The translations under genes were made by a program, and so were the position numbers. Positions 1 through 64,000 of a stretch of 64,000 bases of DNA are shown one piece after another. The first letter of the stretch is position 1, and each line of letters opens with the position of its first letter. Below the pieces are notes generated by a model, which saw only the letters and a program-made list of their open reading frames with translations, was not told where the DNA came from and did no database searches. Source of the stretch: Chloroflexota bacterium (lineage in GTDB: Bacteria; Chloroflexota; Anaerolineae; Anaerolineales; Villigracilaceae); contig JAKAKJ010000084.1 of NCBI GenBank assembly GCA_021824575.1, forward strand, positions 56,964-120,963. Direction: 5' to 3'.

Positions 1-33
1 GGTGAGTCTTTTTGCCAGGGTAAAATGCTTTCG

Positions 34-771
34 ATGCCTGATCTTGTCTCTACCATTCGTGAACGATATTTGCATGTTCTTGATAACATTTCTGTCGCAG
101 CCGACAAGGTTGGTCGAAATCCAGAATCAATTCGTTTGGTGGTGGTGACAAAAACTCAGCCGATTGAAGTTGTTCAAGCGGCCATCGAAGCGGGGGCGAA
201 AACCCTTGGCGAGAATTATGCCGAAGAGGCCGTCGAAAAAATTCTTGCGTTGGAATCGCAATCTGCTGTTAATCAATATGCGGTAGAATGGCACATGATC
301 GGTCACGTCCAGAGCCGCAGGGCCCAACTCGTGGCCGAACATTTCGCTCTTTTCCATTCGCTCGATAGCCTAAAACTTGCCCAACGCGTGGATCGTTTTG
401 CCGGAGAAGTCGGGCGGACGCTGCCTGTCCTGTTGGAATTCAATGTCGGCGGCGAGGAAAGCAAAAGCGGCTGGCTTGCTTCGGACGAAGCGCGTTGGCC
501 GGATTTGCTGTCAGATGTAAACGCCATCGCCGCGCTGACGAATCTCGAAATCCGCGGGCTGATGACGATGCCGCCTCTTTCCACTGGACCGGAAGCGGCG
601 CGGGCCTACTTTCAGCGTTTGCGCCGCCTGCGTGATTTTCTCGTTGAGCGTGTGCCGCAGACCAGTTGGACTGAGCTTTCCATGGGAACCAGCAGTGATT
701 ACAGCATCGCAGTCGAAGAGGGCGCAACACTGGTAAGAATCGGTCAGGCCATTCTGGGGCCTCGACCATAA
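34..771 (+). CDS. yggS: YggS/PLPBP family PLP-homeostasis protein
   Basis: This is a pyridoxal-phosphate-binding protein of the YggS/PROSC family, thought to buffer PLP in the cytosol rather than catalyse a known reaction. The 245-residue length fits the family. The fold-type III alanine-racemase-like barrel begins with the PLP-lysine strand 'VVVTKTQP' near residue 37 and ends with 'MGTSSDYSIAVEEGATLVR', the family's phosphate-binding Ser/Gly stretch. The ORF track starts at 25, but a -10-like TAAAAT at 21-26 lies seven bases before the ATG at 34. I therefore prefer 34 and suspect a leaderless mRNA; the -35 would fall at the window edge. yggT and yggU follow closely in the common yggS-yggT-yggU order. 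Confidence 0.93.
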   Translation: MPDLVSTIRERYLHVLDNISVAADKVGRNPESIRLVVVTKTQPIEVVQAAIEAGAKTLGENYAEEAVEKILALESQSAVNQYAVEWHMIGHVQSRRAQLVAEHFALFHSLDSLKLAQRVDRFAGEVGRTLPVLLEFNVGGEESKSGWLASDEARWPDLLSDVNAIAALTNLEIRGLMTMPPLSTGPEAARAYFQRLRRLRDFLVERVPQTSWTELSMGTSSDYSIAVEEGATLVRIGQAILGPRP

Positions 772-783
772 TCTGGAGGTTGA

Positions 784-1047
784 ATGGTTTTTGTTGGGCT
801 GGCAAATGCAGTAAATCTTCTTGCCAATTTTTTGACGATCCTGGTTTTGATCTCGGTTATCCTCTCGTGGTTCATGTCGCCGTATCATCCACTGCGCGCC
901 GCGATTGATCGGATTGTTGATCCCATGTTGAATCCGATCCGCCGCGTTGTCCCGACCGCCGGTATGTTCGATTTCAGTCCGCTGATCCTGATAATCCTGA
1001 TTGAGTTCCTTGCGCGTGTATTGACCAGTATTCTTCTATCTTTATAG
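784..1047 (+). CDS. yggT: YggT family membrane protein
   Basis: This is an 87-residue integral membrane protein of the YggT family. Two hydrophobic segments (about residues 10-30 and 62-85) flank a short loop with the family's 'P..HPLR..I.RI.DPMLNPIRR' pattern. The molecular function is unsettled; the family is linked to cell-envelope or division functions in other bacteria and to cofactor assembly in chloroplast relatives. A clear GGAGG precedes the ATG. It sits 12 bases after yggS and 12 bases before yggU, so the three are almost certainly co-transcribed. Confidence 0.9.
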   Translation: MVFVGLANAVNLLANFLTILVLISVILSWFMSPYHPLRAAIDRIVDPMLNPIRRVVPTAGMFDFSPLILIILIEFLARVLTSILLSL

Positions 1048-1059
1048 AGTGAGGTGGTT

Positions 1060-1371
1060 ATGCCCATACGGAATTTTCATTTGCATGATGGCAAGAAAGG
1101 CTCGGCCATTGCCGTGCGTGTGACGCCGCGCGCCAGCGAAAACAAGATTGCCGAGGTGCTCGAAGACGGTACAGTCAAGATCCATGTCGCAGCCCCGCCT
1201 GAAGACGGCGAGGCCAACGAAAAGCTTTTGGCGTATCTCGCCGAGATTTTGAATATTCCCAAAACACGGATTGAGATCGTGGCCGGCGCGACCGGACGCG
1301 ATAAGCTGATTTCGGTTTTGGATATGGATGCCGAGGCGGTTCATAAACGCATCCTTGCCCATCTCGATTGA
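1060..1371 (+). CDS. yggU: DUF167/YggU family protein
   Basis: This is a small soluble DUF167 (YggU) protein of about 103 residues. Diagnostic strings are 'VRVTPRASENKI', the acidic 'PPEDGEANEKLL' helix start and 'AGATGRDKLI'. The family fold is known, but the biochemical role is not. The ORF track starts at a GTG at 1054. The ATG at 1060 is better placed after the purine-rich GAGTGAGG, so I use it. It is the third gene of the yggS-yggT-yggU set, and no obvious T-rich terminator follows; a dispersed inverted repeat lies about 45 bases downstream. Confidence 0.9.
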   Translation: MPIRNFHLHDGKKGSAIAVRVTPRASENKIAEVLEDGTVKIHVAAPPEDGEANEKLLAYLAEILNIPKTRIEIVAGATGRDKLISVLDMDAEAVHKRILAHLD

Positions 1372-1415
1372 TAAGTTGCCGCGTTGGGGAATTTGTACAG
1401 GATTTAACACAGGGG

Positions 1416-1459
1416 CGCGAAGCCGCAAGGATGAAATCGTAAATCTTTGCGGCTTCGCG
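1416..1459. repeat. 13-bp inverted repeat, dispersed intergenic type
   Basis: A perfect 13-bp inverted repeat (CGCGAAGCCGCAA and its complement) encloses an 18-base loop between yggU and the aminotransferase gene. The word style (runs of GCGAAGCCGCAA / TTGCGGCTTCGCG) resembles the low-complexity intergenic repeats found elsewhere in this window. It could also act as a weak 3' end signal for the yggSTU transcript, but no T-tract follows. Confidence 0.6.
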
Positions 1460-1573
1460 TTAAAGATCCTTGATATAGGGCAGGTCAAGAACAAAGGTGA
1501 TGGGATTGGGCTAATCTGTTTTCTTGACTTTTTGCGGCTCGCTCATTAATCGGAGCGGGCCGTCGTATTCCTC

Positions 1574-1602
1574 TTGCGGCACAAACATGGTTGTGGCATA
1601 AT
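1574..1602 (+). promoter_or_regulatory. Putative sigma70-type promoter of the aminotransferase
   Basis: TTGCGG, a 17-base spacer, and CATAAT lie upstream of the aminotransferase start at 1637. The predicted leader is about 28 bases and carries a GGAGGAAGAG ribosome binding site. This promoter also argues against the long N-terminal extension in the ORF track, which would start inside the -35 box. Confidence 0.55.
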
Positions 1603-1636
1603 CCCGCAAATTTTTTCGGGCCATTCGGAGGAAGAG

Positions 1637-2821
1637 ATGTCTCATATTGTGGATCAGGTTTCGTTGGGGGCCATTGTCCAGGTGCGCGATCGTTTGCTCG
1701 ATCAGCAGGCGCGCGGACGCAAGGTGCTTCGCTTGGAGTCAGGCGACCCGTCGTTCGACATTCCAGTCCTTGCGCGCGAAGCGATGGAAAAAGCGTTACG
1801 CGACGGACTGACACATTACACCGCGTCAACCGGCATTCCGGTTTTGCGCGAAGCGATCTTCAAAAAAGTAACAACTGAAAATGGATTGAAAGTCCCCAAT
1901 ACCGATCATGTGGTCGTGACCAATGGCGGCATGCACGGACTCTACATCATTTTCCGCGCGCTGCTCGATCCGGGTGACGAAGTGATCCTGCCCGACCCGA
2001 TGTGGACGGAGATCGCGGAAAACGTTCGTCTCGGAGGCGGGAAGCCGGTGCCGGTTCAATTGCGCGAAGAAAACGGTTATCAATACGATCCGGCTGAAAT
2101 CGAAGCCGCGATCACGCCGAAGACGCGCGCCATCTTTATCAACACACCGCAGAATCCAATTGGCGTTGTGGCGTCGCGCGAAACGCTCGAAGTGATTGTC
2201 AAAGTCGCAGAAAAGCACAACCTGTTCCTCGTCAGCGATGAGGCGTACGAGCATGTCATCTTCGATGGACAGAAGCACGTCAGTCTTGGCTCCTTGCCCG
2301 GCGCGGAAGACCGAACGATCAGCGTTTATTCGCTCTCCAAAACATATGCCATGAGCGGATTGCGTCTCGGCTATGTGATTGTGAACCAGCCGCTGTTCCT
2401 CGACCGGATCAAGAAGCTCGTGCGCTGTACGATCAATGGCGTGAATTCCGTCGCTCAGTACGGAGCAGCCGCGGCGATCAACGGGCCGCAGGATTTCACT
2501 CACTCCATGGCGCAGGAATACCAGAAGCGCCGCGATATTTTATTCGATGCTTTGGAGGAAGCGCCTTATGTCAAGGCATTCAAGCCGGGCGGCGCATTCT
2601 ATCTTTGGGCGCGCATCCAGCCGGAGTGGCCGGGGTATGGCGGTCAAAAAGATGATTGGTCCATGACCAATTATTTGATTGATACGGCAGGCATTGGCTC
2701 CTCGCCAGGATCAGCCTTCGGCGCGGCCGGCGCGGGACACATCCGCTTTGCGTTTTCGTGTTCCACGCAGCAAGTCGAGGAAGCCGCGCGGCTCCTGCCG
2801 GAGGTCTTGCAGGCGGCATAA
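1637..2821 (+). CDS. Class I/II PLP-dependent aminotransferase
   Basis: This is a 394-residue fold-type I aminotransferase of the aspartate-aminotransferase superfamily. Visible landmarks are the substrate-loop 'GDPSFDIP', the PLP-stacking region 'TNGGMHGLYIIFRAL', 'NTPQNPIGVVAS', 'VSDEAYEHVIFDG', and the Schiff-base lysine in 'SLSKTYAMSGLRLGYV', with a C-terminal 'IRFAFS' arginine. The exact amino donor cannot be read from sequence; aspartate, aromatic or branched amino acids are possible. The ATG at 1637 follows GGAGGAAGAG, whereas the ORF-track start lies upstream of the likely promoter. The gene is convergent with the lytic transglycosylase, with a perfect hairpin between the two stop codons. 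Confidence 0.9.
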   Translation: MSHIVDQVSLGAIVQVRDRLLDQQARGRKVLRLESGDPSFDIPVLAREAMEKALRDGLTHYTASTGIPVLREAIFKKVTTENGLKVPNTDHVVVTNGGMHGLYIIFRALLDPGDEVILPDPMWTEIAENVRLGGGKPVPVQLREENGYQYDPAEIEAAITPKTRAIFINTPQNPIGVVASRETLEVIVKVAEKHNLFLVSDEAYEHVIFDGQKHVSLGSLPGAEDRTISVYSLSKTYAMSGLRLGYVIVNQPLFLDRIKKLVRCTINGVNSVAQYGAAAAINGPQDFTHSMAQEYQKRRDILFDALEEAPYVKAFKPGGAFYLWARIQPEWPGYGGQKDDWSMTNYLIDTAGIGSSPGSAFGAAGAGHIRFAFSCSTQQVEEAARLLPEVLQAA

Positions 2822-2823
2822 TG

Positions 2824-2856
2824 AATGTAGGTCACGCTAAAGGCGTGACCTACATT
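2824..2856. terminator. Perfect 14-bp hairpin between convergent genes (REP-like)
   Basis: AATGTAGGTCACGC, a five-base loop, and its exact complement fill the space between the stop codons of the aminotransferase (2821) and the lytic transglycosylase (2858). The position suits a bidirectional transcription or RNA 3'-end barrier, though there is no long T-run. From 2827 the palindrome begins with GTAG, the tetranucleotide typical of RAYT-associated REP elements, so it may be a REP sequence re-used here. Confidence 0.7.
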
Positions 2857-2857
2857 G

Positions 2858-5314
2858 TTAAGAACCGTTTCCGTAGAGTCTCTTGTAAACGATATAATTT
2901 TCGTAAATGCTCTGGATATATTGGCGGGTCTCGGAAAAACGAATCGACTCGAGCATTAAGTCGGGGTCGCCCTGCGAAAGCTTCTCCCATTCTGATGCAT
3001 TGCCCGGCCCGCCGTTGTAAGCCGCCAGCGCGCCGTAAATGTCGCCGCCTAATAATTTCCGATTCGAGGCGAGATAGTCAGCGCCCAGCACAACACTGAC
3101 TTTCGGACGGTAAAGCTGCCCCGGATCGAAATATGGCGGCCATCCAACTTGACTGGAAATAGCCTTCCCCGTGCTGGGAACAATTTGCATCAATCCGCGC
3201 GCGCCGGCTGTCGAGCTGACAAAACCTTCGAACAGGCTTTCCTGCCGCACCACCGCGAACAGGAACAGCGGATCGAACCCATTGCTCTGCGCGGCGGGGA
3301 TAATGATATCGGAATAATAGAGTCCGTAACGCACATGACTGAAATAGGTGGGAGCCAGCATGGCGGAATTGTTGTCGGTCAGGCCGGCAAGCGTCAGAAC
3401 CTGGCGGAGCGCAAAAATCCCGGAGCGATATAAGCCCATGTCAATCAAGTAATTCCCGAGGCGGTAACTCCCGACCGGATCGGTGCTGATGGAATTGCGA
3501 AGGTCTTCGAATTCGAGACGCGCGTCCTCGTACTGGCCGAGATTCCATAATTCGGTGCCGCGGATCACGCGCGGATCCGAAGCAAGCGGACCGAGTCCGC
3601 TGAGATCGGTATCGGACGGCAGATTGAATGTAAGCCGCATCCACGTATCGGCGGCCTTGCGCTCAGCCAAAAGATCAACCTTCAAGTTGCTGGATGACGG
3701 AGGCGCGAAGGGCGCCCGGCCCATCAGCAGGTCGCGGGCGCGTTCGCTGTAATAGCCGCCCGGATCGAGATTCTCCGCCTGCTGCCAGGCAGTTTGCGCC
3801 TCGGCATTCTTTCCAAGTTTTTCCTGTGTCTTGCCGATCCACAAATCGGCGCGGGCCTGGTCTTCGACCGCGCTGGCTTGTGAGAGACTGCGCTGGAAGA
3901 TTGGCAAGGCGGCGCTGTAATCGGATTGGCGGTATTGCATGATTCCGGCAAAGAAGACGGCGGTCGGAGCCTGGTCGTAACCGGGATAATTCGTTCCCAC
4001 CTGCGCCCAAACCTGCGCGGCTTCGTCGAAGCGGCCATCTTCTTCGAGCAGACGCGCAGCGATCATCAACGCATCGGCGCCGTCGTTTGGAGTCGGCGCG
4101 GATTTGGCGAACGTTTCGAGCGTCGCGGCCGCGTCGGAATACAGGTTCTGATCCTGCCATTGGATCGCTGCTTTTTCGTTCCACGCATCCGACCAATGCG
4201 GATTCGTCGGATAATTTTTGATGAAGTCATCCAACGCGCTGATCGCCTGCGGATAATTCTGCAATTGTTCCAGCGCCAGCGCGCGGTAGTAATGCGCTGT
4301 GCCGTCCTCGTTGGGTGTCGCGGCGATATAGCGTTCGAGTGCGGCCAGAGCCGCGTTCAGAGCATCCGGGTAATTGTTTTGAACAGCAAAATAGTAATCT
4401 GTGATGCCGCGGTCGAGATCACTGACTTGCGCCTTTGCCTTGACCAATTCAACCAGTGACTGATACGCATAATACGAGAGCGGATAATTCTGAACTACGT
4501 GACGGAAGGCAATATAAGCTTCGTCGTTTCTGTTCAGCGATAAATTTGCTTCGCCGGTCAGGTAATCCATTTGTGCGCGAATGTAATCATTGGTTGTATT
4601 TGCCGCGATGGTGCCATACATCGAAAGCGCAGTGGCGTAATCGCCGATCTGAGCGCGTGTCTGCGCGATCTTGATGAGCAGCGCTTCCGCGTCATCGAGA
4701 TGCGGCGCGGCCTGCGCGGCGTCATAAGCGATGAGCGCGTCGGAGTAATCGCTGGCTGCAGTCAGGGCGTCGCCGCGCAATTCCTGAACATACGAATCAA
4801 GAACTCCGGGGCGGGCATTCAGATACAGTTGATATGCGGCAGCTGCGTCAGTGTAGCGCTGCATATCGTTGTATGTTTGGCCTTGAAGAAAATACGCGGC
4901 AGGCACATACGGCGAGTTTGGATAGCTGCTGATGAGTTGAGCCAGCGTTGTGAGTGTGTCCACATGCCGCGCATCTGCGGCTTGCGTGCGCGCCAATCCC
5001 CAAAGCGCCGCGGCTTTGACTTGCGGGTCGTTGGACTCGCTGAACGCTTTCCGGTAATCGGCCGCGGCAGTATCAATATCGCCGTCGAAGAGTGCCTGGT
5101 CACCGTTCGCGACGCGCACAAGCGGAACCGGCGTCGGCGCGGGCGTTGGCGTCAATGTGGCGGTGGGCGAAGGAAGGAGAGTCGGAGTCGCTGTGGGGAA
5201 GAACGGGAGCGGGGGACGGCTTGGGATCAGATTACAGCCCGCGATAAGGGACGCCAGCCCAAGTCCGGATATGACGCGCAAAGCGCGGCGTACTTTCCGT
5301 GAAATTTTCTTCAT
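2858..5314 (-). CDS. Lytic transglycosylase lipoprotein with TPR superhelix
   Basis: This is an 818-residue secreted lipoprotein. The signal peptide ends in a lipobox 'LIAGCN' near residue 25 and is followed by a Pro/Thr-rich linker ('PTATPTLLPSPT'). A long run of TPR-like helical repeats covers roughly residues 65-640. The C-terminal SLT catalytic domain has 'VVRQESLFEG' with the catalytic Glu, 'SSTAGARGLMQI', and 'ALAAYNGGPGNA'. It should cleave peptidoglycan glycan strands, like Slt70, but membrane-anchored and with a TPR rather than Slt U-domain. The ORF track adds 53 residues upstream; the ATG at 5314 lies exactly at the expected transcription start of a consensus promoter and begins the signal peptide, so I use it. 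Confidence 0.93.
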   Translation of the reverse strand: MKKISRKVRRALRVISGLGLASLIAGCNLIPSRPPLPFFPTATPTLLPSPTATLTPTPAPTPVPLVRVANGDQALFDGDIDTAAADYRKAFSESNDPQVKAAALWGLARTQAADARHVDTLTTLAQLISSYPNSPYVPAAYFLQGQTYNDMQRYTDAAAAYQLYLNARPGVLDSYVQELRGDALTAASDYSDALIAYDAAQAAPHLDDAEALLIKIAQTRAQIGDYATALSMYGTIAANTTNDYIRAQMDYLTGEANLSLNRNDEAYIAFRHVVQNYPLSYYAYQSLVELVKAKAQVSDLDRGITDYYFAVQNNYPDALNAALAALERYIAATPNEDGTAHYYRALALEQLQNYPQAISALDDFIKNYPTNPHWSDAWNEKAAIQWQDQNLYSDAAATLETFAKSAPTPNDGADALMIAARLLEEDGRFDEAAQVWAQVGTNYPGYDQAPTAVFFAGIMQYRQSDYSAALPIFQRSLSQASAVEDQARADLWIGKTQEKLGKNAEAQTAWQQAENLDPGGYYSERARDLLMGRAPFAPPSSSNLKVDLLAERKAADTWMRLTFNLPSDTDLSGLGPLASDPRVIRGTELWNLGQYEDARLEFEDLRNSISTDPVGSYRLGNYLIDMGLYRSGIFALRQVLTLAGLTDNNSAMLAPTYFSHVRYGLYYSDIIIPAAQSNGFDPLFLFAVVRQESLFEGFVSSTAGARGLMQIVPSTGKAISSQVGWPPYFDPGQLYRPKVSVVLGADYLASNRKLLGGDIYGALAAYNGGPGNASEWEKLSQGDPDLMLESIRFSETRQYIQSIYENYIVYKRLYGNGS

Positions 5315-5320
5315 TACATT

Positions 5321-5349
5321 TTTATACTGGCAAAGCAAACGAGTGTCAA
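5321..5349 (-). promoter_or_regulatory. Consensus promoter of the lytic transglycosylase (leaderless)
   Basis: On the minus strand, TTGACA, 17 bases and TATAAA are followed by only six bases before the ATG at 5314. The predicted +1 therefore coincides with the start codon, and there is no ribosome binding site. This is strong sequence support for a leaderless mRNA. Confidence 0.75.
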
Positions 5350-5426
5350 GCGGGCATAAGTTTTTAACCGCTTCAATTTCTAGACAATATGAGCATCGCA
5401 TGATAAACTCTTGCCCGCTGATAATC

Positions 5427-5447
5427 GCGTGGCGCCTCGCGCCACGC
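5427..5447. repeat. REP-like palindrome GCGTGGCGC/GCGCCACGC
   Basis: A 9-bp perfect stem with a three-base loop is followed by ATTTTT on the plus strand. It lies between the divergent lytic transglycosylase and PfkB genes, where a terminator makes little sense. A near-identical palindrome occurs at 23918-23939, so this is better read as a dispersed palindromic repeat. Confidence 0.65.
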
Positions 5448-5550
5448 ATTTTTCTGCGAATCAAGGATGTCATTGCGAGGGCGCAAGCACCCGGAGCAAC
5501 CTTTTCTAAAATGGGATTGCTTAATTCCGCTCACAACGACCAAGGAAACG

Positions 5551-6504
5551 ATGGACATTATTATCACCGGCTCTGTTGCGTACGATTATTTGATGACCTT
5601 TCCCGGTCTGTTCAAGGAACAAATCCTGCCCGAACGATTGGCTTCGATCAGTCTTTCGTTTTTGGTCGATTCGATGTCGAAGCAGCGCGGCGGCATCGCG
5701 CCGAACATCGCGTACACGATGGCGCTGCTCGGCGGGAAGCCGCGCGTGATGGCGACGGTTGGCGAGGACTTCTCGGATTACCGCGCCTGGCTTGATTCGA
5801 AAGGCGTGGACACTTCGCTGATGAAGGTCGTCCCTGGCGAATTCACCGCTTCGTTCTTTGCGACAACGGATCAGGCGTCTGCTCAAATTGCCTCGTTCTA
5901 CCCCGGGGCGATGGGACACGCCAACATCCAATCGTTGAAGGATTTGCCAAAGAAGCCGGACGTTGTGGTTGTTTCACCGAATTCGCCCGATGCGATGATG
6001 AAGTTCCCTGCCGAATGCCGCGAGATGGGAATCAAGTATCTTTATGATCCGAGTCAGCAGGTGCTGCGCCTTGAAGGAAACGAATTGGCGCGCGATATGG
6101 AAGGCGCGTACTTCCTGTTCTGCAACGATTATGAATTTGGATTGATTTCGAAAAAGACCGGCTGGGATTTAAAGCAAATCTTGAAGCACGTGAAAGTCGT
6201 CGTCGTGACGCGCGGCAAAGACGGCGCGAGTCTCTACACGGACGGTGAAGAGTTTACAATCCCGACTGTGCCCGAACGCGAGATCGTTGACCCGACTGGT
6301 GTCGGCGATGCGTTCCGCGGCGGCTTTCTCGTCGGATATTCCCACGGCTGGGACTGGACGTTATGCTGTGAGGTCGGTTCGCTGGCGGCGGTGTATTGTC
6401 TCGAACAACGCGGCCCGCAGAGTCATCATTACACGAGAAAAGAATTTGTCGCAAGATTCAGACAGCAGTTTGACGACAAAGGTAAGTTGAACGCACTATT
6501 ATGA
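5551..6504 (+). CDS. PfkB-family kinase, adenosine-kinase-like
   Basis: This is a 317-residue ribokinase/PfkB sugar and nucleoside kinase. The N-terminal substrate region is 'GSVAYDYLMTFPG', then 'GGIAPNIAYTMALLGGKP', and the C-terminal PfkB signature 'DPTGVGDAFRGGFLVG' carries the catalytic Asp and anion hole. Its product partner is suggested by context: ahcY lies 72 bases downstream, and adenosine kinase would pull the reversible SAH hydrolysis forward by phosphorylating adenosine. That assignment is inference; ribokinase-like activity on another sugar remains possible. The ATG at 5551 follows AAGGAAACG; the ORF-track start at 5467 lies in repeat sequence. Confidence 0.87.
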   Translation: MDIIITGSVAYDYLMTFPGLFKEQILPERLASISLSFLVDSMSKQRGGIAPNIAYTMALLGGKPRVMATVGEDFSDYRAWLDSKGVDTSLMKVVPGEFTASFFATTDQASAQIASFYPGAMGHANIQSLKDLPKKPDVVVVSPNSPDAMMKFPAECREMGIKYLYDPSQQVLRLEGNELARDMEGAYFLFCNDYEFGLISKKTGWDLKQILKHVKVVVVTRGKDGASLYTDGEEFTIPTVPEREIVDPTGVGDAFRGGFLVGYSHGWDWTLCCEVGSLAAVYCLEQRGPQSHHYTRKEFVARFRQQFDDKGKLNALL

Positions 6505-7842
<1,338 letters not shown>

Positions 7843-7868
7843 GTCAGTGAGTAGTAAGCGGTAAGCAG

Positions 7869-7899
7869 AAGCCTCGCGAGAAATTCGCGAGGCTTTTCG
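7869..7899 (+). terminator. Rho-independent terminator after ahcY
   Basis: AAGCCTCGCGA, a short loop, and TCGCGAGGCTT form a GC-rich 11-bp stem running into TTTTCG. It lies 27 bases after the ahcY stop codon. Confidence 0.85.
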
Positions 7900-8074
7900 T
7901 TTCGGCGTATGATTTTGACACCACATCGCCGAGGGGAAATTCGACGCCCAAACCCATCACACTTTTCTAAGGCGATAACCATCCGATTTTGGATGCATAT
8001 TTGCCGTTCAAGCAGGCGGAGAAGATCAAGAAGTCCCGAGGCAAGCAGGGAGGGTTGGGGATTCGATGTTATTG

Positions 8075-8122
8075 TGTGGGGGCGAATGGCGTTCGCCCTG
8101 GGCGGACACCGTCCGCCCCTAC
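8075..8122. repeat. Double REP-like palindrome upstream of the RAYT gene
   Basis: Two adjacent hairpins, GGGCGAA-TTCGCCC (8080-8098) and GGGCGGAC-GTCCGCCC (8100-8118), sit between outer ends GTGGGGGCG and CGCCCCTAC that also pair with one mismatch. Read on the minus strand the element starts with GTAG, the tetranucleotide expected 5' of REP hairpins. It ends about 20 bases before the transposase-like gene, the classic RAYT-REP arrangement. Confidence 0.75.
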
Positions 8123-8142
8123 CGTGAGATGGGACGCGTGAA

Positions 8143-8682
8143 TTGGAATCCAAGCATTATCGGCATTCGATTCGTTTAAAGGAATTCAATTACGGTCAAC
8201 CCGGCGCATATTTCGTTACGCTGGTGGCACATCAACGCGCAGAATTATTTGGTCACATCGTAGATGGGGAAATGGAATTGAACCGTCGAGGCGAAATTGT
8301 CAAGGAGGAATGGTTCAGGTCGGCGAACATTCGCCAAGAAATTTGTTTATACCCTGAAGAATTCATCGTCATGCCGAATCATATTCATGGAATTGTGTGG
8401 ATTGTGGATGTTCCAAATATAGGGGCGGACGGCCGTCCGCCCCTACAAAAACCCATCCATCCACGTTTACAACGAAAACCGCGTACATTAGGGTCATTTA
8501 TCGCGGGCTTCAAATCCTCTGCGACCAAACGCATCCGCGACGAATTTGGCGGCGTCGGCGTTTGGCAAAGGAATTATTACGAACATATTATCCGCAATGA
8601 AAAAGAATGGGATGTAATTCATCGTTACATCGAATCTAATCCGCAGAATTGGGAGAACGACGAAGAGAATTTGAAAATGTAA
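8143..8682 (+). CDS. REP-associated tyrosine transposase (RAYT, Y1/HUH family)
   Basis: This is a 179-residue IS200-like single-strand transposase of the RAYT type, proposed to cut and spread REP palindromes. It shows the N-terminal 'YFVTLVAHQRAELFG' strand, the HUH metal motif in 'MPNHIHGIVWIV' (His80 and His82) and a C-terminal 'RYIESNP' with the likely nucleophilic Tyr near residue 162. In-frame upstream sequence has a stop and no ATG, so the start must be TTG at 8143, a weak initiation signal. A perfect 26-bp REP-like palindrome is embedded in frame at residues 93-101 ('IGADGRPPL'). No paired IS ends are visible, so it looks domesticated rather than an active IS. Confidence 0.87.
   Translation: MESKHYRHSIRLKEFNYGQPGAYFVTLVAHQRAELFGHIVDGEMELNRRGEIVKEEWFRSANIRQEICLYPEEFIVMPNHIHGIVWIVDVPNIGADGRPPLQKPIHPRLQRKPRTLGSFIAGFKSSATKRIRDEFGGVGVWQRNYYEHIIRNEKEWDVIHRYIESNPQNWENDEENLKM
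8420..8445. repeat. Perfect 26-bp REP-like palindrome inside the RAYT gene
   Basis: TAGGGGCGGACGG followed by its exact complement forms an uninterrupted 26-base palindrome, flanked by C so that the minus strand reads GTAGGGGC. It encodes 'GADGRPP' in frame, just after the HUH strand. It shares the GGGCGGAC core with the upstream double palindrome at 8100-8118. Confidence 0.85.
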
Positions 8683-8737
8683 GCGGGCAGGTTTTGCACT
8701 TTCGCAATCTTTGAAACTCTGATACAATATTGTCTGC

Positions 8738-8810
8738 ACGCCGAATGATTCGAAACATAAGGAAACCCTCGGCCTCCCCGTCGGGGGTTTTTGTGTGTCT
8801 GATTCGGCGT
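8738..8810 (+). terminator. Terminator hairpin inside a larger paired structure
   Basis: AAACCCTCG and CGGGGGTTT (8763-8790) pair with one G-U and run into a T-tract, a plausible terminator about 80 bases after the RAYT gene. An outer perfect 9-bp pair, ACGCCGAAT (8738-8746) with ATTCGGCGT (8802-8810), encloses it. A TACAAT box at 8723-8728 sits just upstream, so the element could instead be a short independent transcript. No protein-coding frame is visible here. Confidence 0.5.
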
Positions 8811-8894
8811 CAAGTGTCATGTATTAGTCGCTGACTGTTGAATTTCAAAACGGTTTGCTACCCGCTACTCTCTGCTCTCTACTAACTGCTCACT

Positions 8895-10754
8895 ATGCTT
8901 ATCGAACGAACTGACCTACGCAACATCGCCATCATTGCGCACGTGGACCACGGCAAAACCACGCTCGTGGATTTCCTTCTGCGACAGGCGCATACCTTCC
9001 GCGAGAACCAGCAAGTTGCCGAGCGCGTTATGGATTCCATTGATCTCGAACGCGAGCGCGGAATCACCATCCTTGCCAAAAACACGGCCATCACCATTCC
9101 CGATCCAAAGACCGGGCAGATGGTCAAGATCAACATCGTGGATACACCCGGCCACGCCGATTTCGGCGGCGAAGTCGAGCGCGTCATGAACATGGTGGAT
9201 GGCGTCCTGCTCCTCGTCGACGCGGCAGAAGGCCCCATGCCGCAAACGCGCTTTGTGCTCAAGAAGGCGCTCGAGATGGGACACAAAGCCATCGTTGTCA
9301 TCAACAAGGTGGATCGTAAGGATGCCGAGCCTGCGCGCGTGCTCAATGAAACATTCGATCTTTTTATCGAACTTGGCGCGAACGATGAGCAAGCGGATTT
9401 CCCCGTGATCTATGCCCAGGCGACGGCTGGCAAAGCGGGTCTCACACCGGACCTCGGACCAGACCTCCAGCCTTTATTCGATGTCATTCTCCGAAAAATC
9501 CCCGCGCCGCGCGTCGACCCGGATGCGCCTCTGCAAATGCTGGTGACGACTCTCGGCTACGATGATTATCGCGGCGTGACCGCGATGGGACGCGTTTTCG
9601 CAGGCAGGATCAGGGCCGGGCAAAAATTGGTTCGCATCAAAACCGATGGCGAGAACCTCCCAGAGTCTGTGCGCTATCTTTACACATTCCAGGGCTTGAG
9701 CAAAGTCGAAGTGGACGAAGTCAGCGCGGGCGATATTGTTTCGCTGGCTGGCCTCGAGGGAATTGCCATCGGCGAAACGCTGGCTGACCCGGAGAATCCC
9801 GTTGCTCTGCCAACCATCAAAGTTGAAGAACCGACTGTCCGCATGACATTCGGAGTCAACACCTCGCCATTTTCCGGCAAAGAAGGAAAATGGGGCACAT
9901 CCCGTAAACTGCGCGAGCGTTTGTTCGATGAACTTCGCACGAACGTTGCTTTACGAGTCGAGGAAACAGATACTGCTGAAAATTTCCTCGTCAGCGGGCG
10001 CGGCGAGTTGCATTTGGGAATCTTGATCGAAACGATGCGGCGCGAAGGATATGAATTTCAAGTCTCGCGACCCGAAGTGATCTTCCACAAAGCCGATGAC
10101 GGCTCACTGCTCGAGCCGTATGAGGAAGTCCACATCGAGACCAGCACCGAAACCGTTGGCGCTGTGGTGGAAATGCTCGGGGCGAGGCGCGGCAAAATGA
10201 TGGAGATGCACGATACGGGTCAAGGCACAGCGCGCATGGTTTACGTTGCCCCGACGCGCGGCCTGCTCGGATTCCGCTACCAGTTCCTCACGTCCACGCG
10301 CGGCGCGGGCGTGATGCACACCATCTTCAGCGGCTACGATGAAATGGCCGGGCCGATGTCCACGCGCACAACCGGTTCCATTGTTGCAATGGAAGCAGGC
10401 GATACGACCGCGTACGCTTTGAAGTCCGCCGAGGAACGCGGCGCATTGTTTGTGAATCCCGGCGTTGCGGTCTATGAAGGCATGGTCGTTGGTGAGGCCA
10501 GCCGCGGGCAGGACATTCCGATCAATGTCTGCCGCAAGAAACATTTGACTAACGTTCGTTCATCGCGCGGCGATATGGAAATCCGTCTTACGCCGCCGCG
10601 CCAAATGAGCCTCGACGAAGCGATTGAATATCTCGCAGATGATGAATTGCTGGAAGTGACGCCGCTTTCGTATCGCATTCGAAAACGCATCCTCGATACC
10701 GAAGAGCGCGGCAAGCAAACCAAGAAAGCCAAAGAAGCATTGGGCGAGGAATGA
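8895..10754 (+). CDS. typA: Translational GTPase TypA/BipA
   Basis: This is a ribosome-associated GTPase of the EF-G superfamily, implicated in 50S assembly at low temperature and in stress adaptation. The 619-residue protein has G1 '[12 protein letters not shown]', G2 '[11 protein letters not shown]', G3 '[11 protein letters not shown]' and G4 'NKVDRKDA'. EF-Tu-like domain 2 follows (about residues 205-300), then the EF-G-like domain and the TypA-specific C-terminal part ('[16 protein letters not shown]', '[22 protein letters not shown]'). The start codon is preceded by low-complexity CTCACTA-type repeat sequence with no strong ribosome binding site. A perfect terminator follows the stop. 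Confidence 0.97.
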
Positions 10755-10755
10755 A

Positions 10756-10795
10756 AGAACTTCCGAAGTCAAAGACTTCGGAAGTTCTGTTTTTT
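10756..10795 (+). terminator. Rho-independent terminator after typA
   Basis: A perfect 15-bp stem, AGAACTTCCGAAGTC, with an AAA loop and its complement, is followed by GTTTTTT. It overlaps the base after the typA stop and lies just before the convergent SH3 lipoprotein's stop codon. Confidence 0.92.
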
Positions 10796-10796
10796 G

Positions 10797-11609
10797 CTAA
10801 GGGCATGCAGAGCTTACGCTGGTTATTGCTGACGTGCCGTATGCATTGGCAGCTGCAACACCAAATTGCACCGCGCCTGATGGAGTTGGATTGATTGGAA
10901 GATATGTAATCGTATACTGGGTGGTTGACAATTGGAGAAATAGCTTCCCATTGACATAAATGTTATAAGAGGCTGCATTGCTTACATTCGTCCATGTCAG
11001 GGCATCGCTGCGGCTTGTAAGGACCTTGACTGGAAAGTAAATGAACTGACAGCTTGTGATTACGGTTAGCTTGGAAGGCGCAGAGGGCGGTAATGCGATT
11101 TTTATAATGCCCGGATTAATGACTGGACTGATGGGAATGATCGGTTTGTTGGTAGGGGCGGCAGATGGTTTCGTAGGCTTTGGGGTGGGAGGATTGGCCG
11201 CGACCTGTGTGGGCGGCGCGGAGGGCGGCGCGATTTCGGCCAGTGTGCTTGTATTACCCTGCACTGTGGCATAAGCTCCCCAAAGCCAGCACGTTCCGCC
11301 GGTTGGCGTGTTGATGATCCAGTAATTCGAAGCGGAATATTTTCCCACCACTTGTGCGGTCGCGCCCGGTTGGAAAACCAGCACCAATGAATAACTTGGA
11401 TCGGGGCCGGTCCGGCAATTCGTGGCCGTGCTGACGCTTACCATCGGCACGGACGACGTCGGCGTCAGCGCGGGCGCGGCCGTCTGCGTTGGCTGGGCAG
11501 TAAATGTTGGTGTGGTGTCCGCTCCGGGTTTCTGCGCCGGAAGATTGCACGCCAGGATCGCAACTAAAATGGCAGAAATCGCTAACAATAATTTTCTGTT
11601 CGTGTTCAT
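10797..11609 (-). CDS. SH3-domain lipoprotein, paralog 1 of 4
   Basis: This is a 270-residue exported lipoprotein. Lipobox 'AILAC' places the lipidated Cys at residue 21, followed by a Thr/Pro/Ala linker. A bacterial SH3-like domain covers about residues 57-120 ('NCRTGPDPSYSLV', then 'GGTCWLWGAYATV'). A second Pro-rich linker leads to a C-terminal Fn3-like domain (about 178-270, 'LTWTNVSNAASYNIYVNGK'). Such SH3b modules commonly bind cell-wall peptides or proteins; the actual ligand is unknown. The ATG at 11609 follows GGAGGTTGTTGTC; the ORF track adds 20 residues. It is the last of four tandem paralogs and the only one without the 'VAxTxQAxT' motif after the lipobox. Confidence 0.8.
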   Translation of the reverse strand: MNTNRKLLLAISAILVAILACNLPAQKPGADTTPTFTAQPTQTAAPALTPTSSVPMVSVSTATNCRTGPDPSYSLVLVFQPGATAQVVGKYSASNYWIINTPTGGTCWLWGAYATVQGNTSTLAEIAPPSAPPTQVAANPPTPKPTKPSAAPTNKPIIPISPVINPGIIKIALPPSAPSKLTVITSCQFIYFPVKVLTSRSDALTWTNVSNAASYNIYVNGKLFLQLSTTQYTITYLPINPTPSGAVQFGVAAANAYGTSAITSVSSACP

Positions 11610-11723
11610 GACAACAACCTCCAATTCAGTTGTATTTTGCTTCGTCATGAACACAAAGCCAATCCCCAAAATGTACCGAGGAGATTGGGGTCGTTTGCGA
11701 TGCGGGGTGGAACGGACCTTGAA

Positions 11724-12539
11724 TTATCCGCAGTGATGGACTTCGATGGTCACGATGCTGGAGACTTCGGAGTTGTTGAACGCCTGCACACCATAAGTAA
11801 CATCCCGGTGACCAAAGTGGACGAAAGTATCAGTGTAGGAACTTGCATGAGCATGAAGAGTCGCGATTTGTCTTCCATTCCTGTACACGCGTACGCCTGT
11901 CTGGTCGTTGTCAGTGTTCGTCCATCGGAAGACCACCGTCCATTGCGACGCATTATTCCCCCACCAATAATCATCCGGGTCAGGCGTGGATGAAAGGGCT
12001 GTGCTGCTGCAGGAGACGCGCGGGTTGCGCGGTTCGCTCAAGGTGTAGTTCGATGCTGCTGGTGTCGCCGGCGCGGGGAGATTGCTAGTATCGCCGCTCA
12101 CGCTCGCATATTGTCCCGAAAGCCAGCAAACTGTGCCGGGATAATTTGGCACATCAATGATCCAGTAATTATCGGCCGCATCTTCTCCCTCCACCGTTAC
12201 CGTGATTCCCGGTCGGATCGTGATCACGAGGCCATAATATGCGCTGGGGCCAGCGTAACAATTTGTCGCGACGCTCACGCTCAAAGTCGGCGGCAGCGGC
12301 GTGTTGGTGGGCGTCGGCGTCAGGCTTGGAGTCGGCGTATTGGCAGGAGTGGCGGAAAGCGCCTCTTGTGTAAAAACTTCCAAAGTGCCCGCCACCATCG
12401 TCGAGACCTGCTGTATACCAGTGAGCGTGGGCGTCTGCGTTGCATTGGAAGAGGGCGCGCCCAAATCAACTGTCACACTGCAAGCCAGCCCAATCAGGGC
12501 AATCCCAAACAGGAGGAAGATTTTTTTGAGAGGCGTCAT
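11724..12539 (-). CDS. SH3-domain lipoprotein, paralog 2 of 4
   Basis: This 271-residue lipoprotein has the same plan as its neighbours: lipobox 'LIGLAC' near residue 18, the helical motif 'VSTMVAGTLEVFTQEA', a PT-rich linker ('PANTPTPSLTPTPTNTP'), an SH3-like domain ('NCYAGPSAYYGLV', 'GTVCWLSGQYASV') and a C-terminal Fn3-like domain ('WTVVFRWTNTDNDQTGVRVYRN'). The start at 12539 is chosen because GAAGGA sits seven bases upstream; the in-frame ATG at 12545 is too close to it. It is separated from the next paralog by 114 bases and probably belongs to one cluster. Function unknown beyond surface location. Confidence 0.8.
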   Translation of the reverse strand: MTPLKKIFLLFGIALIGLACSVTVDLGAPSSNATQTPTLTGIQQVSTMVAGTLEVFTQEALSATPANTPTPSLTPTPTNTPLPPTLSVSVATNCYAGPSAYYGLVITIRPGITVTVEGEDAADNYWIIDVPNYPGTVCWLSGQYASVSGDTSNLPAPATPAASNYTLSEPRNPRVSCSSTALSSTPDPDDYWWGNNASQWTVVFRWTNTDNDQTGVRVYRNGRQIATLHAHASSYTDTFVHFGHRDVTYGVQAFNNSEVSSIVTIEVHHCG

Positions 12540-12756
12540 ATCCATTCCTTCTACATGAAATATCTTTCCCTCTTGTGCCAACTATACTCCAATCGCCAAA
12601 CGCAGATGTGTATTTTATGTGTAGATTTCGTCAGAGAATCGAAGCTTTTGGGGGTGAGGCATTTGGGAAATAACTCAAAGCGCGCCAGGGTTTGATTTTC
12701 ATGACGCGCTTTATTTTGCGAAATTCGCGTGCGGAGTTTTTATCTTCGCCCCGAAT

Positions 12757-13503
12757 TTATTGACAGGCGAAACTGATTGACCGCTGGCCGGACGCGCCGA
12801 CCGCATTGTAGGCTTCCACACTGAAAGTGACCGTGGCTCCAACCGGGACATTCGTAACATCCTGATAGGTAGTGGCATTGGCCGGCAGATCAGCAATCAA
12901 TGTATTATCGCGATAGACGTGATAGCCCGTTTCATTATTGGCATTATCTGCCCAATTGAGAGTCGTCGTCAGACTTGAGCAGGGGCCAACCCATTGATAG
13001 AAAAGACTCCCGGGGCGGGCTGGGACGCCGCTCGCCGCGCCGGCTGTCGGTGTGATATCCGGCAGGCTGGCGAAATTTCCGCTTGCAGTCGCGTATTCAC
13101 CGGAAGCCCAGCAAGTATCTTGTGACTGCGGAAGCTGGACGAGCCAGTAATTATCCGCCGTGTCTCTTCCCAGGATGGTGAGCTTTGTGCCGGGATTGAA
13201 GGCGGTGATCAACTGGAAACTGGTTCCAGGCCCGCTTCGGCAATTGGTCGGATTGTTGATCGTCAAGACCGGAGCGGTGGATGTGGATGCTGGCGCCGCA
13301 GGCGATGCAAAAGGCGCGGGTGTGTTGGCTGGCGTTTGACCCTTGACCACCGATTCGGTCGCGGCTTGCAGCGTCTGCGCGACGATGGTGGCTGCCGCAT
13401 CGTTCAAATTCGAAGTTGGCGGTGCGTTGACGCCGATGTTGCACGCTGTTATGACAAATGCCAGAAAACCAAAGGTTGCCAAGCGCATTGTTTTCGATTT
13501 CAT
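12757..13503 (-). CDS. SH3-domain lipoprotein, paralog 3 of 4
   Basis: This is a 248-residue lipoprotein with lipobox 'VITAC' near residue 21, the conserved 'AAATIVAQTLQAATES' motif, a short PA-rich linker, an SH3-like domain ('NCRSGPGTSFQLI', 'QDTCWASGEYATA') and an Fn3-like C-terminus ('TTLNWADNANNETGYHVYRDN'). Cysteine pairs in the SH3 part suggest a disulfide in the exported protein. The ATG at 13503 has AGGAGAACT upstream. Paralog 4 ends only 22 bases upstream, so those two are surely co-transcribed. An inverted repeat (AAAGCGCG...CGCGCTTT, about 12677-12708) lies in the 217-base gap downstream and may be a weak 3' signal. Confidence 0.8.
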   Translation of the reverse strand: MKSKTMRLATFGFLAFVITACNIGVNAPPTSNLNDAAATIVAQTLQAATESVVKGQTPANTPAPFASPAAPASTSTAPVLTINNPTNCRSGPGTSFQLITAFNPGTKLTILGRDTADNYWLVQLPQSQDTCWASGEYATASGNFASLPDITPTAGAASGVPARPGSLFYQWVGPCSSLTTTLNWADNANNETGYHVYRDNTLIADLPANATTYQDVTNVPVGATVTFSVEAYNAVGASGQRSISFACQ

Positions 13504-13525
13504 AGTTCTCCTCAAGTTGGATGAT

Positions 13526-14266
13526 TTATCTGCTGCAAGTGACGGTGATCTTCGTTTGTGCCGATTCTCCTACATCGTTGTAGACGGATATGCCGTACGT
13601 CACGCTTCCGCCCGGAACGATGATTGCCGTATCCTGATAAGCTGTTGTGCCAGCGGGCAAGTCAGCAATTTGAGTGTCGTTGCGGAACACGCGATACCCA
13701 TTTGCGTCTTTCGTGGCATACCAACTTAGATTCGTCGTCACACTCTCGCTGCCGCTGGCAGTATAGGAGCAAAGGAAGGGATAATTTATCGTTCCTTTGG
13801 CAACCGGCAGGGGCGGACTTTGCGTGCTGGGCTGCGGCGTGACTTCAGGCAGAGATTGAAAATCTCCGGTGGGGGAGCCGTCTTGAGCCATCACCCAACA
13901 GACATCCGTGCCGTTCGGCGCCTTGACCAGCCATGCGCTCTGCGGCGTGTCCCTTCCAATCAGTTCCACAGTCGTGCCTGCAGTTAATGTCGCGACGATC
14001 CTGAAATTCGGGCTTGTGCCTGTCCGGCAATTTACGTTGCCATTGATATATAAAAATGGTTTGGCAAAGGTTGGTGTGGCGGACGGAAGAGGCGTCGGCG
14101 TGTGGTGAGATGCGGCTTGCGTGGCCGCCTGGAAGGTCGAGGCCACGAGTGTGGAGGCCGCTTCGGCCACGGTCAGCGGTTGGGGCGTTGGGGGCGCAGT
14201 CCCGCAGGCGGAGGCGAGCAACACCAGCGCACCCGCCAGAGTCAAAAAGGCTTTGCGTGAGTTCAT
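13526..14266 (-). CDS. SH3-domain lipoprotein, paralog 4 of 4
   Basis: This is a 246-residue lipoprotein and the first gene of the tandem set in transcription order. It has a signal peptide with lipobox 'LLASAC' (Cys about residue 21), the 'AASTLVASTFQAATQAA' motif, a Thr/Pro linker, an SH3-like domain ('NCRTGTSPNFRIV', 'GTDVCWVMAQDG') and an Fn3-like end ('TTNLSWYATKDANGYRVFRND'). The four proteins share architecture and order of motifs but have diverged considerably, suggesting old tandem duplication. Ligand and role are unknown; a cell-surface binding or adhesion role is the most that can be inferred. Confidence 0.8.
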   Translation of the reverse strand: MNSRKAFLTLAGALVLLASACGTAPPTPQPLTVAEAASTLVASTFQAATQAASHHTPTPLPSATPTFAKPFLYINGNVNCRTGTSPNFRIVATLTAGTTVELIGRDTPQSAWLVKAPNGTDVCWVMAQDGSPTGDFQSLPEVTPQPSTQSPPLPVAKGTINYPFLCSYTASGSESVTTNLSWYATKDANGYRVFRNDTQIADLPAGTTAYQDTAIIVPGGSVTYGISVYNDVGESAQTKITVTCSR

Positions 14267-14338
14267 GCGATTTTCTGATCCTGACTTTATGTTTTATATC
14301 TTTATAACATAAAAGTCGCCGGGCTTAATTAATGTCCC

Positions 14339-14890
14339 CTAATGTTTGCGCGCCACTTTCCTGAAGAACAAGTCGAGTAAGATTGGGTCGAAAAACTCGG
14401 CGTCGTGTTCCATGATCTGCAGGGACTTTTTATTCGAATAGGCGGGCCGGTAACCGCGGTCGCTGGTCAGCGCGTCGTATGTGTCTGCAATGCGGATGAT
14501 GCGCGCACCGACTGGAATCTCCTCGCCTTTTATTTTATTTGGGTAACCGCTTCCGTCAAAATTTTCGTGATGGTTCAGGATGATCGAATGGATGGATGGA
14601 TCAATATCCAAATTTTCCACAAGGTTTGCGCCGATGTTGGCGTGCTGCTGCACCATGATGTATTCGGCTTCTGTGAATCGTCCCGGCTTGTTGATGACGA
14701 ATTCGTTGATGGCGATCTTGCCAATATCGTGAATCGACGCGGCGAATTTCAAAAGCTCCAATTCTTCTGCCTTCAAATCTGCGGCCCTGCCAAGTGCGAA
14801 GGCATATTCAGTCACGTGATCCGAATGTTTCTCGGCATGCGGATCGCGCAGCCCGATCAGCCGGATGAGGAATGGTAGTAATGTGGTCAT
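14339..14890 (-). CDS. HD-GYP domain phosphodiesterase-like protein
   Basis: This is a 183-residue cytoplasmic protein that is almost entirely an HD-GYP domain. The metal-binding motifs are 'HSDHVTEYA', 'IHDIGKIAINEFVINK', 'VQQHANIGANLV', 'LNHHENFDGSGYP' and 'RIIRIADTYDALTSDRGYR', the canonical HD and GYP boxes. Family members hydrolyse cyclic di-GMP or related cyclic dinucleotides. It lacks any visible sensor or receiver domain. The start at 14890 is 13 bases after the hmgA stop, making it the last gene of the tyrosine operon; the ORF-track extension runs back into hmgA. Its role there is unclear. Confidence 0.85.
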   Translation of the reverse strand: MTTLLPFLIRLIGLRDPHAEKHSDHVTEYAFALGRAADLKAEELELLKFAASIHDIGKIAINEFVINKPGRFTEAEYIMVQQHANIGANLVENLDIDPSIHSIILNHHENFDGSGYPNKIKGEEIPVGARIIRIADTYDALTSDRGYRPAYSNKKSLQIMEHDAEFFDPILLDLFFRKVARKH

Positions 14891-14903
14891 CGTTGATCGT
14901 TTG

Positions 14904-16070
14904 TTATTCACCGTTTCCTTCGAGCCAGCTTGCCATGTATTCCGGCTTCTCCATTTCAACGGCTTGCCTGGTAAGCTGCAGCGGATAAAACGCATCCACC
15001 ATCACGGCCAGTTCGTTGGTCTCCTTTTTGCCAATCGAAGCTTCGGTCATGCCGGGCTGCGGACCGTGCGGCAAGCCATACGGATGCAGGCTGATGTCGT
15101 ACTGGTCAATGCCTTTGCGCGACATGAAGTTGCCCTCGGCATAATAAATCACTTCATCCGAATTTATGTTCGAATGATTGTAAGGTGCGGGAATGCTTTC
15201 AGGATGATAGTCGAACAAACGCGGCACGAATGAACAGACGACGAAGTTGTGTCCCTGAAAAGTTTGATGAGCGGGCGGCGGCTGGTGGACGCGTCCGGTG
15301 ATGGGTTCGAAGTCGCCGATGTTGAAAATCCATGGATAAAGATAACCGTCCCAGCCGATGACATCGAACGGATGATGATCCAGTTCATGGCAGGTTAGGC
15401 GGTCACGCACCTTGATGTGGACCTCGAACTGGCCGCGCTCCGTGTGTGTCTCCAACTCTGACGGAACGCGGATGTCGCGCTCCGAATACGGTGCGTGCTC
15501 GAGCATTTGTCCGTAATCGTTTCGATAGCGGCGCGGCGGTTCGATCTGCGACGGAGCCTCGATCACAAAAAAGCGAGCTTCTTTTGATTCAAGGATCATC
15601 TGCCAAGTCGTCCCGAAAGGTATAACGATGTAATCGCCGGAATGAAACGGCAGGTTGCCAAATTGTGTCTTCAGTACGCCATTTCCTTCATGGACGAACC
15701 ACGTCTCGTAGGCTTGGGCGTTGCGATAGAAATAATCCATGCTTTTGGATGCGCGCGCCACGCCGAGGATCACGTCGTTGTTGCCGAGGAGCGGAGTCCG
15801 CGCCGAAACGGGATCCGCTCCGAGCGGGGCTTGAACCGTTCTGAACGCGCGGTGACGGATCGGGCCGAAGTCCACGTATTCGGGTTTGAGCGATCCATAG
15901 TCTTCGGTCTTCATCACGCGCGGCGGCAAATAGTGATGATAAAGAATGGACTGGATGGATGAAAATCCCTCCAGTCCCATCAGTTCTTCACGATAAAGTT
16001 TGCCGTCCGGCTTTCTGAATTGTGTGTGTCGCTTATGCGGAATTTCGCCAAGCTTATGATAGAAAGGCAT
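14904..16070 (-). CDS. hmgA: Homogentisate 1,2-dioxygenase
   Basis: HmgA opens the ring of homogentisate to maleylacetoacetate with Fe(II) and O2. The 388-residue cupin-like protein shows 'FGPIRHRAFRT', 'GNGVLKTQFG' and 'YIVIPFGTTWQMI', the region 'CHELDHHPFDVIGWDGYLYP', 'RVHQPPPAHQTFQGHNFVVC', and the iron-ligand-rich C-terminus with 'PYNHSNINSDEVIYYAEGNF' and 'HPYGLPHGPQPG'. The length is somewhat shorter than the roughly 430-residue proteobacterial enzymes. Start 16070 has GGAGCTAGTA upstream. It sits in one operon with hpd and the fumarylacetoacetase-family gene, which strongly supports the assignment. Confidence 0.93.
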   Translation of the reverse strand: MPFYHKLGEIPHKRHTQFRKPDGKLYREELMGLEGFSSIQSILYHHYLPPRVMKTEDYGSLKPEYVDFGPIRHRAFRTVQAPLGADPVSARTPLLGNNDVILGVARASKSMDYFYRNAQAYETWFVHEGNGVLKTQFGNLPFHSGDYIVIPFGTTWQMILESKEARFFVIEAPSQIEPPRRYRNDYGQMLEHAPYSERDIRVPSELETHTERGQFEVHIKVRDRLTCHELDHHPFDVIGWDGYLYPWIFNIGDFEPITGRVHQPPPAHQTFQGHNFVVCSFVPRLFDYHPESIPAPYNHSNINSDEVIYYAEGNFMSRKGIDQYDISLHPYGLPHGPQPGMTEASIGKKETNELAVMVDAFYPLQLTRQAVEMEKPEYMASWLEGNGE

Positions 16071-16134
16071 TACTAGCTCCTTTGCTGACAATAAACGGAC
16101 ATCTACCAATTAAATGTGATAAGGGCAAATTTTC

Positions 16135-17067
16135 TTACGGGGTAATTGTAATGGACTGAATCAAAGCATCCAAAATGATAATGGAGGGGGCAAACGAATC
16201 CGGCGAGGTTGCATTCATCTTGTCGGTGATTGCCTGATAATAATTATTGAACACAGTTGCATCTGGGCTGTTGTAATCCGGGAATGGGACCCCGCCAGCC
16301 GGGAGGGGCGCATTGGGGTCGATTCCGTTTGCGAGGAGCGGCGCTTGTATCGGCAGCACGACGATGATGTAATATTTCCCGTCATTGGTCAATCCCTCGA
16401 AATTATAGAACGTGGCGCTGTTATTGATTGGCCCAACCGCCTGTCCATATTGAGTTACAAAGCGTGCGCCTGATCCGTTCTTGAATTGAATGAGCTTTGC
16501 CTGTGCGGCGAACATGGACGCCGCATTGAAGTTCGGAACCTGCGGCAGGTTTTCGTTGGTTAAAGGCGAGGATGGACTTGACAATATGGCTTGAAGACGC
16601 TGCAGGCTGATCCTGGCGCCGTCATACATGGACGCGTATTCCTGCGCTGGGTAAACATCAATGAAGACCTGAGAAAAATGATCAGCAGGGAGGTTGTAAT
16701 TGTCGAGCGTAAATTCAATATGGGCTGGTGCGACTGCCCACGGCCCGTTGTTTTGATCGCTGGGGTTATTCGGGATGGCCTGCGGTGACGCGCCGCTGGC
16801 AAGTCCGCTTGGGATAATGAAGCTGACGTTTTGAAACGAAACCGGAATTCCCGCCGGTTGGGCTGCTTGTGTTGGGGCTGGCTGTGTTGGCGGAATTGAT
16901 GATGTGGCCGCGGGCGCAGCGGCGGTGACCGCTTGGATCGTCCCCGCTACGATGGTGGCGACATTTTGCTGATCCGGCGCGGTTGTTGTCGGCGCCGACG
17001 CGATACTGCAAGCCAAAATCAAACCGGCCATGGCAAAAACAAAAAAGACTTTCTTGAAATTTTGCAT
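16135..17067 (-). CDS. Lipoprotein of unknown function in the tyrosine operon (copy B)
   Basis: This is a 310-residue lipoprotein with lipobox 'LILACS' near residue 20, the 'VATIVAGTIQAVTAAA' motif shared with the SH3 lipoproteins, then a PTQ-rich linker. The roughly 240-residue C-terminal domain has no family I can name. Conserved with copy A are 'GPWAVAPAHIEF', 'FVTQYGQAV' and 'YNFEGLTNDGKYYIIVVLP', plus a C-terminal 'IILDALIQSI'. It follows copy A by 7 bases with its own GAGGAG site. It looks like a duplicated extracytoplasmic domain, possibly substrate-binding or sensory; that is inference from its place between catabolic genes. Confidence 0.8.
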   Translation of the reverse strand: MQNFKKVFFVFAMAGLILACSIASAPTTTAPDQQNVATIVAGTIQAVTAAAPAATSSIPPTQPAPTQAAQPAGIPVSFQNVSFIIPSGLASGASPQAIPNNPSDQNNGPWAVAPAHIEFTLDNYNLPADHFSQVFIDVYPAQEYASMYDGARISLQRLQAILSSPSSPLTNENLPQVPNFNAASMFAAQAKLIQFKNGSGARFVTQYGQAVGPINNSATFYNFEGLTNDGKYYIIVVLPIQAPLLANGIDPNAPLPAGGVPFPDYNSPDATVFNNYYQAITDKMNATSPDSFAPSIIILDALIQSITITP

Positions 17068-17074
17068 GTTCTCC

Positions 17075-17929
17075 TCATTGTGTTGAAATGGATTGAATGA
17101 GCGCATCGAGCGAAGTCAACGTTGGACTGAACTGATCAGGCTGGGCCGCGTTGATCAGATTTGTGATTTGGCTGTAATAATTTTCAAAGTCCGGGCCGGA
17201 TGCGTTATTTTGCGGGAACGGAATCCCGCCGGATGGGATTGGCGAACTGGGATTATTGTCAATCGGGAGGAATGGCAATTGAGTTGGCAGGGTCGCGATG
17301 ATGTAATACTTGCCGTCGCTCGTCAATCCTTGGAAATGATAAAACAAACCGCTGTTGCTGACGGGCGCAATACCATTACCGTACTGAGTGACCAATCGCA
17401 CGCCCGCGCCGTTTTTGAAGGATATCGTCTGCATCTGTGCTGCAATCACTTGACCCGCGTTGAAAAACGGAATGCCTGGCATATTCTCCGCTGCCAGCGG
17501 AATGGTTTTGTTGACGATGCCTTGCACGCGCCGGATGTTTTCCTTCACTTGGTCGGACATGGAAGAAAAATCTTCCGCAGGATACACGAGTATTTGAGGG
17601 CGTTGATAGAAAGTAACCTGGCTGTAATTATCGAGCAAAATCTCGATATGTTCTGGTGCGATAGCCCAGGGACCCAGCTGCTGTGAATCTGTAAGCGCAG
17701 GGACAGTGCCGGTCAATGCGTTTGTTGCCAGTCCTCGAGGAATGGTCAAACTGACATTGCCATACGTGACGTTGTTGAAGTTTGGAACAGCCGTATGCGC
17801 CTGAACCGTTGATGCAACTACCGTTGCTACATCCGACTGAGATGGAGCCGCGGGAGCACCGAAACCACAAGCCAAAATAACTGGAATGGCAGCAGCTGCA
17901 ATGAGTCTAATCAGTGTTTTTGATTTCAT
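17075..17929 (-). CDS. Lipoprotein of unknown function in the tyrosine operon (copy A)
   Basis: This is a 284-residue lipoprotein and sister of copy B. The signal peptide ends in 'VILAC' (Cys about residue 21), followed by 'DVATVVASTVQAHTA' and almost no linker. The shared domain shows 'GPWAIAPEHIEI', 'VTQYGNGIA', 'YHFQGLTSDGKYYIIATLP' and ends 'LTSLDALIQSIS'. The start overlaps the end of the cupin gene by 23 bases, so translation is likely coupled. No known family is recognised. The presence of two copies directly upstream of hmgA suggests a function tied to aromatic substrate use at the cell surface, but this is untested. Confidence 0.8.
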   Translation of the reverse strand: MKSKTLIRLIAAAAIPVILACGFGAPAAPSQSDVATVVASTVQAHTAVPNFNNVTYGNVSLTIPRGLATNALTGTVPALTDSQQLGPWAIAPEHIEILLDNYSQVTFYQRPQILVYPAEDFSSMSDQVKENIRRVQGIVNKTIPLAAENMPGIPFFNAGQVIAAQMQTISFKNGAGVRLVTQYGNGIAPVSNSGLFYHFQGLTSDGKYYIIATLPTQLPFLPIDNNPSSPIPSGGIPFPQNNASGPDFENYYSQITNLINAAQPDQFSPTLTSLDALIQSISTQ

Positions 17930-18338
17930 TTTTCGATTTGGCTTCCGGCTCTTCGATCACGACCACACTTTCCTGTTCGTTTGGATCATTGCGCGCCACC
18001 ACCGCGATGACTTGTTCGCTCTCGCTTAAATTCACCGGTTGGTGTGGAACGTTCGGCGGGATGAATAAAAAATCCCCGGCTTGATTGATGCTTGAATGTT
18101 CAAGGTTCGGTCCGTATTTCGTTTCAGCACGGCCCTGAATAATATAAATGACTGTTTCGTACCCATTGTGATAATGTGGCGTGGCTTTTCCGCCCGGCGG
18201 AATGATGACGAGGTGAATGCACAAATGTCGTGATCCTGCTGTGCTGGCAGAAATGCCTTCAAAATTTGGCAGGCTCTGTTTGGTAAGATGCGTACCCTTT
18301 GGACGAACGGTGATCACCGGTTTATCTTCGACCATCAT
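17907..18338 (-). CDS. Cupin-domain protein
   Basis: This is a 143-residue single-domain cupin. Cupin motif 1 is 'PGGKATPHYHNGYETVIYIIQG' (seen in part as HYH...E) and motif 2 'AGDFLFIPPNVPHQPVNL', giving the usual His/His/Glu/His metal site. It overlaps the fumarylacetoacetase-family start-stop by 4 bases (ATGA) and lipoprotein A by 23 bases, so it is embedded in the tyrosine operon. It could be a dioxygenase, isomerase or sensor of an aromatic intermediate. It is not a recognisable maleylacetoacetate isomerase, which the operon otherwise lacks. Confidence 0.85.
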   Translation of the reverse strand: MMVEDKPVITVRPKGTHLTKQSLPNFEGISASTAGSRHLCIHLVIIPPGGKATPHYHNGYETVIYIIQGRAETKYGPNLEHSSINQAGDFLFIPPNVPHQPVNLSESEQVIAVVARNDPNEQESVVVIEEPEAKSKNEIKNTD

Positions 18339-19216
18339 GATTTTTTGCCAACCTTGTTTCGTAGTGTGCCAAGCCTTTCGATTTCGAGTTCGACAACATC
18401 GCCTTCGTTAAGCCACGGACCTTGAGCTTTTGTCAATTCAAGCAGGCACCCCGTGCCGACTGTTCCGGATCCGATCACATCGCCAGGCAATAACATGACA
18501 TATTCGGACGCGCGCGCAAGCAGATCGCCGAATGACCAATAAATGTCGTTGAAGTTACCGCGTGATTTTTCCGCGCCGTTGACGCAGCCCCGCATCGTTA
18601 AATCGTAGACCCCGGGGCGGGCTACCGCTTTATCGGCCAATTCATCCGCGGTGACGATGTACGGTCCCAGTGCGGACGCGAAATCTTTTCCCTTTGCCGG
18701 GCCGAGACTCACCTTCATTTCTTCGCGCTGAATATCGCGCGCAGACCAATCGTTGAAGATGGTGTAACCAAAAATATGTTGAGAAGCATCTTCGGGCTTG
18801 ATGTTGATGCCGGGTCTTCCAATTATTGCCGCGATCTCAAGTTCATAATCCATTTCTTTTGTGTAGGACGGATATGGGATTTCATCGTCCGGCCCATATA
18901 TGTTATTCGGATTCGTGAAATAGAAAATGGGAAACTTGTACCATTCCGCCGGGACTTCGCGTCCGCGGTTGGCATTTGCGGTTTTGACATGCGTCTCGAA
19001 CGCGTACCCGTCGCGCAATGTCGTCGGGCGGAGCGGCGCGTGGAGTTTCACTTCATCGAGTGCGTAAGATGCTTTCGATATGTGGAGCACGGCCTCGTCC
19101 GCGCCGGCCTCGATGACGGCACGCATGTCGGGAAATGACAAGGGGTAGATTCGATTTTCTTTAATGAGACCCGGTTGCGGCGGAGTCTGATGCGTGGAAA
19201 AAGTAGCGAATTTCAT
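18335..19216 (-). CDS. Fumarylacetoacetate hydrolase family protein
   Basis: This is a 293-residue FAH-superfamily enzyme, expected to split fumarylacetoacetate to fumarate and acetoacetate given its operon. Metal and catalytic motifs are 'PYPSYTKEMDYELEIAAIIG' (Glu ligands), 'FNDWSARDIQREEM' and 'GPAKGKDFASALGP', and the C-terminal 'GDVIGSGTVGTGC'. The length matches the short bacterial FAH-like enzymes rather than the 420-residue eukaryotic FAH, so related activities (acylpyruvase, maleylpyruvate hydrolysis) cannot be excluded. The start lacks a clear ribosome binding site. It follows hpd after a 162-base gap that contains an inverted repeat. Confidence 0.88.
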   Translation of the reverse strand: MKFATFSTHQTPPQPGLIKENRIYPLSFPDMRAVIEAGADEAVLHISKASYALDEVKLHAPLRPTTLRDGYAFETHVKTANANRGREVPAEWYKFPIFYFTNPNNIYGPDDEIPYPSYTKEMDYELEIAAIIGRPGINIKPEDASQHIFGYTIFNDWSARDIQREEMKVSLGPAKGKDFASALGPYIVTADELADKAVARPGVYDLTMRGCVNGAEKSRGNFNDIYWSFGDLLARASEYVMLLPGDVIGSGTVGTGCLLELTKAQGPWLNEGDVVELEIERLGTLRNKVGKKS

Positions 19217-19327
19217 TTTTATCCGTTTGAAGGTTGAATGTCAAAAGTTGAAAATCATCTCGCTCAAGCCGCTGTCCTCGGCGGCGAGACGCCACCGAGC
19301 GCGAATGCTAAGAGTTGAGAAGTTAAA

Positions 19328-19362
19328 AAGTTGGCAAGTCGAACTTTTCAACTTGCCAACTT
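19328..19362. repeat. 12-bp inverted repeat of the GTTGGCAAGTT family
   Basis: AAGTTGGCAAGT and its perfect complement flank an 11-base loop between hpd and the FAH gene. Related tracts built from the same words occur at 45945-45974 and 57241-57300. In this operon it could modulate read-through from hpd, but no T-tract follows. Confidence 0.7.
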
Positions 19363-19378
19363 GTCAACGTGGAAACGA

Positions 19379-20524
19379 TCAGAGATTGCCGCGCTTTTCC
19401 TGTTCGAGTTCGAGCGCTTCGAATAAAGCTTTGAAGTTGCCTTTGCCGAAGCTCTGTGAGCCGTGGCGTTCGATGACTTCGATGAACATCGTCGGGCGAT
19501 CCTGAATGGATTTGGTGAAGATTTGAAGCAGGTAGCCTTCATCGTCGCGGTCAACGAGGATGCCGAGATCGTGAATGGCTTTCATGTCTTCATCAATCTT
19601 GCCGACGCGGTCGGGCAGAATTTCATAATAGGCTTCGGGCACGCGCAGGAATTCCACGCCGTTGTTCTTCAGTTGCGTGACGGTTTTGATGATGTCGCCG
19701 GTGATTAGCGCGATGTGTTGCGCGCCGGGCGTGAGATAGTAATCGAGATATTCTTCGATCTGACTCTTCTTCTTGCCCTCGGCGGGTTCATTGATCGGGA
19801 ACTTGACGCGGCCATTGCCGTTCTGCATGACCTTCGACATCAACGCGGAATATTCGGTCGAGATGTCTTTATCGTCGAAGTGCATCAATTGGCGGAAGCC
19901 CATCACTTTGTGATAGAAGTTGACCCATTCATTCATCTTTCCCAGTTGCACGTTGCCAACGATGTGATCAATCGCGGCGAGACCAACGGATTGCGCTTCC
20001 TTGTCTTTGATGGGACGATAAGTTGGAGCGAATGTGCCTTTGTAGTCATCGCGATCCACGAAGACATGCAGCGTTTCGCCGTACGTGTAAATAGCCGACG
20101 TACGATAGATGCCGAAGTCGTCTTTCTGCTCACGCGGTGCCCACGCGGACTTGCCTCCGCGCGACGTGGTCTCCTTCCATGCTTTTTCGACGTCATCCAC
20201 TTCGAGTGCGATAGTCTTGACGCCGTCGCCGTGAACCATCTGGTGCGCGGCGATTTCGTTGGTCGGGCCATAAGCCGCAGAAACAACGAACCGCGCCTGC
20301 CCTGACTCTAAAACGTACGAGGCAAAGTCGCGGTTGCCGGTTTCCAAACCCGAATATGCCACCGGCTTGAAGCCATAAGCTTTCCACCAATAAAACATGG
20401 CGTGACGGGCATTGCCCACATAAAAGTGGACGTGGTCAATGGATTTTATTTGGAGGAAGTCAGCTTCCTCGGTCATGGGGCGTGAATCTGTAATGGGCGC
20501 GCTTTTAGACGCGATTTTTGTCAT
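19379..20524 (-). CDS. hpd: 4-hydroxyphenylpyruvate dioxygenase
   Basis: Hpd converts 4-hydroxyphenylpyruvate to homogentisate with Fe(II) and O2. The 381-residue protein has the two vicinal-oxygen-chelate halves. The N-terminal half starts 'IDHVHFYVGNARHAMFYW'. The catalytic C-terminal half has 'IDHIVGNVQLGKMNEWV' (first His ligand), 'GAQHIALITGDI' (second His) and 'TMFIEVIERHGSQSFGKGNFKALFEA' (Glu ligand and C-terminal helix). It is the first gene of the minus-strand tyrosine operon, with a good promoter and an AAAGGAGAGA ribosome binding site. Confidence 0.96.
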   Translation of the reverse strand: MTKIASKSAPITDSRPMTEEADFLQIKSIDHVHFYVGNARHAMFYWWKAYGFKPVAYSGLETGNRDFASYVLESGQARFVVSAAYGPTNEIAAHQMVHGDGVKTIALEVDDVEKAWKETTSRGGKSAWAPREQKDDFGIYRTSAIYTYGETLHVFVDRDDYKGTFAPTYRPIKDKEAQSVGLAAIDHIVGNVQLGKMNEWVNFYHKVMGFRQLMHFDDKDISTEYSALMSKVMQNGNGRVKFPINEPAEGKKKSQIEEYLDYYLTPGAQHIALITGDIIKTVTQLKNNGVEFLRVPEAYYEILPDRVGKIDEDMKAIHDLGILVDRDDEGYLLQIFTKSIQDRPTMFIEVIERHGSQSFGKGNFKALFEALELEQEKRGNL

Positions 20525-20551
20525 ATCTCTCTCCTTTGGTCAGTTGGGAAG

Positions 20552-20580
20552 ATTCTACGACAAAGGTTGTCCGATTGCAA
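20552..20580 (-). promoter_or_regulatory. Putative promoter of the hpd/tyrosine operon
   Basis: On the minus strand TTGCAA, a 17-base spacer and TAGAAT precede hpd, giving a leader of roughly 20 bases that contains AAAGGAGAG. No clear operator palindrome is visible. Confidence 0.6.
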
Positions 20581-20754
20581 ATCAAAACGCTATGGGTTGG
20601 GCGGCGCTTGTGAATTTGGGATTTATTCGTCAACTGCCGTCTGACGGTTTCAAAATAGGACGCGGACACTCAAAAAGCGAGTGCAGGTGGGTGCTGTTTA
20701 ACGCGGACGATGATCAAAAAATCCGCGTTTTCGGCGTTGACCCGCGTCCAAAAC

Positions 20755-21201
20755 TTAACCTTTTAGATTTTCCTCGATGAACTTTTTCCAGATCGGGTAT
20801 TCATCTGGATTCCAAATTCGTCGCAAATCTTTGAAAGCATCTTCGGGTTTCCATCCAAGCCGCGTGACGCGATATAACGTGATAAATCCAGTAGCGCGAT
20901 AATTTGCGCGGCAGTGGACGAGCGTTTTCTTGTTTTTATTTTCGTCCATGGCTTTGATGAAGTCATCGAAATTTTGGCGCATCGGCGCTTCCCAGTCCAC
21001 TGGGATATTGACGTATTTCATTCCAAGCGATTCCACCAATTTGTCTTCATCTGCTAAATCTTGTTCAGGATCGAACGGTACGAGATTGATCACTACTTTG
21101 ACGCCAGCCTCGGCAACCGATTTAATTTGCCCGGCAGTCGGCATTCCGCTGCTCAACAAATTCTCATTCAGTTGTAAGAAGTTGCGAATATCTTGAATCA
21201 T
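20755..21201 (-). CDS. PTP-like (DUF442-type) phosphatase family protein
   Basis: This 148-residue protein has the protein-tyrosine-phosphatase-like fold. The P-loop CX5R is visible as 'VHCRANYRATG' near residue 97, and an upstream 'VINLVPFDPEQD' and 'YVNIPVDWEAPMRQNFDDF' match the DUF442/beta-lactamase-hydrolase-like group. It may be a cytosolic phosphatase of unknown substrate. Its start overlaps the YbaK stop by 4 bases, so the two are translationally coupled. Confidence 0.85.
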   Translation of the reverse strand: MIQDIRNFLQLNENLLSSGMPTAGQIKSVAEAGVKVVINLVPFDPEQDLADEDKLVESLGMKYVNIPVDWEAPMRQNFDDFIKAMDENKNKKTLVHCRANYRATGFITLYRVTRLGWKPEDAFKDLRRIWNPDEYPIWKKFIEENLKG

Positions 21202-21674
21202 GATTTGACTCGCACAACTTTTCCATCCGTCATCTTTTGTAAATCATCCGGTGTCAATTCAAAGATGGCATTCGGCGTTCCCGCCGCGGCCCAAACTGTT
21301 TTGTATTGAAGCAGATCTTCATCAAGATACGTCTCCATCTTTTGCGCGTGTCCAAGCGGAGGCACGCCGCCGATGGCAAAGCCGGTGGCGGCGCGCACAA
21401 AATCCGCATCGGCGCGGACGATGGCTTCGCCCGCATATTCGCTGATGCGTTTCTCGTCCACGCGGTTTGCACCGCTGGTCAAAACAAGGATCGGTTTATT
21501 ACTCGTTTTGCCTTTGAAGATCAACGACTTGGTGATCTGTCCAAGCGCGCAGCCTGTGCGGTCGGCGGCTTCCTGTGCGGTGCGCGTGCTTTCAGCAAAC
21601 TCAATGACTTTGCAGTCGAAGCCTTGCGATGTCAAAATATCCTGGACTTTTTGTGCGGAGGGTGAGAGTGTCAT
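21198..21674 (-). CDS. ybaK: YbaK/EbsC-type aminoacyl-tRNA deacylase
   Basis: This is a 158-residue YbaK-superfamily protein, a trans-editing factor that removes misacylated amino acids, typically Cys or Ala from tRNA-Pro. Seen motifs are 'GCALGQITKSLIFKG' with the conserved Lys, 'TSGANRVDEKR' and 'GFAIGGVPPLGH', the family signature Gly-Gly-x-Pro-P. The ATG at 21674 is preferred over the TTG in the ORF track. Together with proS and alaS in this window it contributes to translation fidelity, though exact substrate specificity cannot be read. Confidence 0.9.
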   Translation of the reverse strand: MTLSPSAQKVQDILTSQGFDCKVIEFAESTRTAQEAADRTGCALGQITKSLIFKGKTSNKPILVLTSGANRVDEKRISEYAGEAIVRADADFVRAATGFAIGGVPPLGHAQKMETYLDEDLLQYKTVWAAAGTPNAIFELTPDDLQKMTDGKVVRVKS

Positions 21675-21685
21675 GTCTTTTTCCA

Positions 21686-21714
21686 ATGATACGAAGTGCT
21701 GCGCAATTATCCAA
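21686..21714 (-). promoter_or_regulatory. Putative promoter of ybaK and the PTP-like gene
   Basis: Minus-strand TTGGAT, 17 bases and TATCAT are followed by a short leader of about ten bases with GGAAAAAG before the ybaK ATG. Confidence 0.5.
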
Positions 21715-21934
21715 ACCGAACGTTGTTTTTTCCTTATACGGACAAATCCGCATTTAGATATTTACGCAAGAAGCAGTAGAATTGCGACGGAGTATAACGC
21801 AAATGCCGCGTGAAAAGGAAGTTTACGCAGACCATGCGATTACTACATCTTGAAAATTTCTGTGACTGGCTGGGCAAGGTGAGCAATTGACGATGTTGCC
21901 CGAATGCACAGGCGTTTGGCGGATGAAAATATAA

Positions 21935-22687
21935 ATGTCTGATTTGAAATTGAATTATCGCGTGGAGGGCGATGGCGAGCCTTTGCTGCTTGTTCACGGC
22001 TTTGGCATTTCGTTCAATATTTGGAAAAATCTGATTCCGCTTTTGCGACCACACTTTACTTTGGTGATGATCGAAGCGCCGGGGATTGGCGGGTCGCCGT
22101 TCGAGAAAAATGGACGATCCTATCTGGCCGCGTCCGTGGAAGCGATTGAATGCCTGCGCACAAAGCTTGGATTCGATTCATGGAATGTGCTTGGTTATTC
22201 CACAGGTTCGAGAATCGCTGAAGCTTACGGGGGCGCTTATGTCTCACGTGTGCGCGGCTTGATCTTTCTTTGTCCATTGGTTTTGCCGCGCTTCACCAAT
22301 CTGAATCTACGCATTTCGCTTTGGGTGGATAAGTTCATTCCCGCCTATGGCGATTTTATTTTGACCGGCTGGCGGTTAAAATTTCTGATCCTGCTTCTGG
22401 GTTTCAGCCTGAAGCAGAATCCTCTGGCAGGCGAGTGGTTCGATGAAATAAGCCAAAATCCGCGAAATGTCTTGAAGGAAACCCTGCGGATGGTTGCGCC
22501 TGTTGGAACGCGTCCATTCGATGTGCCGAAGTCTGCTTTGCACATTTGGGGCAGGGATGATTTTGTCACGCAAAAGCCGCGGAAGCCGGGTCCGCATGAC
22601 TTTTTTATCTATGCCAATCATGCCGCGCCGATGTTGGCGGCGGACGAAGTTTCTGAACTTATCATCAAACTCTTAGGAAATTCTTGA
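21935..22687 (+). CDS. Alpha/beta hydrolase
   Basis: This 250-residue alpha/beta-hydrolase-fold protein has the oxyanion segment 'LLVHGFGISFNIW', the nucleophile elbow 'GYSTGSR' (Ser near residue 92), the acid in 'WGRDDFVT' and the catalytic His in 'YANHAAPMLAADEV'. A cap region with hydrophobic helices lies at residues 115-175. Substrate is unknown; esterase, lactonase or C-C hydrolase activities are possible. It stands alone, divergent from ybaK, with CPBP protease 140 bases downstream. Confidence 0.88.
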   Translation: MSDLKLNYRVEGDGEPLLLVHGFGISFNIWKNLIPLLRPHFTLVMIEAPGIGGSPFEKNGRSYLAASVEAIECLRTKLGFDSWNVLGYSTGSRIAEAYGGAYVSRVRGLIFLCPLVLPRFTNLNLRISLWVDKFIPAYGDFILTGWRLKFLILLLGFSLKQNPLAGEWFDEISQNPRNVLKETLRMVAPVGTRPFDVPKSALHIWGRDDFVTQKPRKPGPHDFFIYANHAAPMLAADEVSELIIKLLGNS

Positions 22688-22750
22688 TGTGCCTTTATGC
22701 GATTACGTTAAAGTGGGCATACAACAATAGTTCCTGTCACTGCGAGTAGC

Positions 22751-22792
22751 GCTTTGGTCTCGATACATCGCCTTCGGCAACACTCGACCAGC
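22751..22792 (-). repeat. Left inverted copy of a ~42-bp repeat flanking the CPBP gene
   Basis: Read on the minus strand this begins GCTGGTCGAGT and ends GTATCGAGACCAAAGC. The end blocks match, with few differences, the plus-strand copy at 23695-23739. The two copies are inverted around the CPBP protease gene. Confidence 0.65.
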
Positions 22793-22828
22793 GGCGGCTC
22801 GCAATGGCATATCATGTGAGCGATATTC

Positions 22829-23680
22829 ATGCGAACATTTTTTAGCGAGACCTGGAGCGATCTCCGCGCACTGCCAAACGATTTGCTTCATGACCGCGAC
22901 TGGTTGATTATCACGGCCTTGATTTTGCTTCCGTGGCTGCTTTTGTTTTTGAACAACCATGATTTGACTTCGCTCCAGCCTCTAACCTGGATTTTCGGCT
23001 TTATTGCTTTTTTCTGGCTGGTCGGTCACCGGCATTCTCTTCCGTCACTGCAAATACGCAGGCCGCGCCTCGAACTTGTCGTCGCGTTGGGGTTAGCCGT
23101 TTTATGGATTCTTTATCGCGTGGGTGAATATTGGCATCTGTATACAATTCCTGCCCTGGGATTCGAGAACAGCTGCGGCCCGATTTCTGACACGCCGATT
23201 CCCAAAATGATCGAGATGTTTCTCCTGCCGCTTCTGTTTTTGATCGCGTTGAAATATTCTTTCAAAGCGATTGGCTTTTCGTTCGACAAATTTTCCTGGC
23301 TGGCCGCGCTTCTGCCGATCATTGTTTTGATCGTTTACGGTTTGACCAATCATCCGCTGAGATCATTCGCAATTTCATCGGCCTGTTATTTCTTTGGTGC
23401 GGGGTTGCCGGAAGAATTTTTATATCGCGCTTTTATTCAAACGCGGATCGAAGCACTTGTGCGGCGTCCGCTTTGGGCGGTGTGGCTGGCTTCGTTTGCG
23501 TTCGGCGCTTCGCATGTTCCGATTGACCTTGCCGGATCGCTTGTCCATTGGCAGGATGCGCTGCTCACGGCATTCACCTATCAAATGACGGTCGGCTTTG
23601 CGCTGGGTTATGCTTACATGCGAACGCGAAATGTCCTGCCGTTATCGTTAATTCACACGTTCATTGATTCTGCGATCTGA
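22829..23680 (+). CDS. CPBP-family intramembrane metalloprotease (CAAX-like)
   Basis: This is a 283-residue polytopic membrane protein with about eight hydrophobic segments. The CPBP/Abi motifs are present: 'GLPEEFLYRAFIQTR' (the EExxxR motif near residue 195), 'FGASHVPID' and a final 'SLIHTFIDS' His. Family members are intramembrane glutamic/metalloproteases related to Rce1, with proposed roles in peptide maturation or bacteriocin immunity. It has no operon partner and is bracketed by inverted copies of a 42-bp repeat. Confidence 0.88.
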   Translation: MRTFFSETWSDLRALPNDLLHDRDWLIITALILLPWLLLFLNNHDLTSLQPLTWIFGFIAFFWLVGHRHSLPSLQIRRPRLELVVALGLAVLWILYRVGEYWHLYTIPALGFENSCGPISDTPIPKMIEMFLLPLLFLIALKYSFKAIGFSFDKFSWLAALLPIIVLIVYGLTNHPLRSFAISSACYFFGAGLPEEFLYRAFIQTRIEALVRRPLWAVWLASFAFGASHVPIDLAGSLVHWQDALLTAFTYQMTVGFALGYAYMRTRNVLPLSLIHTFIDSAI

Positions 23681-23694
23681 TTTGTGGTTCGCCG

Positions 23695-23739
23695 CGGGTC
23701 GAGTAGCCGGTGATCTTCTGGCGTATCAAGACCAAGCCC
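23695..23739 (+). repeat. Right copy of the ~42-bp repeat flanking the CPBP gene
   Basis: It begins GGGTCGAGTAG and ends GTATCAAGACCAAGC. The two ends match the inverted copy at 22751-22792 while the middle differs, which suggests a structured or shuffled core between conserved ends. Confidence 0.65.
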
Positions 23740-23917
23740 GACGTCGTTAATTAACGTCAGTTCGGGATAAGGAGTGGTCTCAGATTTTGGACGCTGATAA
23801 ACGCTGAAAACGCAGATTTTTCCTTTCCTTGTCAGCGCGAATCAGCGTTCTTCTGCGTCCCGATTCGCTAACCCGAACTCGCGTTTAATTAGTCCATTGC
23901 ATGTGAGCGGAGATGCC

Positions 23918-23939
23918 GCGTGGCGCCTTGGCGCCACGC
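23918..23939. repeat. REP-like palindrome GCGTGGCGCC/GGCGCCACGC
   Basis: A perfect 10-bp stem with a two-base loop lies 16 bases before the NUDIX stop codon on the minus strand. It is the same palindrome as at 5427-5447. It could also serve as a NUDIX transcript 3' end. Confidence 0.7.
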
Positions 23940-23954
23940 TCAATGACATTGTTG

Positions 23955-24422
23955 TTATCGAAAAATTGGGATTGTTTGATTTAGAAGTGCGTCTTCGATG
24001 CGTTCCTTGTGGCGTCCATGCATGGGCATGGATTCGATTTCGTCCATCGAGAAATAGCCAAACTCGATTATCTCATCTGACAAACCGACTTTTCCACCAA
24101 CAATTTCTGTTTCAAAACTCAGGACGATAATTTGGACTTTGTTCCCGTCAGGATAGATGACCAATTGGTCGCGGTTGCTGTATACGCCGGTCAACCGCTT
24201 CGGTTGGATCTCGAGATGGGTTTCCTCGAGAACCTCGCGCTGACAGCATTCTTCGATGGTTTCGCCTGATTCCATTTTGCCGCCCGGCAAACACCACAAG
24301 CCATTGTCTTTGCGCCTGGTGAGAAAAACCTTTGTACGCGTTTCATCGAAAATAATGGCGCAGGAACCGATTCGCAGCTCCGCGCCCTGGGTGATGCGAT
24401 TGCCGTAGATAACCTGAGTCAT
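23955..24422 (-). CDS. NUDIX hydrolase
   Basis: This 155-residue NUDIX-fold hydrolase has a complete Nudix box, 'GGKMESGETIEECCQREVLEE' in part (Gx5Ex7REuxEE), around residues 54-76, which binds the metal and cleaves a nucleoside diphosphate linked to X. The substrate is not evident; house-cleaning of oxidised or non-canonical nucleotides is typical. The ATG at 24422 follows GGGAGGATTC, whereas the ORF-track start lies in repeat sequence. Pirin lies upstream on the same strand, separated by an imperfect palindromic repeat. Confidence 0.9.
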   Translation of the reverse strand: MTQVIYGNRITQGAELRIGSCAIIFDETRTKVFLTRRKDNGLWCLPGGKMESGETIEECCQREVLEETHLEIQPKRLTGVYSNRDQLVIYPDGNKVQIIVLSFETEIVGGKVGLSDEIIEFGYFSMDEIESMPMHGRHKERIEDALLNQTIPIFR

Positions 24423-24433
24423 GAATCCTCCCG

Positions 24434-24479
24434 CCCTCACCCTTTCCTCTCCCAACGGGAGAGGGGACAGGGATGAGGG
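24434..24479. repeat. Imperfect palindrome CCCTCACCCT...GATGAGGG
   Basis: CCTCTCCC-AAC-GGGAGAGG forms a perfect 8-bp core hairpin, and outer CCCTCA / TGAGGG-type ends pair with mismatches. It lies between the pirin stop codon and the NUDIX start and could cut read-through between them. The composition is typical of dispersed bacterial intergenic palindromes. Confidence 0.65.
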
Positions 24480-25322
24480 TTATTTTATGAATGTTCCGTT
24501 CCGCAATTCTATCAGCGTTTGCTGAATTTCCTCCATCGTGTTCATCACGAACGGGCCGTAGGGCGCAATCGGTTCTTTGAACGGCGCGCCGGCCATCAAC
24601 ATAAATCGCACGGATGAATTTTCTGTTTTCACGCGTAAATGATCGCCGTCACTGAATTTGATCATGCGGACAGATTCGACAGTTTGATCGCCGAAGACCC
24701 CTTCGCCCTCGAAGACATACGCGATGGCGGTGTGACCAGCTTCAATGGGCTGAGTCCATTCGTTATCGGCAGCCAGCTCAACGTCGAGGTAAAGAGGCGA
24801 GGCCGCGATCTCGGTGACGGGTCCAACAACGCCGTTGACTTGTCCCGCGACGACGCGGATTTTGATTCCATCCTTTTCATAAGTTGGAATCGTCGCGGCA
24901 TTGACTTCCTGATAACGCGGCTCAGTCATCTTAAGGTGAGAAGGGAGGTTGACCCAAAGTTGAAATCCGTAAATGTTTCCACTTGGGCCGCGGCGCGGCA
25001 TTTCTTCATGGAGGATGCCGCGGCCGGACGTCATCCATTGCACATCGCCGGGGCCGATCAGGCCCGAATTGCCGAGGCTGTCGCGGTGCGCAGTGGAACC
25101 TTCGAGCATGTACGTGACGGTTTCGATGCCGCGGTGCGGGTGCATGGGGAATCCGCGGATGGGACCCTCGACCGGATCGTTGAAAGCGAAATGATCGAAG
25201 AGCAGGAAGGGATCGAAGAGATTGGATTTGTGCGGCGCGATGGAACGTCGAAGCAGCACGCCGGCGCCTTCGATGACGTATTGCGGTTCGATGATTTGAG
25301 AAATGGTTCGTGAGTTGGTCAT
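24480..25322 (-). CDS. Pirin family protein
   Basis: This is a 280-residue bicupin of the pirin family. The N-terminal cupin holds the iron site: 'GFPMHPHRGIETVTYMLEG' and 'GDVQWMTSGRGILHEEMP'. The C-terminal cupin ('GHTAIAYVFEGEGVFGD') has lost metal ligands, as usual. Bacterial pirins act as quercetinase-like dioxygenases or redox-sensing regulators; which applies here cannot be decided. It appears monocistronic with its own upstream region. Confidence 0.93.
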   Translation of the reverse strand: MTNSRTISQIIEPQYVIEGAGVLLRRSIAPHKSNLFDPFLLFDHFAFNDPVEGPIRGFPMHPHRGIETVTYMLEGSTAHRDSLGNSGLIGPGDVQWMTSGRGILHEEMPRRGPSGNIYGFQLWVNLPSHLKMTEPRYQEVNAATIPTYEKDGIKIRVVAGQVNGVVGPVTEIAASPLYLDVELAADNEWTQPIEAGHTAIAYVFEGEGVFGDQTVESVRMIKFSDGDHLRVKTENSSVRFMLMAGAPFKEPIAPYGPFVMNTMEEIQQTLIELRNGTFIK

Positions 25323-25371
25323 GCGGAATAGATGATGCCAGCCCGGAAAGTATTACATCAAATACCCGGCA

Positions 25372-27291
25372 TTAAGATACTGGTGGGCAATTCGCGTTAT
25401 CCGTCGAGATGATTTTTGAGCGAGCCATCTCATTGCCTTGATTATCCATCGCTGCGACTTGAAAATAACATTCGCCCTGGGGAAGGTTGGTAAATTGTGA
25501 TTGGGTCTCGAAATCGGTTTTTGGATTTTCTTCGATCAGGCTGAGCGACTGCGGGGAATTTCCCCCAAAAACTTTATACGAAGCCACTTCGGTTGCGCCA
25601 TTCCAGGAATATCCCAGCGTGAGCGTGTTCCCTTCAATTTTATAGGCAAGCGCCGGTAATGTGTTCGGCGAGCCCTGCCAGGGAAAGCGAAAGGCGCGAT
25701 AACTGACGTACGGCTGGTCGAGCGAAAGCTCGAAAAGGATTTGATTATCCGGAGCTACTTCCGTCATCGAGACGTAAGCAAATTGAGTTGCCTGCGATGG
25801 CGATCCCCAGCTTATAAATGTATTTCCATCTGGAAGTCTTTGTGTGTTACCCATGTACGAACCGAAGACAGGCGGCGAATGTGTGAAGTCCCAGACTTCC
25901 GCCACGGTTTTGTTCGTTTCGTCCACTTTGTATTCCACGCTCTGCGAAGGCGCGGGGGTTTGTGTGGTGCCGTGATTATCGAAAACCGTAATGTCTCCAT
26001 TTGGAAGCTGTCTGGCATCATGCTGGTAAGCAAAAGGCTGACTGTTGACAAATGTAAACATGCTTTCTTTGCCGCCCAGCCGCCAGATGATATCGCCGGT
26101 TTGAAGGTTGATCTTGGTAATCTCGTTGAGATTCCGGCTGGATAGCAGAAGGTTGCCGTCGTTCGATAAAGCGAGCGAATTTCCGTGAATCAAATCTATG
26201 TTTTGATCTGTCAACGTGGCAGTCGAATCAAAGAATGAAAAATGATCCCAGCTTCGCCATTCGAAGATCACATTCTTTGACGGGTCGAGCTCCTGGATCA
26301 CCAGGCCGGTGACGGTCGCGTTGTTTTTTCCGCCTGGGACAACCCGACTCATATCCACAGTCTCTGCGTCATAAACCATCAGCAGCGCATCGCCATTTGG
26401 CAGGAGTTGGAAATCGTGCAGGTCCGCGGCGTAACCGTCTCCCGCCTGATAAATATCAACCACCTGATAATGGGAATTCATGAGGTAGATCGTGGAATTT
26501 TTTTGATCGTAATAGGATAACAAGCCATTCGGCTGTTCCTTGAAATCCCAGGCGTCCAGAGCACCTGCCGCAGACTGATAATAAACAAGCTGCCCCTGAT
26601 CATTCAGAATCAGCAGATAGGATCCAATCGTTGACTCGGTCCAATAGAAAGGGGCTACAAAAATATATCCTTCCGTTGCGTCCAGCGAAGTTTGCGGCGC
26701 CGTAAAGGTGTAATGAGGAATATCCTGAGGCACAGTCAGAAAGTTGGGGAAGGCGCTGCGCGGAGCATGGCCTGGGACCGGAGGGGATGATAATTCGCTG
26801 CTTCCCGGCGATCCGGATTGCTGATTGATCGCAACCGTGAATGTATATGAAAGCGGAGGGTAGCTGGTCTCCGGGTCCACATAGAATGCGCTGACATTGA
26901 CAGCAACCTGCTCTCCCGGCGCAAATGGACTCGCGGGTCTGAAGATGACCGTTTTGTGATCGTCGGCGAGGATCGTTTGCCCTGTATGCGGTCCGCTTGA
27001 TATTCCCGATACGTTGAATTTCAATTGACCAAGGTCCTGGTTGGTCAGAGTGGGGCCATAGCGGACGATGATCGTTGTGTCTTTGGAAACATATTGGGCA
27101 TTTTGCAAGGGCGAATAATATTGAGGCGCGGGAGATTGAGATAAGGGAACTTCAGCGGGGATAGGAGTCTGGGTCGGGGGAATCTGGGATGCGAGCGGCT
27201 GAGGTGAAGCCGGTTGCGGAACAAGAGGCGCGCACGATGAAAGCGCGAAAACAATGACCAGGCTGGCTGATAAAATTCTTGTTGCTTTCAT
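25372..27291 (-). CDS. Arylsulfotransferase-like lipoprotein with Ig-like domain
   Basis: This is a 639-residue lipoprotein with lipobox 'LSSCAP' near residue 20 and a long Pro/Gln linker. A bacterial Ig-like domain covers about residues 70-155 ('FAPGEQVAVNVSAFY'). A beta-propeller of the arylsulfotransferase type (PF14269-like) covers about 200-530, with 'IHGNSLALSNDGNLLLSSRN', 'GDIIWRLGGKES', 'YQHDARQLPNGDITVFDNHG' (the expected catalytic His) and 'NTQRLPDGNTFISWG'. A C-terminal Fn3-like domain follows. Family members transfer sulfate between phenols or have unknown activities; the role here is inferred only from fold. The start at 27291 begins the signal peptide. Confidence 0.85.
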   Translation of the reverse strand: MKATRILSASLVIVFALSSCAPLVPQPASPQPLASQIPPTQTPIPAEVPLSQSPAPQYYSPLQNAQYVSKDTTIIVRYGPTLTNQDLGQLKFNVSGISSGPHTGQTILADDHKTVIFRPASPFAPGEQVAVNVSAFYVDPETSYPPLSYTFTVAINQQSGSPGSSELSSPPVPGHAPRSAFPNFLTVPQDIPHYTFTAPQTSLDATEGYIFVAPFYWTESTIGSYLLILNDQGQLVYYQSAAGALDAWDFKEQPNGLLSYYDQKNSTIYLMNSHYQVVDIYQAGDGYAADLHDFQLLPNGDALLMVYDAETVDMSRVVPGGKNNATVTGLVIQELDPSKNVIFEWRSWDHFSFFDSTATLTDQNIDLIHGNSLALSNDGNLLLSSRNLNEITKINLQTGDIIWRLGGKESMFTFVNSQPFAYQHDARQLPNGDITVFDNHGTTQTPAPSQSVEYKVDETNKTVAEVWDFTHSPPVFGSYMGNTQRLPDGNTFISWGSPSQATQFAYVSMTEVAPDNQILFELSLDQPYVSYRAFRFPWQGSPNTLPALAYKIEGNTLTLGYSWNGATEVASYKVFGGNSPQSLSLIEENPKTDFETQSQFTNLPQGECYFQVAAMDNQGNEMARSKIISTDNANCPPVS

Positions 27292-27465
27292 TACTATTCG
27301 ATTTATTCTCCAAAGCAGATGGATACATACAATGACTGTCAAATGGCAGTCATGATGATAGTGATGAAATGTGACCTAATTATTAACCTGTTATGTAGAA
27401 AATATATGGATCAGGAAAACTTGCGGAACGATTTATCTTTTGTGCGTATTTGTATCGCGCAACGG

Positions 27466-28050
27466 TTATAGCCGCGCCAGGATTTTCGGCAGGCTTTGAG
27501 TGAATTCCAAACTTTCGTTTGATACATCCAGTTGCAATAAATGCTCGATTGGCATGGTTGATAGCCATTTACCTAAAAATGAACTGAACCGAGCGGTGTC
27601 TTCTGCCGAGGCAATATTGATGCGCTGACGCGAAATCAATCGCCTGCGGATGACTTCTTCACTGGCTGTCAGATAAACAATCAGATCGGGCGGAGGAAGC
27701 AACTGGCGCGTCAGTTCGTAGAATCGGCGGCACAGATCGAATTCAGAATCGCTGAGCCAGCCGCGGGCGTGGAAGAGACGTGTGAATCCGTGGAAGTCCA
27801 GGTCGAGTCCACCGTCCATCAACGCGGGACGCGCCTCGGCGCGCAGTCCTCTCTCCTGCTCGGCGCGCAGAAGAAGATAGTCCATTTGATTGGCGAGGCA
27901 GTAGCTTTCATCTTGCTTGAATAACGTCTGAAACGGACGTTCAATATGCTGTTCGTAAGCGACCGCGAAATTCCCCGCGCGGCTCAAAGCCTGAACCAGG
28001 CTGGTCTTTCCGACTCCGCTTGCGCCGACGACTGTGATGAGTTTTCCCAT
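27466..28050 (-). CDS. Deoxynucleoside kinase
   Basis: This 194-residue P-loop kinase of the deoxynucleoside kinase (dNK/dCK-dGK) family phosphorylates deoxyribonucleosides for salvage. Walker A is 'GASGVGKTSLV' near residue 8, and the ERS-type region 'FHARGWLSDSEFDLCRRFYE', the 'PPDLIVYLTAS' strand and the LID 'EEVIRRRLISRQR' are visible. The 549-residue ORF in the track is misleading: its first two-thirds is the shadow of the EamA gene. The real start is ATG at 28050, 11 bases after the EamA stop, making this the fourth gene of an operon. Confidence 0.9.
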   Translation of the reverse strand: MGKLITVVGASGVGKTSLVQALSRAGNFAVAYEQHIERPFQTLFKQDESYCLANQMDYLLLRAEQERGLRAEARPALMDGGLDLDFHGFTRLFHARGWLSDSEFDLCRRFYELTRQLLPPPDLIVYLTASEEVIRRRLISRQRINIASAEDTARFSSFLGKWLSTMPIEHLLQLDVSNESLEFTQSLPKILARL

Positions 28051-28061
28051 CGGTCTCCCAT

Positions 28062-28949
28062 CTATGCCCGCGGTTCGACATCGGGGCTTTGGGGTCGGCC
28101 AAGTTCCGCGCGGGTGAGAAGAATAACCGCGGCGAGGATCAATCCGCCGCCGATCAAAATGATCGCGCCGAGTTTTTCGCCGAAGAGCCACGCGGCCAGC
28201 AGAACGGTCACAACGGGTTCGAGCATCGAAAGCATGGACGCATTGGTCGGGCCGATGAGTTTGAGCCCGGCCAAAAATGTGACAACGGGAATGACGGTGG
28301 CGATCAACGTGACCGCCGCGACAGCCAGCCAGCCGGAGTTTGTCGCGGGCCAATGCGGATGATTGATGAACGTCAATATTCCAAAAACAATCCCCGCCGA
28401 CGCGAAGATGACTGTTGACGATTGTACCGCTGAGACCTTTTGCATCACGCCGCTGCCAACGATGATGTAGATCGAATAAATCGCTGCGGCGGCGATGGCC
28501 AGGAAAATTCCCATCCATTGACCTCCCTGTGGATTGGCTGTCATCGCCGCGCCGAGCGTGGCTAATGCGAGGGCGATGAGCGTCAGGCGCGTGAATCTTT
28601 CCTTCAGGAAAACGGCGGAGAGAATGGCAACGAAGACAGGATACAAATACAAAAGCAGCGCAACCAAACCCGCGGATGCAAATTTGATGGCAGTCAAATA
28701 TGAAAATGATTGCCCAACGTAACCAATTCCGCCCATGCCGGCGAGCAGATAAAGACTCTTGCCTTGCGGAATGGATTCGCGGCTGGCGAAAAGTAATATC
28801 GCGATGAACACCGCTGCAAATGTGAAGCGTAAAAACAAAAGCGTGAAGGTGTCCATGCCATCGGCGTAGGCATAACGACCGAAAATCGCAAGCGTCCCAA
28901 ACGAAGCTGCGGAGATGATGATGAGCAAAATCCCGATGATGCGATTCAT
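28062..28949 (-). CDS. EamA/DMT-family transporter
   Basis: This 295-residue drug/metabolite transporter has ten predicted membrane helices in two EamA repeats. The first repeat includes 'FGTLAIFGRYAYADGMDTFTLL' and the second ends with 'NASMLSMLEPVVTVLLAAWLFGEKL', the typical EamA signature before the last helix pair. Substrate (metabolite, amino acid or nucleoside efflux) is unknown. Its operon partners are a histidine phosphatase and an M20 peptidase upstream and a deoxynucleoside kinase downstream, so nucleoside or peptide-product export is conceivable. Confidence 0.9.
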   Translation of the reverse strand: MNRIIGILLIIISAASFGTLAIFGRYAYADGMDTFTLLFLRFTFAAVFIAILLFASRESIPQGKSLYLLAGMGGIGYVGQSFSYLTAIKFASAGLVALLLYLYPVFVAILSAVFLKERFTRLTLIALALATLGAAMTANPQGGQWMGIFLAIAAAAIYSIYIIVGSGVMQKVSAVQSSTVIFASAGIVFGILTFINHPHWPATNSGWLAVAAVTLIATVIPVVTFLAGLKLIGPTNASMLSMLEPVVTVLLAAWLFGEKLGAIILIGGGLILAAVILLTRAELGRPQSPDVEPRA

Positions 28950-28961
28950 GCTGCGTCCGAT

Positions 28962-29651
28962 TTATTTTGTTTGATTGTCCGATGTGTTTGCCGCGTCCCA
29001 CCACTTCGATAGATGCGCGAGCGGACGAAGCGGCTGGTCGGCATAATGAGAAATGTCGTTGAATAACATCAGCCGCGCCCGCACCGGGTCTTTGAAATCC
29101 ACGATGTTCAGGCACGCCGGAGCCTGATCGAGCCGGTCGCGATAACCGCGCGCGTCGAAGCCGAGCAGACTGCTCAAGATGAGTCGCAGCGTGGCTTTAT
29201 GCGACACAACCAAAACATTTTCATCTTTGTGCTTGAGGACGATTTCTCGAATGATCGGCAGAGCGCGTGCCAAAACGCTGATTCCTGATTCGCCGCCTTC
29301 CGGCGCGAATGTAAATGGGTCAGCTTCCCACGCCGCGTATTCGTCCGCGAAACGCGTCTCGACTTCTTTGCGCGTCAAGCCCTCCCAGTGTCCGTGGCTG
29401 ATCTCGCGCAGACCGTCGCATGGGATTGGTTCGAGCTTATGCGGCTGGACAAGGATGCGGGCCGTATCCATTGTGCGGTCAAGCGAACTGGCATACGCCG
29501 CGCTGATTTTCTTGTCGGCGAGCCGGATTGCGAGATGCTGGACTTGTGCGCGTCCTTCCTCAGACAGGAAAACGTTTTCCGCGCCTGAAAATTTATCTTC
29601 GGCTGTGAGCGGTGTCGCGCCGTGTCGAACAAGGTAGAGTCGTGTCGTCAT
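28962..29651 (-). CDS. Histidine phosphatase family protein
   Basis: This is a 229-residue phosphoglycerate-mutase-like phosphatase. The phospho-acceptor motif 'LVRHGATPLT' is at residues 7-16, followed by 'SSLDRTMDTARIL', 'LREISHGHWEGLTRKEV' and the second catalytic His in 'VLVVSHKATLRLI'. This places it with cofactor-dependent-mutase-like phosphatases such as CobC or PhoE. It lies 11 bases after the M20 peptidase gene and 12 before the EamA gene. The substrate is not determinable. Confidence 0.92.
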   Translation of the reverse strand: MTTRLYLVRHGATPLTAEDKFSGAENVFLSEEGRAQVQHLAIRLADKKISAAYASSLDRTMDTARILVQPHKLEPIPCDGLREISHGHWEGLTRKEVETRFADEYAAWEADPFTFAPEGGESGISVLARALPIIREIVLKHKDENVLVVSHKATLRLILSSLLGFDARGYRDRLDQAPACLNIVDFKDPVRARLMLFNDISHYADQPLRPLAHLSKWWDAANTSDNQTK

Positions 29652-29662
29652 AGATGCTCTGG

Positions 29663-30781
29663 TTATTTTTCCAACAACATGCCAGCCAACAACGCCGTGC
29701 GCGGCGCGAGACTTGGAATGTGAATGTACTCCAAATCTTTTTGATGCGCGTCCGCGCCTGCGGCGCCGAATCCATCCAGCGTGGGCGCGAGCTTCGATGT
29801 GAAATTGCCGTCCGAGCCGCCGCCCACGCGCGCCGCGCCGACATTGAATCCGAGTCCGTTCGCGATGTGCTGTGCCTTTTCCAAAAGTTGATATGTACCG
29901 TCCGATGGTTCCATGGGCGGACGATTGAGTCCGCCGCTGATTTCATAACGCGTCCCTTCGAGCGGCTGAATGGCGCGCAAGGCTGCATCAACGCGCTCCG
30001 CTTCGGGCGCGGACCAGATGCGTAAATCCACTTCGAGAGTCGCGTTATCGGCAACAACGTTCGACACCGTCCCGCCGCGAATTACGTTCGGTCCGAGTGT
30101 TGTGCCTTTTTCCAAATCCTGAAGCTGGATGATTTCACTGATCAAATGCGCCGCGCTGACGATGGCATTTCTGCCTTTCTCCGGCTCGACGCCTTGATGT
30201 GCGGCTTTGCCATAAACCCGAATTTTATAATCACCAACACCTTTGCGCGCGACCTTCAAATCGCCATTCATAAATGGAGGTTCGAGCACCAGCACGGCTT
30301 TTGCGCCTCTCGCCAAACCTTCGATGAATGGACGGCTGACTGCTGAGCCCACTTCTTCATCGGGCGTCAAAAGAAGATCAACTGTGCAGGCTGGTTTTTG
30401 TCCAAGTGCCTGAATGGTGCGTAAAGCCCAAACAGCCTGCACGGCTCCGGCTTTCATGTCATAAGCTCCGGGGCCGTAGGCGCGATCATCTTTGATAGAC
30501 CAAATTTCCTCCCACGTGCCAATCGGGTAAACGGTATCCATGTGCGCGAGCAGAATAACGCGCTCACTGCTTTGACCTTGAATCTGAGCATGCAGCACAT
30601 CGCCAATTTCGTTCGTGTGGCGCTTGACCGTTCCCATCGAACCAAGCCAGCTTTGCACAACATCTTGGACTTGATTGATCCCGTCTTTGTAGTTCGATGG
30701 CGATTCGACCCGCACCAGCTTTTCGATATCAGACAGAATATCGTTCGTGTGATCTTTGAGATATTCGAGAATATCTTTCAT
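29663..30781 (-). CDS. M20 family metallopeptidase (glutamate carboxypeptidase-like)
   Basis: This 372-residue zinc peptidase of the M20A/CPG2 group has 'ILLAHMDTVYPIGTW' (His ligand and Asp), 'YGPGAYDMKAGAVQAVWAL' (bridging Asp), 'LLTPDEEVGSAVS' (catalytic Glu and ligand Glu) and a final 'VGGGSDGNFTSKLAPTLDG'. It lacks a signal peptide and should be cytoplasmic. It heads a four-gene operon. Start 30781 was chosen because it directly precedes the conserved 'LVRVESPSNYKDG' region and has a GGAG upstream; the ORF-track extension reads into the terminator of the neighbour. Confidence 0.92.
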   Translation of the reverse strand: MKDILEYLKDHTNDILSDIEKLVRVESPSNYKDGINQVQDVVQSWLGSMGTVKRHTNEIGDVLHAQIQGQSSERVILLAHMDTVYPIGTWEEIWSIKDDRAYGPGAYDMKAGAVQAVWALRTIQALGQKPACTVDLLLTPDEEVGSAVSRPFIEGLARGAKAVLVLEPPFMNGDLKVARKGVGDYKIRVYGKAAHQGVEPEKGRNAIVSAAHLISEIIQLQDLEKGTTLGPNVIRGGTVSNVVADNATLEVDLRIWSAPEAERVDAALRAIQPLEGTRYEISGGLNRPPMEPSDGTYQLLEKAQHIANGLGFNVGAARVGGGSDGNFTSKLAPTLDGFGAAGADAHQKDLEYIHIPSLAPRTALLAGMLLEK

Positions 30782-30820
30782 TGCGACTCCGTAAAAGGGA
30801 TGCGGCTGATTGTAGCGCAA

Positions 30821-30860
30821 AACAAAACCGTGACCATTTTCCTTTGGTCGCGGTTTTGTT
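30821..30860 (-). terminator. Terminator of the serine hydrolase operon
   Basis: AACAAAACCG-TGACCA pairs with TGGTC-CGGTTTTGTT across an 8-base loop with one small interruption, and on the minus strand it runs into TTTTG. It ends the transcript coming from 30951 and lies just upstream of the M20 operon start. Confidence 0.75.
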
Positions 30861-30950
30861 TCTTGTCATGAATCTTACGAAAAGGGCGAGAAAATTCGTA
30901 TCAATTCGTGACATCGTACTCGAAGAGTAAATCCGCGGCTGGAAACTCTC

Positions 30951-31523
30951 TTACTTATCCGGCATGGACTGATATACCGACATCCAGTCGTGTGCGATTT
31001 CGTACTGCGCTTGTTGTAAAGATATTGCGCCGCTGCAAACCTGGTCATGCAAATAATTTTCGACTTTGTCTTTTTCGTGGAAACCCGGACGCGGTTCGGC
31101 GGGTTCAGGCCATAAATTGGCAATGCTATTGGAGCCGCCAAGTTCAAGCGAGATCAAATGGTCAACTTCGTATTGCCCGGCTGTATGGGATTTAACCCCA
31201 TATTCGGCATAAACCTGATTCTTCTCTGATTCGGGCACATTTCTCACGTTCGACGAATAGCCGGGGACGCAAATCTTGTCCACGGTTGCATCGGGAAAGA
31301 TCGCGCCGGGTGTGCAATCCGGATCGGGCAGCGCGTTTTGCGAGACACAGCCAGATGTCTTTGTGCGCCGGCCGAGGCTTCCTGTGCCGGTATCCGATGT
31401 GGGTGGTTGAGCGGGCGGCTGGGTCGCTGACTGGCTGGTGGTTGCGCCAGTCACGACGCTGCACGCGAAAATGATCATTGCGCTAACAACAAACATCGTA
31501 AAAATCATGGCCTGGTTTTTCAT
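30951..31523 (-). CDS. Lipoprotein with HNH-like domain
   Basis: This is a 190-residue exported lipoprotein with lipobox 'IIFACS' near residue 21. A low-complexity QPP linker is followed by a Cys-containing segment ('GCVSQNALPDPDCTPG') and an HNH-like core, 'EVDHLISLELGGSNSIANLWPE', which resembles the beta-beta-alpha-metal fold of HNH nucleases. An extracytoplasmic nuclease (nutrient DNA degradation) or a degenerate binding domain are the options. It is the last gene of a three-gene operon with a stress-like protein and a serine hydrolase. Confidence 0.8.
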   Translation of the reverse strand: MKNQAMIFTMFVVSAMIIFACSVVTGATTSQSATQPPAQPPTSDTGTGSLGRRTKTSGCVSQNALPDPDCTPGAIFPDATVDKICVPGYSSNVRNVPESEKNQVYAEYGVKSHTAGQYEVDHLISLELGGSNSIANLWPEPAEPRPGFHEKDKVENYLHDQVCSGAISLQQAQYEIAHDWMSVYQSMPDK

Positions 31524-31529
31524 CTTGAA

Positions 31530-31865
31530 TTATCCTTTTACAATTAAAGCTGATTGATCGCGGAACATTTCCTCTGCGACTTCGTTCAATTCGGGCCGGA
31601 TGTTCATTACTACGAAAACTTTTCCTTTGATAACAGCATCCCTGCAAATCTCTGCGTTTTCTCTGGAGACGCCAAGTTTGGTCAACCTCTCCGCCAGTTT
31701 TTCCGGCGCGGCGCCTTTGAGCGGACCAACGTCTTTTGCCACCGCGTTTCGCTGTTTGATGTCCGCGTAGATGACCGAGATATCATTCAGGTTGAAGTCG
31801 GCTTCGGAAAGATTGTTCAACAAACTTTCGGTTCTCGACAAATTTTCCAAAACAGCCAGGATCAT
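31530..31865 (-). CDS. Small protein resembling general-stress (YflT-like) domains
   Basis: This 111-residue soluble protein has no family I can name with certainty. Its second half, 'LTKLGVSRENAEICRDAVIKGKVFVVM', resembles the pattern of YflT/GS17M-type stress proteins (helix with Glu-Ala, then 'GK..V.V' strand), preceded by 'LNDISVIYADIKQ', a likely beta strand. The start is preceded by GAGGAGAAAA. It lies 6 bases before the HNH lipoprotein and 32 bases after the serine hydrolase. Confidence 0.75.
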   Translation of the reverse strand: MILAVLENLSRTESLLNNLSEADFNLNDISVIYADIKQRNAVAKDVGPLKGAAPEKLAERLTKLGVSRENAEICRDAVIKGKVFVVMNIRPELNEVAEEMFRDQSALIVKG

Positions 31866-31897
31866 TTTCTCCTCACAATTCTTGTGCCGGCAAATTT

Positions 31898-33115
31898 CTA
31901 TTCGCCCAGCAATTGAATCATATCTGATGCGAGATTGTCAATATATTGCCCGTTCGTGAGCAGGACAAAACCGGAGCTGCCGTCACGCAAAAATGAAATG
32001 TAACTTGAAAAGCCAGGTGTGACGCCAGACTTCCAAATCCGAGCCTGCGGACTATCGGGCCGGACGAGATCCCAGCCTAGCCCCGCACCCGTTCCGGGAT
32101 TTCGGCCCTGCGCGGCGGACGTCTGCGCGAGTTTCAATTCCGGGCTGAGAGGGGTCGAATTTGGCCGCATGTTGGCAACCAGAAAGCGCGCCATGTCGTT
32201 GAGCGTCGAATGCAAATATCCTGCCGGGCCCATCGCACCGCTCTGCGGAAAATAATCTGCGGGCGAGTCGTCATATTGATGGCCGCGCGCCAACCGGCTT
32301 TGTTGGTCGGCGGAAAGGCTCATGGTTGTGTCCATTAATCCGAGCGGCTTGCTGACGGAATCAAATTCGAGTTCGCCGTAATCTTTTCCAGCCTGGCGCG
32401 CGAGAATATCGCCGAGCAGTTCATAACCATAATTCGAATACACATATTCCGAGCCGGGCGCGTAATCAAGCCGGATGCTGTCCAGATACGTGTAAAGATC
32501 ATTTGGATCATCGGATTGGGCATCGCGCGGCAGGCCGGATCGGTGGGTGGCGAGGTCCACTATTTTGATTGGAATCCCTTTGAATGTCGGAGCCTGAATT
32601 CCATCTGGCAGATAATTTTGAATCGGGTCGTCCAGTTTGACCGTCCCGGCTTCGATGGCTTGCGCCAGCATGATTCCGGTAAACACTTTCGTAATCGAAC
32701 CGATTTCATATTCAGTATCCGACGTGATGGGCTGTTTGTCTTCGTTGCCTGTCAATCCGTAATTGAGAAACATGACCTGCAATTGATCAATTTGCGGATT
32801 GCGGATGGCGAGCGCGATGGACAAACCCGAATTGTGACTTTGGTTCATGAACTTCGCGGCGAGGCGGTCAACCTGCGCTTTGAGTTCGTCATCGTTGAAC
32901 AACAAAAGTTGGATCGTGGGAATCGGCGTGATCGTCGGCGTAGCTGTCGGCGTGGAGGTCGGGGATGGCGTGTCGGTGGGCTTGGCGGTTTCGGTAACGG
33001 GAGCCGCTGTCGGCGCGGAGGGAGACGGAGTCTGCGTCAACGCGGCGGATGCCGCGTCGCAGGCGGTCAGGTTGATCATCAGCAAGATTAACAGCAGAAG
33101 CAATGGTTTTCGCAT
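31898..33115 (-). CDS. Serine hydrolase lipoprotein (beta-lactamase class C family)
   Basis: This is a 405-residue exported lipoprotein with lipobox 'LTACDA' near residue 19 and a Pro/Thr linker ('PTDTPSPTSTPTATPT'). A penicillin-binding/beta-lactamase-fold domain follows: SxxK in 'EIGSITKVFTGIM', YxN in 'EYVYSNYGYELLG', and the KTG equivalent in 'RIWKSGVTPGFSSY'. Likely a DD-peptidase, esterase or amidase at the cell surface rather than a resistance enzyme. It leads a three-gene operon and is divergent from the USP gene. Confidence 0.88.
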   Translation of the reverse strand: MRKPLLLLLILLMINLTACDAASAALTQTPSPSAPTAAPVTETAKPTDTPSPTSTPTATPTITPIPTIQLLLFNDDELKAQVDRLAAKFMNQSHNSGLSIALAIRNPQIDQLQVMFLNYGLTGNEDKQPITSDTEYEIGSITKVFTGIMLAQAIEAGTVKLDDPIQNYLPDGIQAPTFKGIPIKIVDLATHRSGLPRDAQSDDPNDLYTYLDSIRLDYAPGSEYVYSNYGYELLGDILARQAGKDYGELEFDSVSKPLGLMDTTMSLSADQQSRLARGHQYDDSPADYFPQSGAMGPAGYLHSTLNDMARFLVANMRPNSTPLSPELKLAQTSAAQGRNPGTGAGLGWDLVRPDSPQARIWKSGVTPGFSSYISFLRDGSSGFVLLTNGQYIDNLASDMIQLLGE

Positions 33116-33240
33116 TCGCCAGATTATAAAGCGCAAACGCGGCGTTCAGCCGGACTTGAGGCATGACCCACTGGAAATGGGATGGCGGTTTGTGCTACAT
33201 TAGAAGTGGGAAGGGCGCCCTGTTTGAAAGGAGGCGGAAG

Positions 33241-34131
33241 ATGACCCCGAAGAAGCGGTTGAGTATCCTTCTGGCTGATGACGGATCGCAGCATGCTCAG
33301 GCCGCGGTTGATTTGCTTGGCGAACTCTCATTGCCGCCCAAGAGCCGAGTCACGGATCTGCGCGTCTTCACGCCAGATCAGATTCCCGGCATCCCGGACT
33401 TTGAGAACGCCCTGGGAAAAACGAAAGAACAGCTTTTGCAAATGGGGATAGCGACTGAAACCAATCTGGTGCTTGGCGAGCCTGCAGAAAAAATCATCGA
33501 AATTGCCGAGACGGATCAGCCAGACCTGATTGTGATTGGGGCGAAAGGATTGCGTTCCACTCTCGGTATCCTGCTGGGCGGCGTGGCGCAGCAGGTTGTG
33601 GAATATGCCTGCTGTCCCGTGCTGATCGTGCGCGCACCGTTTCGAGGTTTGCGGCGCATCTTAATCGTCACCGATGGATCGTCGAGCGCGCGACAGGCCG
33701 CACATTATCTAGCCAGGTTTCCACTGCCCAAAAATGCGGATGTACGTGTGATGCACGTAATGCCACCAGAGCAGCACCCGATCATGATGACGTCACTCGG
33801 AGGAGTCTGGCAGACAGCGTATATAGAGCAGGCCATCGTTGACGAGGCGGCTGCCGTGCTTGAAAAGCAGAAGCGTAAAGGGGAGGCGCTTCTCAAACGG
33901 ACCTGTGACCTGCTTCAGCGCAATGGAATTGCAGCCACATCGGTTCTGGAACGCGGCGACGCGGCGACTGAGATTATCGAATATGTCAAAGCCAATAATG
34001 TGGATTTGATCGTGGCAGGATCACGCGGTTTGAGCCAGTTCAAGGGCTGGTGGATGGGAAGCGTTTCGCGCAAGCTCATCCATTATTCGAATTGCTCGGT
34101 GCTGATCGTGAAAGCGCCGGGAAAGGAGTAA
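33241..34131 (+). CDS. Universal stress protein, two tandem UspA domains
   Basis: This 296-residue protein has two UspA folds (about residues 3-150 and 160-296). Each ends with a nucleotide-binding-like pattern: 'VIGAKGLRSTLGILLGG' and 'VAGSRGLSQFKGWWMGS', the latter fitting the ATP-binding G2xG9xG(S/T) rule. The ORF track starts at 33163, but AAAGGAGGCGGAAG directly precedes the ATG at 33241. It is co-transcribed with the small EF-Tu-domain protein four bases downstream. Function in stress endurance is inferred. Confidence 0.93.
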   Translation: MTPKKRLSILLADDGSQHAQAAVDLLGELSLPPKSRVTDLRVFTPDQIPGIPDFENALGKTKEQLLQMGIATETNLVLGEPAEKIIEIAETDQPDLIVIGAKGLRSTLGILLGGVAQQVVEYACCPVLIVRAPFRGLRRILIVTDGSSSARQAAHYLARFPLPKNADVRVMHVMPPEQHPIMMTSLGGVWQTAYIEQAIVDEAAAVLEKQKRKGEALLKRTCDLLQRNGIAATSVLERGDAATEIIEYVKANNVDLIVAGSRGLSQFKGWWMGSVSRKLIHYSNCSVLIVKAPGKE

Positions 34132-34135
34132 TCTC

Positions 34136-34411
34136 ATGGAAATCGAAGTTGGTCGTGTGACCCATTTTTACAACCATCTCTGTGTTGCGGTTCTGTCGCT
34201 GAAAATTGGATTGAAGATCGGTGATACGATTCATATCCTTGGACACCAGACGGATTTTACGCAGCGCGTGAATTCAATGGAAATTGAACATCATAATGTG
34301 GTACTTGTGAAGCCGGGCGAAGACGTGGCAATCAAAGTCATCGAACCCGTTCGCGTAAACGATATAGTTTACAGAGTCGTCCAGGGAACCGCCGAACCCA
34401 TCGCGGCCTGA
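34136..34411 (+). CDS. EF-Tu domain-2-like small protein
   Basis: This 91-residue protein is a stand-alone translation-factor beta barrel. The strings 'EVGRVTHFYNHLCVAVLSL', 'KIGDTIHILGHQTDFTQ', 'SMEIEHHNVVLVKPGEDVAIKV' and 'DIVYRVVQG' match domain 2 of EF-Tu/U32-peptidase-linked barrels, but with no GTPase part. Such orphan barrels are widespread and uncharacterised. Four bases separate it from the USP gene, implying translational coupling. Confidence 0.85.
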   Translation: MEIEVGRVTHFYNHLCVAVLSLKIGLKIGDTIHILGHQTDFTQRVNSMEIEHHNVVLVKPGEDVAIKVIEPVRVNDIVYRVVQGTAEPIAA

Positions 34412-34426
34412 ATTGGTTTTGCCTCT

Positions 34427-35017
34427 TTACCACTTTTCCCGGTGGAGATATTCCGCGTCCGGTTTCCGCCCGCGCTTCAATGACGGCGACGGGACATCTT
34501 GCGCGCGGTAACCAATCCCGATCACGCCGACTGGGGTAACTTCGGCTGGAATATTTAATAACTTTCGCAGCGCATCCAAATCTTTTGATCCAGCAAAGGC
34601 CGCGCCTAGGCCTTCGTCCACCGCGGCGAGCAGGGCAATCATCACAGCGCAGCCGATGTCCATGAACCAGTACGGCACGGGCCAGACGATCTCTGTCCCG
34701 TCTTCATTGACTTTATCTTTTTCCTGATATCGGCGATGGTAGGCGGCTTCGTTGGCGCATGGGATCAACAAAACGGGCGCTTTGGATATAAAAGGGTCGA
34801 AACCGCTTTTGACATATTCTTCTTCCTCGCAAGTTTTCGCAATGGCCTTCTTCAATTCAAGCTGCGTGACGACGACGAAGGATTGTCCTTGCGTAAAACC
34901 GGCGCTCGGCGCGTGGCGCGTTAGTTCGATAATGCGGTCAATTTTTTCCGGTTCGATGGGACGGTCCGAAAAATTTCGGACCATCCGTCTTTTGATGACG
35001 GCATCGCGGAATTCCAT
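34427..35017 (-). CDS. Nitroreductase family protein
   Basis: This 196-residue FMN-dependent oxidoreductase of the nitroreductase superfamily begins 'FRDAVIKRRMVRNFSDRPI' (FMN phosphate contacts), then 'RHAPSAGFTQGQSFVVV' and 'DIGCAVMIALLAAVDEGLGAAF', and ends with 'GVIGIGYRA'. It probably reduces nitro compounds, flavins or quinone-like substrates with NAD(P)H. Of two ATGs, the one at 35017 has AGGA at the right distance. It follows the DUF6295 gene by nine bases. Confidence 0.9.
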   Translation of the reverse strand: MEFRDAVIKRRMVRNFSDRPIEPEKIDRIIELTRHAPSAGFTQGQSFVVVTQLELKKAIAKTCEEEEYVKSGFDPFISKAPVLLIPCANEAAYHRRYQEKDKVNEDGTEIVWPVPYWFMDIGCAVMIALLAAVDEGLGAAFAGSKDLDALRKLLNIPAEVTPVGVIGIGYRAQDVPSPSLKRGRKPDAEYLHREKW

Positions 35018-35026
35018 TTGCATTTC

Positions 35027-35299
35027 CTATTCTTTCGATAGATGACCACCCGCTTCAGCTTGATCCAAGACTTCGAGAATCGTTCGGACTAAATCCCGGG
35101 CGGCGGAGGCGCTCAATTCAACGGCGACCCGGCTCGAGGGTCCGAGCGTGGCGTTCACAAAGTCAATGTTGAGCGCATGCTCGAACGGCGCATTGAATGG
35201 GTGATCGTACGAAACGTTGGCTTGATCCAAAGATATCCATTCATTGTTGACTTTGCCGCTGCCTTCGACTTTTATGTTTTCAACGATCATTGTACACAT
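35027..35299 (-). CDS. DUF6295 family protein
   Basis: This 90-residue protein fits the DUF6295 family as I remember it: 'MCTMIVENIKVEGSGK' at the start, 'ANVSYDHPFNAPFEHALNIDFVN' in the middle and 'VELSASAARDLV' near the end. Function is unknown. The HPF and EHALNID residues are likely structural. It is probably co-transcribed with the nitroreductase, which starts nine bases downstream, with AAGGAG before its own ATG. Confidence 0.82.
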   Translation of the reverse strand: MCTMIVENIKVEGSGKVNNEWISLDQANVSYDHPFNAPFEHALNIDFVNATLGPSSRVAVELSASAARDLVRTILEVLDQAEAGGHLSKE

Positions 35300-35410
35300 G
35301 ATGAACTCCTTTTACGATGTCATTCTGATGAGCAAGGCGACGGAGAATCTCGGTGATGCCAATTCAGACAAAAGCGGGACTCTTCGCTGCGCTCAGAGTG
35401 ACATAAAGCC

Positions 35411-36166
35411 TCACGCTAAATACTTTTCCAGAAACGCAAAGACTTTTTGCCAGCCGTCCACGGCTTGTTCCTGCCGATACATGGGGCGGTGATAATAAAA
35501 GAATCCATGGCCTGCGCCCGCGTAACGGTGAAACTCGTAATTCTTTTGATATTTCTTGAGTTCCGCTTCATGGATGTTTACCTGCTCAGGCGATGGACTG
35601 GAATCATCGTTGCCGAACAGACCCAAAATGGGACAGGACAAATCTTTTGTGTAATCCAATGGCGCGACTGGCGTCTTTGGAGAAAGTTGCTCGGGTTTCA
35701 TCACAACGTTGCCGCCCCAACAATCCACCAGCGCGTCGAAGCCGGGCGCGCGGCAAGCCGCGAGATAAGCATGGCGTCCGCCGGAGCATGTGCCGAACAC
35801 GCCGACTTTTCCGTTGCAGTTATTCAGCGCGCGGACAACTTTCATTGCGCCCGCCAAATCGCCGACAACCTGATCGTCCGACACCCCGCCCTCTGCGCGG
35901 ACCTTAGCCGCGATATCTTCCGGCGTTCCATGTCCCGCACGGAAAAACAAATTTGGCGAGATGGCAATGTAGCCGTGAAGTGCAAATTTGAACGACGTCT
36001 CGCGGTACCATGCGTCCCAGCCGGGCATGTGATGTGCCAGCACGATCGCCGGGAACTTACCTTCGCCCAGCGGTTGTGCCATGTAGGCGTTGATTGTGTC
36101 GCCGTTCGCGCCGGTCAATGTGACCGTTTCCGCGTGGACGCCTTCGTATTGGTCGGTGGTGTACAT
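35411..36166 (-). CDS. Dienelactone hydrolase family protein
   Basis: This is a 251-residue alpha/beta hydrolase of the dienelactone hydrolase family. The nucleophile is a cysteine in 'GVFGTCSGGRHAYLA' (G-x-C-x-G-G). The acid lies in 'GLFGNDDSSPSPEQ' and the His in 'YAGAGHGFFYYHR'. 'HHMPGWDAWYRETS' forms the oxyanion region. DLH enzymes open lactone rings in chloroaromatic catabolism, but many homologues have unknown roles. The start has AAGGAGGCTT upstream. Confidence 0.92.
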   Translation of the reverse strand: MYTTDQYEGVHAETVTLTGANGDTINAYMAQPLGEGKFPAIVLAHHMPGWDAWYRETSFKFALHGYIAISPNLFFRAGHGTPEDIAAKVRAEGGVSDDQVVGDLAGAMKVVRALNNCNGKVGVFGTCSGGRHAYLAACRAPGFDALVDCWGGNVVMKPEQLSPKTPVAPLDYTKDLSCPILGLFGNDDSSPSPEQVNIHEAELKKYQKNYEFHRYAGAGHGFFYYHRPMYRQEQAVDGWQKVFAFLEKYLA

Positions 36167-36317
36167 ATAAAGCCTCCTTGTGTATTTACGGGAAGTTGTT
36201 GTTGGTTTCGTTGATTATATTCACAAACTGTATTATTTTGCGGGATGCATTCCAAGTCATCTTTCAGCGGGGGAATATTATTCATTGGCTATGTGTTTCA
36301 GAGTCTTCGCACGGGCG

Positions 36318-36346
36318 TTGGCGTCCTTCAAGATTTGGTCTATACT
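36318..36346 (+). promoter_or_regulatory. Putative promoter of the membrane HD-GYP gene
   Basis: TTGGCG, 17 bases and TATACT precede a leader of about 60 bases that ends in GAGGAGCAACC before the ATG at 36412. Confidence 0.55.
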
Positions 36347-36411
36347 CATAATAATTTATATTTCCTGCGGCTGCCGCTTCTGATTGTTTGCCGCCCTTCT
36401 GAGGAGCAACC

Positions 36412-37518
36412 ATGTCACAAAATCTGTTTGCCTTCGAGAAAAATCAACGCAGGCGGACTCTAAATATCATTATCTGGACAGCATTGATTGTAGCGGTTGC
36501 GCTTGGGTTTTTTGATATTCAATTCCGAACATGGGCATCAGTAATAGCCCTTTTCAGCATGGCACTTCTTTGTATTCCCATCCTCATTCTAAATTCAAGG
36601 GGACATTTTGACATATCTGCTTTGCTTTTGAGCATGGTAGTGCTCGGCGTTATTAGTTTCAATTTGTATGATGGTGACGGCGCACATGATCCGGGGATTC
36701 TGGCCTATCCGATATTTATCATGATCGGAACGCTGGTATTCGGAAAGAAGGCCGCGCCGTTCTTTGCCATCACGGCAGTTGGTTCTTTGACATTGATCGT
36801 GTATCTGGAGGTTTTCCGGTATATCCATCCGAAGATTGGCCCTACAACCTTTGGAATTCTGATTCCGATGATTACTCTCTTGCTGGCCGCATCCGCAATC
36901 ATCTGGACCATTGTCTATAATATAGAGATGAATTTGGGACGTGCCCGGGAGTCTGAGGCCGAACTTCGTAAGAATTACGATTTGACTTTGGAAGCGTGGG
37001 CCAAAGTTATGGAATACCGGGACAGGGAAACGGCAGGTCATAGTCGAAGGTTGGTTGATCTAAGTGTTCGGTTGGCACAAGCATTAGGTCTGGGCGAAGA
37101 GGAACTTACCCAACTTCGGCGTGGGGCGTTGCTTCACGATATCGGCAAACTGGCAGTCCCGGATGAAATACTTCTAAAACCTTCTGCGTTGAGTGAAGAG
37201 GAGAGGAAGATCATTCAAAAGCATCCGGTGTATGCGAAAGAAATGCTTTCTGAGATTCCCTTTCTCCAGCCATGTATTAGTGTCGCATACAGTCATCACG
37301 AACGCTGGGATGGAAAAGGGTATCCGGAGGGGTTGAAGGGCGAAGAAATACCTGTGCTGGCTCGCGTCTTTGCGGTTGTAGACACCTGGGATGCCTTGAG
37401 ATCGGAAAGAACATACCGCCCTGCATGGACTAAAGAAGATGTGGCTGCCTACTTGCAGCAGAATGCAGGGACGATATACGATCCCCGCATGGTTGAAGTG
37501 TTTCTTGGAATGATCTAG
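36412..37518 (+). CDS. Membrane-bound HD-GYP phosphodiesterase
   Basis: This 368-residue protein has six likely transmembrane helices in the first 170 residues (a 5-7TM sensor-like region with no known name), a short coiled linker, and an HD-GYP domain. HD-GYP motifs are 'DRETAGHSRRLVDLSVRL', 'LLHDIGKLAVPDEILLKP', 'IQKHPVYAKEML', 'YSHHERWDGKGYPEGL' and 'RVFAVVDTWDALRSERTYR', all complete. It probably degrades a cyclic dinucleotide in response to a membrane signal. It is distinct from the small HD-GYP gene at 14339. Confidence 0.92.
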   Translation: MSQNLFAFEKNQRRRTLNIIIWTALIVAVALGFFDIQFRTWASVIALFSMALLCIPILILNSRGHFDISALLLSMVVLGVISFNLYDGDGAHDPGILAYPIFIMIGTLVFGKKAAPFFAITAVGSLTLIVYLEVFRYIHPKIGPTTFGILIPMITLLLAASAIIWTIVYNIEMNLGRARESEAELRKNYDLTLEAWAKVMEYRDRETAGHSRRLVDLSVRLAQALGLGEEELTQLRRGALLHDIGKLAVPDEILLKPSALSEEERKIIQKHPVYAKEMLSEIPFLQPCISVAYSHHERWDGKGYPEGLKGEEIPVLARVFAVVDTWDALRSERTYRPAWTKEDVAAYLQQNAGTIYDPRMVEVFLGMI

Positions 37519-37740
37519 GATTGCCGGTTGATGGTGGTGAGAAAGTAAGTGATGCGCTTCGTACAGCGAGATAGCATCTCGCCCTATGGCACTGACTTGT
37601 ATGCCAGTACCTGCCAGTTCGTGTTTTTGAAACCGCTAAATCCACTTTCCACATATCACGCACTATTCTTTACTTACCACTTACCATTCCCCATTCCCAT
37701 CATTGGTATAATTCCCCAACTTCAAACATCTGGAGAACGA

Positions 37741-40539
37741 ATGGCCAAGAAATTATCCGGTGCGGAAATCCGCCAAACTTATATTGACTTTTTTGTCGAG
37801 CACGGACACACGGCTGTGCCGTCCATGTCGCTTGTCCCCGGCGGCGATGCGACATTGCTTTTTACAAACTCTGGCATGGTTCAGTTCAAGGATGTGTTTC
37901 TCGGCACAGATAAAAAGCCTTACACCCGCGCCGTAGATTCGCAAAAATGTATGCGCGTCGCTGGCAAGCACAACGACCTCGACGATGTGGGCCGCGATGA
38001 TACGCATCACACCTTTTTTGAAATGCTCGGCAACTGGTCGTTCGGCGATTACTACAAAAAAGAAGCCATCGCATGGGCCTGGCAGTTGCTCACCGAAGTT
38101 TGGGGTTTGGAAAAAGAACGTTTGTATGCCACCGTCTTCAAGGATGATAAAGGTGATATTCCCACCGATGAGGAAGCCGCGTCCAATTGGCTCAAGCAGC
38201 CCGGCTTCGATTCTACGCACTTGTTTTACTTTGGACGCAGGGATAACTTTTGGGAAATGGCTGATACCGGTCCGTGTGGGCCGTGTTCTGAGATCCATTA
38301 TGATCTGCGTCCTTCGGGAGAAAAAGTTACCGAAGCAGTTTTGGATAGTGACCGCTTCGTCGAACTTTGGAATTTGGTTTTCATTCAATACAATCGTCTC
38401 GGCCCCGATACGCTCGAGCCGCTTCCCGCCAAACACGTGGACACGGGCATGGGCTTCGAACGGCTGGTTTCCATTTTGCAGAATGTTGATTCAAATTACA
38501 AAACTGACCTCTTCACCAAATCGCTCGATGTTCTGCGTTCGCTCACGGGTCACACCGAAAAGCAAATGCTCGCGGATTTCACGCCGTATCGCGTCATCTG
38601 CGACCACGTGCGTTCCGCATCTTTTCTCATTGCAGATGGCGTCGTGCCCGGCAACATCGGACGCAATTATGTGACGCGCATGATCATCCGGCGTGCGGCT
38701 CGTTTTGGTACGAAGATTGGACTCAGGGAACCGTTCCTTGCCAAAGTCGCTGAAGCCGTGATTGCGACATACGGATCGTTTTATACCGAACTGGAAAAGA
38801 GTCGCCTTGCGATTCTGGATAACTTGACGCGCGAGGAAATCCGCTTCGCGCGGACCGTTGAAACGGGTACCGCTCAATTGGAGAATCTCCTCTCTGAGAT
38901 TCGCCAACAGAACAAAACCGTGCTCGACGGCCGCCGCGCATTCGATCTTTATGCCACGTATGGTTTGCCTTTTGAAATCTCGCGTGACATTGCGCGTGAA
39001 CATGGCCTCGAAGTGGATGAAGCCGGTTTCAACGCGGCCAAGGAAGAACACAGCAAAGCCTCCGGCGGCGGCAAGGCGATGGGCAAACTGGGCGGCGAAG
39101 ATTCCGAATTCTTTGCGGGCATTTTGAAAGACCTGCAAAAGAAAAATAAACTTGGCGAACACGGCGTGGAGTATGATCCCTATACCAGTCCGCGCGTCGA
39201 GGGCGAAGTGCTGGCATTGATCGTCAACGGTCAATCGGTTGATTCTGCTTCCCTCGACGATGAAGTCGAAGTCATCCTTCCCAAAACTGGCTTCTACATC
39301 GAATCCGGCGGCCAAGTTGATGATGCCGGATATATAAAATCTATTCCAACATTCTCGAAGAAAATGGGGGGAGCCGGAGGGGCGCCGGGATGGGAAATCG
39401 AAATCACGGGCATGCGCCGCGCCTCTGCGGGCGTGATTGTCCACATCGGTGAAGTGATTTCCGGTCGGCCAAAAGTTGGCGATAAATGTATCGCCGAAGT
39501 TGACTTGGCGCGCCGTCATGACATCATGCGTAACCACACCGCGACGCATTTGCTTCACGCCGCGCTGCATCAAGTGCTTGGCGAACATGCGCGTCAAGCC
39601 GGTTCATTGGTCGCGCCGGATCGTTTGCGTTTTGACTTCAACCACCCGGAAGCGATGACGCCAGAGCAGATCGAACGCGTCGAGAAAATTGTCAACGTGG
39701 CGGTCGCAGCGGATATGATCGTTGTGCCAAAATTGAAGTCCCGCGAAGATGCGATTGCCGAAGGCGCGATGGCGCTTTTTGGTGAAAAATACGGTGAGAC
39801 CGTCCGCACGATTTCGATCGTTCCCGAAGGCGTGGATTTGGTTGACGAGTCGGCAGTTGAGCATCCGACTGCATTGGCGGAACAATTGCCAAAGTTTTCC
39901 TATGAACTGTGCGGCGGCACACATCTCGAGCGCACATCGGATATCGGCGCGTTTATCATCGTCAGCGAGGGATCGGCGGCGGCAGGCGTGCGCCGCATCG
40001 AAGCGGTGACAGGCCGCGGCGCGTATGAGTTTATTGCCAGGCGGCTCAAAACCTTGAAGCAAACTGCGGCGGCGTTGAAATCGTCCTTGGACGAGGTGCC
40101 CAATAAGGTGCAGGCGCTCGAAGGAGAATTGGCTGATGTTCGGAAAGAAGTTGCGGCATTAAAAACGCAAGCTGCTATTTCTTCTTTCGTTTCTCTACTG
40201 TCCAATGTTCAAAAAGCTGATGATGTAAACATCCTTGCTGCGGAAGTCTCCAACGCGGATGCGGACACACTGCGCGCATTGGCTGACAAATTCCGTGAGA
40301 AATATCCGCAGAATGGTGTCTGCGTGCTGGCATCCGCTTCTGATGGAAAATCCACGCTGATTGCCGCGGTGACCGAAGATCTGGTCAAGCGCGGATTGAA
40401 AGCAGGTGATATTATCACCAGCATTGGCGGCCGCGGCGGCGGACGTCCCAACATGGCGCAAGGCAGCCTGCCGGATGGATTGAAAATCGGCGACGCGTTG
40501 GCGAAAACAGTAAAGGTTGTGGAAGAAAAACTGAAATGA
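37741..40539 (+). CDS. alaS: Alanine--tRNA ligase
   Basis: AlaRS charges tRNA-Ala and edits mischarged Ser/Gly. The 932-residue protein holds the class II core ('HHTFFEMLGNWSFGDYYKKE', 'GPCGPCSEIHYD', 'VDTGMGFERLVS'). It also has the editing domain with 'RNHTATHLLHAALHQVLG' and zinc-ligand motif 'CGGTHLERTSDIG', and a C-terminal domain ending 'IGGRGGGRPNMAQGSLPDG'. The start at 37741 is set by CTGGAGAACGA and the conserved 'LSGAEIRQTYIDFFVEHGH'; the ORF-track extension reads repeat sequence. A GGTATAATT box at about 37705 may be the -10. No T-box leader is apparent. Confidence 0.97.
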   Translation: MAKKLSGAEIRQTYIDFFVEHGHTAVPSMSLVPGGDATLLFTNSGMVQFKDVFLGTDKKPYTRAVDSQKCMRVAGKHNDLDDVGRDDTHHTFFEMLGNWSFGDYYKKEAIAWAWQLLTEVWGLEKERLYATVFKDDKGDIPTDEEAASNWLKQPGFDSTHLFYFGRRDNFWEMADTGPCGPCSEIHYDLRPSGEKVTEAVLDSDRFVELWNLVFIQYNRLGPDTLEPLPAKHVDTGMGFERLVSILQNVDSNYKTDLFTKSLDVLRSLTGHTEKQMLADFTPYRVICDHVRSASFLIADGVVPGNIGRNYVTRMIIRRAARFGTKIGLREPFLAKVAEAVIATYGSFYTELEKSRLAILDNLTREEIRFARTVETGTAQLENLLSEIRQQNKTVLDGRRAFDLYATYGLPFEISRDIAREHGLEVDEAGFNAAKEEHSKASGGGKAMGKLGGEDSEFFAGILKDLQKKNKLGEHGVEYDPYTSPRVEGEVLALIVNGQSVDSASLDDEVEVILPKTGFYIESGGQVDDAGYIKSIPTFSKKMGGAGGAPGWEIEITGMRRASAGVIVHIGEVISGRPKVGDKCIAEVDLARRHDIMRNHTATHLLHAALHQVLGEHARQAGSLVAPDRLRFDFNHPEAMTPEQIERVEKIVNVAVAADMIVVPKLKSREDAIAEGAMALFGEKYGETVRTISIVPEGVDLVDESAVEHPTALAEQLPKFSYELCGGTHLERTSDIGAFIIVSEGSAAAGVRRIEAVTGRGAYEFIARRLKTLKQTAAALKSSLDEVPNKVQALEGELADVRKEVAALKTQAAISSFVSLLSNVQKADDVNILAAEVSNADADTLRALADKFREKYPQNGVCVLASASDGKSTLIAAVTEDLVKRGLKAGDIITSIGGRGGGRPNMAQGSLPDGLKIGDALAKTVKVVEEKLK

Positions 40540-40578
40540 AAAGATGACGGTCACTCTGCAAAGTGACCGTCATCTTTT
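40539..40578. terminator. Bidirectional terminator between alaS and acs
   Basis: A perfect 17-bp stem (AAAAGATGACGGTCACT) with a six-base loop has A-rich and T-rich arms, so it can terminate both convergent genes. It starts at the last base of the alaS stop codon. Confidence 0.93.
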
Positions 40579-40585
40579 AGATTCT

Positions 40586-42487
40586 CTATTCTTCCAACGT
40601 GCTCACATCGCCTTCGGGCAATCCCTGGGCGCGTGCTTTCAACACGCGGCGCATGATCTTCCCTGAGCGCGTCTTCGGCAATTTATCCGCGAACTTGACT
40701 TCCTCGGGCCGCGCAATTGGACCCATGTGAGTCGCAACGTGCTGGCGCAATTCTTCGGCGAGCTCAGGCGAAGGCGCAAACCCTGCGCGCAGTAAAACAA
40801 AGCAATGAATGCCTTGCCCTTTAACATCGTGTGGAAGTCCAATGGCTGCAGCTTCGGCAACTGCGGGATGACTGACCAATGCCGATTCAACTTCAGCTGT
40901 TCCGAGCCGGTGGCCGGAGACTTTGATTACATCGTCCACGCGGCCGATGATCCAGAAATAACCATCCTTGTCGCGCTTGGCTGAGTCGCCGGTGGTGTAC
41001 ACGCCGGGATACTTTGACCAATATTGTTGAACATAGCGATCCGGGTCGCCGTAAATGGTTTTCAACATCGCGGGCCATGGATTCTTCAACACGAGATAAC
41101 CTTCGGTATCGTCGGGGACAGGATTCCCTTGTTCGTCAACCACCTCCGCCTCCAGTCCAAAGAAAGGACGCGTTCCCGATCCGGGTTTGAGCGGCACGGT
41201 CGGTGTGGGCGTGATCATGAACATGCCGGTCTCGGTCTGCCACCATGTATCCATGATCGGGCATTTCTCTTTGCCGATCACGCGGTAATACCATTTCCAT
41301 GCTTCGGGGTTGATCGGCTCGCCGACGGTTCCAAGCAGCCGCAACGTTGACAAATCATGTTTGTTCGGCCACGCCTCGCCAAAGCGCATCAAGCCGCGGA
41401 TGGCGGTCGGCGCCGTGTATAAAATGGTGATGCCGTAACGTTCGACGCACTGCCACCAGCGATTCGGATACGGATAGGATGGTCCGCCTTCGAACATGAA
41501 CGAAGTCGCGCCGTTGAGCAGCGGGCCATAAACAATGTATGAATGTCCGGTGACCCAACCCGGATCCGCCGCGCACCACCAGCGATCTTCGTCCTGGATA
41601 TCGAACACATATTTGAGCGTTGAATAAATTCCCACCATGTAGCCGCCGTGCGTGTGGACGATGGCTTTCGGCTTCCCGGTCGAGCCGGATGTGTAAAGAA
41701 TATAAAGCGGATCTTCCGCGTCCATGACTTCGGTGGGACATTTGCCGTTTGCAATTGGGAGTGCGAGCAAATCATGATACCAATGATCGCGCCCCGCCTC
41801 CATCGGGACTTCGTGCCCAACCCGTTTAACAACAATCACGTTCTCGACAGACGGACATCGTTTAAGCGCCTCGTCCACTGTGCGCTTCAATTCAACAACC
41901 TTGCCGTTGTTGTAACTGCCATCCATGGTGATGACCAGCTTCGATGCGCTGTCTTCGATGCGTCCCTGCAGAGCGTCCACGCTGAAGCCGCCGAACACCA
42001 CGGAATGAATCGCGCCGATCTTTGCGCAAGCCAGCATGGCAAACATGATCTCCGGGATGCGCCCCATGTAGATCGTCACGCGATCGCCCTTCACAATGCC
42101 CATGGCCTTGATGATGTTGGCGAAGCGGGTGACTTCTCGGTTCAGCGCATGATACGAGAATGTGCGCTCCAACTTTCCATCCTCGGACTCCCAAATGAGG
42201 GCAAGCTTATTCTTTCGGTATGAATTTAGATGCCGGTCAATTGCATTGTGAACGATATTTGTCTTGGCCCCCACGAACCATCTGAAGAAAGGCTTTTTCG
42301 AGTCGTCGAGCACTTTGTCCCACTTTTTGAACCATTCCAGTTCTTCGGCCTCCGCCGCCCAAAAAGCCTGTGGGTCTTTGCGCGCCTTCTCGGCCAGTTC
42401 ATCCCAATCTTTTATGCGTGCCTGTGTGACAACCTCCTGGGATGGGTAATAGACTTCACCATCCAATTGCGATTTGCTCTTGGCCAT
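40586..42487 (-). CDS. acs: Acetyl-CoA synthetase
   Basis: Acs activates acetate to acetyl-CoA through acetyl-AMP. The 633-residue ANL enzyme has the N-terminal ACAS_N region, the P-loop 'YTSGSTGKPKAIVHTHGG', 'DPGWVTGHSYIVYGPL', the acetate-pocket 'MDTWWQTETGMFMI', the hinge 'TTGDSAKRDKDGYFWIIGRVDD', and the regulatory/catalytic Lys in 'KTRSGKIMRRVLKA', which is acetylated in other bacteria. A promoter lies about 30 bases upstream with GGAGAGAG as ribosome binding site. It is monocistronic and convergent with alaS. Confidence 0.96.
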   Translation of the reverse strand: MAKSKSQLDGEVYYPSQEVVTQARIKDWDELAEKARKDPQAFWAAEAEELEWFKKWDKVLDDSKKPFFRWFVGAKTNIVHNAIDRHLNSYRKNKLALIWESEDGKLERTFSYHALNREVTRFANIIKAMGIVKGDRVTIYMGRIPEIMFAMLACAKIGAIHSVVFGGFSVDALQGRIEDSASKLVITMDGSYNNGKVVELKRTVDEALKRCPSVENVIVVKRVGHEVPMEAGRDHWYHDLLALPIANGKCPTEVMDAEDPLYILYTSGSTGKPKAIVHTHGGYMVGIYSTLKYVFDIQDEDRWWCAADPGWVTGHSYIVYGPLLNGATSFMFEGGPSYPYPNRWWQCVERYGITILYTAPTAIRGLMRFGEAWPNKHDLSTLRLLGTVGEPINPEAWKWYYRVIGKEKCPIMDTWWQTETGMFMITPTPTVPLKPGSGTRPFFGLEAEVVDEQGNPVPDDTEGYLVLKNPWPAMLKTIYGDPDRYVQQYWSKYPGVYTTGDSAKRDKDGYFWIIGRVDDVIKVSGHRLGTAEVESALVSHPAVAEAAAIGLPHDVKGQGIHCFVLLRAGFAPSPELAEELRQHVATHMGPIARPEEVKFADKLPKTRSGKIMRRVLKARAQGLPEGDVSTLEE

Positions 42488-42517
42488 GGCTCTCTCCTTT
42501 GGCGAAATATTTGGCTA

Positions 42518-42546
42518 AATATACAGCAAAACAATGGAGCGGGCAA
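42518..42546 (-). promoter_or_regulatory. Putative promoter of acs
   Basis: Minus-strand TTGCCC, 17 bases and TATATT are followed by an AT-rich leader (TTAGCCAAATATTT) of about 25 bases and an AAAGGAGAGAG site before the acs ATG. Confidence 0.6.
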
Positions 42547-42629
42547 ATGTTTTTAAGATGCGAGATTCGCGGATTGCACGGAATTGCACGTACCACTGAA
42601 ATACCCCGTCCATCCAAAACTCACGCCGC

Positions 42630-43115
42630 TCAAGACGATATGACTTCTTTCCAATCCAATTGCCCGGCTATTTTATGCAGGCGATGATCGTCATCCACGA
42701 GACGATAGTCCAAATTGCGAAAAACTTTTTCGGCCAAGGGTTTATTGACTGCCACAGGCACAACCGTATCTTGTCTTCCTTGAATAATAACTGTTGGAAC
42801 ATCTATTGGTGCAGGCAAATTATCCACGAATTCCGGGAGCATCAGAGCGGGGGCGAGCAAAATCTGTTTGCGGACTTGCGCGGGATGCCGCGTCGAAAAC
42901 AGGGCAGCCATCAAGCCTCCGAAGGAAGAGCCAATCAAAGTCCAGTTGGATGCGCTGCCGAGGATTGGATAAAGTTGTTGCATCCGTTCGTCAATCGAAC
43001 CGGTAAAGTCCGGCACGAGCAAGTCCGGATAGATTGTACGAACCAATGCGGCTTTATAAGTCTGGCTGTTGCTTTCCAGTCCGTGAAGGTAGATCAAGCG
43101 TTTTGTGTCAAGCAT
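42630..43115 (-). CDS. YqiA/YcfP-like small alpha/beta hydrolase
   Basis: This 161-residue compact alpha/beta-fold esterase begins 'RLIYLHGLESNSQTYKA', has the nucleophile in 'LIGSSFGGLMAAL' (Ser near residue 68), and ends with an acid in 'IIQGRQDTVVPV' and a His in 'VDDDHRLHK', matching the UPF0227/YqiA type. Substrate is unknown; acyl or CoA-ester hydrolysis is typical. Its start overlaps the end of the DUF4203-like gene by eight bases. Confidence 0.85.
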   Translation of the reverse strand: MLDTKRLIYLHGLESNSQTYKAALVRTIYPDLLVPDFTGSIDERMQQLYPILGSASNWTLIGSSFGGLMAALFSTRHPAQVRKQILLAPALMLPEFVDNLPAPIDVPTVIIQGRQDTVVPVAVNKPLAEKVFRNLDYRLVDDDHRLHKIAGQLDWKEVISS

Positions 43116-43629
43116 GAGCTTTGGCGCGCCGTTCCTGACGCAGGGCTGAACCTTGTATGGCGACTCCGATGATGACGAGGATGAAGAAGATCAATCCGGC
43201 GGTGGCCGATCTGAAATGGAACGCGTCAATGATCAACGACGCGCCGGCCAGCGAAGAAATGCTGATGAGTGCCCAGTCGAGCAGGACCGCGATCAGTGCC
43301 GCGCCGATAATGCCGCCAACGATAAAAACAATGATGCCTATTATGCCTTTGTCGAGACCGAACAAACCGGCGAGGCTGAGAAGGATATAGCCGCCGCCGA
43401 GAAATCCGGCGAGGCCGATGGCAAGTGATTCAACGAAGAATGCCAGCCCGGCAAAGATGATGCCGAGCACAAGTCCGGCGATGAGCGTGGTGAGATCGGA
43501 ACCGTGGAAGAAGCGCGTGGCAACTTGCACGCCGATGATGAATCCGATCACGCCCACCATCAACCAGAAAATCTTTCGACCGGCAATCAAAAGGATCGCT
43601 CCCAAAATGGCATTGATAAAAGCAAGCAT
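43108..43629 (-). CDS. DUF4203-like multi-pass membrane protein
   Basis: This 173-residue protein is almost entirely hydrophobic, with about seven glycine-rich helices ('FWLMVGVIGFIIGVQVATRFF', 'GIIGIIVFIVGGIIGAAL'). The pattern suggests the DUF4203/TMEM198-like family, whose function is unknown. A short basic tail ('RQERRAKAHA') ends the protein. It lies one base after the HEAT-like gene and overlaps the YqiA-like gene, so the three form an operon. Confidence 0.75.
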   Translation of the reverse strand: MLAFINAILGAILLIAGRKIFWLMVGVIGFIIGVQVATRFFHGSDLTTLIAGLVLGIIFAGLAFFVESLAIGLAGFLGGGYILLSLAGLFGLDKGIIGIIVFIVGGIIGAALIAVLLDWALISISSLAGASLIIDAFHFRSATAGLIFFILVIIGVAIQGSALRQERRAKAHA

Positions 43630-43630
43630 A

Positions 43631-44446
43631 TCAACCTCCGTTCGTGGGTGGTTTTACTCGAGTGAATTCTTGCAGTTCTCTTCTTAACGCAATCGGAAGT
43701 GATGGCGCAATTCGTCTGAATGTGATCGCTGTCATCGGGTCTTCTGAATTGCTCAGCACCTGACGCAAAAAATAAGTCGTCTCGGTGGGGTAGGTTTTGT
43801 AAAGCGCCAAAACAAGTTCCTCGATCTCAAGCTGAAGCTTGGACGGCGCGGCCTCGACAATGGGTTCGAGCAATCTGAGTATGGGAGGCAGGTTGGCGAA
43901 AGCGGGATCCGAAACAGCGGAGATAATGGCCTGGATACCGTTCGGCCAGAAACGCGAGCGCCCCGGCTGGAGCCATTCAGCAATCAACTCGATGAACATA
44001 TCCGGCGCTTCTTTTCTCATGCGTGCAAGGCTCGTATCCAATAATTCGGCGCGCAGGTTGGCATCGTTCATTTGTTGAGTCCATGCCGTCAAGCGTGTCA
44101 GCAGGCGTTCCTCTTTTGGAGGAATGTGTCCGAGTAAGAACGCGGCCAGTAAACGCGTTTCGAGATATTCCTCGTCCCACAAACGGTCGGCCAGTTCCAA
44201 AGCCGCATCGGGGTTTTCATTTGCGGGACGCGTCAATTCGCGTTCGATTTGCTTAACGATGACGATGGGTGTTCGATACGTTTGAAGGTTTTTGCCCGGT
44301 GCGGCAGCCTGCGGTTTTCGCACTGTGCGGTTGACATAAAAATCAAGCAGCTCGCGCAGATGCTTGATGAATTCATCCGGCACGAAGAAAAAGTCTGCGA
44401 GGCGCGCGGCTTGTTTTCGTAAACGGGCAAGATCAATGGCGGGCAT
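43631..44446 (-). CDS. HEAT-like helical repeat protein
   Basis: This 271-residue protein is predicted all-helical, with repeats such as 'LELADRLWDEEYLETRLLAAFLLG', 'RAELLDTSLARM' and 'LQLEIEELVLALYKTYPTETTYFLRQVL'. This resembles the AlkD/DNA-alkylation-repair or HEAT fold, but I see no clear catalytic residues. The ORF track starts at 44461; that ATG lies inside the terminator hairpin of proS, so I prefer 44446, although no good ribosome binding site precedes either. It is the first of three overlapping genes. Confidence 0.7.
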   Translation of the reverse strand: MPAIDLARLRKQAARLADFFFVPDEFIKHLRELLDFYVNRTVRKPQAAAPGKNLQTYRTPIVIVKQIERELTRPANENPDAALELADRLWDEEYLETRLLAAFLLGHIPPKEERLLTRLTAWTQQMNDANLRAELLDTSLARMRKEAPDMFIELIAEWLQPGRSRFWPNGIQAIISAVSDPAFANLPPILRLLEPIVEAAPSKLQLEIEELVLALYKTYPTETTYFLRQVLSNSEDPMTAITFRRIAPSLPIALRRELQEFTRVKPPTNGG

Positions 44447-44454
44447 AACAAAAT

Positions 44455-44476
44455 GGGGCATGATACTTCATGCCCC
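44455..44476 (-). terminator. Terminator of proS
   Basis: Minus-strand GGGGCATGA, a four-base loop and TCATGCCCC run into ATTTTGTT. It lies eight bases past the proS stop codon and covers the alternative ATG of the following gene. Confidence 0.8.
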
Positions 44477-44483
44477 GACGATT

Positions 44484-45923
44484 CTAATACGCTCTTGCGA
44501 AATAGATTTTCTTATCGGCCTTCTCGCCGCACACAATACATTTGCCTTCGCCTTTGGGCTGGTCGAGAGGCATGTTGCGCGTGGTGGCTTTGGTATCTTC
44601 CTTGACTTTCGCTTCGCATTCTTTCGAACCGCACCACCACGAGAATGCCCAGCCGTCCGCGACGACTTTCTTTAGTTCCTCATAATCTTTTGGATCATGG
44701 ATGTTGGCATCGCGGAATTCAGTAGCGCGCTTCAGCAGGGACGATTGAATCTCGGTCAGCATCCCGCTGACAGCCGCCGCGAGATTCGTCTGTGGGACGA
44801 AGGATTTGCCGTCTCGTCCGGGGACGTCGCGGCGGGCGAGGGCGACCGAGCCTTTTTCCACATCCTTGGGGCCGATCTCGATTCGCAGAGGAACGCCGCG
44901 CATCTCCCAATCATTGTATTTGAATCCGGGTGTGACCTCCTCGCGGTCGTCCAGCTTGAGTCGGATGCCTGCGGCTTTGAGTTCTGCGAAGACCTTATCG
45001 GCGACTTCCATCACTTTGGTTTTCTCCGCACCGTTTTTGTAGATGGGCACGATCACAACTTGAATAGGCGCGATGCGCGGAGGCAGAATCAGGCCCTTGT
45101 CATCCCCATGCACCATGATGATGGCGCCAATCATGCGCGTGGACAGACCCCATGAGGTCGTCTCGCAATATTGAAGCGTGTTGTTCCTGTCGAGATATTG
45201 CATCTCGAAGGCTTTCGAAAAATTTTGTCCGAAGTAATGTGATGTGGCGGATTGCAAAGCGCGCTTATCCTGCATCATGCCTTCGATGGATGTGGTGATC
45301 TGTGCGCCTGCAAATTTTTCCGTCTCGCTTTTGCGGCCTTTGATGACAGGGATGGCGGCTTCGTTGATGGCGACATCTGCATAAATATCGAGGATGCGAT
45401 ACATTTCTTCCAACGCTTCCTCTTTGGACGCGTGCGCGGTGTGGCCCTCCTGCCAATAGAATTCAGCCGTGCGAAGGAATAATTTTGTTCGCAATTCCCA
45501 ACGCAGCACGGAACCCCATTGATTAATGAGCACAGGCAGGTCGCGCCACGATTTGATCCACTTGGAATACATGTATCCGATGATCGTCTCGGAGGTGGGG
45601 CGCACAACCAAAGGCTCTTCGAGTTTTTCGCCGCCGCCGTGAGTCACAACAGCCAGTTCGGGCGAGAATCCTTCCACGTGTTCCTTTTCTTTTTCGAAGA
45701 ACGACATGGGAATCAATATGGGGAATGCCGCGTTTATATGGCCTGTTTCTTTGAATCGTTTATCGAGTTCGGCGGTGATGTTTTCCCAAAGCGCCCAGCC
45801 ATAAGGTCGCACGACCATGCAGCCGCGCACGGGGGCGTAGTCAGCCATCTCCGCTTTCAGCACGATTTGGTTGTACCACTCGGCAAAATCTTCTGCTCTT
45901 GTAGGTAGTTTTTCCTCAGCCAT
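44484..45923 (-). CDS. proS: Proline--tRNA ligase, archaeal/eukaryotic-type
   Basis: ProRS charges tRNA-Pro. The 479-residue protein is of the short type without the INS editing domain: 'MADYAPVRGCMVVRPYGWALWE' (motif 1 region), 'RPTSETIIGYMYSKW' (motif 2), 'GLSTRMIGAIIMVHGDDKGL' (motif 3), and a C-terminal zinc-binding extension with 'WCGSKECEAKVKED' and 'KCIVCGEKADKKIYFARAY', typical of archaeal and some bacterial ProRS. The lack of INS makes the stand-alone YbaK-like deacylase in this window a plausible partner. GAGGAAAA precedes the ATG; a repeat hairpin lies just upstream. Confidence 0.96.
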   Translation of the reverse strand: MAEEKLPTRAEDFAEWYNQIVLKAEMADYAPVRGCMVVRPYGWALWENITAELDKRFKETGHINAAFPILIPMSFFEKEKEHVEGFSPELAVVTHGGGEKLEEPLVVRPTSETIIGYMYSKWIKSWRDLPVLINQWGSVLRWELRTKLFLRTAEFYWQEGHTAHASKEEALEEMYRILDIYADVAINEAAIPVIKGRKSETEKFAGAQITTSIEGMMQDKRALQSATSHYFGQNFSKAFEMQYLDRNNTLQYCETTSWGLSTRMIGAIIMVHGDDKGLILPPRIAPIQVVIVPIYKNGAEKTKVMEVADKVFAELKAAGIRLKLDDREEVTPGFKYNDWEMRGVPLRIEIGPKDVEKGSVALARRDVPGRDGKSFVPQTNLAAAVSGMLTEIQSSLLKRATEFRDANIHDPKDYEELKKVVADGWAFSWWCGSKECEAKVKEDTKATTRNMPLDQPKGEGKCIVCGEKADKKIYFARAY

Positions 45924-45944
45924 TTTTCCTCTATCAGTTTGAAG

Positions 45945-45974
45945 GTTGGCAGGTTGGAAAGTTAACCTGCCAAC
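45945..45974. repeat. 11-bp inverted repeat of the GTTGGCAGGTT family
   Basis: GTTGGCAGGTT, an eight-base loop and its perfect complement lie between proS and the LOG-like gene. The words match the repeats at 19328-19362 and 57241-57300. It may also act as the 3' signal for the LOG-like transcript. Confidence 0.7.
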
Positions 45975-45977
45975 TTG

Positions 45978-46508
45978 TTAACTTGCTAACATGCCAACAG
46001 CAGTTTTTATATCCGGCGCGAATTGCAATAGCTCTTTCTGCGACGCGGATGTGTAACCGTCCATGCTGGTGAAAGCCTGACTGAAAACACTCTGCCATTC
46101 GTTTCCAATCAGGATGAGCGGCCTCCGGTGCAGGGAACCGATGATCATCAAATTCCAGGTGAGCGAGATTTCCGTAAGCGTGCCTGGACCGCCGGGGAGG
46201 GCAAGTGCCGCGTCGCAGCCTTCGATGAGACCCTGCAAGCGATCCATCAGTGTTTTCTTGCGCCATTCCTCCTTCACCCACGCATTGGGTCCAATAGCGC
46301 GCCAGCGCTCGATGTCTTCGCACGTCACGCCGATCACGTGTCCGCCCGCTTCAGCCGCGCCGCGCGAGACAGCTTCCATCGTGCCGATGTAGCCGCCGGT
46401 CAAAACGATGTGTCCGCGTTCGGCTAACAGCCTGCCAAGTTCCTGCGCTTCGGCATAGGCCGTTGAGCCTGCGTTGGGTTGTGAGCCGCCAAATACAGAG
46501 ACTTTCAT
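45978..46508 (-). CDS. LOG/TIGR00725-like Rossmann-fold protein
   Basis: This is a 176-residue protein of the LOG (lysine decarboxylase-like) superfamily. The N-terminal 'VSVFGGSQPNAGSTAYAEAQELG', 'VLTGGYIGTMEAVSRGAAEAGG' and the phosphoribohydrolase-type signature 'ALPGGPGTLTEISLTWNL' are clear. Relatives cleave cytokinin riboside monophosphates or other nucleotides to free base; the substrate here is unknown. A putative small RNA or leader with a strong terminator lies directly upstream on the same strand. Confidence 0.85.
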   Translation of the reverse strand: MKVSVFGGSQPNAGSTAYAEAQELGRLLAERGHIVLTGGYIGTMEAVSRGAAEAGGHVIGVTCEDIERWRAIGPNAWVKEEWRKKTLMDRLQGLIEGCDAALALPGGPGTLTEISLTWNLMIIGSLHRRPLILIGNEWQSVFSQAFTSMDGYTSASQKELLQFAPDIKTAVGMLAS

Positions 46509-46903
46509 GGTAATCGGTTTCCAGTGAGTAGTGGTCTAAAACAAAAACGGCTCGCCAAAGTCTGGGGAGCCGCTCATTGACACGACGAACCAAGCCTATC
46601 CAGACCAGGTGGATTTTGTCATGCACGGGGACGGTAACGGGTTCAACACAAGTGAAGCAGTCCTGTAGATCATGCCGCCGATTATACACGATTTTCTCTG
46701 CAGCAAAGCAGAGTCAAATTATAAGGAGTGGCTACATGATGAGTGAACGAAGTCAATGAGGTTGTAAAGATAACGTGGATAGAGACATTTCTTCAATTTG
46801 TGTGGATTGTAATAGTAGGAGATGAACAAACGCACGGCACAAGCTAACGCATGGGGTAAATGGGCGGGGTATGGTATATTCGGTTCTGATTATGAGACGA
46901 GGC
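46509..46903. other. Gene-free 395-bp stretch with a putative small RNA
   Basis: No credible protein gene is visible; the short ORFs here are unsupported. The left half holds the ncRNA candidate. An 18-base inverted repeat (CTCTGC-GCAGAG, 46696-46713) lies just upstream of its -10 box. The right half (about 46714-46870) shows nothing I recognise until the promoter-like GGTATATTC before the permease gene. Confidence 0.5.
46536..46674 (-). ncRNA. Putative ~140-nt small RNA or leader RNA
   Basis: A perfect TATAAT at 46681-46686 (minus strand) sets a start near 46674. A GC-rich hairpin (CGGCTC-GAGCCG plus two inner pairs, 46548-46572) followed by TTTTTGTTTT ends the transcript near 46536. Internal pairing is plausible, for example GCAUGACA-like with UGUCAAUG, and GAACC with GGUUC. 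The -35 is weak. No RNA family could be assigned by eye: the string UUGAACCCGUUACC is vaguely reminiscent of 6S RNA, but the ends do not pair as 6S should. Alternatively it is an attenuated leader of the LOG-like gene 28 bases downstream. Confidence 0.5.
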
Positions 46904-48301
46904 ATGGCTAAGTTTGACCATAAGGATTTATTCGGGAAAACGGGCCCCGGGGATATGCTCGATTATTTGCAGAGCCACCTGCAAGCACGTGACCTTTCCA
47001 GGGACGAAGCACTAGCCATGTTGGGCGCGGTTCATGTCGAGTTGGCTAACCCGAAAGATTCCAATCGCGGGGTATATCAGAAATATTCTCAATTCATGGA
47101 GGCTTTACACAGCGAAATGCCCGATGTTCATGATTTTGTTGTCTCTGCGTGGGGAGAGCGCAGCGGCGTCCGGGCTGATCTGGCAGGTGCCAGGAAAGTC
47201 GAAAAAGAGGGAGGCAAAATTGCTGGAGGTCTCGGTATACCTCCTTTTTTTCAATTCATCATTCGCCGGTTGTTCTTTGCTTTTGTATCGTTGGTGGTGA
47301 TTACTATGCTGTTGTTTGGGGGCGTCATGTTAACTCCGCCCCTGGCGCGTGCCCAGTTGTACCTGCCGCCTGGTCGAGGTGGTGAGCGCGCCACTCAAAA
47401 CCTATTGAATACCTACATCAGCAAATATCATTTGGCCGATCCTTATCTTGTGCAGTACATGTATTGGGTGAGTTCGCTCTTCACAGACTCTTGGGGATAC
47501 AGCCCAACGCTCCGTGAATATGTTTTGCCCTCCCTCTTGCATCGCACACCCGCGACTTTGGAATTGGCTCTGTATTCCCTGTTATTGCTTATCCCTCTTG
47601 GCCTTGCCAGTGGCCTGATGGCTGGCTGGCGGAACCGCGGCTGGTTTGACCGCGTCTTTCGTTTCCTGGCGTTCTTGGGAACTTCCATGCCGCCCTTCAT
47701 TCTTGCTTTGATGTTGATAGCTATATTCTATGTGAAATTGGGTTGGTTCGCGCCCGGCCGCCTTGGAATCCTGATAGGCTTGGATGTGGCCAAGGCCACC
47801 TTCCACAACTACACCGGGTTCTTGACGGTGGACAGCCTGCTCAACGGTCGGTTCGATATATTTGTGGACGCTTTGCGGCATCTTGCCATGCCGGTCTTAA
47901 CTTTATCAATCTTTCATTGGGCGACGCTTGGCCGCATCACACGAGCCACCGTGATAGGGGAGCGCCGTAAAGATTATATTGTTGCCGCGAAAGCGCGCGG
48001 GGTCGGAGAAGCCAGCCTGATGTGGAGGCATGCTTTGCGTGCCATCCTGGCCCCCTCACTGACAACCATGCTTCTGACGGCTGCTTCGATAGTCACAGGG
48101 GTCTTCGTTGCGGAGATCATCTATAACATTAATGGCGTTTCGCAGGTCATCGTGATTGCCATGAACAATGTGCCAGACATGACTGCAGCTCTTGGTTTTT
48201 CAGTGTACAGCATTATCATGGTCATTGGCCTGATGTTTATTTTGGATGTTCTCCAGGCATTGTTTGATCCCCGCATCCGGGACGAGGTATCGAAGGCATG
48301 A
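46904..48301 (+). CDS. ABC transporter permease, DppB/OppB type with N-terminal extension
   Basis: This 465-residue integral membrane permease is of the peptide/nickel importer type. After about 125 soluble residues of unknown nature come 'FFQFIIRRLFFAFVSLVVITMLLF' (first helix), a periplasmic loop with 'SKYHLADPYLVQYMYWVSSLF', and the core with the EAA-loop 'YIVAAKARGVGEASLMWRHALR'. Standard DppB proteins start directly at the first helix, so the extension is unusual. The downstream DppC-type gene overlaps by four bases. No ATPase or binding protein lies in the window, so these must come from elsewhere. The start at 46904 follows GACGAGGC; 46892 is an alternative. Confidence 0.87.
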   Translation: MAKFDHKDLFGKTGPGDMLDYLQSHLQARDLSRDEALAMLGAVHVELANPKDSNRGVYQKYSQFMEALHSEMPDVHDFVVSAWGERSGVRADLAGARKVEKEGGKIAGGLGIPPFFQFIIRRLFFAFVSLVVITMLLFGGVMLTPPLARAQLYLPPGRGGERATQNLLNTYISKYHLADPYLVQYMYWVSSLFTDSWGYSPTLREYVLPSLLHRTPATLELALYSLLLLIPLGLASGLMAGWRNRGWFDRVFRFLAFLGTSMPPFILALMLIAIFYVKLGWFAPGRLGILIGLDVAKATFHNYTGFLTVDSLLNGRFDIFVDALRHLAMPVLTLSIFHWATLGRITRATVIGERRKDYIVAAKARGVGEASLMWRHALRAILAPSLTTMLLTAASIVTGVFVAEIIYNINGVSQVIVIAMNNVPDMTAALGFSVYSIIMVIGLMFILDVLQALFDPRIRDEVSKA

Positions 48302-49260
48302 ACCGTCTGCAACATTACTTTCGCTCCTGGCAAAACTGGCTGGGACTCCTGTTGGTATTCCTCTTTGTTTTTGTGGCTATCGGCGCGCCCTGGCTTTCTC
48401 CGATGTCGAAGAAGGATCCAGGGGTGTTTCAGCGGGTTGGCCGGGCAAGCGATAACACGCCGTATCCTCCCAGCCAGAACGCGCCCCTTGGAACCCTGCC
48501 AGGCCAGGTGGATGTTTTTCATACTCTGGTTTGGGGCGCTGGAGACGCGCTCCAATTTGGCCTAATGGTGGCTCTTGGCGCTTTTGTCTTCGGCGTATTG
48601 GTCGGCGCGGTCGCGGGCTACGCAGGCGGCGCGCTCAACGGCCTCTTGATGCGTGTTACAGATGCCTTCCTAACCTTTCCAATGATTGCTGGTGTTGTCT
48701 TTTTACAGGAGATTGTGGCCTCCACCATTGTGGCAATGGGCGGTATTTATTGGTTCAATGATCCTTATCGCGGCAAGGTGGTTTACTTTGAATTCACACC
48801 ACCGATTTGGGTGAACTTTCTTTTGAAAGTGGACCCGCTCCTGATATGCCTGATCCTCTTTTCCTGGATGCCTTATGCCCGGCTCGTCAACACGATGGTC
48901 ATTACCCTTAAACGAACAGATTTCGTTCAAGCTGCCCGCGCAGTGGGTGGCAGTTCCTGGTGGGTGCTCTTCCGCCACCTGATCCCAAACTCGATCGCGC
49001 CCGCTGTTGTAATGGCAGCGCGTGACGTGGGCAGCGCGGTGGTTTTGCAGGCGACCTTTACCTTCATTGGGATGGGTGGAAACTCAGCGTGGGGCACTTT
49101 ACTTTCATTCGGGCGCAATTGGATCATCGGTCCCGGCGGCAACCTTCTGGCCTATTGGTGGACTTTTTTGCCCGCCACACTGGCTCTTGTTCTGTTCGGC
49201 ATCGGATGGAATTTGCTGGGCGACGGTCTGAACGAATTACTCGATCCATACTCGCGCTAA
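48298..49260 (+). CDS. ABC transporter permease, DppC/OppC type
   Basis: This 320-residue partner permease has the first helix 'WLGLLLVFLFVFVAIGAPWLSP', a large periplasmic segment, then core helices and the EAA loop 'DFVQAARAVGGSSWWVLFRHLIPN'. The final part 'GDGLNELLDPYSR' is the typical OppC/DppC C-terminus ('GDALRDALDPR'-like). A long extra loop (about residues 130-175, 'IVASTIVAMGGIYWFNDPYRG') is larger than usual. It overlaps the upstream permease (ATGA), so translation is coupled. Substrate may be a peptide, metal chelate or sugar oligomer. Confidence 0.9.
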   Translation: MNRLQHYFRSWQNWLGLLLVFLFVFVAIGAPWLSPMSKKDPGVFQRVGRASDNTPYPPSQNAPLGTLPGQVDVFHTLVWGAGDALQFGLMVALGAFVFGVLVGAVAGYAGGALNGLLMRVTDAFLTFPMIAGVVFLQEIVASTIVAMGGIYWFNDPYRGKVVYFEFTPPIWVNFLLKVDPLLICLILFSWMPYARLVNTMVITLKRTDFVQAARAVGGSSWWVLFRHLIPNSIAPAVVMAARDVGSAVVLQATFTFIGMGGNSAWGTLLSFGRNWIIGPGGNLLAYWWTFLPATLALVLFGIGWNLLGDGLNELLDPYSR

Positions 49261-49262
49261 TA

Positions 49263-49268
49263 TATAAT
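49263..49268 (+). promoter_or_regulatory. Possible -10 box of cca (near-leaderless)
   Basis: TATAAT ends seven bases before the cca ATG at 49276, and no ribosome binding site is visible. The -35 region is poor, so support rests on the -10 and the distance alone. Confidence 0.4.
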
Positions 49269-49275
49269 TGCAACA

Positions 49276-50562
49276 ATGACACGCGTTTTGGACGACTTGC
49301 TTCGCAAAACATTGCCGGAGCCGCGGCTTGACTTGATTCGCCGCGTGGCGGACGAGGCGTCCGCGCTGAAGATGCCGATCTATATCGTCGGCGGCTTCGT
49401 TCGGGACCTCGTGCTGGGCCGGGACGGCCTCGACTTTGATCTCGTCGTGGAGGGAAATGCAATCGCACTGGCACATTCTCTCGCATCGAAATATGGCGGC
49501 AAAGTCACCGCACACGAGAAATTTGGAACGGCAAAGATAGATATTCGAGAATGGATGTTGGAGAGTAGTAAAGCGAACGAGGACTATTCTCTAGTCTCTA
49601 TTGATCTGATTTCTTCGCGCAGCGAAACGTACAAGCATCCTGCCGCACTGCCAACCGTCAAAATGGGAAGTATCGAAGACGACATTCGCCGACGAGACTT
49701 TACGATCAACACGCTCGCCGTCCGCCTGGACGGTCCCCATTTTGGCGAGCTGCGTGATGATCTCGGCGGCTTGGATGATTTGGAAAAGAAAATCATCCGC
49801 GTGCTGCACGAGCGTTCCTTCAATGACGATCCGACTCGCATGTACCGCGCCGTTCGCTATGAACAGCGTTACGGATTCAAAATCGCAGATGAAACATTGG
49901 CTTTGATCCCGGAAGCGCGCGCCTTGGTTGACAAATTATCCGCGCAGCGCATCCGCCACGAATTGGATTTGATTTTGGAAGAACCCCATGTTGCATCACT
50001 GCTTGCGCGTTTGGCTGAACTGGATTTGCTCAAACCAATTCACGCTGCATTGTCGTTTGATGATGCGGCGCGGCAAAGACTTGATAAAGCGAATTTTTCG
50101 CCGGATTATTCAGTCCAACATTTGACGCCAGCGAATTTACGCTGGTTGTTGTGGCTGATAAATCTTTCCGAAAAGCAAATCGAGTCGGTGAATAAGCGTC
50201 TGCATTTCACATCAATTCTTTATAATGCGTTGGCCGCATCATCGAATCTTCTTTTCTCTCTGTCTTCTTTCGTTGATTTAAAACCAAGTCAATGTGTTAC
50301 CCAGCTCGACGAATTTCCTCCGTTTTCGATTTACGCGGTCTCCCTCGCTGCGCCAACTGGAAAATCAAAAGAAAATTTGGAAAAATATTTAACCGAGTGG
50401 CGGCACATCAAACCGAAGACAACCGGTCATGATTTGAAGAAGCTTGGCATCGAGCCGGGACCAAAATATCAAGAGATTTTATGGACACTCCGCGCTGCAT
50501 GGTTGGATGGAAAAGTAGCGAATGGGCAAGAAGAAGAAAGTTTATTGAAAAGCATTCTGTGA
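49276..50562 (+). CDS. cca: CCA tRNA nucleotidyltransferase / poly(A) polymerase family
   Basis: This 428-residue class II nucleotidyltransferase has the head 'IYIVGGFVRDLVLGRDGLDFDLVVEGN' with the catalytic GG and DxD motif, 'RRRDFTINTLAVRL', the neck 'DDPTRMYRAVRYEQRYGFKI' and 'LSAQRIRHELDLIL'. It adds or repairs the 3' CCA of tRNA; A-adding or poly(A) polymerase variants look similar, so the exact specificity is inferred. The C-terminal helical region is divergent. It lies 15 bases after the permease pair and has its own TATAAT box. Confidence 0.88.
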   Translation: MTRVLDDLLRKTLPEPRLDLIRRVADEASALKMPIYIVGGFVRDLVLGRDGLDFDLVVEGNAIALAHSLASKYGGKVTAHEKFGTAKIDIREWMLESSKANEDYSLVSIDLISSRSETYKHPAALPTVKMGSIEDDIRRRDFTINTLAVRLDGPHFGELRDDLGGLDDLEKKIIRVLHERSFNDDPTRMYRAVRYEQRYGFKIADETLALIPEARALVDKLSAQRIRHELDLILEEPHVASLLARLAELDLLKPIHAALSFDDAARQRLDKANFSPDYSVQHLTPANLRWLLWLINLSEKQIESVNKRLHFTSILYNALAASSNLLFSLSSFVDLKPSQCVTQLDEFPPFSIYAVSLAAPTGKSKENLEKYLTEWRHIKPKTTGHDLKKLGIEPGPKYQEILWTLRAAWLDGKVANGQEEESLLKSIL

Positions 50563-50584
50563 AACTTATAAATCATCGTAAGGT

Positions 50585-50590
50585 TATAAT
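50585..50590 (+). promoter_or_regulatory. -10 box of the IMPase gene (leaderless geometry)
   Basis: TATAAT is followed by exactly six bases and then the ATG at 50597. There is no ribosome binding site. The -35 element is not clear. Confidence 0.5.
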
Positions 50591-50596
50591 TCCATC

Positions 50597-51373
50597 ATGA
50601 ATCTCAACCTCGAACCCTACCTTACCTTTGCAAAACAACTCGCTTATCGCGCTGGACGTATTACCCTGAGTTATTACAACAAAGGGATTCAGCATGATTT
50701 GAAATCCGATGCTACGCCCGTCACCGCCGCCGACCGCGCCGCGGAGCAATTCATTCGTGGCGAAATCGAAAGGGCCTATCCGGGTCATGCCATCGTTGGC
50801 GAGGAATTTGGCGAAACAGCCGGAAGCGGCAATCCGTTTTGTTGGATCGTGGACCCGATTGACGGAACCAAATCCTTCATGAAAGCCGTGCCGCTTTATT
50901 CCGTTTTGATCGCGCTGGAAATCGAAGGCGTTTCGCGCGTTGGCGTGGTTTGCTTTCCGGCATTGGACGAAATGCTTTACGCCGCCGATGGCCTCGGCGC
51001 GTGGTGGAACAACCAACGCGCACATGTTTCAAAAGTGTCAAAGTTGAAAGAGGCGGTTTTCTGTTATACAAGTTGGTCGGGGTTTCGAACAAAGAAGAAG
51101 CTCAAACTTTTTGAGCGCCTGCACAAGGAATGTTTCTACGGGCGCGGCTGGAGCGACGCGTATGGTTATCTTCTCGTCGCAACCGGGCGCGCGGAAATGT
51201 TCTTCGATCCGGGAATCAAAATTTGGGATGTGGGGCCGTTTCCGCCAATCTTTCGCGAGGCGGGTGGCTACTTTGGTTCGTGGGACGGCAAAGCCGGTCA
51301 TACCTTTGGCGAGGGATTGGCCACTAACGCCGCGCTCCGCTCCAAAGTCCTGAAGATGATTCGGGAAACATAA
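50597..51373 (+). CDS. Inositol-monophosphatase-family phosphatase (HisN-like)
   Basis: This 258-residue Mg-dependent phosphatase has the first metal motif region 'SDATPVTAADRAAEQFIR', 'HAIVGEEFGE' with the Glu ligand, 'WIVDPIDGTKSFMKAVP' (the DPIDGT motif, typical of HisN-type with K-S-F), and a second motif 'GIKIWDVGPFPPIFREAGG'. The last reads WDVGP instead of the usual WDxA[AG]. It may dephosphorylate histidinol phosphate or an inositol/sugar phosphate; the KSF variant favours histidinol phosphate but no his genes lie nearby. It starts 35 bases after cca. Confidence 0.9.
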   Translation: MNLNLEPYLTFAKQLAYRAGRITLSYYNKGIQHDLKSDATPVTAADRAAEQFIRGEIERAYPGHAIVGEEFGETAGSGNPFCWIVDPIDGTKSFMKAVPLYSVLIALEIEGVSRVGVVCFPALDEMLYAADGLGAWWNNQRAHVSKVSKLKEAVFCYTSWSGFRTKKKLKLFERLHKECFYGRGWSDAYGYLLVATGRAEMFFDPGIKIWDVGPFPPIFREAGGYFGSWDGKAGHTFGEGLATNAALRSKVLKMIRET

Positions 51374-51391
51374 TCCAATTTTGTTTTTCTG

Positions 51392-51420
51392 TTGCTTTTC
51401 CATCCGGCTTGTCCTATAAT
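51392..51420 (+). promoter_or_regulatory. Promoter of the DUF2726 gene (leaderless)
   Basis: TTGCTT, 17 bases and TATAAT precede six bases and then ATG at 51427. The expected +1 is the A of the ATG. This supports 51427 rather than the 51409 start in the ORF track, which lies inside the promoter. Confidence 0.65.
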
Positions 51421-51426
51421 CTTTTC

Positions 51427-52050
51427 ATGGCGGACATTTCGTCGGGCAAGCTGGATGTATCCATAAAACCGCAGGACGAGCCTCTCCCATATCGTCTGCG
51501 CGAACATTTTCTTTCCACACCTGAAATCGCTTTATACCAGACGCTTCTGGAAATGTCGGAAGGGCGTTATATTATTTGCCCGAAAGTCGCACTCAACGAT
51601 ATTTTTTTGATCGTCCGCCCAAACGAAAACGTCCACTACTTCAATAAAATTTTTCGCAAGCACGTTGACTTTTTGTTGTGCCAGCCGCGCACATTCAAAC
51701 CGGAGATTGGCGTTGAATTGGTCAAGCCCATTGCCAAGAACGAGACGCGCAGCAGCGATCAATTCATGGAGGATTTATTTCTGACGGCTGGCTTACCATT
51801 GGTACACATTCCATCCGGCGAACATTATGAGATCGCAGACGTTGTTACGCTGTTTCAGTTGGCTGTGACCAAGGCGAAACAAGGTGCGCATACGGCGCAG
51901 CTTTCACAGGACTCAGTGCCGGCCTGCCCGATCTGCGGCAAAATGATGGTTCTCAGAACATACCGTTCCGGACCTCAAAACGGCCAGCTTTACTATGGGT
52001 GCATTGACAACCCGAAGTGCCCCGGCATGGTTGCAATAAAAAATGGATGA
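51427..52050 (+). CDS. DUF2726 protein with C-terminal zinc ribbon
   Basis: This is a 207-residue protein. A DUF2726 domain of the restriction-endonuclease-like superfamily covers about residues 20-145, with 'EIALYQTLLEM' (Glu), 'KHVDFLLCQPRTFKPEIGVEL' (the Asp and Glu of a likely PD-(D/E)xK core). A C-terminal four-cysteine zinc ribbon, 'CPICGKMMVLRTY' with 'YYGCIDNPKCPG', resembles topoisomerase C-terminal ribbons. Such proteins are of unknown function; nucleic-acid binding or cleavage is plausible. It ends at a perfect terminator. Confidence 0.85.
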   Translation: MADISSGKLDVSIKPQDEPLPYRLREHFLSTPEIALYQTLLEMSEGRYIICPKVALNDIFLIVRPNENVHYFNKIFRKHVDFLLCQPRTFKPEIGVELVKPIAKNETRSSDQFMEDLFLTAGLPLVHIPSGEHYEIADVVTLFQLAVTKAKQGAHTAQLSQDSVPACPICGKMMVLRTYRSGPQNGQLYYGCIDNPKCPGMVAIKNG

Positions 52051-52075
52051 CCTGGTTTTGCCAGGTCATCTTTTT
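52046..52075 (+). terminator. Rho-independent terminator after the DUF2726 gene
   Basis: GATGACCTGG, a TTTTG loop and its exact complement, followed by TTTTT, overlap the stop codon. The convergent SDR gene ends immediately beyond. Confidence 0.9.
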
Positions 52076-52979
52076 ATGCGTAATGTCTTTTTGTTTCCGA
52101 CGCGTATTTTATTCCAACGTGATCCTTGTTGGCTTCCAACCAATCCGCCAAATGCGTTTTGCCGCGCGGCGGCTCCTTGGACACAAGCAGGTTTGCCATC
52201 AACCCGTCCACTTCTTCAGGTGTGAGCAAAACATCGCCGAGGAACAGACTCATAAATTGCGCCGTTAATAACGCCAGGCGCGGATGAATTGAAACCAACG
52301 CGCGCTTTGCCCCGATTTTCCCGCCGATCAAATTTACCATTTCCTTGAAAGTGAAAATATCTGGCCCGACTGCATCGCAGATATAACTTTCTTTTTTATA
52401 AATTCCTTCGACCGCGAGATCAGCCAAATCTTCCACGTAAACGGGTTGCAACCGATAACTCCCGTCGCCGGGCAGTGCAAAGAATGGAAAACGTCGCAGC
52501 AGGAACGCAATGTTGTTGATCAAAATATCTTCATTGCCGACCAGAACAGTTGGCCGCAGAATCGCATATGTCATTCCCGATTCGATCACGGCCTTTTCGT
52601 TCGCAGCTTTTCCCCAGAAATAAGGCAGCGGAGAATCCGCAGATGGATTGGTGATGCTGATGTGAACCATCCGCTTTATGCCCGCGGCTTTGGCGGCATT
52701 GACCAGTTTGCGCGTATTCTCAACAGCGCGCGGCTGGGTATTTGAACCTTTATCAAAGCGCACCCAATACGTGTTGACAAAAACATCCGCGCCTTTCAAT
52801 GCTTCTTTCAAACCACATTCATCATCGAAGTTCAACGGAAACGCCCTGACTTTGCCGTTGAATGGATCAGGCCGATTCGGATGATTAGTCAGCGTGATGA
52901 CTTCTTCGCCGCGTTCCAGCAGACGTTTCGCGACGTATTTTCCAGAATACGAGAATGCGCCGGTAATTGCGATCTTCAT
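52074..52979 (-). CDS. NAD(P)-binding SDR/NmrA-like protein (atypical SDR)
   Basis: This 301-residue Rossmann-fold protein has the N-terminal nucleotide motif 'ITGAFSYSGKYVAKRLLERG', then 'VNTYWVRFDKGSNTQPRAVENTR' and 'RMVHISITNPSADSPLPYFWGKAANEK' (YxxxK replaced by YFWGK), similar to complex-I 39-kDa-like or NmrA-type atypical SDRs. These often bind NADPH without oxidoreductase activity. It overlaps the small membrane gene by four bases and is the last gene of the GbsR operon. Confidence 0.87.
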   Translation of the reverse strand: MKIAITGAFSYSGKYVAKRLLERGEEVITLTNHPNRPDPFNGKVRAFPLNFDDECGLKEALKGADVFVNTYWVRFDKGSNTQPRAVENTRKLVNAAKAAGIKRMVHISITNPSADSPLPYFWGKAANEKAVIESGMTYAILRPTVLVGNEDILINNIAFLLRRFPFFALPGDGSYRLQPVYVEDLADLAVEGIYKKESYICDAVGPDIFTFKEMVNLIGGKIGAKRALVSIHPRLALLTAQFMSLFLGDVLLTPEEVDGLMANLLVSKEPPRGKTHLADWLEANKDHVGIKYASETKRHYA

Positions 52980-53329
52980 TTTGCCTCCGCTTTGTTTGGC
53001 TTTGGTGCGACCAGAGCAAAGAACGAGACGAAGACGCCGATTCCAATGAGCGCGGCCAGAAAGCCTCCGAGGTTGCCCGCGAGATGACCGATGATCTCAA
53101 AGAACAAATCTTGTGACGTGGTTGCTTCTGGACGATAACTCAACGCGATGATGAATGGCAGACCAATTAACAAGATGGTCGAGAATACTGTCCAGAATTG
53201 TGCGCGGTCCTCTGTGCCGCACAGATCAACCAAAATCCGTCGCAGATACGGACGCAGGTACGTAATGATGAGCGCGCAAACCAGGAGCGTAATGGCAACT
53301 TCAATTAGAAAATATGTGATGGTATTCAT
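52976..53329 (-). CDS. Small three-helix membrane protein
   Basis: This 117-residue protein has three predicted membrane helices ('YFLIEVAITLLVCALIITYL', 'FWTVFSTILLIGLPFIIAL', 'LGGFLAALIGIGVFVSFFALV') and a basic first loop ('RPYLRRILVDLCG'). No family is recognised. It lies between the GbsR-type regulator and the SDR gene, overlapping the latter, with AGGAGAAGCTT before its ATG. Its function is likely linked to the membrane signal or stress that the operon answers. Confidence 0.85.
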   Translation of the reverse strand: MNTITYFLIEVAITLLVCALIITYLRPYLRRILVDLCGTEDRAQFWTVFSTILLIGLPFIIALSYRPEATTSQDLFFEIIGHLAGNLGGFLAALIGIGVFVSFFALVAPKPNKAEAK

Positions 53330-53342
53330 AAGCTTCTCCTGT

Positions 53343-53873
53343 CTATTTCAAAATGGATAAGATTTTTTGAACGGTTGTTAATCCGAGACTGTCCAATTTG
53401 GTGACTGCGCGTGACAAGTTATCAATCGCGTCGAAGAAATCCTGCAAAGCCTGGATGCGCTGGATGAGGAATTTTCGCTCCGCTTCATCCATGGACCCTT
53501 TGGCGGCTTCCAGTTTATCGAGCGTTTCCTTCACTGACTGAATGGCGCGGTCGAACTCGCGGTTCTGCCGTTCGCCAAGGATCGAGCGGATGGCTTTATA
53601 GAAATCCGTCTCGGCTTCGTAGTAATCCTTGCGGTCGCCGAGCTTCGTCGAGCGGCGGACGAGTCCCATGCGCGCCAGCGCGCGCACATTTGTGCTGACT
53701 GCGCCTTTGGTCAATCCGCTCTGGCTGACCAATTCGTCCAGCGAAAGCGGAGCGGGGGAAATGTACAGCACCGCAAACAGCGCGCCGACGCCCTTTGGCA
53801 GTCCCCAGAAACGGCTGATGTGGCTCAAGCCCTCGATGAAATTTTGTTTGATCCGGTTGGTTTCTTTTGTCAT
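53343..53873 (-). CDS. GbsR/MarR-like transcriptional regulator
   Basis: This is a 176-residue winged-helix protein. The HTH region 'LSLDELVSQSGLTKGAVSTNVRALARMGLVRRSTKLGDRKDYY' and the N-terminal 'FWGLPKGVGALFAVLYIS' match the GbsR family (choline/glycine-betaine sensing in Bacillus), followed by a long helical C-terminus (dimerisation). It probably represses its own operon through the palindrome at 53891-53908. The start at 53873 replaces the ORF-track start, which runs through the promoter. Its effector is unknown. Confidence 0.9.
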   Translation of the reverse strand: MTKETNRIKQNFIEGLSHISRFWGLPKGVGALFAVLYISPAPLSLDELVSQSGLTKGAVSTNVRALARMGLVRRSTKLGDRKDYYEAETDFYKAIRSILGERQNREFDRAIQSVKETLDKLEAAKGSMDEAERKFLIQRIQALQDFFDAIDNLSRAVTKLDSLGLTTVQKILSILK

Positions 53874-53890
53874 GGCTGTGCCTTTAGAAT

Positions 53891-53908
53891 GTTTAGTATT
53901 TACTAAAC
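53891..53908. promoter_or_regulatory. Operator palindrome of the GbsR-type operon
   Basis: GTTTAGT, four bases and ACTAAAC form a perfect 7-bp palindrome just downstream of the -10 box, covering the transcription start. This is the expected position for auto-repression by the MarR/GbsR-type protein encoded next to it. Confidence 0.75.
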
Positions 53909-53910
53909 GA

Positions 53911-53939
53911 AATATATTCCAGGCAGGCGAATCTGTCAA
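53911..53939 (-). promoter_or_regulatory. Consensus promoter of the GbsR-type operon
   Basis: Minus-strand TTGACA, 17 bases and TATATT precede the operator palindrome. The -35 matches consensus and the -10 differs at one base. The predicted leader is about 30 bases. Confidence 0.8.
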
Positions 53940-53987
53940 GGCCAAAATAACCGCCTGTTCGGCGGCTTTCAAAATATGGATTTTTGT

Positions 53988-54548
53988 TTATGGGTTTGGA
54001 AATAAAGCTTTGATGACGTCTGCTCCGCTGAGATTGGAGGGGAGCTGTTCATATTTGCTGATGGAGACGCGCAGGCTTTTTCGATCGTCTTTGGATTTGA
54101 ATGTGAATTCGACAAAGCCGGGCTGCGGACCGGGAACGGTTCCGGGCGAAAACGAAGCTAATGCTTTCATCGCGTTGATGATCCATGTCCCCAGTTCATT
54201 ATTGTCTTTTAGGTTTGTAACGTTGGCCGTCACGTAAAAATCTGTCTCCATTGCGTGAAAGTCGGCGTGACCATCGGCGTAGACACAATTTTCACCGTAG
54301 GCTTGTGCGCGCCCGCTGGCTTCGGGTTGAAGTGATTTTATAGCCCGGTCAACTTTTGCGGAGATGTCTGCCAGACTTTGATATGCTGGGACAAAAGCGC
54401 ACGGCTCATTTGTCACCGTGGTTGCGGGGCTGGTAACCAGCGATGAAGGGGATGCCATTGTTATTTCTTCAGTTATGGCCGGCGCGGTTGCTGACGGAGA
54501 ATCGCACGCTGCTAGAAGGAGAAAGATGACAAGAATTAATTTCTTCAT
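53988..54548 (-). CDS. Lipoprotein of unknown function
   Basis: This is a 186-residue lipoprotein: signal peptide with lipobox 'LLLAACDS' at about residue 15, Thr/Ser-rich linker, then a domain with 'CAFVPAYQSLADISAKVDRAI', 'AQAYGENCVYADGHADFHAMETDFYV' and 'FVEFTFKSKDDRKSLRVSIS'. Two cysteines may form a disulfide. I recognise no family. It begins one base after the FecR-like gene and ends that operon. Confidence 0.82.
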   Translation of the reverse strand: MKKLILVIFLLLAACDSPSATAPAITEEITMASPSSLVTSPATTVTNEPCAFVPAYQSLADISAKVDRAIKSLQPEASGRAQAYGENCVYADGHADFHAMETDFYVTANVTNLKDNNELGTWIINAMKALASFSPGTVPGPQPGFVEFTFKSKDDRKSLRVSISKYEQLPSNLSGADVIKALFPNP

Positions 54549-54549
54549 T

Positions 54550-55371
54550 TTAGCCGCCCGGAGAATTTGGATCTGGAATCCAGCCCGGAAAGTTACTGCC
54601 AAAATAATCCTTCAAATCCGGATTCTCATTAGCCCATTCCTGAAGGATGTCGCCGCTCATCTGCTCGGCTGAATAGGGCAGGTGTCCATTGCTGATCGTC
54701 GCCATCATGCCGGATGTCAGGATCACTTCGCCCTCGTCATTTTTCAATGAGCAGATTCCTTCAAGGCACGATGCTGCCAGATTTTTGGCATTCGGATCAT
54801 AGTCTGCGCCAAGCGGATTGCCATCGGCTGATGCGGTGCCAATTTCGGTCTTGACTGCAACCTGGTCACCGCGCGGCAAAATCCAGATCTTGCCTGCATC
54901 GAGTGTAACATGGATCTCCAATTTGCTACTGCCGTTTGATGAGAGACTCTTGACCGCAAGAGATGAATTCCGTCCGATGTTGATCGCGGTGCCTCCGGGT
55001 TGGATTGTCAACCGCGCGCGGCCCGAACCGTCGGTTTGAATGGATGCGCCAACCGGGATGATCACGCCTGTTTGCGCCGGAACATAATTCCCGCCCGGCG
55101 TTTCCTGAACAGCAACTTTTCCCTGGATAGCATGAACCAAAACTTGTCCTGCCGCGGGGGCGGGCGAAGCTCCGGGTTGTGATGACGAGCCGGTTTGGGC
55201 GCGCCCGCCATCGGTCGAGGAAGGAAGCGGCGTATCTTCGGGTCCGCTTACACAGCTCCATCCTTCCGTGCACTGCAAGACGCGCAGTGATTCGGGAGAT
55301 TGAGTTGCCGGCGCGCTGGCGCAGCCTCCGATCAAAAGGGCGATGATGATGAACCAACCAAACTTTGCCAT
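54550..55371 (-). CDS. FecR-domain lipoprotein
   Basis: This is a 273-residue lipoprotein with lipobox 'LIGGCAS' near residue 17, a Ser/Gly/Ala-rich linker and a FecR-like beta domain (about residues 75-190): 'GQVLVHAIQGKVAVQETPGG', 'PVGASIQTDGSGRARLTIQPGG' and 'VTLDAGKIWIL'. The C-terminus is polar. FecR domains often sense the cell-surface state or bind partner proteins; no sigma or anti-sigma gene lies nearby. It starts one base after the M20D peptidase stop. Confidence 0.85.
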   Translation of the reverse strand: MAKFGWFIIIALLIGGCASAPATQSPESLRVLQCTEGWSCVSGPEDTPLPSSTDGGRAQTGSSSQPGASPAPAAGQVLVHAIQGKVAVQETPGGNYVPAQTGVIIPVGASIQTDGSGRARLTIQPGGTAINIGRNSSLAVKSLSSNGSSKLEIHVTLDAGKIWILPRGDQVAVKTEIGTASADGNPLGADYDPNAKNLAASCLEGICSLKNDEGEVILTSGMMATISNGHLPYSAEQMSGDILQEWANENPDLKDYFGSNFPGWIPDPNSPGG

Positions 55372-55372
55372 A

Positions 55373-56563
55373 CTATTTCAACAGGTCTGCCGCGGCGGCT
55401 GCCATGAGCGCCGTGCCGCGCACCAGCGCTTCCTCATCGAAGTCGAATTTCGGGTGGTGATGCCCGTAATCGAGATGACGCTCATGATTGTTCGAGCCGA
55501 CAAAGAAGAAACAGCCCGGAACTTTTTCGAGCATGAAGGCCATATCTTCGGCGCCCATCGTCACATAAGAAGAAGTGTCGAGTTCCGAATCGGACAGGAT
55601 GCGCTGTGCCGTGTTTTGGACTTTGCCGGCGATATCGTCGTTGTTGATGACCGCCGGTGTGATGCGTTTTACTTTCGACTCGATTTTGCATCCCATGGAT
55701 TCGCCAACGCCGCGCGTGATCTGTTCGAATCGTTCCAGGACGATTTGGCGGACTGCCGGATCGAATGTGCGGATCGTACCCGTCAGCTCCGCTTCCTGCG
55801 GGATGATGTTGAACGCTGTGCCCGAATGAATTGTTGTCACGCTGACCACTGCGGATTGCAGCGGTGCGACATTCCTCGACGCGATGCTTTGCAGCGCGCT
55901 GACAACTTGCGCGGCGGCGATGATTGGATCAATTGTCAAGTGGGGCGTTGCGGCATGCCCGCCCTTGCCAATAATTTTGATTTCGAATTGTTCTGCACCT
56001 GCCATCACCGGTCCTTTGCCAATGCCCATCCATCCAACCGGCTTTTCATTCCACACGTGCATGGCGAGTGCGTAATCCACTTTTGGCCCGTCCAGCACAC
56101 CGTCGCGGATCATCATTTCATTGCCGCCCATTTCCTCGCCATTGAGTCCTTCCTCCGATGGCTGAAAACAAAACTTGAGGGTGCCAGCCAGTTCGCTGCG
56201 ATGGTTCTGCAAAATTTTGGCAACCGTCAACCCAATCGCTGTGTGCCCATCGTGGCCACATGCGTGCATGATTGATGGATTCTGTGAAGCATATTCTGCG
56301 CCTGTTTCTTCATTAATGGGTAATGCGTCCATATCGAAGCGGAGCAAAATGACCGGTCCCGGTTTCCCGCCTTCGAGCAGACCAACTACGCCGGTTTTGC
56401 CGACGCCTTTCGTAACTTCGAGCCCGAGCGCCTCGAGTTCTTTCGCGACAATGCCTCCCGTACGGACTTCGTGGAATCCGAGTTCAGGGTGGACGTGAAA
56501 ATCGCGGCGCATGGATTGGGCGTAAGGAAATAAGGTCCGCGCTTCTTTCATGAAGTCAATCAT
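55373..56563 (-). CDS. M20D amidohydrolase (N-acyl amino acid/hippurate hydrolase type)
   Basis: This is a 396-residue M20D-family zinc hydrolase. Motifs: 'HVHPELGFHEVRTGG', 'LLRFDMDALPINEETG', 'SIMHACGHDGHTAIGLTV' (metal His and catalytic region), 'FCFQPSEEGLNG' (Glu), 'HVWNEKPVGWMGIGKGP', and 'HHPKFDFDEEALVRG'. It removes acyl groups from amino acids (aminoacylase, IAA-amino-acid or carboxypeptidase Ss1-like); the specific substrate is unknown. It leads a tight three-gene operon with two lipoproteins. Confidence 0.93.
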   Translation of the reverse strand: MIDFMKEARTLFPYAQSMRRDFHVHPELGFHEVRTGGIVAKELEALGLEVTKGVGKTGVVGLLEGGKPGPVILLRFDMDALPINEETGAEYASQNPSIMHACGHDGHTAIGLTVAKILQNHRSELAGTLKFCFQPSEEGLNGEEMGGNEMMIRDGVLDGPKVDYALAMHVWNEKPVGWMGIGKGPVMAGAEQFEIKIIGKGGHAATPHLTIDPIIAAAQVVSALQSIASRNVAPLQSAVVSVTTIHSGTAFNIIPQEAELTGTIRTFDPAVRQIVLERFEQITRGVGESMGCKIESKVKRITPAVINNDDIAGKVQNTAQRILSDSELDTSSYVTMGAEDMAFMLEKVPGCFFFVGSNNHERHLDYGHHHPKFDFDEEALVRGTALMAAAAADLLK

Positions 56564-56651
56564 GGCAATTCTCCTACTCCAATTCTAATGTATTTGGCGT
56601 ATTGCTGGCCGTCAGTCACGCTTTCCTTTTTGGGTATCTTGCAAACGTGAC

Positions 56652-57227
56652 CTACGAGCTTGAATTTCCGTGCGCGGGATAAATCCGCGTGATCTTGTGG
56701 CTGTAGATTTTATTCCAGCTTTCCTTCGTGATCCGGTCCTCATCGGGGACAAGAGAGCGCGGCGGCAAGTCTCCGGTGAAAGCAAAGCCTTCGTCGAGAA
56801 TCAATGTGATGCTGTCGTCGCTGTGGCCGGGCGTGGCGATGATCTCACCACTCAATCCAATTGACGCAAGAAACTTCCGGCTGTCTTCGAATTTCAGGAT
56901 GAGGTTGCCATCTTCAAAGATTTCAGCAAAGGGAGTTTTCTTTCGTTTGTGAAAATCGTTGAGCGGTTTGATGAAATGGACCTGGCTTTCGAGCAGAATA
57001 AATTTTGCCCCGAGATTCCTGAATTCCTGAACCAACCCGGCGTGATCGGTATGGAAATGTGACACAAGAACATATTTGATTTCGGTGGGCGTAATGCCTT
57101 TGCGTTTGAGTTCCGCTGTGAATTGCGGCATCGTGCCGGGCCAGCCGCAGTCGAATAACAGCTTGCCGTTTTTGATTTCCAGCGCGTAGTAATTGGTGGA
57201 GCGATATCCAACGTTGATGATGTTCAT
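56652..57227 (-). CDS. Metallo-beta-lactamase-fold hydrolase
   Basis: This 191-residue MBL-fold enzyme has the metal motif 'LVSHFHTDHAGLVQEF' (HxHxDH near residue 57), a later His in 'IATPGHSDDSI', the metal Asp in 'GFAFTGDLP' and a C-terminal His in 'RIYPAHGNSSS'. It may be a glyoxalase-II-like, lactonase or other hydrolase. A partial GTAGGTCACG motif overlaps the stop codon. The upstream region is a repeat tract with no clear promoter. Confidence 0.9.
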   Translation of the reverse strand: MNIINVGYRSTNYYALEIKNGKLLFDCGWPGTMPQFTAELKRKGITPTEIKYVLVSHFHTDHAGLVQEFRNLGAKFILLESQVHFIKPLNDFHKRKKTPFAEIFEDGNLILKFEDSRKFLASIGLSGEIIATPGHSDDSITLILDEGFAFTGDLPPRSLVPDEDRITKESWNKIYSHKITRIYPAHGNSSS

Positions 57228-57240
57228 GGTAAGTTATTAA

Positions 57241-57300
57241 GTTGGAACGTTTGAAAGTTTACAAGTTGGGGCTTATTCGTTTGAGGTTCAGCCTTCCAAC
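57241..57300. repeat. Imperfect repeat tract GTTGGAA...TTCCAAC
   Basis: A 7-bp perfect pair of ends (GTTGGAA, TTCCAAC) encloses TTGAAAGTTTACAAGTTGG-type words, and further TTTCCAACCTGCAACCTGC words follow. It is the third member of the family also found at 19328 and 45945, all in intergenic space. Confidence 0.55.
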
Positions 57301-57318
57301 TTTCCAACCTGCAACCTG

Positions 57319-58056
57319 CTAGCCATATTTGACTATGCGGAATTTTTCTTCGTAACGCGGATTCTCGTCCGTGCTGTCTTCGGTGTGACGCGACTTCATA
57401 CGTTCCTTGAATTTGTCCACATCGCCGATCTGGGTTTTATGGTGGAGCAGGGCTTCCACCTTGATCGGCCACGTGTCTGTCACATCCAATGTGACGGTCG
57501 GCTGCATGGTCAGCGAGCACCAGACTTCCTTTGGCATGTGGGGCGGATAACCTTCGGTGATCAATTCAGGGAAATATTCCTTATTTCCCGCTGCCGGAAA
57601 AACCGCATCGAGTACAACCTGTCCTGCGGCGCGGTGATCGGGATGATTGATACCATAGGTTGCAAATAAAGTCTGCGGATCGCAGGTGACGAGGATATCC
57701 GGCTTCATCTTGCGGATGATGCGGACGACTTCGCGGCGCAGTTCAAGGTCTGGGACAAGGTATCCGTCCGGACGGTCCAGCCAGTGAACCGCCTGTGCCC
57801 CGATGGCTTTTGCGGCATTGCCTTGTTCCTCATGCCGGATCGCGCACAACTTGTCGGGCGTCATGTCGGGCGAAGTCGAATCGTTGAAGCCTTTGTCGCC
57901 GCAGGTCAAAAGATAATATTCGATCTTATGTCCGGCGCGTGCCCAACGCGCAAGCGTGGCTCCGCAAAAAAATTCGGGATCATCGGGATGGGCAAGGACA
58001 ACGAGAATATTTTGGGATGTTTCCCATGTGCCGGGTATTGGAGTGTTAGGTGTCAT
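57319..58056 (-). CDS. PIG-L/LmbE family deacetylase
   Basis: This 245-residue zinc-dependent deacetylase of the PIG-L family has 'VLAHPDDPEFFCGATLARW' (zinc motif PDD near residue 24) and 'YGINHPDHRAAGQVVLDAVF' (third zinc His and neighbours). Family members deacetylate GlcNAc-type substrates, such as in mycothiol or bacillithiol synthesis, or lincomycin-like antibiotics; the target here is unknown. A TATAAT box lies about 27 bases before its ATG, so it has its own short-leader promoter. Confidence 0.92.
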   Translation of the reverse strand: MTPNTPIPGTWETSQNILVVLAHPDDPEFFCGATLARWARAGHKIEYYLLTCGDKGFNDSTSPDMTPDKLCAIRHEEQGNAAKAIGAQAVHWLDRPDGYLVPDLELRREVVRIIRKMKPDILVTCDPQTLFATYGINHPDHRAAGQVVLDAVFPAAGNKEYFPELITEGYPPHMPKEVWCSLTMQPTVTLDVTDTWPIKVEALLHHKTQIGDVDKFKERMKSRHTEDSTDENPRYEEKFRIVKYG

Positions 58057-58139
58057 GTCTAATTGTCAGTTGGGAATCACGCGATTATAGATGGATCCGT
58101 TCTTCGGGAGTCGTGAGTCGGAATTGTTCGCAGTCGGAA

Positions 58140-59060
58140 TTATTGTTTTCGGTTCGAAGCTTTTCCGCACGTGCATCCGCCGCCTTCGTGACGGTCGCAC
58201 GGCGCTTCGGATTTGCGGCGCAGGGCTTCGAGTTCATCCCACGGCTGGATCTCGTCCCGGTCAAAGGTGAACCATTGCGAACGCTCTTCAGTTTCGATGG
58301 CGACAACGACTTTATTTGTCATCGGCAGAACATCCACAACTTTGCCTTCGCCCTTTGGTGTGACAACGCGTTTATTGCGCTTGGGCAGTTGCTTGCGCGC
58401 TTCGACATATTGCTCGTATTCGTAAATCAGACAGCAGCGCAGACGTCCGCACATGCCGGTGATTTCTTCCGGTGTGAGCGAGATGCCTTGTTCTTTCGCC
58501 ATCTTGATCGAGATGGGACTGAAGTCGGTCAGGAATTTGGAGCAGCAGCGGGTTTCGAGTCCGCAGGCGCCCATGCCGCCGAGGAGTTTCGCCACATCGC
58601 GCGGACCGATCTGCCGCATCTCGATGTGCGTGTTCGGATACAAGTCCTGCATATCCTTTTTCAGCGATTTGAGATCCACTTTTTCTTCCGTCTCGGAGCT
58701 GAAGAGAAAGGCCAGCCGTGAGCCGTCGTAGTTGTATTCCGCGGCGATGACCTTGACGCCATCGAGATGAAGTTCCGCGGCGCGGGCGCGGCAGTTGATC
58801 ATAGCCTCGGTCTGCTTGGATTGCCAGGATTGCTGGAGCAGGAGATCGCGCGGCGTGGCGCGTCGTTCCACAGACTTCCATCCGCCCTCAGGCACTGGAG
58901 GTGTTTCCTGTAGAACTGTCACAACTTCGCCCAGATGTTTGCCGCGGGACGTATCCACAATGACGCGTTCGCCGACGTTCAAGTTCGGGAACGCGCTGGA
59001 GTCGAAATGGTAGATTTTACCGATCCGTGTAAATCGGACACCGATAATGGTTGGTTGCAT
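58140..59060 (-). CDS. ricT: RicT/PSP1-domain protein (RNase Y complex type)
   Basis: This is a 306-residue PSP1 C-terminal-domain protein: N-terminal 'VGVRFTRIGKIYHFDSS' and 'VIVDTSRGKHLGEVV', then the Cys-rich part 'GACGLETRCCSKFLTDF' and 'EEITGMCGRLRCCLIYEYEQY', typical of RicT/YaaT, which binds an iron-sulfur cluster and with RicA/RicF guides RNase Y in Bacillus. The C-terminal tail adds further Cys/His ('CDRHEGGGCTCG'). The ATG at 59060 is seven bases after a perfect TATAAT, supporting a leaderless mRNA; the ORF-track start would add 22 residues through the promoter. Confidence 0.92.
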   Translation of the reverse strand: MQPTIIGVRFTRIGKIYHFDSSAFPNLNVGERVIVDTSRGKHLGEVVTVLQETPPVPEGGWKSVERRATPRDLLLQQSWQSKQTEAMINCRARAAELHLDGVKVIAAEYNYDGSRLAFLFSSETEEKVDLKSLKKDMQDLYPNTHIEMRQIGPRDVAKLLGGMGACGLETRCCSKFLTDFSPISIKMAKEQGISLTPEEITGMCGRLRCCLIYEYEQYVEARKQLPKRNKRVVTPKGEGKVVDVLPMTNKVVVAIETEERSQWFTFDRDEIQPWDELEALRRKSEAPCDRHEGGGCTCGKASNRKQ

Positions 59061-59067
59061 GACTGTA

Positions 59068-59073
59068 ATTATA
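59068..59073 (-). promoter_or_regulatory. -10 box of ricT (leaderless geometry)
   Basis: Minus-strand TATAAT is followed by seven bases and the ATG at 59060, with no ribosome binding site. The -35 region is weak. Confidence 0.5.
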
Positions 59074-59152
59074 CCGTTAAGAGTTCTTCTGATCGGCCAG
59101 TAATCCACATGATACGGCGATGACACCCGCCCACAGCTAACTGCTGCAATAG

Positions 59153-59183
59153 AAAAAATGAACCCGATCGCGTCGGGTTCATT
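59153..59183 (-). terminator. Terminator of the HerA-like gene
   Basis: Minus-strand AATGAACCCGA, a five-base loop and TCGGGTTCATT run into TTTTTTC. It lies about 16 bases beyond the stop codon of the ATPase gene. Confidence 0.9.
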
Positions 59184-59198
59184 TCTAAATGGCTATTG

Positions 59199-60677
59199 CT
59201 ATTTTCGCCTGCTGCTCGTACCAAGCAGGGACCCCATCAAGCCGCGCACAAGTTCACGTTGGATTTGCCGCCCTGCTGGGCTATTGACGATTTTGAGCGC
59301 CTGATCCAATGCGGTCGGTTCCGGCTTGCTGCTCTTGCGTTTTTCAGAAGGCTCTGCTTGTGTTGTTCCTTGAGTTTGACCGATCACGGCCGAGCCAGAT
59401 GTCATTGTCCGACCTTGAAGTTTTTCATAGGCTGACTCTCGATCAATGACCTGTTCGTAGCGTCCATACACAGGGGAACTTTTGATGATCTGCTGACGTA
59501 TCTCGGGCGCGACGGGACCAATCTGGCTGGTCGGCGGCAGCATGAAGGCGCGCTGAACGATGCCCGGCATGCCTTTTTCGTCCAGCAAAGAGACTAAAGC
59601 CTCCCCAACCCTCAATTCCGTAATGGCTTTGGCTACGTCCAGTTTCGGGTTGCTGCGGAAAGTCTGAGCGGCTGATTTTACGGCCTTTTGATCCAGGGGC
59701 GTAAAAGCGCGCAGTGCATGTTGTACGCGGTTGCTTAACTGTCCAAGCACCATCTCCGGGATATCCAGCGGATTCTGGCTGACGAAGTACACGCCCACCC
59801 CTTTGGAGCGAATCAGCCGCACAACCTGTTCGATCTTTTCGAGCAGAGCCTTTGGCGCATCGTTGAATAATAGATGCGCTTCATCAAAGAAGAAAGCCAG
59901 TTTTGGTTTTTCCGCGTCGCCGATTTCAGGCAGTCGCTCAAAAAGTTCGGAAAGCAACCAGAGGAGGAATGTCGCGTAGGTTTTGGGTGTCAACATCAAT
60001 TTATCTGCCGCCAAAACATTTATCATTCCGCGCCCCTTTGAATCTGTTTGGATCATATCTTCCAGGTTCAGGGCCGGCTCTCCAAAAAACTTGTCGCCGC
60101 CTTGCTGATCCAGTGTCAGGAGACTGCGCTGTACCGCGCCAATACTGGCCCCAGAAATATTTCCATACATGGTTTGGAATTGCGCGGCGTTGTTGCCTGC
60201 GTACTGCAACATGGCCTGCAAATCCTTGAGATCGAGCAGGAGCAGCCCATTATCGTCTGCAACCTTGAACACAAGACTCAGAACTGCGCTCTGAGTGTCG
60301 TTCAGATCAAACAGGCGCGCTAGCAGTAAAGGCCCCATTTCTGAGATGGTTGCGCGAATGGGGTGTCCCTGTTCTCCAAATACATCCCAATAAATAACGG
60401 GATAACCTTGAAAGGAAAAGTCCTTGAGTTTCAAGAGTTGAATGCGTTCCTGGATTTTGGGATTGTCCCTGCCTGGCTGGCTAATTCCTGACAGATCTCC
60501 CTTCACATCAGACATAAAGACGGAAACACCGATGCGGCTGAGGCCTTCGGCAAGCACCTGCAAACTGATTGTCTTTCCTGTGCCGGTCGCGCCGGCAATC
60601 AATCCGTGGCGGTTTGCCATTTGCGGTAATAAATAAAGATCGGTTTCCCCTTGCGCGATTCGAATCGGGTCGGCCAT
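59199..60677 (-). CDS. HerA-like (DUF853) P-loop ATPase
   Basis: This 492-residue ATPase matches the DUF853/HerA-helicase-like family: Walker A '[12 protein letters not shown]' at residues 29-36, '[14 protein letters not shown]', Walker B '[15 protein letters not shown]' and a sensor region '[27 protein letters not shown]'. The C-terminus is basic and low-complexity. Such proteins are conserved in many bacteria, but their biological role (DNA translocase or helicase) is unproven. It is monocistronic with a strong terminator; the start has AGGAGATTTC upstream. Confidence 0.93.
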
Positions 60678-60777
60678 GAAATCTCCTGTTACGGCGGTTG
60701 AAATGTTGGATTGATAAGAATACAGGCTGGCATAGTCGCGGAGTCGACCAACCAGCCAGCCTGTTCCACTTTACCTG

Positions 60778-60948
60778 TTAAAAGCCTTCCAACAGGTTTC
60801 CTAGAGCCAGGATTATGAAGGCGATCACAACCAGCCAAAATGCGAGGCCGGAAAGCACCGGAATCGTCACGAGATAGGCGATTACACCAACGACTGCAAC
60901 GATTACGGCGATCCAGAATGTAATTTGCTTGGGTTCACTGAGATTCAT
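60778..60948 (-). CDS. Small two-helix membrane protein
   Basis: This is a 56-residue protein with two hydrophobic helices ('ITFWIAVIVAVVGVIAYLV', 'GLAFWLVVIAFIILALGN') and a short tail. GGAGGCAAAT directly precedes the ATG at 60948, much better than the longer ORF-track start. No family is recognised; it lies in a run of small putative stress proteins. Confidence 0.75.
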   Translation of the reverse strand: MNLSEPKQITFWIAVIVAVVGVIAYLVTIPVLSGLAFWLVVIAFIILALGNLLEGF

Positions 60949-61056
60949 ATTTGCCTCCAGATGAATTGATAGTAACCTTCGTGACTCCGCAGCCAAATAG
61001 GCCAGTTATCGAAGGACTTGCTCTTGCTGCCCTTCTCAACAGTTATGCAGCCCAAC

Positions 61057-61449
61057 TCAATGATGGTGCTCGTGTTCCTCTGCAAAAACCGCTTCAGCCT
61101 TGGTTTTGTGGGTGGTTCCATCGGGATGGTTTGGCGGTGAATAAATGGTGTAAAGGAACGCAGGTACAGTTTTTGACGTGTTGATCACGTTATGGTAGGT
61201 GCCCGCGGGAATGATGGCTGCATCATCCTGGTGCAGGACATGTTCTTCCTTTCCATTGAGGATGAACTTTGCCTCCCCGGCCTCGATCCTGAAGAATTGA
61301 TCAACCTGTTCATGCGCCTCGTTGCCGATCTCCTCTCCGGGTTGCAGGCACATCACCACCAGTTGACAGAATTTCCCGGTGTACAGCACCTTGCGAAAGT
61401 TCCTGTTTGAAAGAGTTTCTTCTTCAATGGGACCGAAATAACCTGTCAT
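61057..61449 (-). CDS. Cupin-domain protein (mannose-6-phosphate isomerase-like)
   Basis: This 130-residue cupin has motif 1 'PGEEIGNEAHEQVDQFFRIEAGEA' in part (His ligand plus Glu) and motif 2 'DDAAIIPAGTYHNVINTS'. The tail 'EEHEHHH' is His-rich and could bind metal. Related proteins in other bacteria are induced by stress, but no catalytic role is established. It is followed by a small membrane protein gene about 110 bases away. Confidence 0.87.
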   Translation of the reverse strand: MTGYFGPIEEETLSNRNFRKVLYTGKFCQLVVMCLQPGEEIGNEAHEQVDQFFRIEAGEAKFILNGKEEHVLHQDDAAIIPAGTYHNVINTSKTVPAFLYTIYSPPNHPDGTTHKTKAEAVFAEEHEHHH

Positions 61450-61530
61450 GGGTTCAGCTCCTTTTCATGAAGTACTCTTGCGTTGACTGCGTCAGGATGA
61501 TTCGAAACGCCGCGCGATCCCCGGATGGTT

Positions 61531-61932
61531 CTAATAAGTGACAACCCTCCGCAGTTTTTTGGCTTGTTTGATCCAGTCTTCGGTTTGCTTCAGGGTAGGC
61601 ATCTTGTTGACCAGATTTTTGGCCTGATTTATTTCCTGCATCTTCGCATACAGATTGTTTGCCACGCGCTTGGACAGTTCGAGAACGGTGTCAACGCCGG
61701 CTTCTTCGAGCAGATCGGAATATTGACTCCCGACTCCCTTGATCCGGTACAAGTCGGCAAGGTTCACCCATTCCAGGATCAGGCTGTTTCCAATCTTGGT
61801 CATGGCTTCAATTTCACTGCGACCTTCGGCGGACGCACCTTTTTTCAAGAGCGCCTCTGTCGTGCGGATGCCGGCCTTTGCCAGCTTTTCAGCATACGCT
61901 GGACCGATTCCCTGCACATCAATGATTTTCAT
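61531..61932 (-). CDS. DUF4332 protein with helix-hairpin-helix motifs
   Basis: This 133-residue all-helical protein has two HhH-like motifs: 'IDVQGIGPAYAEKLAKAGIRTTEALL' and 'LYRIKGVGSQYSDLLEEAGVDTVLEL'. This is the DUF4332 signature, resembling DNA-binding HhH pairs. A DNA-binding or nucleoid role is likely but unproven. AAGGAGAAAA precedes the ATG. It lies in the cluster of small DUF proteins. Confidence 0.88.
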   Translation of the reverse strand: MKIIDVQGIGPAYAEKLAKAGIRTTEALLKKGASAEGRSEIEAMTKIGNSLILEWVNLADLYRIKGVGSQYSDLLEEAGVDTVLELSKRVANNLYAKMQEINQAKNLVNKMPTLKQTEDWIKQAKKLRRVVTY

Positions 61933-62004
61933 TTTTTTCTCCTTGTCAAAGTGTTGTCGTTGATGAGCTATCTCATCTTGTTGAAACCTGCTGTGACGGA
62001 TAAA

Positions 62005-62592
62005 TCATTTTCCTCCCAGCAGTTTGCCCGCCATGCCCAGCACCTCGTCCAAAGCTGAACCATCTCGATTTGTATCCAATAGAGTGTTCAACACATTCAT
62101 CATGCCGGGGTTGGACTCGCGCTCCAACTGTTGTTGGCCGCCAAGAAAAGCCGACAGGCCATTTGTATCCAAATTATTTTGCTGCCGCTGCTGGCCGAGC
62201 AATCCCATTACTAGCGGAGCGGCAATTTGCAGAAGTTGTCCGATCTGGCTGCTGTTCAGTCCGGTGCCCTGAGCCAGGCCTTGTGTGACCACAGGCTGCT
62301 GTCCGCCGAGGACATGATTCAGAATTCCGGCCCCATTGGCAGATTGGGGATTATCCAGAAAGCCTGACACATTATTCAAGATGGAACCATCATGGTCCCG
62401 GGTCAAAGCCTGATGAAGCGCCTGTGCTTCCTCAGGTTTGGATGCGTTGTTGGCCAAGGCTGATAGGAGCAGCGGCAGCGCCGCTGATAACGCCGTGCTG
62501 GTTGTTTGCTCATCCGCGCCAATCTGTTGTCCAATACGGGATAGGTCTTGACCGGATAATTGTTGCATCAATTGTTGTGTCAAAGCATCCAT
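62005..62592 (-). CDS. DUF937 family protein
   Basis: This 195-residue low-complexity, Gln/Leu/Gly-rich protein matches DUF937: 'DLSRIGQQIGADEQTTSTALSAALPLLLSAL', 'AGILNHVLGGQQP' and 'LAPLVMGLLGQQ'-type repeats, ending 'DEVLGMAGKLLGGK'. It is predicted helical and aggregation-prone; function unknown. The start is set by GGAGGAGCAAAAG before ATG 62592; the ORF-track extension runs into the neighbouring gap. Confidence 0.88.
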   Translation of the reverse strand: MDALTQQLMQQLSGQDLSRIGQQIGADEQTTSTALSAALPLLLSALANNASKPEEAQALHQALTRDHDGSILNNVSGFLDNPQSANGAGILNHVLGGQQPVVTQGLAQGTGLNSSQIGQLLQIAAPLVMGLLGQQRQQNNLDTNGLSAFLGGQQQLERESNPGMMNVLNTLLDTNRDGSALDEVLGMAGKLLGGK

Positions 62593-62767
62593 CTTTTGCT
62601 CCTCCGAATTTATTGGCCGCCGTTGCATGGTGGGCAACAGGGTGTCTAACCCTCTTCGTGACGGCGACACGCTAACGCGGCACCCAACGACGCTTGGTAC
62701 GTTGATCTGGTTATGCCCGACGCGTTGGGCGCCGCTCTTTTGCACATGGGATGTTGCTTGTGCTTGA

Positions 62768-63184
62768 TTAGTGCAAAAGACTTTCAGGAATATTCCCGCC
62801 GTTCTCGGCGATCTTCTGCAGCACAGTCTTGTGCAGCCAGGTGTTCATTTTGGCAGAGTCGCTCATCAAATCTGCGGGGCAGCCAAGCTCGGTGGCAAGC
62901 TCTTTGCGGGCGCTAAAACTGCTGTCAATTCCGAGCAGCTTCAACAAATCAACGATCGAAACTTTCCAATCGAGTCCAGATTGTTCACCTGCGAGGTTAT
63001 CGAGCTTGCTCATCACATCCACGACCGGGATGGCAGCAACGGCAGGCGTTACCGGTTTCGGTGCAGTGTAGTTGGAAGTCTGTGGAGTAGCGAAAGCGGC
63101 GGGTTTGGCCGGTGCGGTGGCTGCAGCCGGTGCGGCAGGTTTCTGAATACCAAGCTTTTGAAGAATTGTACTAAAGATACTCAT
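62768..63184 (-). CDS. DUF3597 family protein
   Basis: This 138-residue protein has an N-terminal 'MSIFSTILQKLGI', an Ala/Pro-rich linker (about residues 15-50), and the DUF3597 core 'DVMSKLDNLAGEQSGLDWKVSIVDLLKLLGIDSSFSARKELATELG'. It resembles LysM-associated DUF3597 proteins, but no LysM is present. Function unknown. AAAGGACCTCC precedes the ATG. It is the middle member of the small-protein cluster. Confidence 0.9.
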   Translation of the reverse strand: MSIFSTILQKLGIQKPAAPAAATAPAKPAAFATPQTSNYTAPKPVTPAVAAIPVVDVMSKLDNLAGEQSGLDWKVSIVDLLKLLGIDSSFSARKELATELGCPADLMSDSAKMNTWLHKTVLQKIAENGGNIPESLLH

Positions 63185-63212
63185 TGGAGGTCCTTTCTAT
63201 TAACGGGTCAGA

Positions 63213-63416
63213 TTATTTCTTTTTTCCAAGCAGGCCGCCCAGCACATTCTCAGCCGCTTTGACGTTGCCGTCATTGCTCAACAACGCATCAATTTGCGGA
63301 CCCACCGCCGCAGGCAGTTTTTTCTTCAGGTAATCAACGACGAGTTTGACAATAGTCTGGGCTGTGGCTTCCGGAATGCCGGTCTTTTTGACGATCAAGC
63401 TGACTAACTCATTCAT
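63213..63416 (-). CDS. Small helical protein (DUF937/DUF2267-like)
   Basis: This is a 67-residue protein, 'MNELVSLIVKKTGIPEATAQTIV' followed by 'VVDYLKKKLPAAVGPQIDALL' and a 'VLGGLLGKKK' tail. The end resembles the DUF937 tail, so the two may be related. GGAGGAATATG lies just upstream of the ATG at 63416. It is the first gene after a consensus promoter and likely co-transcribed with DUF3597. Confidence 0.75.
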   Translation of the reverse strand: MNELVSLIVKKTGIPEATAQTIVKLVVDYLKKKLPAAVGPQIDALLSNDGNVKAAENVLGGLLGKKK

Positions 63417-63887
63417 GCATATTCCTCCGAATCGAATCCCCTCGACGACTGGATGATGAATCTCATCCATTTCCATTACTACGAGACTAGTCCCACTTAA
63501 ATGTCATAATAGCATGTCTTGACAAGTATTTCAATAGCGAATGTCATATTCAAGCGAATCTGATAATTGAAGCCTGTATATTTTAGGCATCGCTGATTGT
63601 TTGCATAAAATCATTTTGTTGTATTTTGCAAGAGGTTGATAAAAATTTTCTATTCCACAATATTGATTGGCAATTCATTCTTATCACCGGAGTCAAGGTT
63701 ATGGATTTTACCGGTCTGTTTAAATTGGACTTGAGTCAGAATATGCTTGATCAGGGCAGGGATGCGATGCGGGGACTCCTGCTTGTATCGTTTGCCAGTT
63801 ATCTCTATAATGAACTTAGCAGCAAGAACATTTGCTGGGTGTGAGGGAGATGTGCCATCCGGGCACGTGATTGCGGAGGGTCGGAAG
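63417..63887. other. Gene-poor 471-bp stretch with a divergent promoter region
   Basis: It holds the minus-strand promoter of the small-protein cluster at 63506-63534. Two overlapping ORFs on opposite strands (63626-63844 and 63650-63913) lack family matches and good initiation context; an ATG at 63701 has GGAG eight bases upstream and could start a 47-residue peptide, but I do not call it. A short GTGCC-GGCAC hairpin lies at 63852-63866. Confidence 0.5.
63506..63534 (-). promoter_or_regulatory. Promoter of the small DUF-protein cluster
   Basis: Minus-strand TTGAAA, 17 bases and TATTAT precede a leader of about 80 bases before the ATG at 63416, ending with a GGAGG site. Confidence 0.65.
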
Positions 63888-64000
63888 ATGAACAAGTCTA
63901 TGAATCGCGGCATTGCGGCTGTACTGGTTGTATGGTTGGCGGCCTCGGCATGCCAATTCCTGACAGGTGTTCCGCAGACTTCAACGGTACCAGCACAAGA
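63888..64000 (+). CDS. Partial lipoprotein (N-terminus)
   Basis: The window ends inside this gene. The first 37 residues show a lipoprotein signal peptide: 'MNKSMNRGIAAVLVVWLAASAC' in part, with lipobox 'AASAC', then the start of a Thr/Pro linker ('GVPQTSTVPAQ'). GCGGAGGGTCGGAAG gives a good ribosome binding site. Too short to assign a family. Confidence 0.7.
   Translation, partial: MNKSMNRGIAAVLVVWLAASACQFLTGVPQTSTVPAQ

Follow-up and report, generated by a model that had tools for sequence, protein, structure and literature searches.

The window, by which we mean the whole 64-kb stretch of Chloroflexota DNA analyzed here, contains three consecutive genes encoding a cca-type tRNA nucleotidyltransferase, an inositol monophosphatase (IMPase) and a DUF2726 protein that also has a C4 zinc ribbon (Table 1). 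They follow an ABC permease gene, and all gaps in this co-directional series are short: 15 nt between the permease gene and cca, 34 nt between cca and the IMPase gene and 53 nt between the IMPase and DUF2726 genes. A sequence-only reading of this DNA had proposed that each of the three genes has a -10 box directly before its start codon. The hexamers, the ATGs and the 7-, 6- and 6-nt spacers that it listed proved exact to the base, and the TTGCTT-17-TATAAT arrangement that it described for DUF2726 was recovered; this is the only TTG-type -35 candidate among the three genes. A consensus promoter scanner overlooks all three promoters because it demands a -35. The lack of ribosome binding sites claimed in the same reading was also borne out: inspection of the three genes revealed no Shine-Dalgarno (SD) sequence at the usual position upstream of any of their starts. 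An AAGG precedes the IMPase gene, but at 13 nt from the ATG it lies beyond the normal SD distance.

The adjacency of cca, IMPase and DUF2726 recurs in many same-family genomes, where the last two genes are sometimes found in swapped order. Many of these relatives encode a fusion protein of about 900 aa in which DHH/DHHA1 and CBS domains precede the cca domain (for example, L061 1495-4251, minus strand), an organization shared by about half of the relatives' cca loci, while the gene in the window is stand-alone. The cca of the window is 61% identical to that of a Chloroflexi MAG.

Table 1. Features of the three-gene cluster and further leaderless candidates in the window
Feature	Position	Strand	Details
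cca -10 box, TATAAT	49263..49268	+	spacer tgcaaca, 7 nt to ATG 49276
cca-type tRNA nucleotidyltransferase / poly(A) polymerase family gene	49276..50562	+	428 aa; Pfam PF01743, PF12627
IMPase-gene -10 box, TATAAT	50585..50590	+	spacer tccatc, 6 nt to ATG 50597
Inositol monophosphatase (IMPase) family gene	50597..51373	+	258 aa; Pfam PF00459
DUF2726 possible -35, TTGCTT	51392..51397	+	17 nt 5' of -10; same arrangement in orthologues L103, L104
DUF2726 -10 box, TATAAT	51415..51420	+	spacer cttttc, 6 nt to ATG 51427
DUF2726 + C4 zinc-ribbon gene	51427..52050	+	207 aa; Pfam PF10881; PF01396 sub-threshold
Intrinsic terminator 3' of DUF2726	52045..52071	+	12-pair stem, then T run; sole strong one in cluster
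Leaderless candidate, beta-lactamase-family (serine hydrolase) gene	33113..33128	-	TATAAT, 7 nt, ATG 33115
Leaderless candidate, PSP1-domain gene	59058..59073	-	TATAAT, 7 nt, ATG 59060

Spacing of TATAAT and ATG in the window and the genome

The window contains seven sites of the pattern TATAATN{6,7}ATG where 0.43 would be expected, and none of 100 shuffles reaches seven, which supports the view of the sequence-only reading that such spacing is hard to explain by chance. Two of the four sites outside the cluster open real genes, with N-termini that support the starts (Table 1); that of the serine hydrolase resembles a lipoprotein signal peptide. Another, at 46671-46686 on the minus strand, has a 7-nt spacer and opens only a 25-codon frame, 5' of a gene on the same strand that starts at 46508. 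This site is possibly a leader or short ORF, or else due to chance.

We extended the count to 1.84 Mb out of the 3.64-Mb draft genome, using no annotation. As the sequence-only reading led us to expect, TATAAT is enriched 6 to 7 nt before ATG, with 63 occurrences against 18.8 expected. ATG counts at spacers 0 to 9 are 1, 11, 2, 4, 8, 9, 26, 37, 14 and 11, and the values at spacers 6 and 7 compare with 9.4 per spacer at distances of 15 to 60 nt (Poisson P ~1e-15). In the same sample, TAAAAT gives a weaker peak before ATG, the scrambled hexamers TAATAT, ATATTA and TTATAA give none, and GTG and TTG starts show little or no peak after TATAAT. The size of the effect depends on the control. Genome-wide, TATAATN5-8ATG has 155 raw matches and the same hexamer at spacers 26-29 has 81, so that about half of the raw matches are background and the exact-hexamer enrichment is about 2-fold, not 7-fold; a reversed-pattern control (22 matches versus 155) was dropped as the main control, as it understated the background.

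The cca, IMPase and DUF2726 genes are the single run of three leaderless candidates in the 1.84-Mb sample, for which the genome's rate predicts from 0.02 such runs with exact hexamers up to 0.23 when one mismatch is allowed. We considered a special cluster of leaderless genes and rejected it, given a single triple whose p ranges from 0.02 to 0.2 by definition and is post hoc. The run is a mild coincidence, unremarkable in itself.

Candidate leaderless genes and their promoters

Genes were called with a simple coding-score program that considers nothing but the coding score and the start codon when placing starts and is therefore blind to the -10 signal. Among 1453 called genes, 98 have a -10 box (TAnnnT, at most one mismatch to TATAAT) 5-9 nt before the start, versus 27-58 in equal control bins; for exact TATAAT, the figures are 48 genes versus 6-26. 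The excess corresponds to about 60 leaderless candidates, or about 4% of genes (some 1 gene in 25). SD sequences, for their part, peak strongly 7-13 nt before starts genome-wide, and SD-led initiation thus dominates the genome.

The leaderless candidates differ from other genes in several respects. An SD sequence (at least 5 matches) is found in 1% of them versus 33% of the others, a divergent upstream neighbor in 46% versus 20%, and a tight operon-inner position in 6% versus 30%. Counted the other way, the hexamer is present in 5 of 419 operon-inner genes versus 60 of 679 head-like genes. Spacers of 6, 7, 8 and 9 nt are found in 30, 24, 15 and 13 candidates, respectively, 6 nt being the mode. 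A G occupies the extended -10 position in 54% of the candidates and a complete TGn is present in 24 of 83. In the source genome, TTGACA is not enriched as a -35 at 16-18 nt in either leaderless or leadered promoters. Two other sequences were noticed post hoc, both in small numbers: TTGC 16-18 nt before the -10 of leaderless genes (8 versus 1.6, a weak signal) and TTGA upstream of the -10 in leadered promoters (6 versus 0.7).

To calibrate the initiator, we used a set of 81 TATAAT boxes located 18-60 nt before other genes and independent of the leaderless candidates. A pyrimidine-purine step with its purine at +7 after the hexamer is present in 37 of these 81 promoters, compared to 11-28 for any other position, and +6 shows an enrichment of C (P ~9e-6). 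A 6-nt spacer places the A of the ATG exactly at +7. This is the situation of the IMPase and DUF2726 genes, both of which also have C at +6; cca has C at +6 and an A at +7 (49275), the ATG following one base later. Predicted transcription starts are accordingly 49275 or 49276 for cca, 50597 for the IMPase gene and 51427 for DUF2726, and the cca transcript may have one extra A before its AUG.

Conservation in orthologues and relatives

In sampled same-family genomes, 10 of 29 DUF2726 orthologues have TATAAT or TATACT 5-9 nt before the start, against at most 5 in any other 5-nt bin. For cca, 8 of 24 orthologues have a -10 box in this interval and at most 2 in any other; TACAAT and TAAAAT at 6-7 nt from the start are found among the cca orthologues. 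Upstream of both genes the hexamer persists despite diverged flanks. IMPase presents another picture, with a -10 at 5-9 nt in 1 of 24 orthologues, that of relative G126 (L078), where the geometry is the same as in the window. Several IMPase orthologues either carry an SD-like sequence or overlap with the gene before them, and the IMPase promoter of the source genome looks like a recent switch. Some of the DUF2726 orthologues L103, L104, L106, L107 and L108 have a -10 box and a leader several nucleotides longer, in which a GAGG-like SD may be present or missing; this gives the impression that a short leader was acquired or lost.

Comparison with 370 kb of the nearest sampled genome (G085) reveals that the leaderless state is kept in 5 of 7 leaderless genes versus 2 of 111 others (P ~2e-6). 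In some of these pairs the TATAAT-N6-ATG block is kept and the flanks are different.

For comparisons across genomes we used N26-29 as the spacing control. This interval is itself enriched for leadered promoters, making the comparison conservative. All 12 sampled genomes of the family are significant over this control, with ratios of 1.7-2.8. The median ratio is 1.09 in other families of the class (11 of 115 genomes significant) and 1.12 in other classes of the phylum (2 of 49 significant). The leaderless signal is thus strong in the sampled genomes of the source family and patchy elsewhere in its class and phylum, where base composition limits the power of the test in GC-rich genomes. The suggestion, made in the sequence-only reading, of systematic leaderless translation in this lineage holds as far as the recurrence of the signal throughout the family is concerned; as a statement about genes it goes too far, the signal being confined to a small minority in a genome dominated by SD-led initiation. 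Four genomes from other families of the same class (G039, G099, G108 and G093) have ratios of 2.4-4.0, as high as or above those of the source family. It is possible that the signal was gained or retained more than once in the class. We advance tentatively, at slightly less than even chances, the idea that leaderless promoters dominated by the -10 have expanded in one Chloroflexota family to well above the level in the rest of its class and phylum, and that within this family individual genes switch from one initiation mode, SD-led or leaderless, to the other.

Explanations for the locus and known systems

Leaderless transcription of cca, IMPase and DUF2726 is likely. The explanation that we favor, with considerable confidence, is that all three genes are expressed from leaderless mRNAs set by their -10 elements and are members of the minority class described above. 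Each TATAAT would act as the -10 element of a housekeeping-sigma promoter, and RNA polymerase would start at the A of the ATG for IMPase and DUF2726, and at this A or one base before it for cca. Ribosomes recognize the 5'-terminal AUG of leaderless mRNAs, and the three transcripts would be engaged in this way in the absence of an SD. This explanation is preferred because the -10 is locked in position, SD sequences are excluded, the class prefers the heads of transcription units, the initiator matches and the arrangement is conserved in orthologues. Against it stand the lack of a detectable TTGACA -35 in the class, the near-absence of the IMPase promoter from orthologues, and the background share of the raw matches.

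The short gaps between the genes also suit an operon with the upstream ABC permease gene, in which translation would proceed by reinitiation or coupling on a read-through mRNA and the TATAATs would be chance features of AT-rich spacers. A scan of the cluster found no strong terminator before the end of DUF2726, the only one lying after this gene, and the gene neighborhood recurs in relatives. We nevertheless regard this as improbable: it leaves three exact hexamers at a locked spacing that is itself enriched genome-wide, and a hexamer that recurs before DUF2726 and cca orthologues whose flanks have diverged. Since no strong terminator separates the genes, read-through transcripts from upstream are likely to occur alongside the leaderless ones, with which they are compatible. 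The sequence-only reading, which opposed leaderless promoters to a shared operon, is thus supported as to the genes' own promoters by the position-locked -10s; its exclusion of an operon is not established, in view of the missing terminators and of the IMPase promoter being missing in most relatives.

Even less probable, in our opinion, is that the mRNA has a leader and that the hexamer binds the ribosome or S1 in place of an SD, a role proposed for such elements in Bacteroidetes. A distance of 6-7 nt from the start is usual for a ribosome binding site, and the genes concerned have no SD. However, a translational signal would be needed equally in operon-inner genes, from which the hexamer is nearly missing, and would account neither for a perfect match to the -10 consensus, with its preference for G at the extended position, nor for the coincidence of the ATG with the initiator step of leadered promoters.

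A variant of the favored explanation deserves more credit than these two, although we consider it somewhat unlikely: transcription could start 1-5 nt 5' of the ATG, so that some genes, cca first, would be functionally but not strictly leaderless. The spread of spacers from 6 to 9 nt around an initiator that peaks at +7 and the CA step one base before the cca ATG speak in its favor. On the other hand, the modal spacer among called genes is 6, and in IMPase and DUF2726 the A of the ATG is exactly at +7.

Leaderless initiation itself is already described, Chloroflexi included. Zheng et al. (2011, PMC3160421) reported TA-led leaderless genes across bacteria as a minority class with no SD and a TAtaaT located some 12 nt 5' of the start; of 12 Chloroflexi genomes, 4 had such genes, which made up 4.0-5.7% of the total. 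Motif, distance and share are alike in the source genome. Anaerolinea is unmentioned in the text of that article, and our literature search found no article dealing with leaderless genes of either Anaerolineae or Dehalococcoides. Compared to Zheng et al., we add an initiator calibration within the genome, a conservation test in orthologues and the finding of one family consistently above the rest of its phylum.

In Mycobacterium tuberculosis, leaderless transcripts represent 22% of expressed genes and were mapped experimentally (Cortes et al. 2013, PMC3898074), whereas the share of about 4% here is deduced from sequence. Both systems have a -10 with no detectable -35, a preference for C at -1 and a start at the ATG, which is a prediction in our case. 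They differ in the -10 itself, TATAAT here versus a degenerate TANNNT in M. tuberculosis, and in the extended TGn, which is present in 7% of cases in the latter, well below the proportion observed here. According to the account of GeneMarkS-2 (Lomsadze et al. 2018) given in PMC9581028, leaderless use is predicted in 21.6% of bacterial species. As in the leaderless classes described there, a promoter signal directly 5' of starts coexists with SD-led genes in one genome; our case derives from our own motif counts.

The general picture of translation initiation is unchanged, and the finding is real but ordinary. Its additions are modest: a contrast at the family level and some examples of a switch in initiation mode. 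Close relatives provide orthologues that differ in this mode and could be used for studying moves between SD-led and leaderless initiation and, for annotation of the source family, an ATG located 6-7 nt after TATAAT is a likely start.
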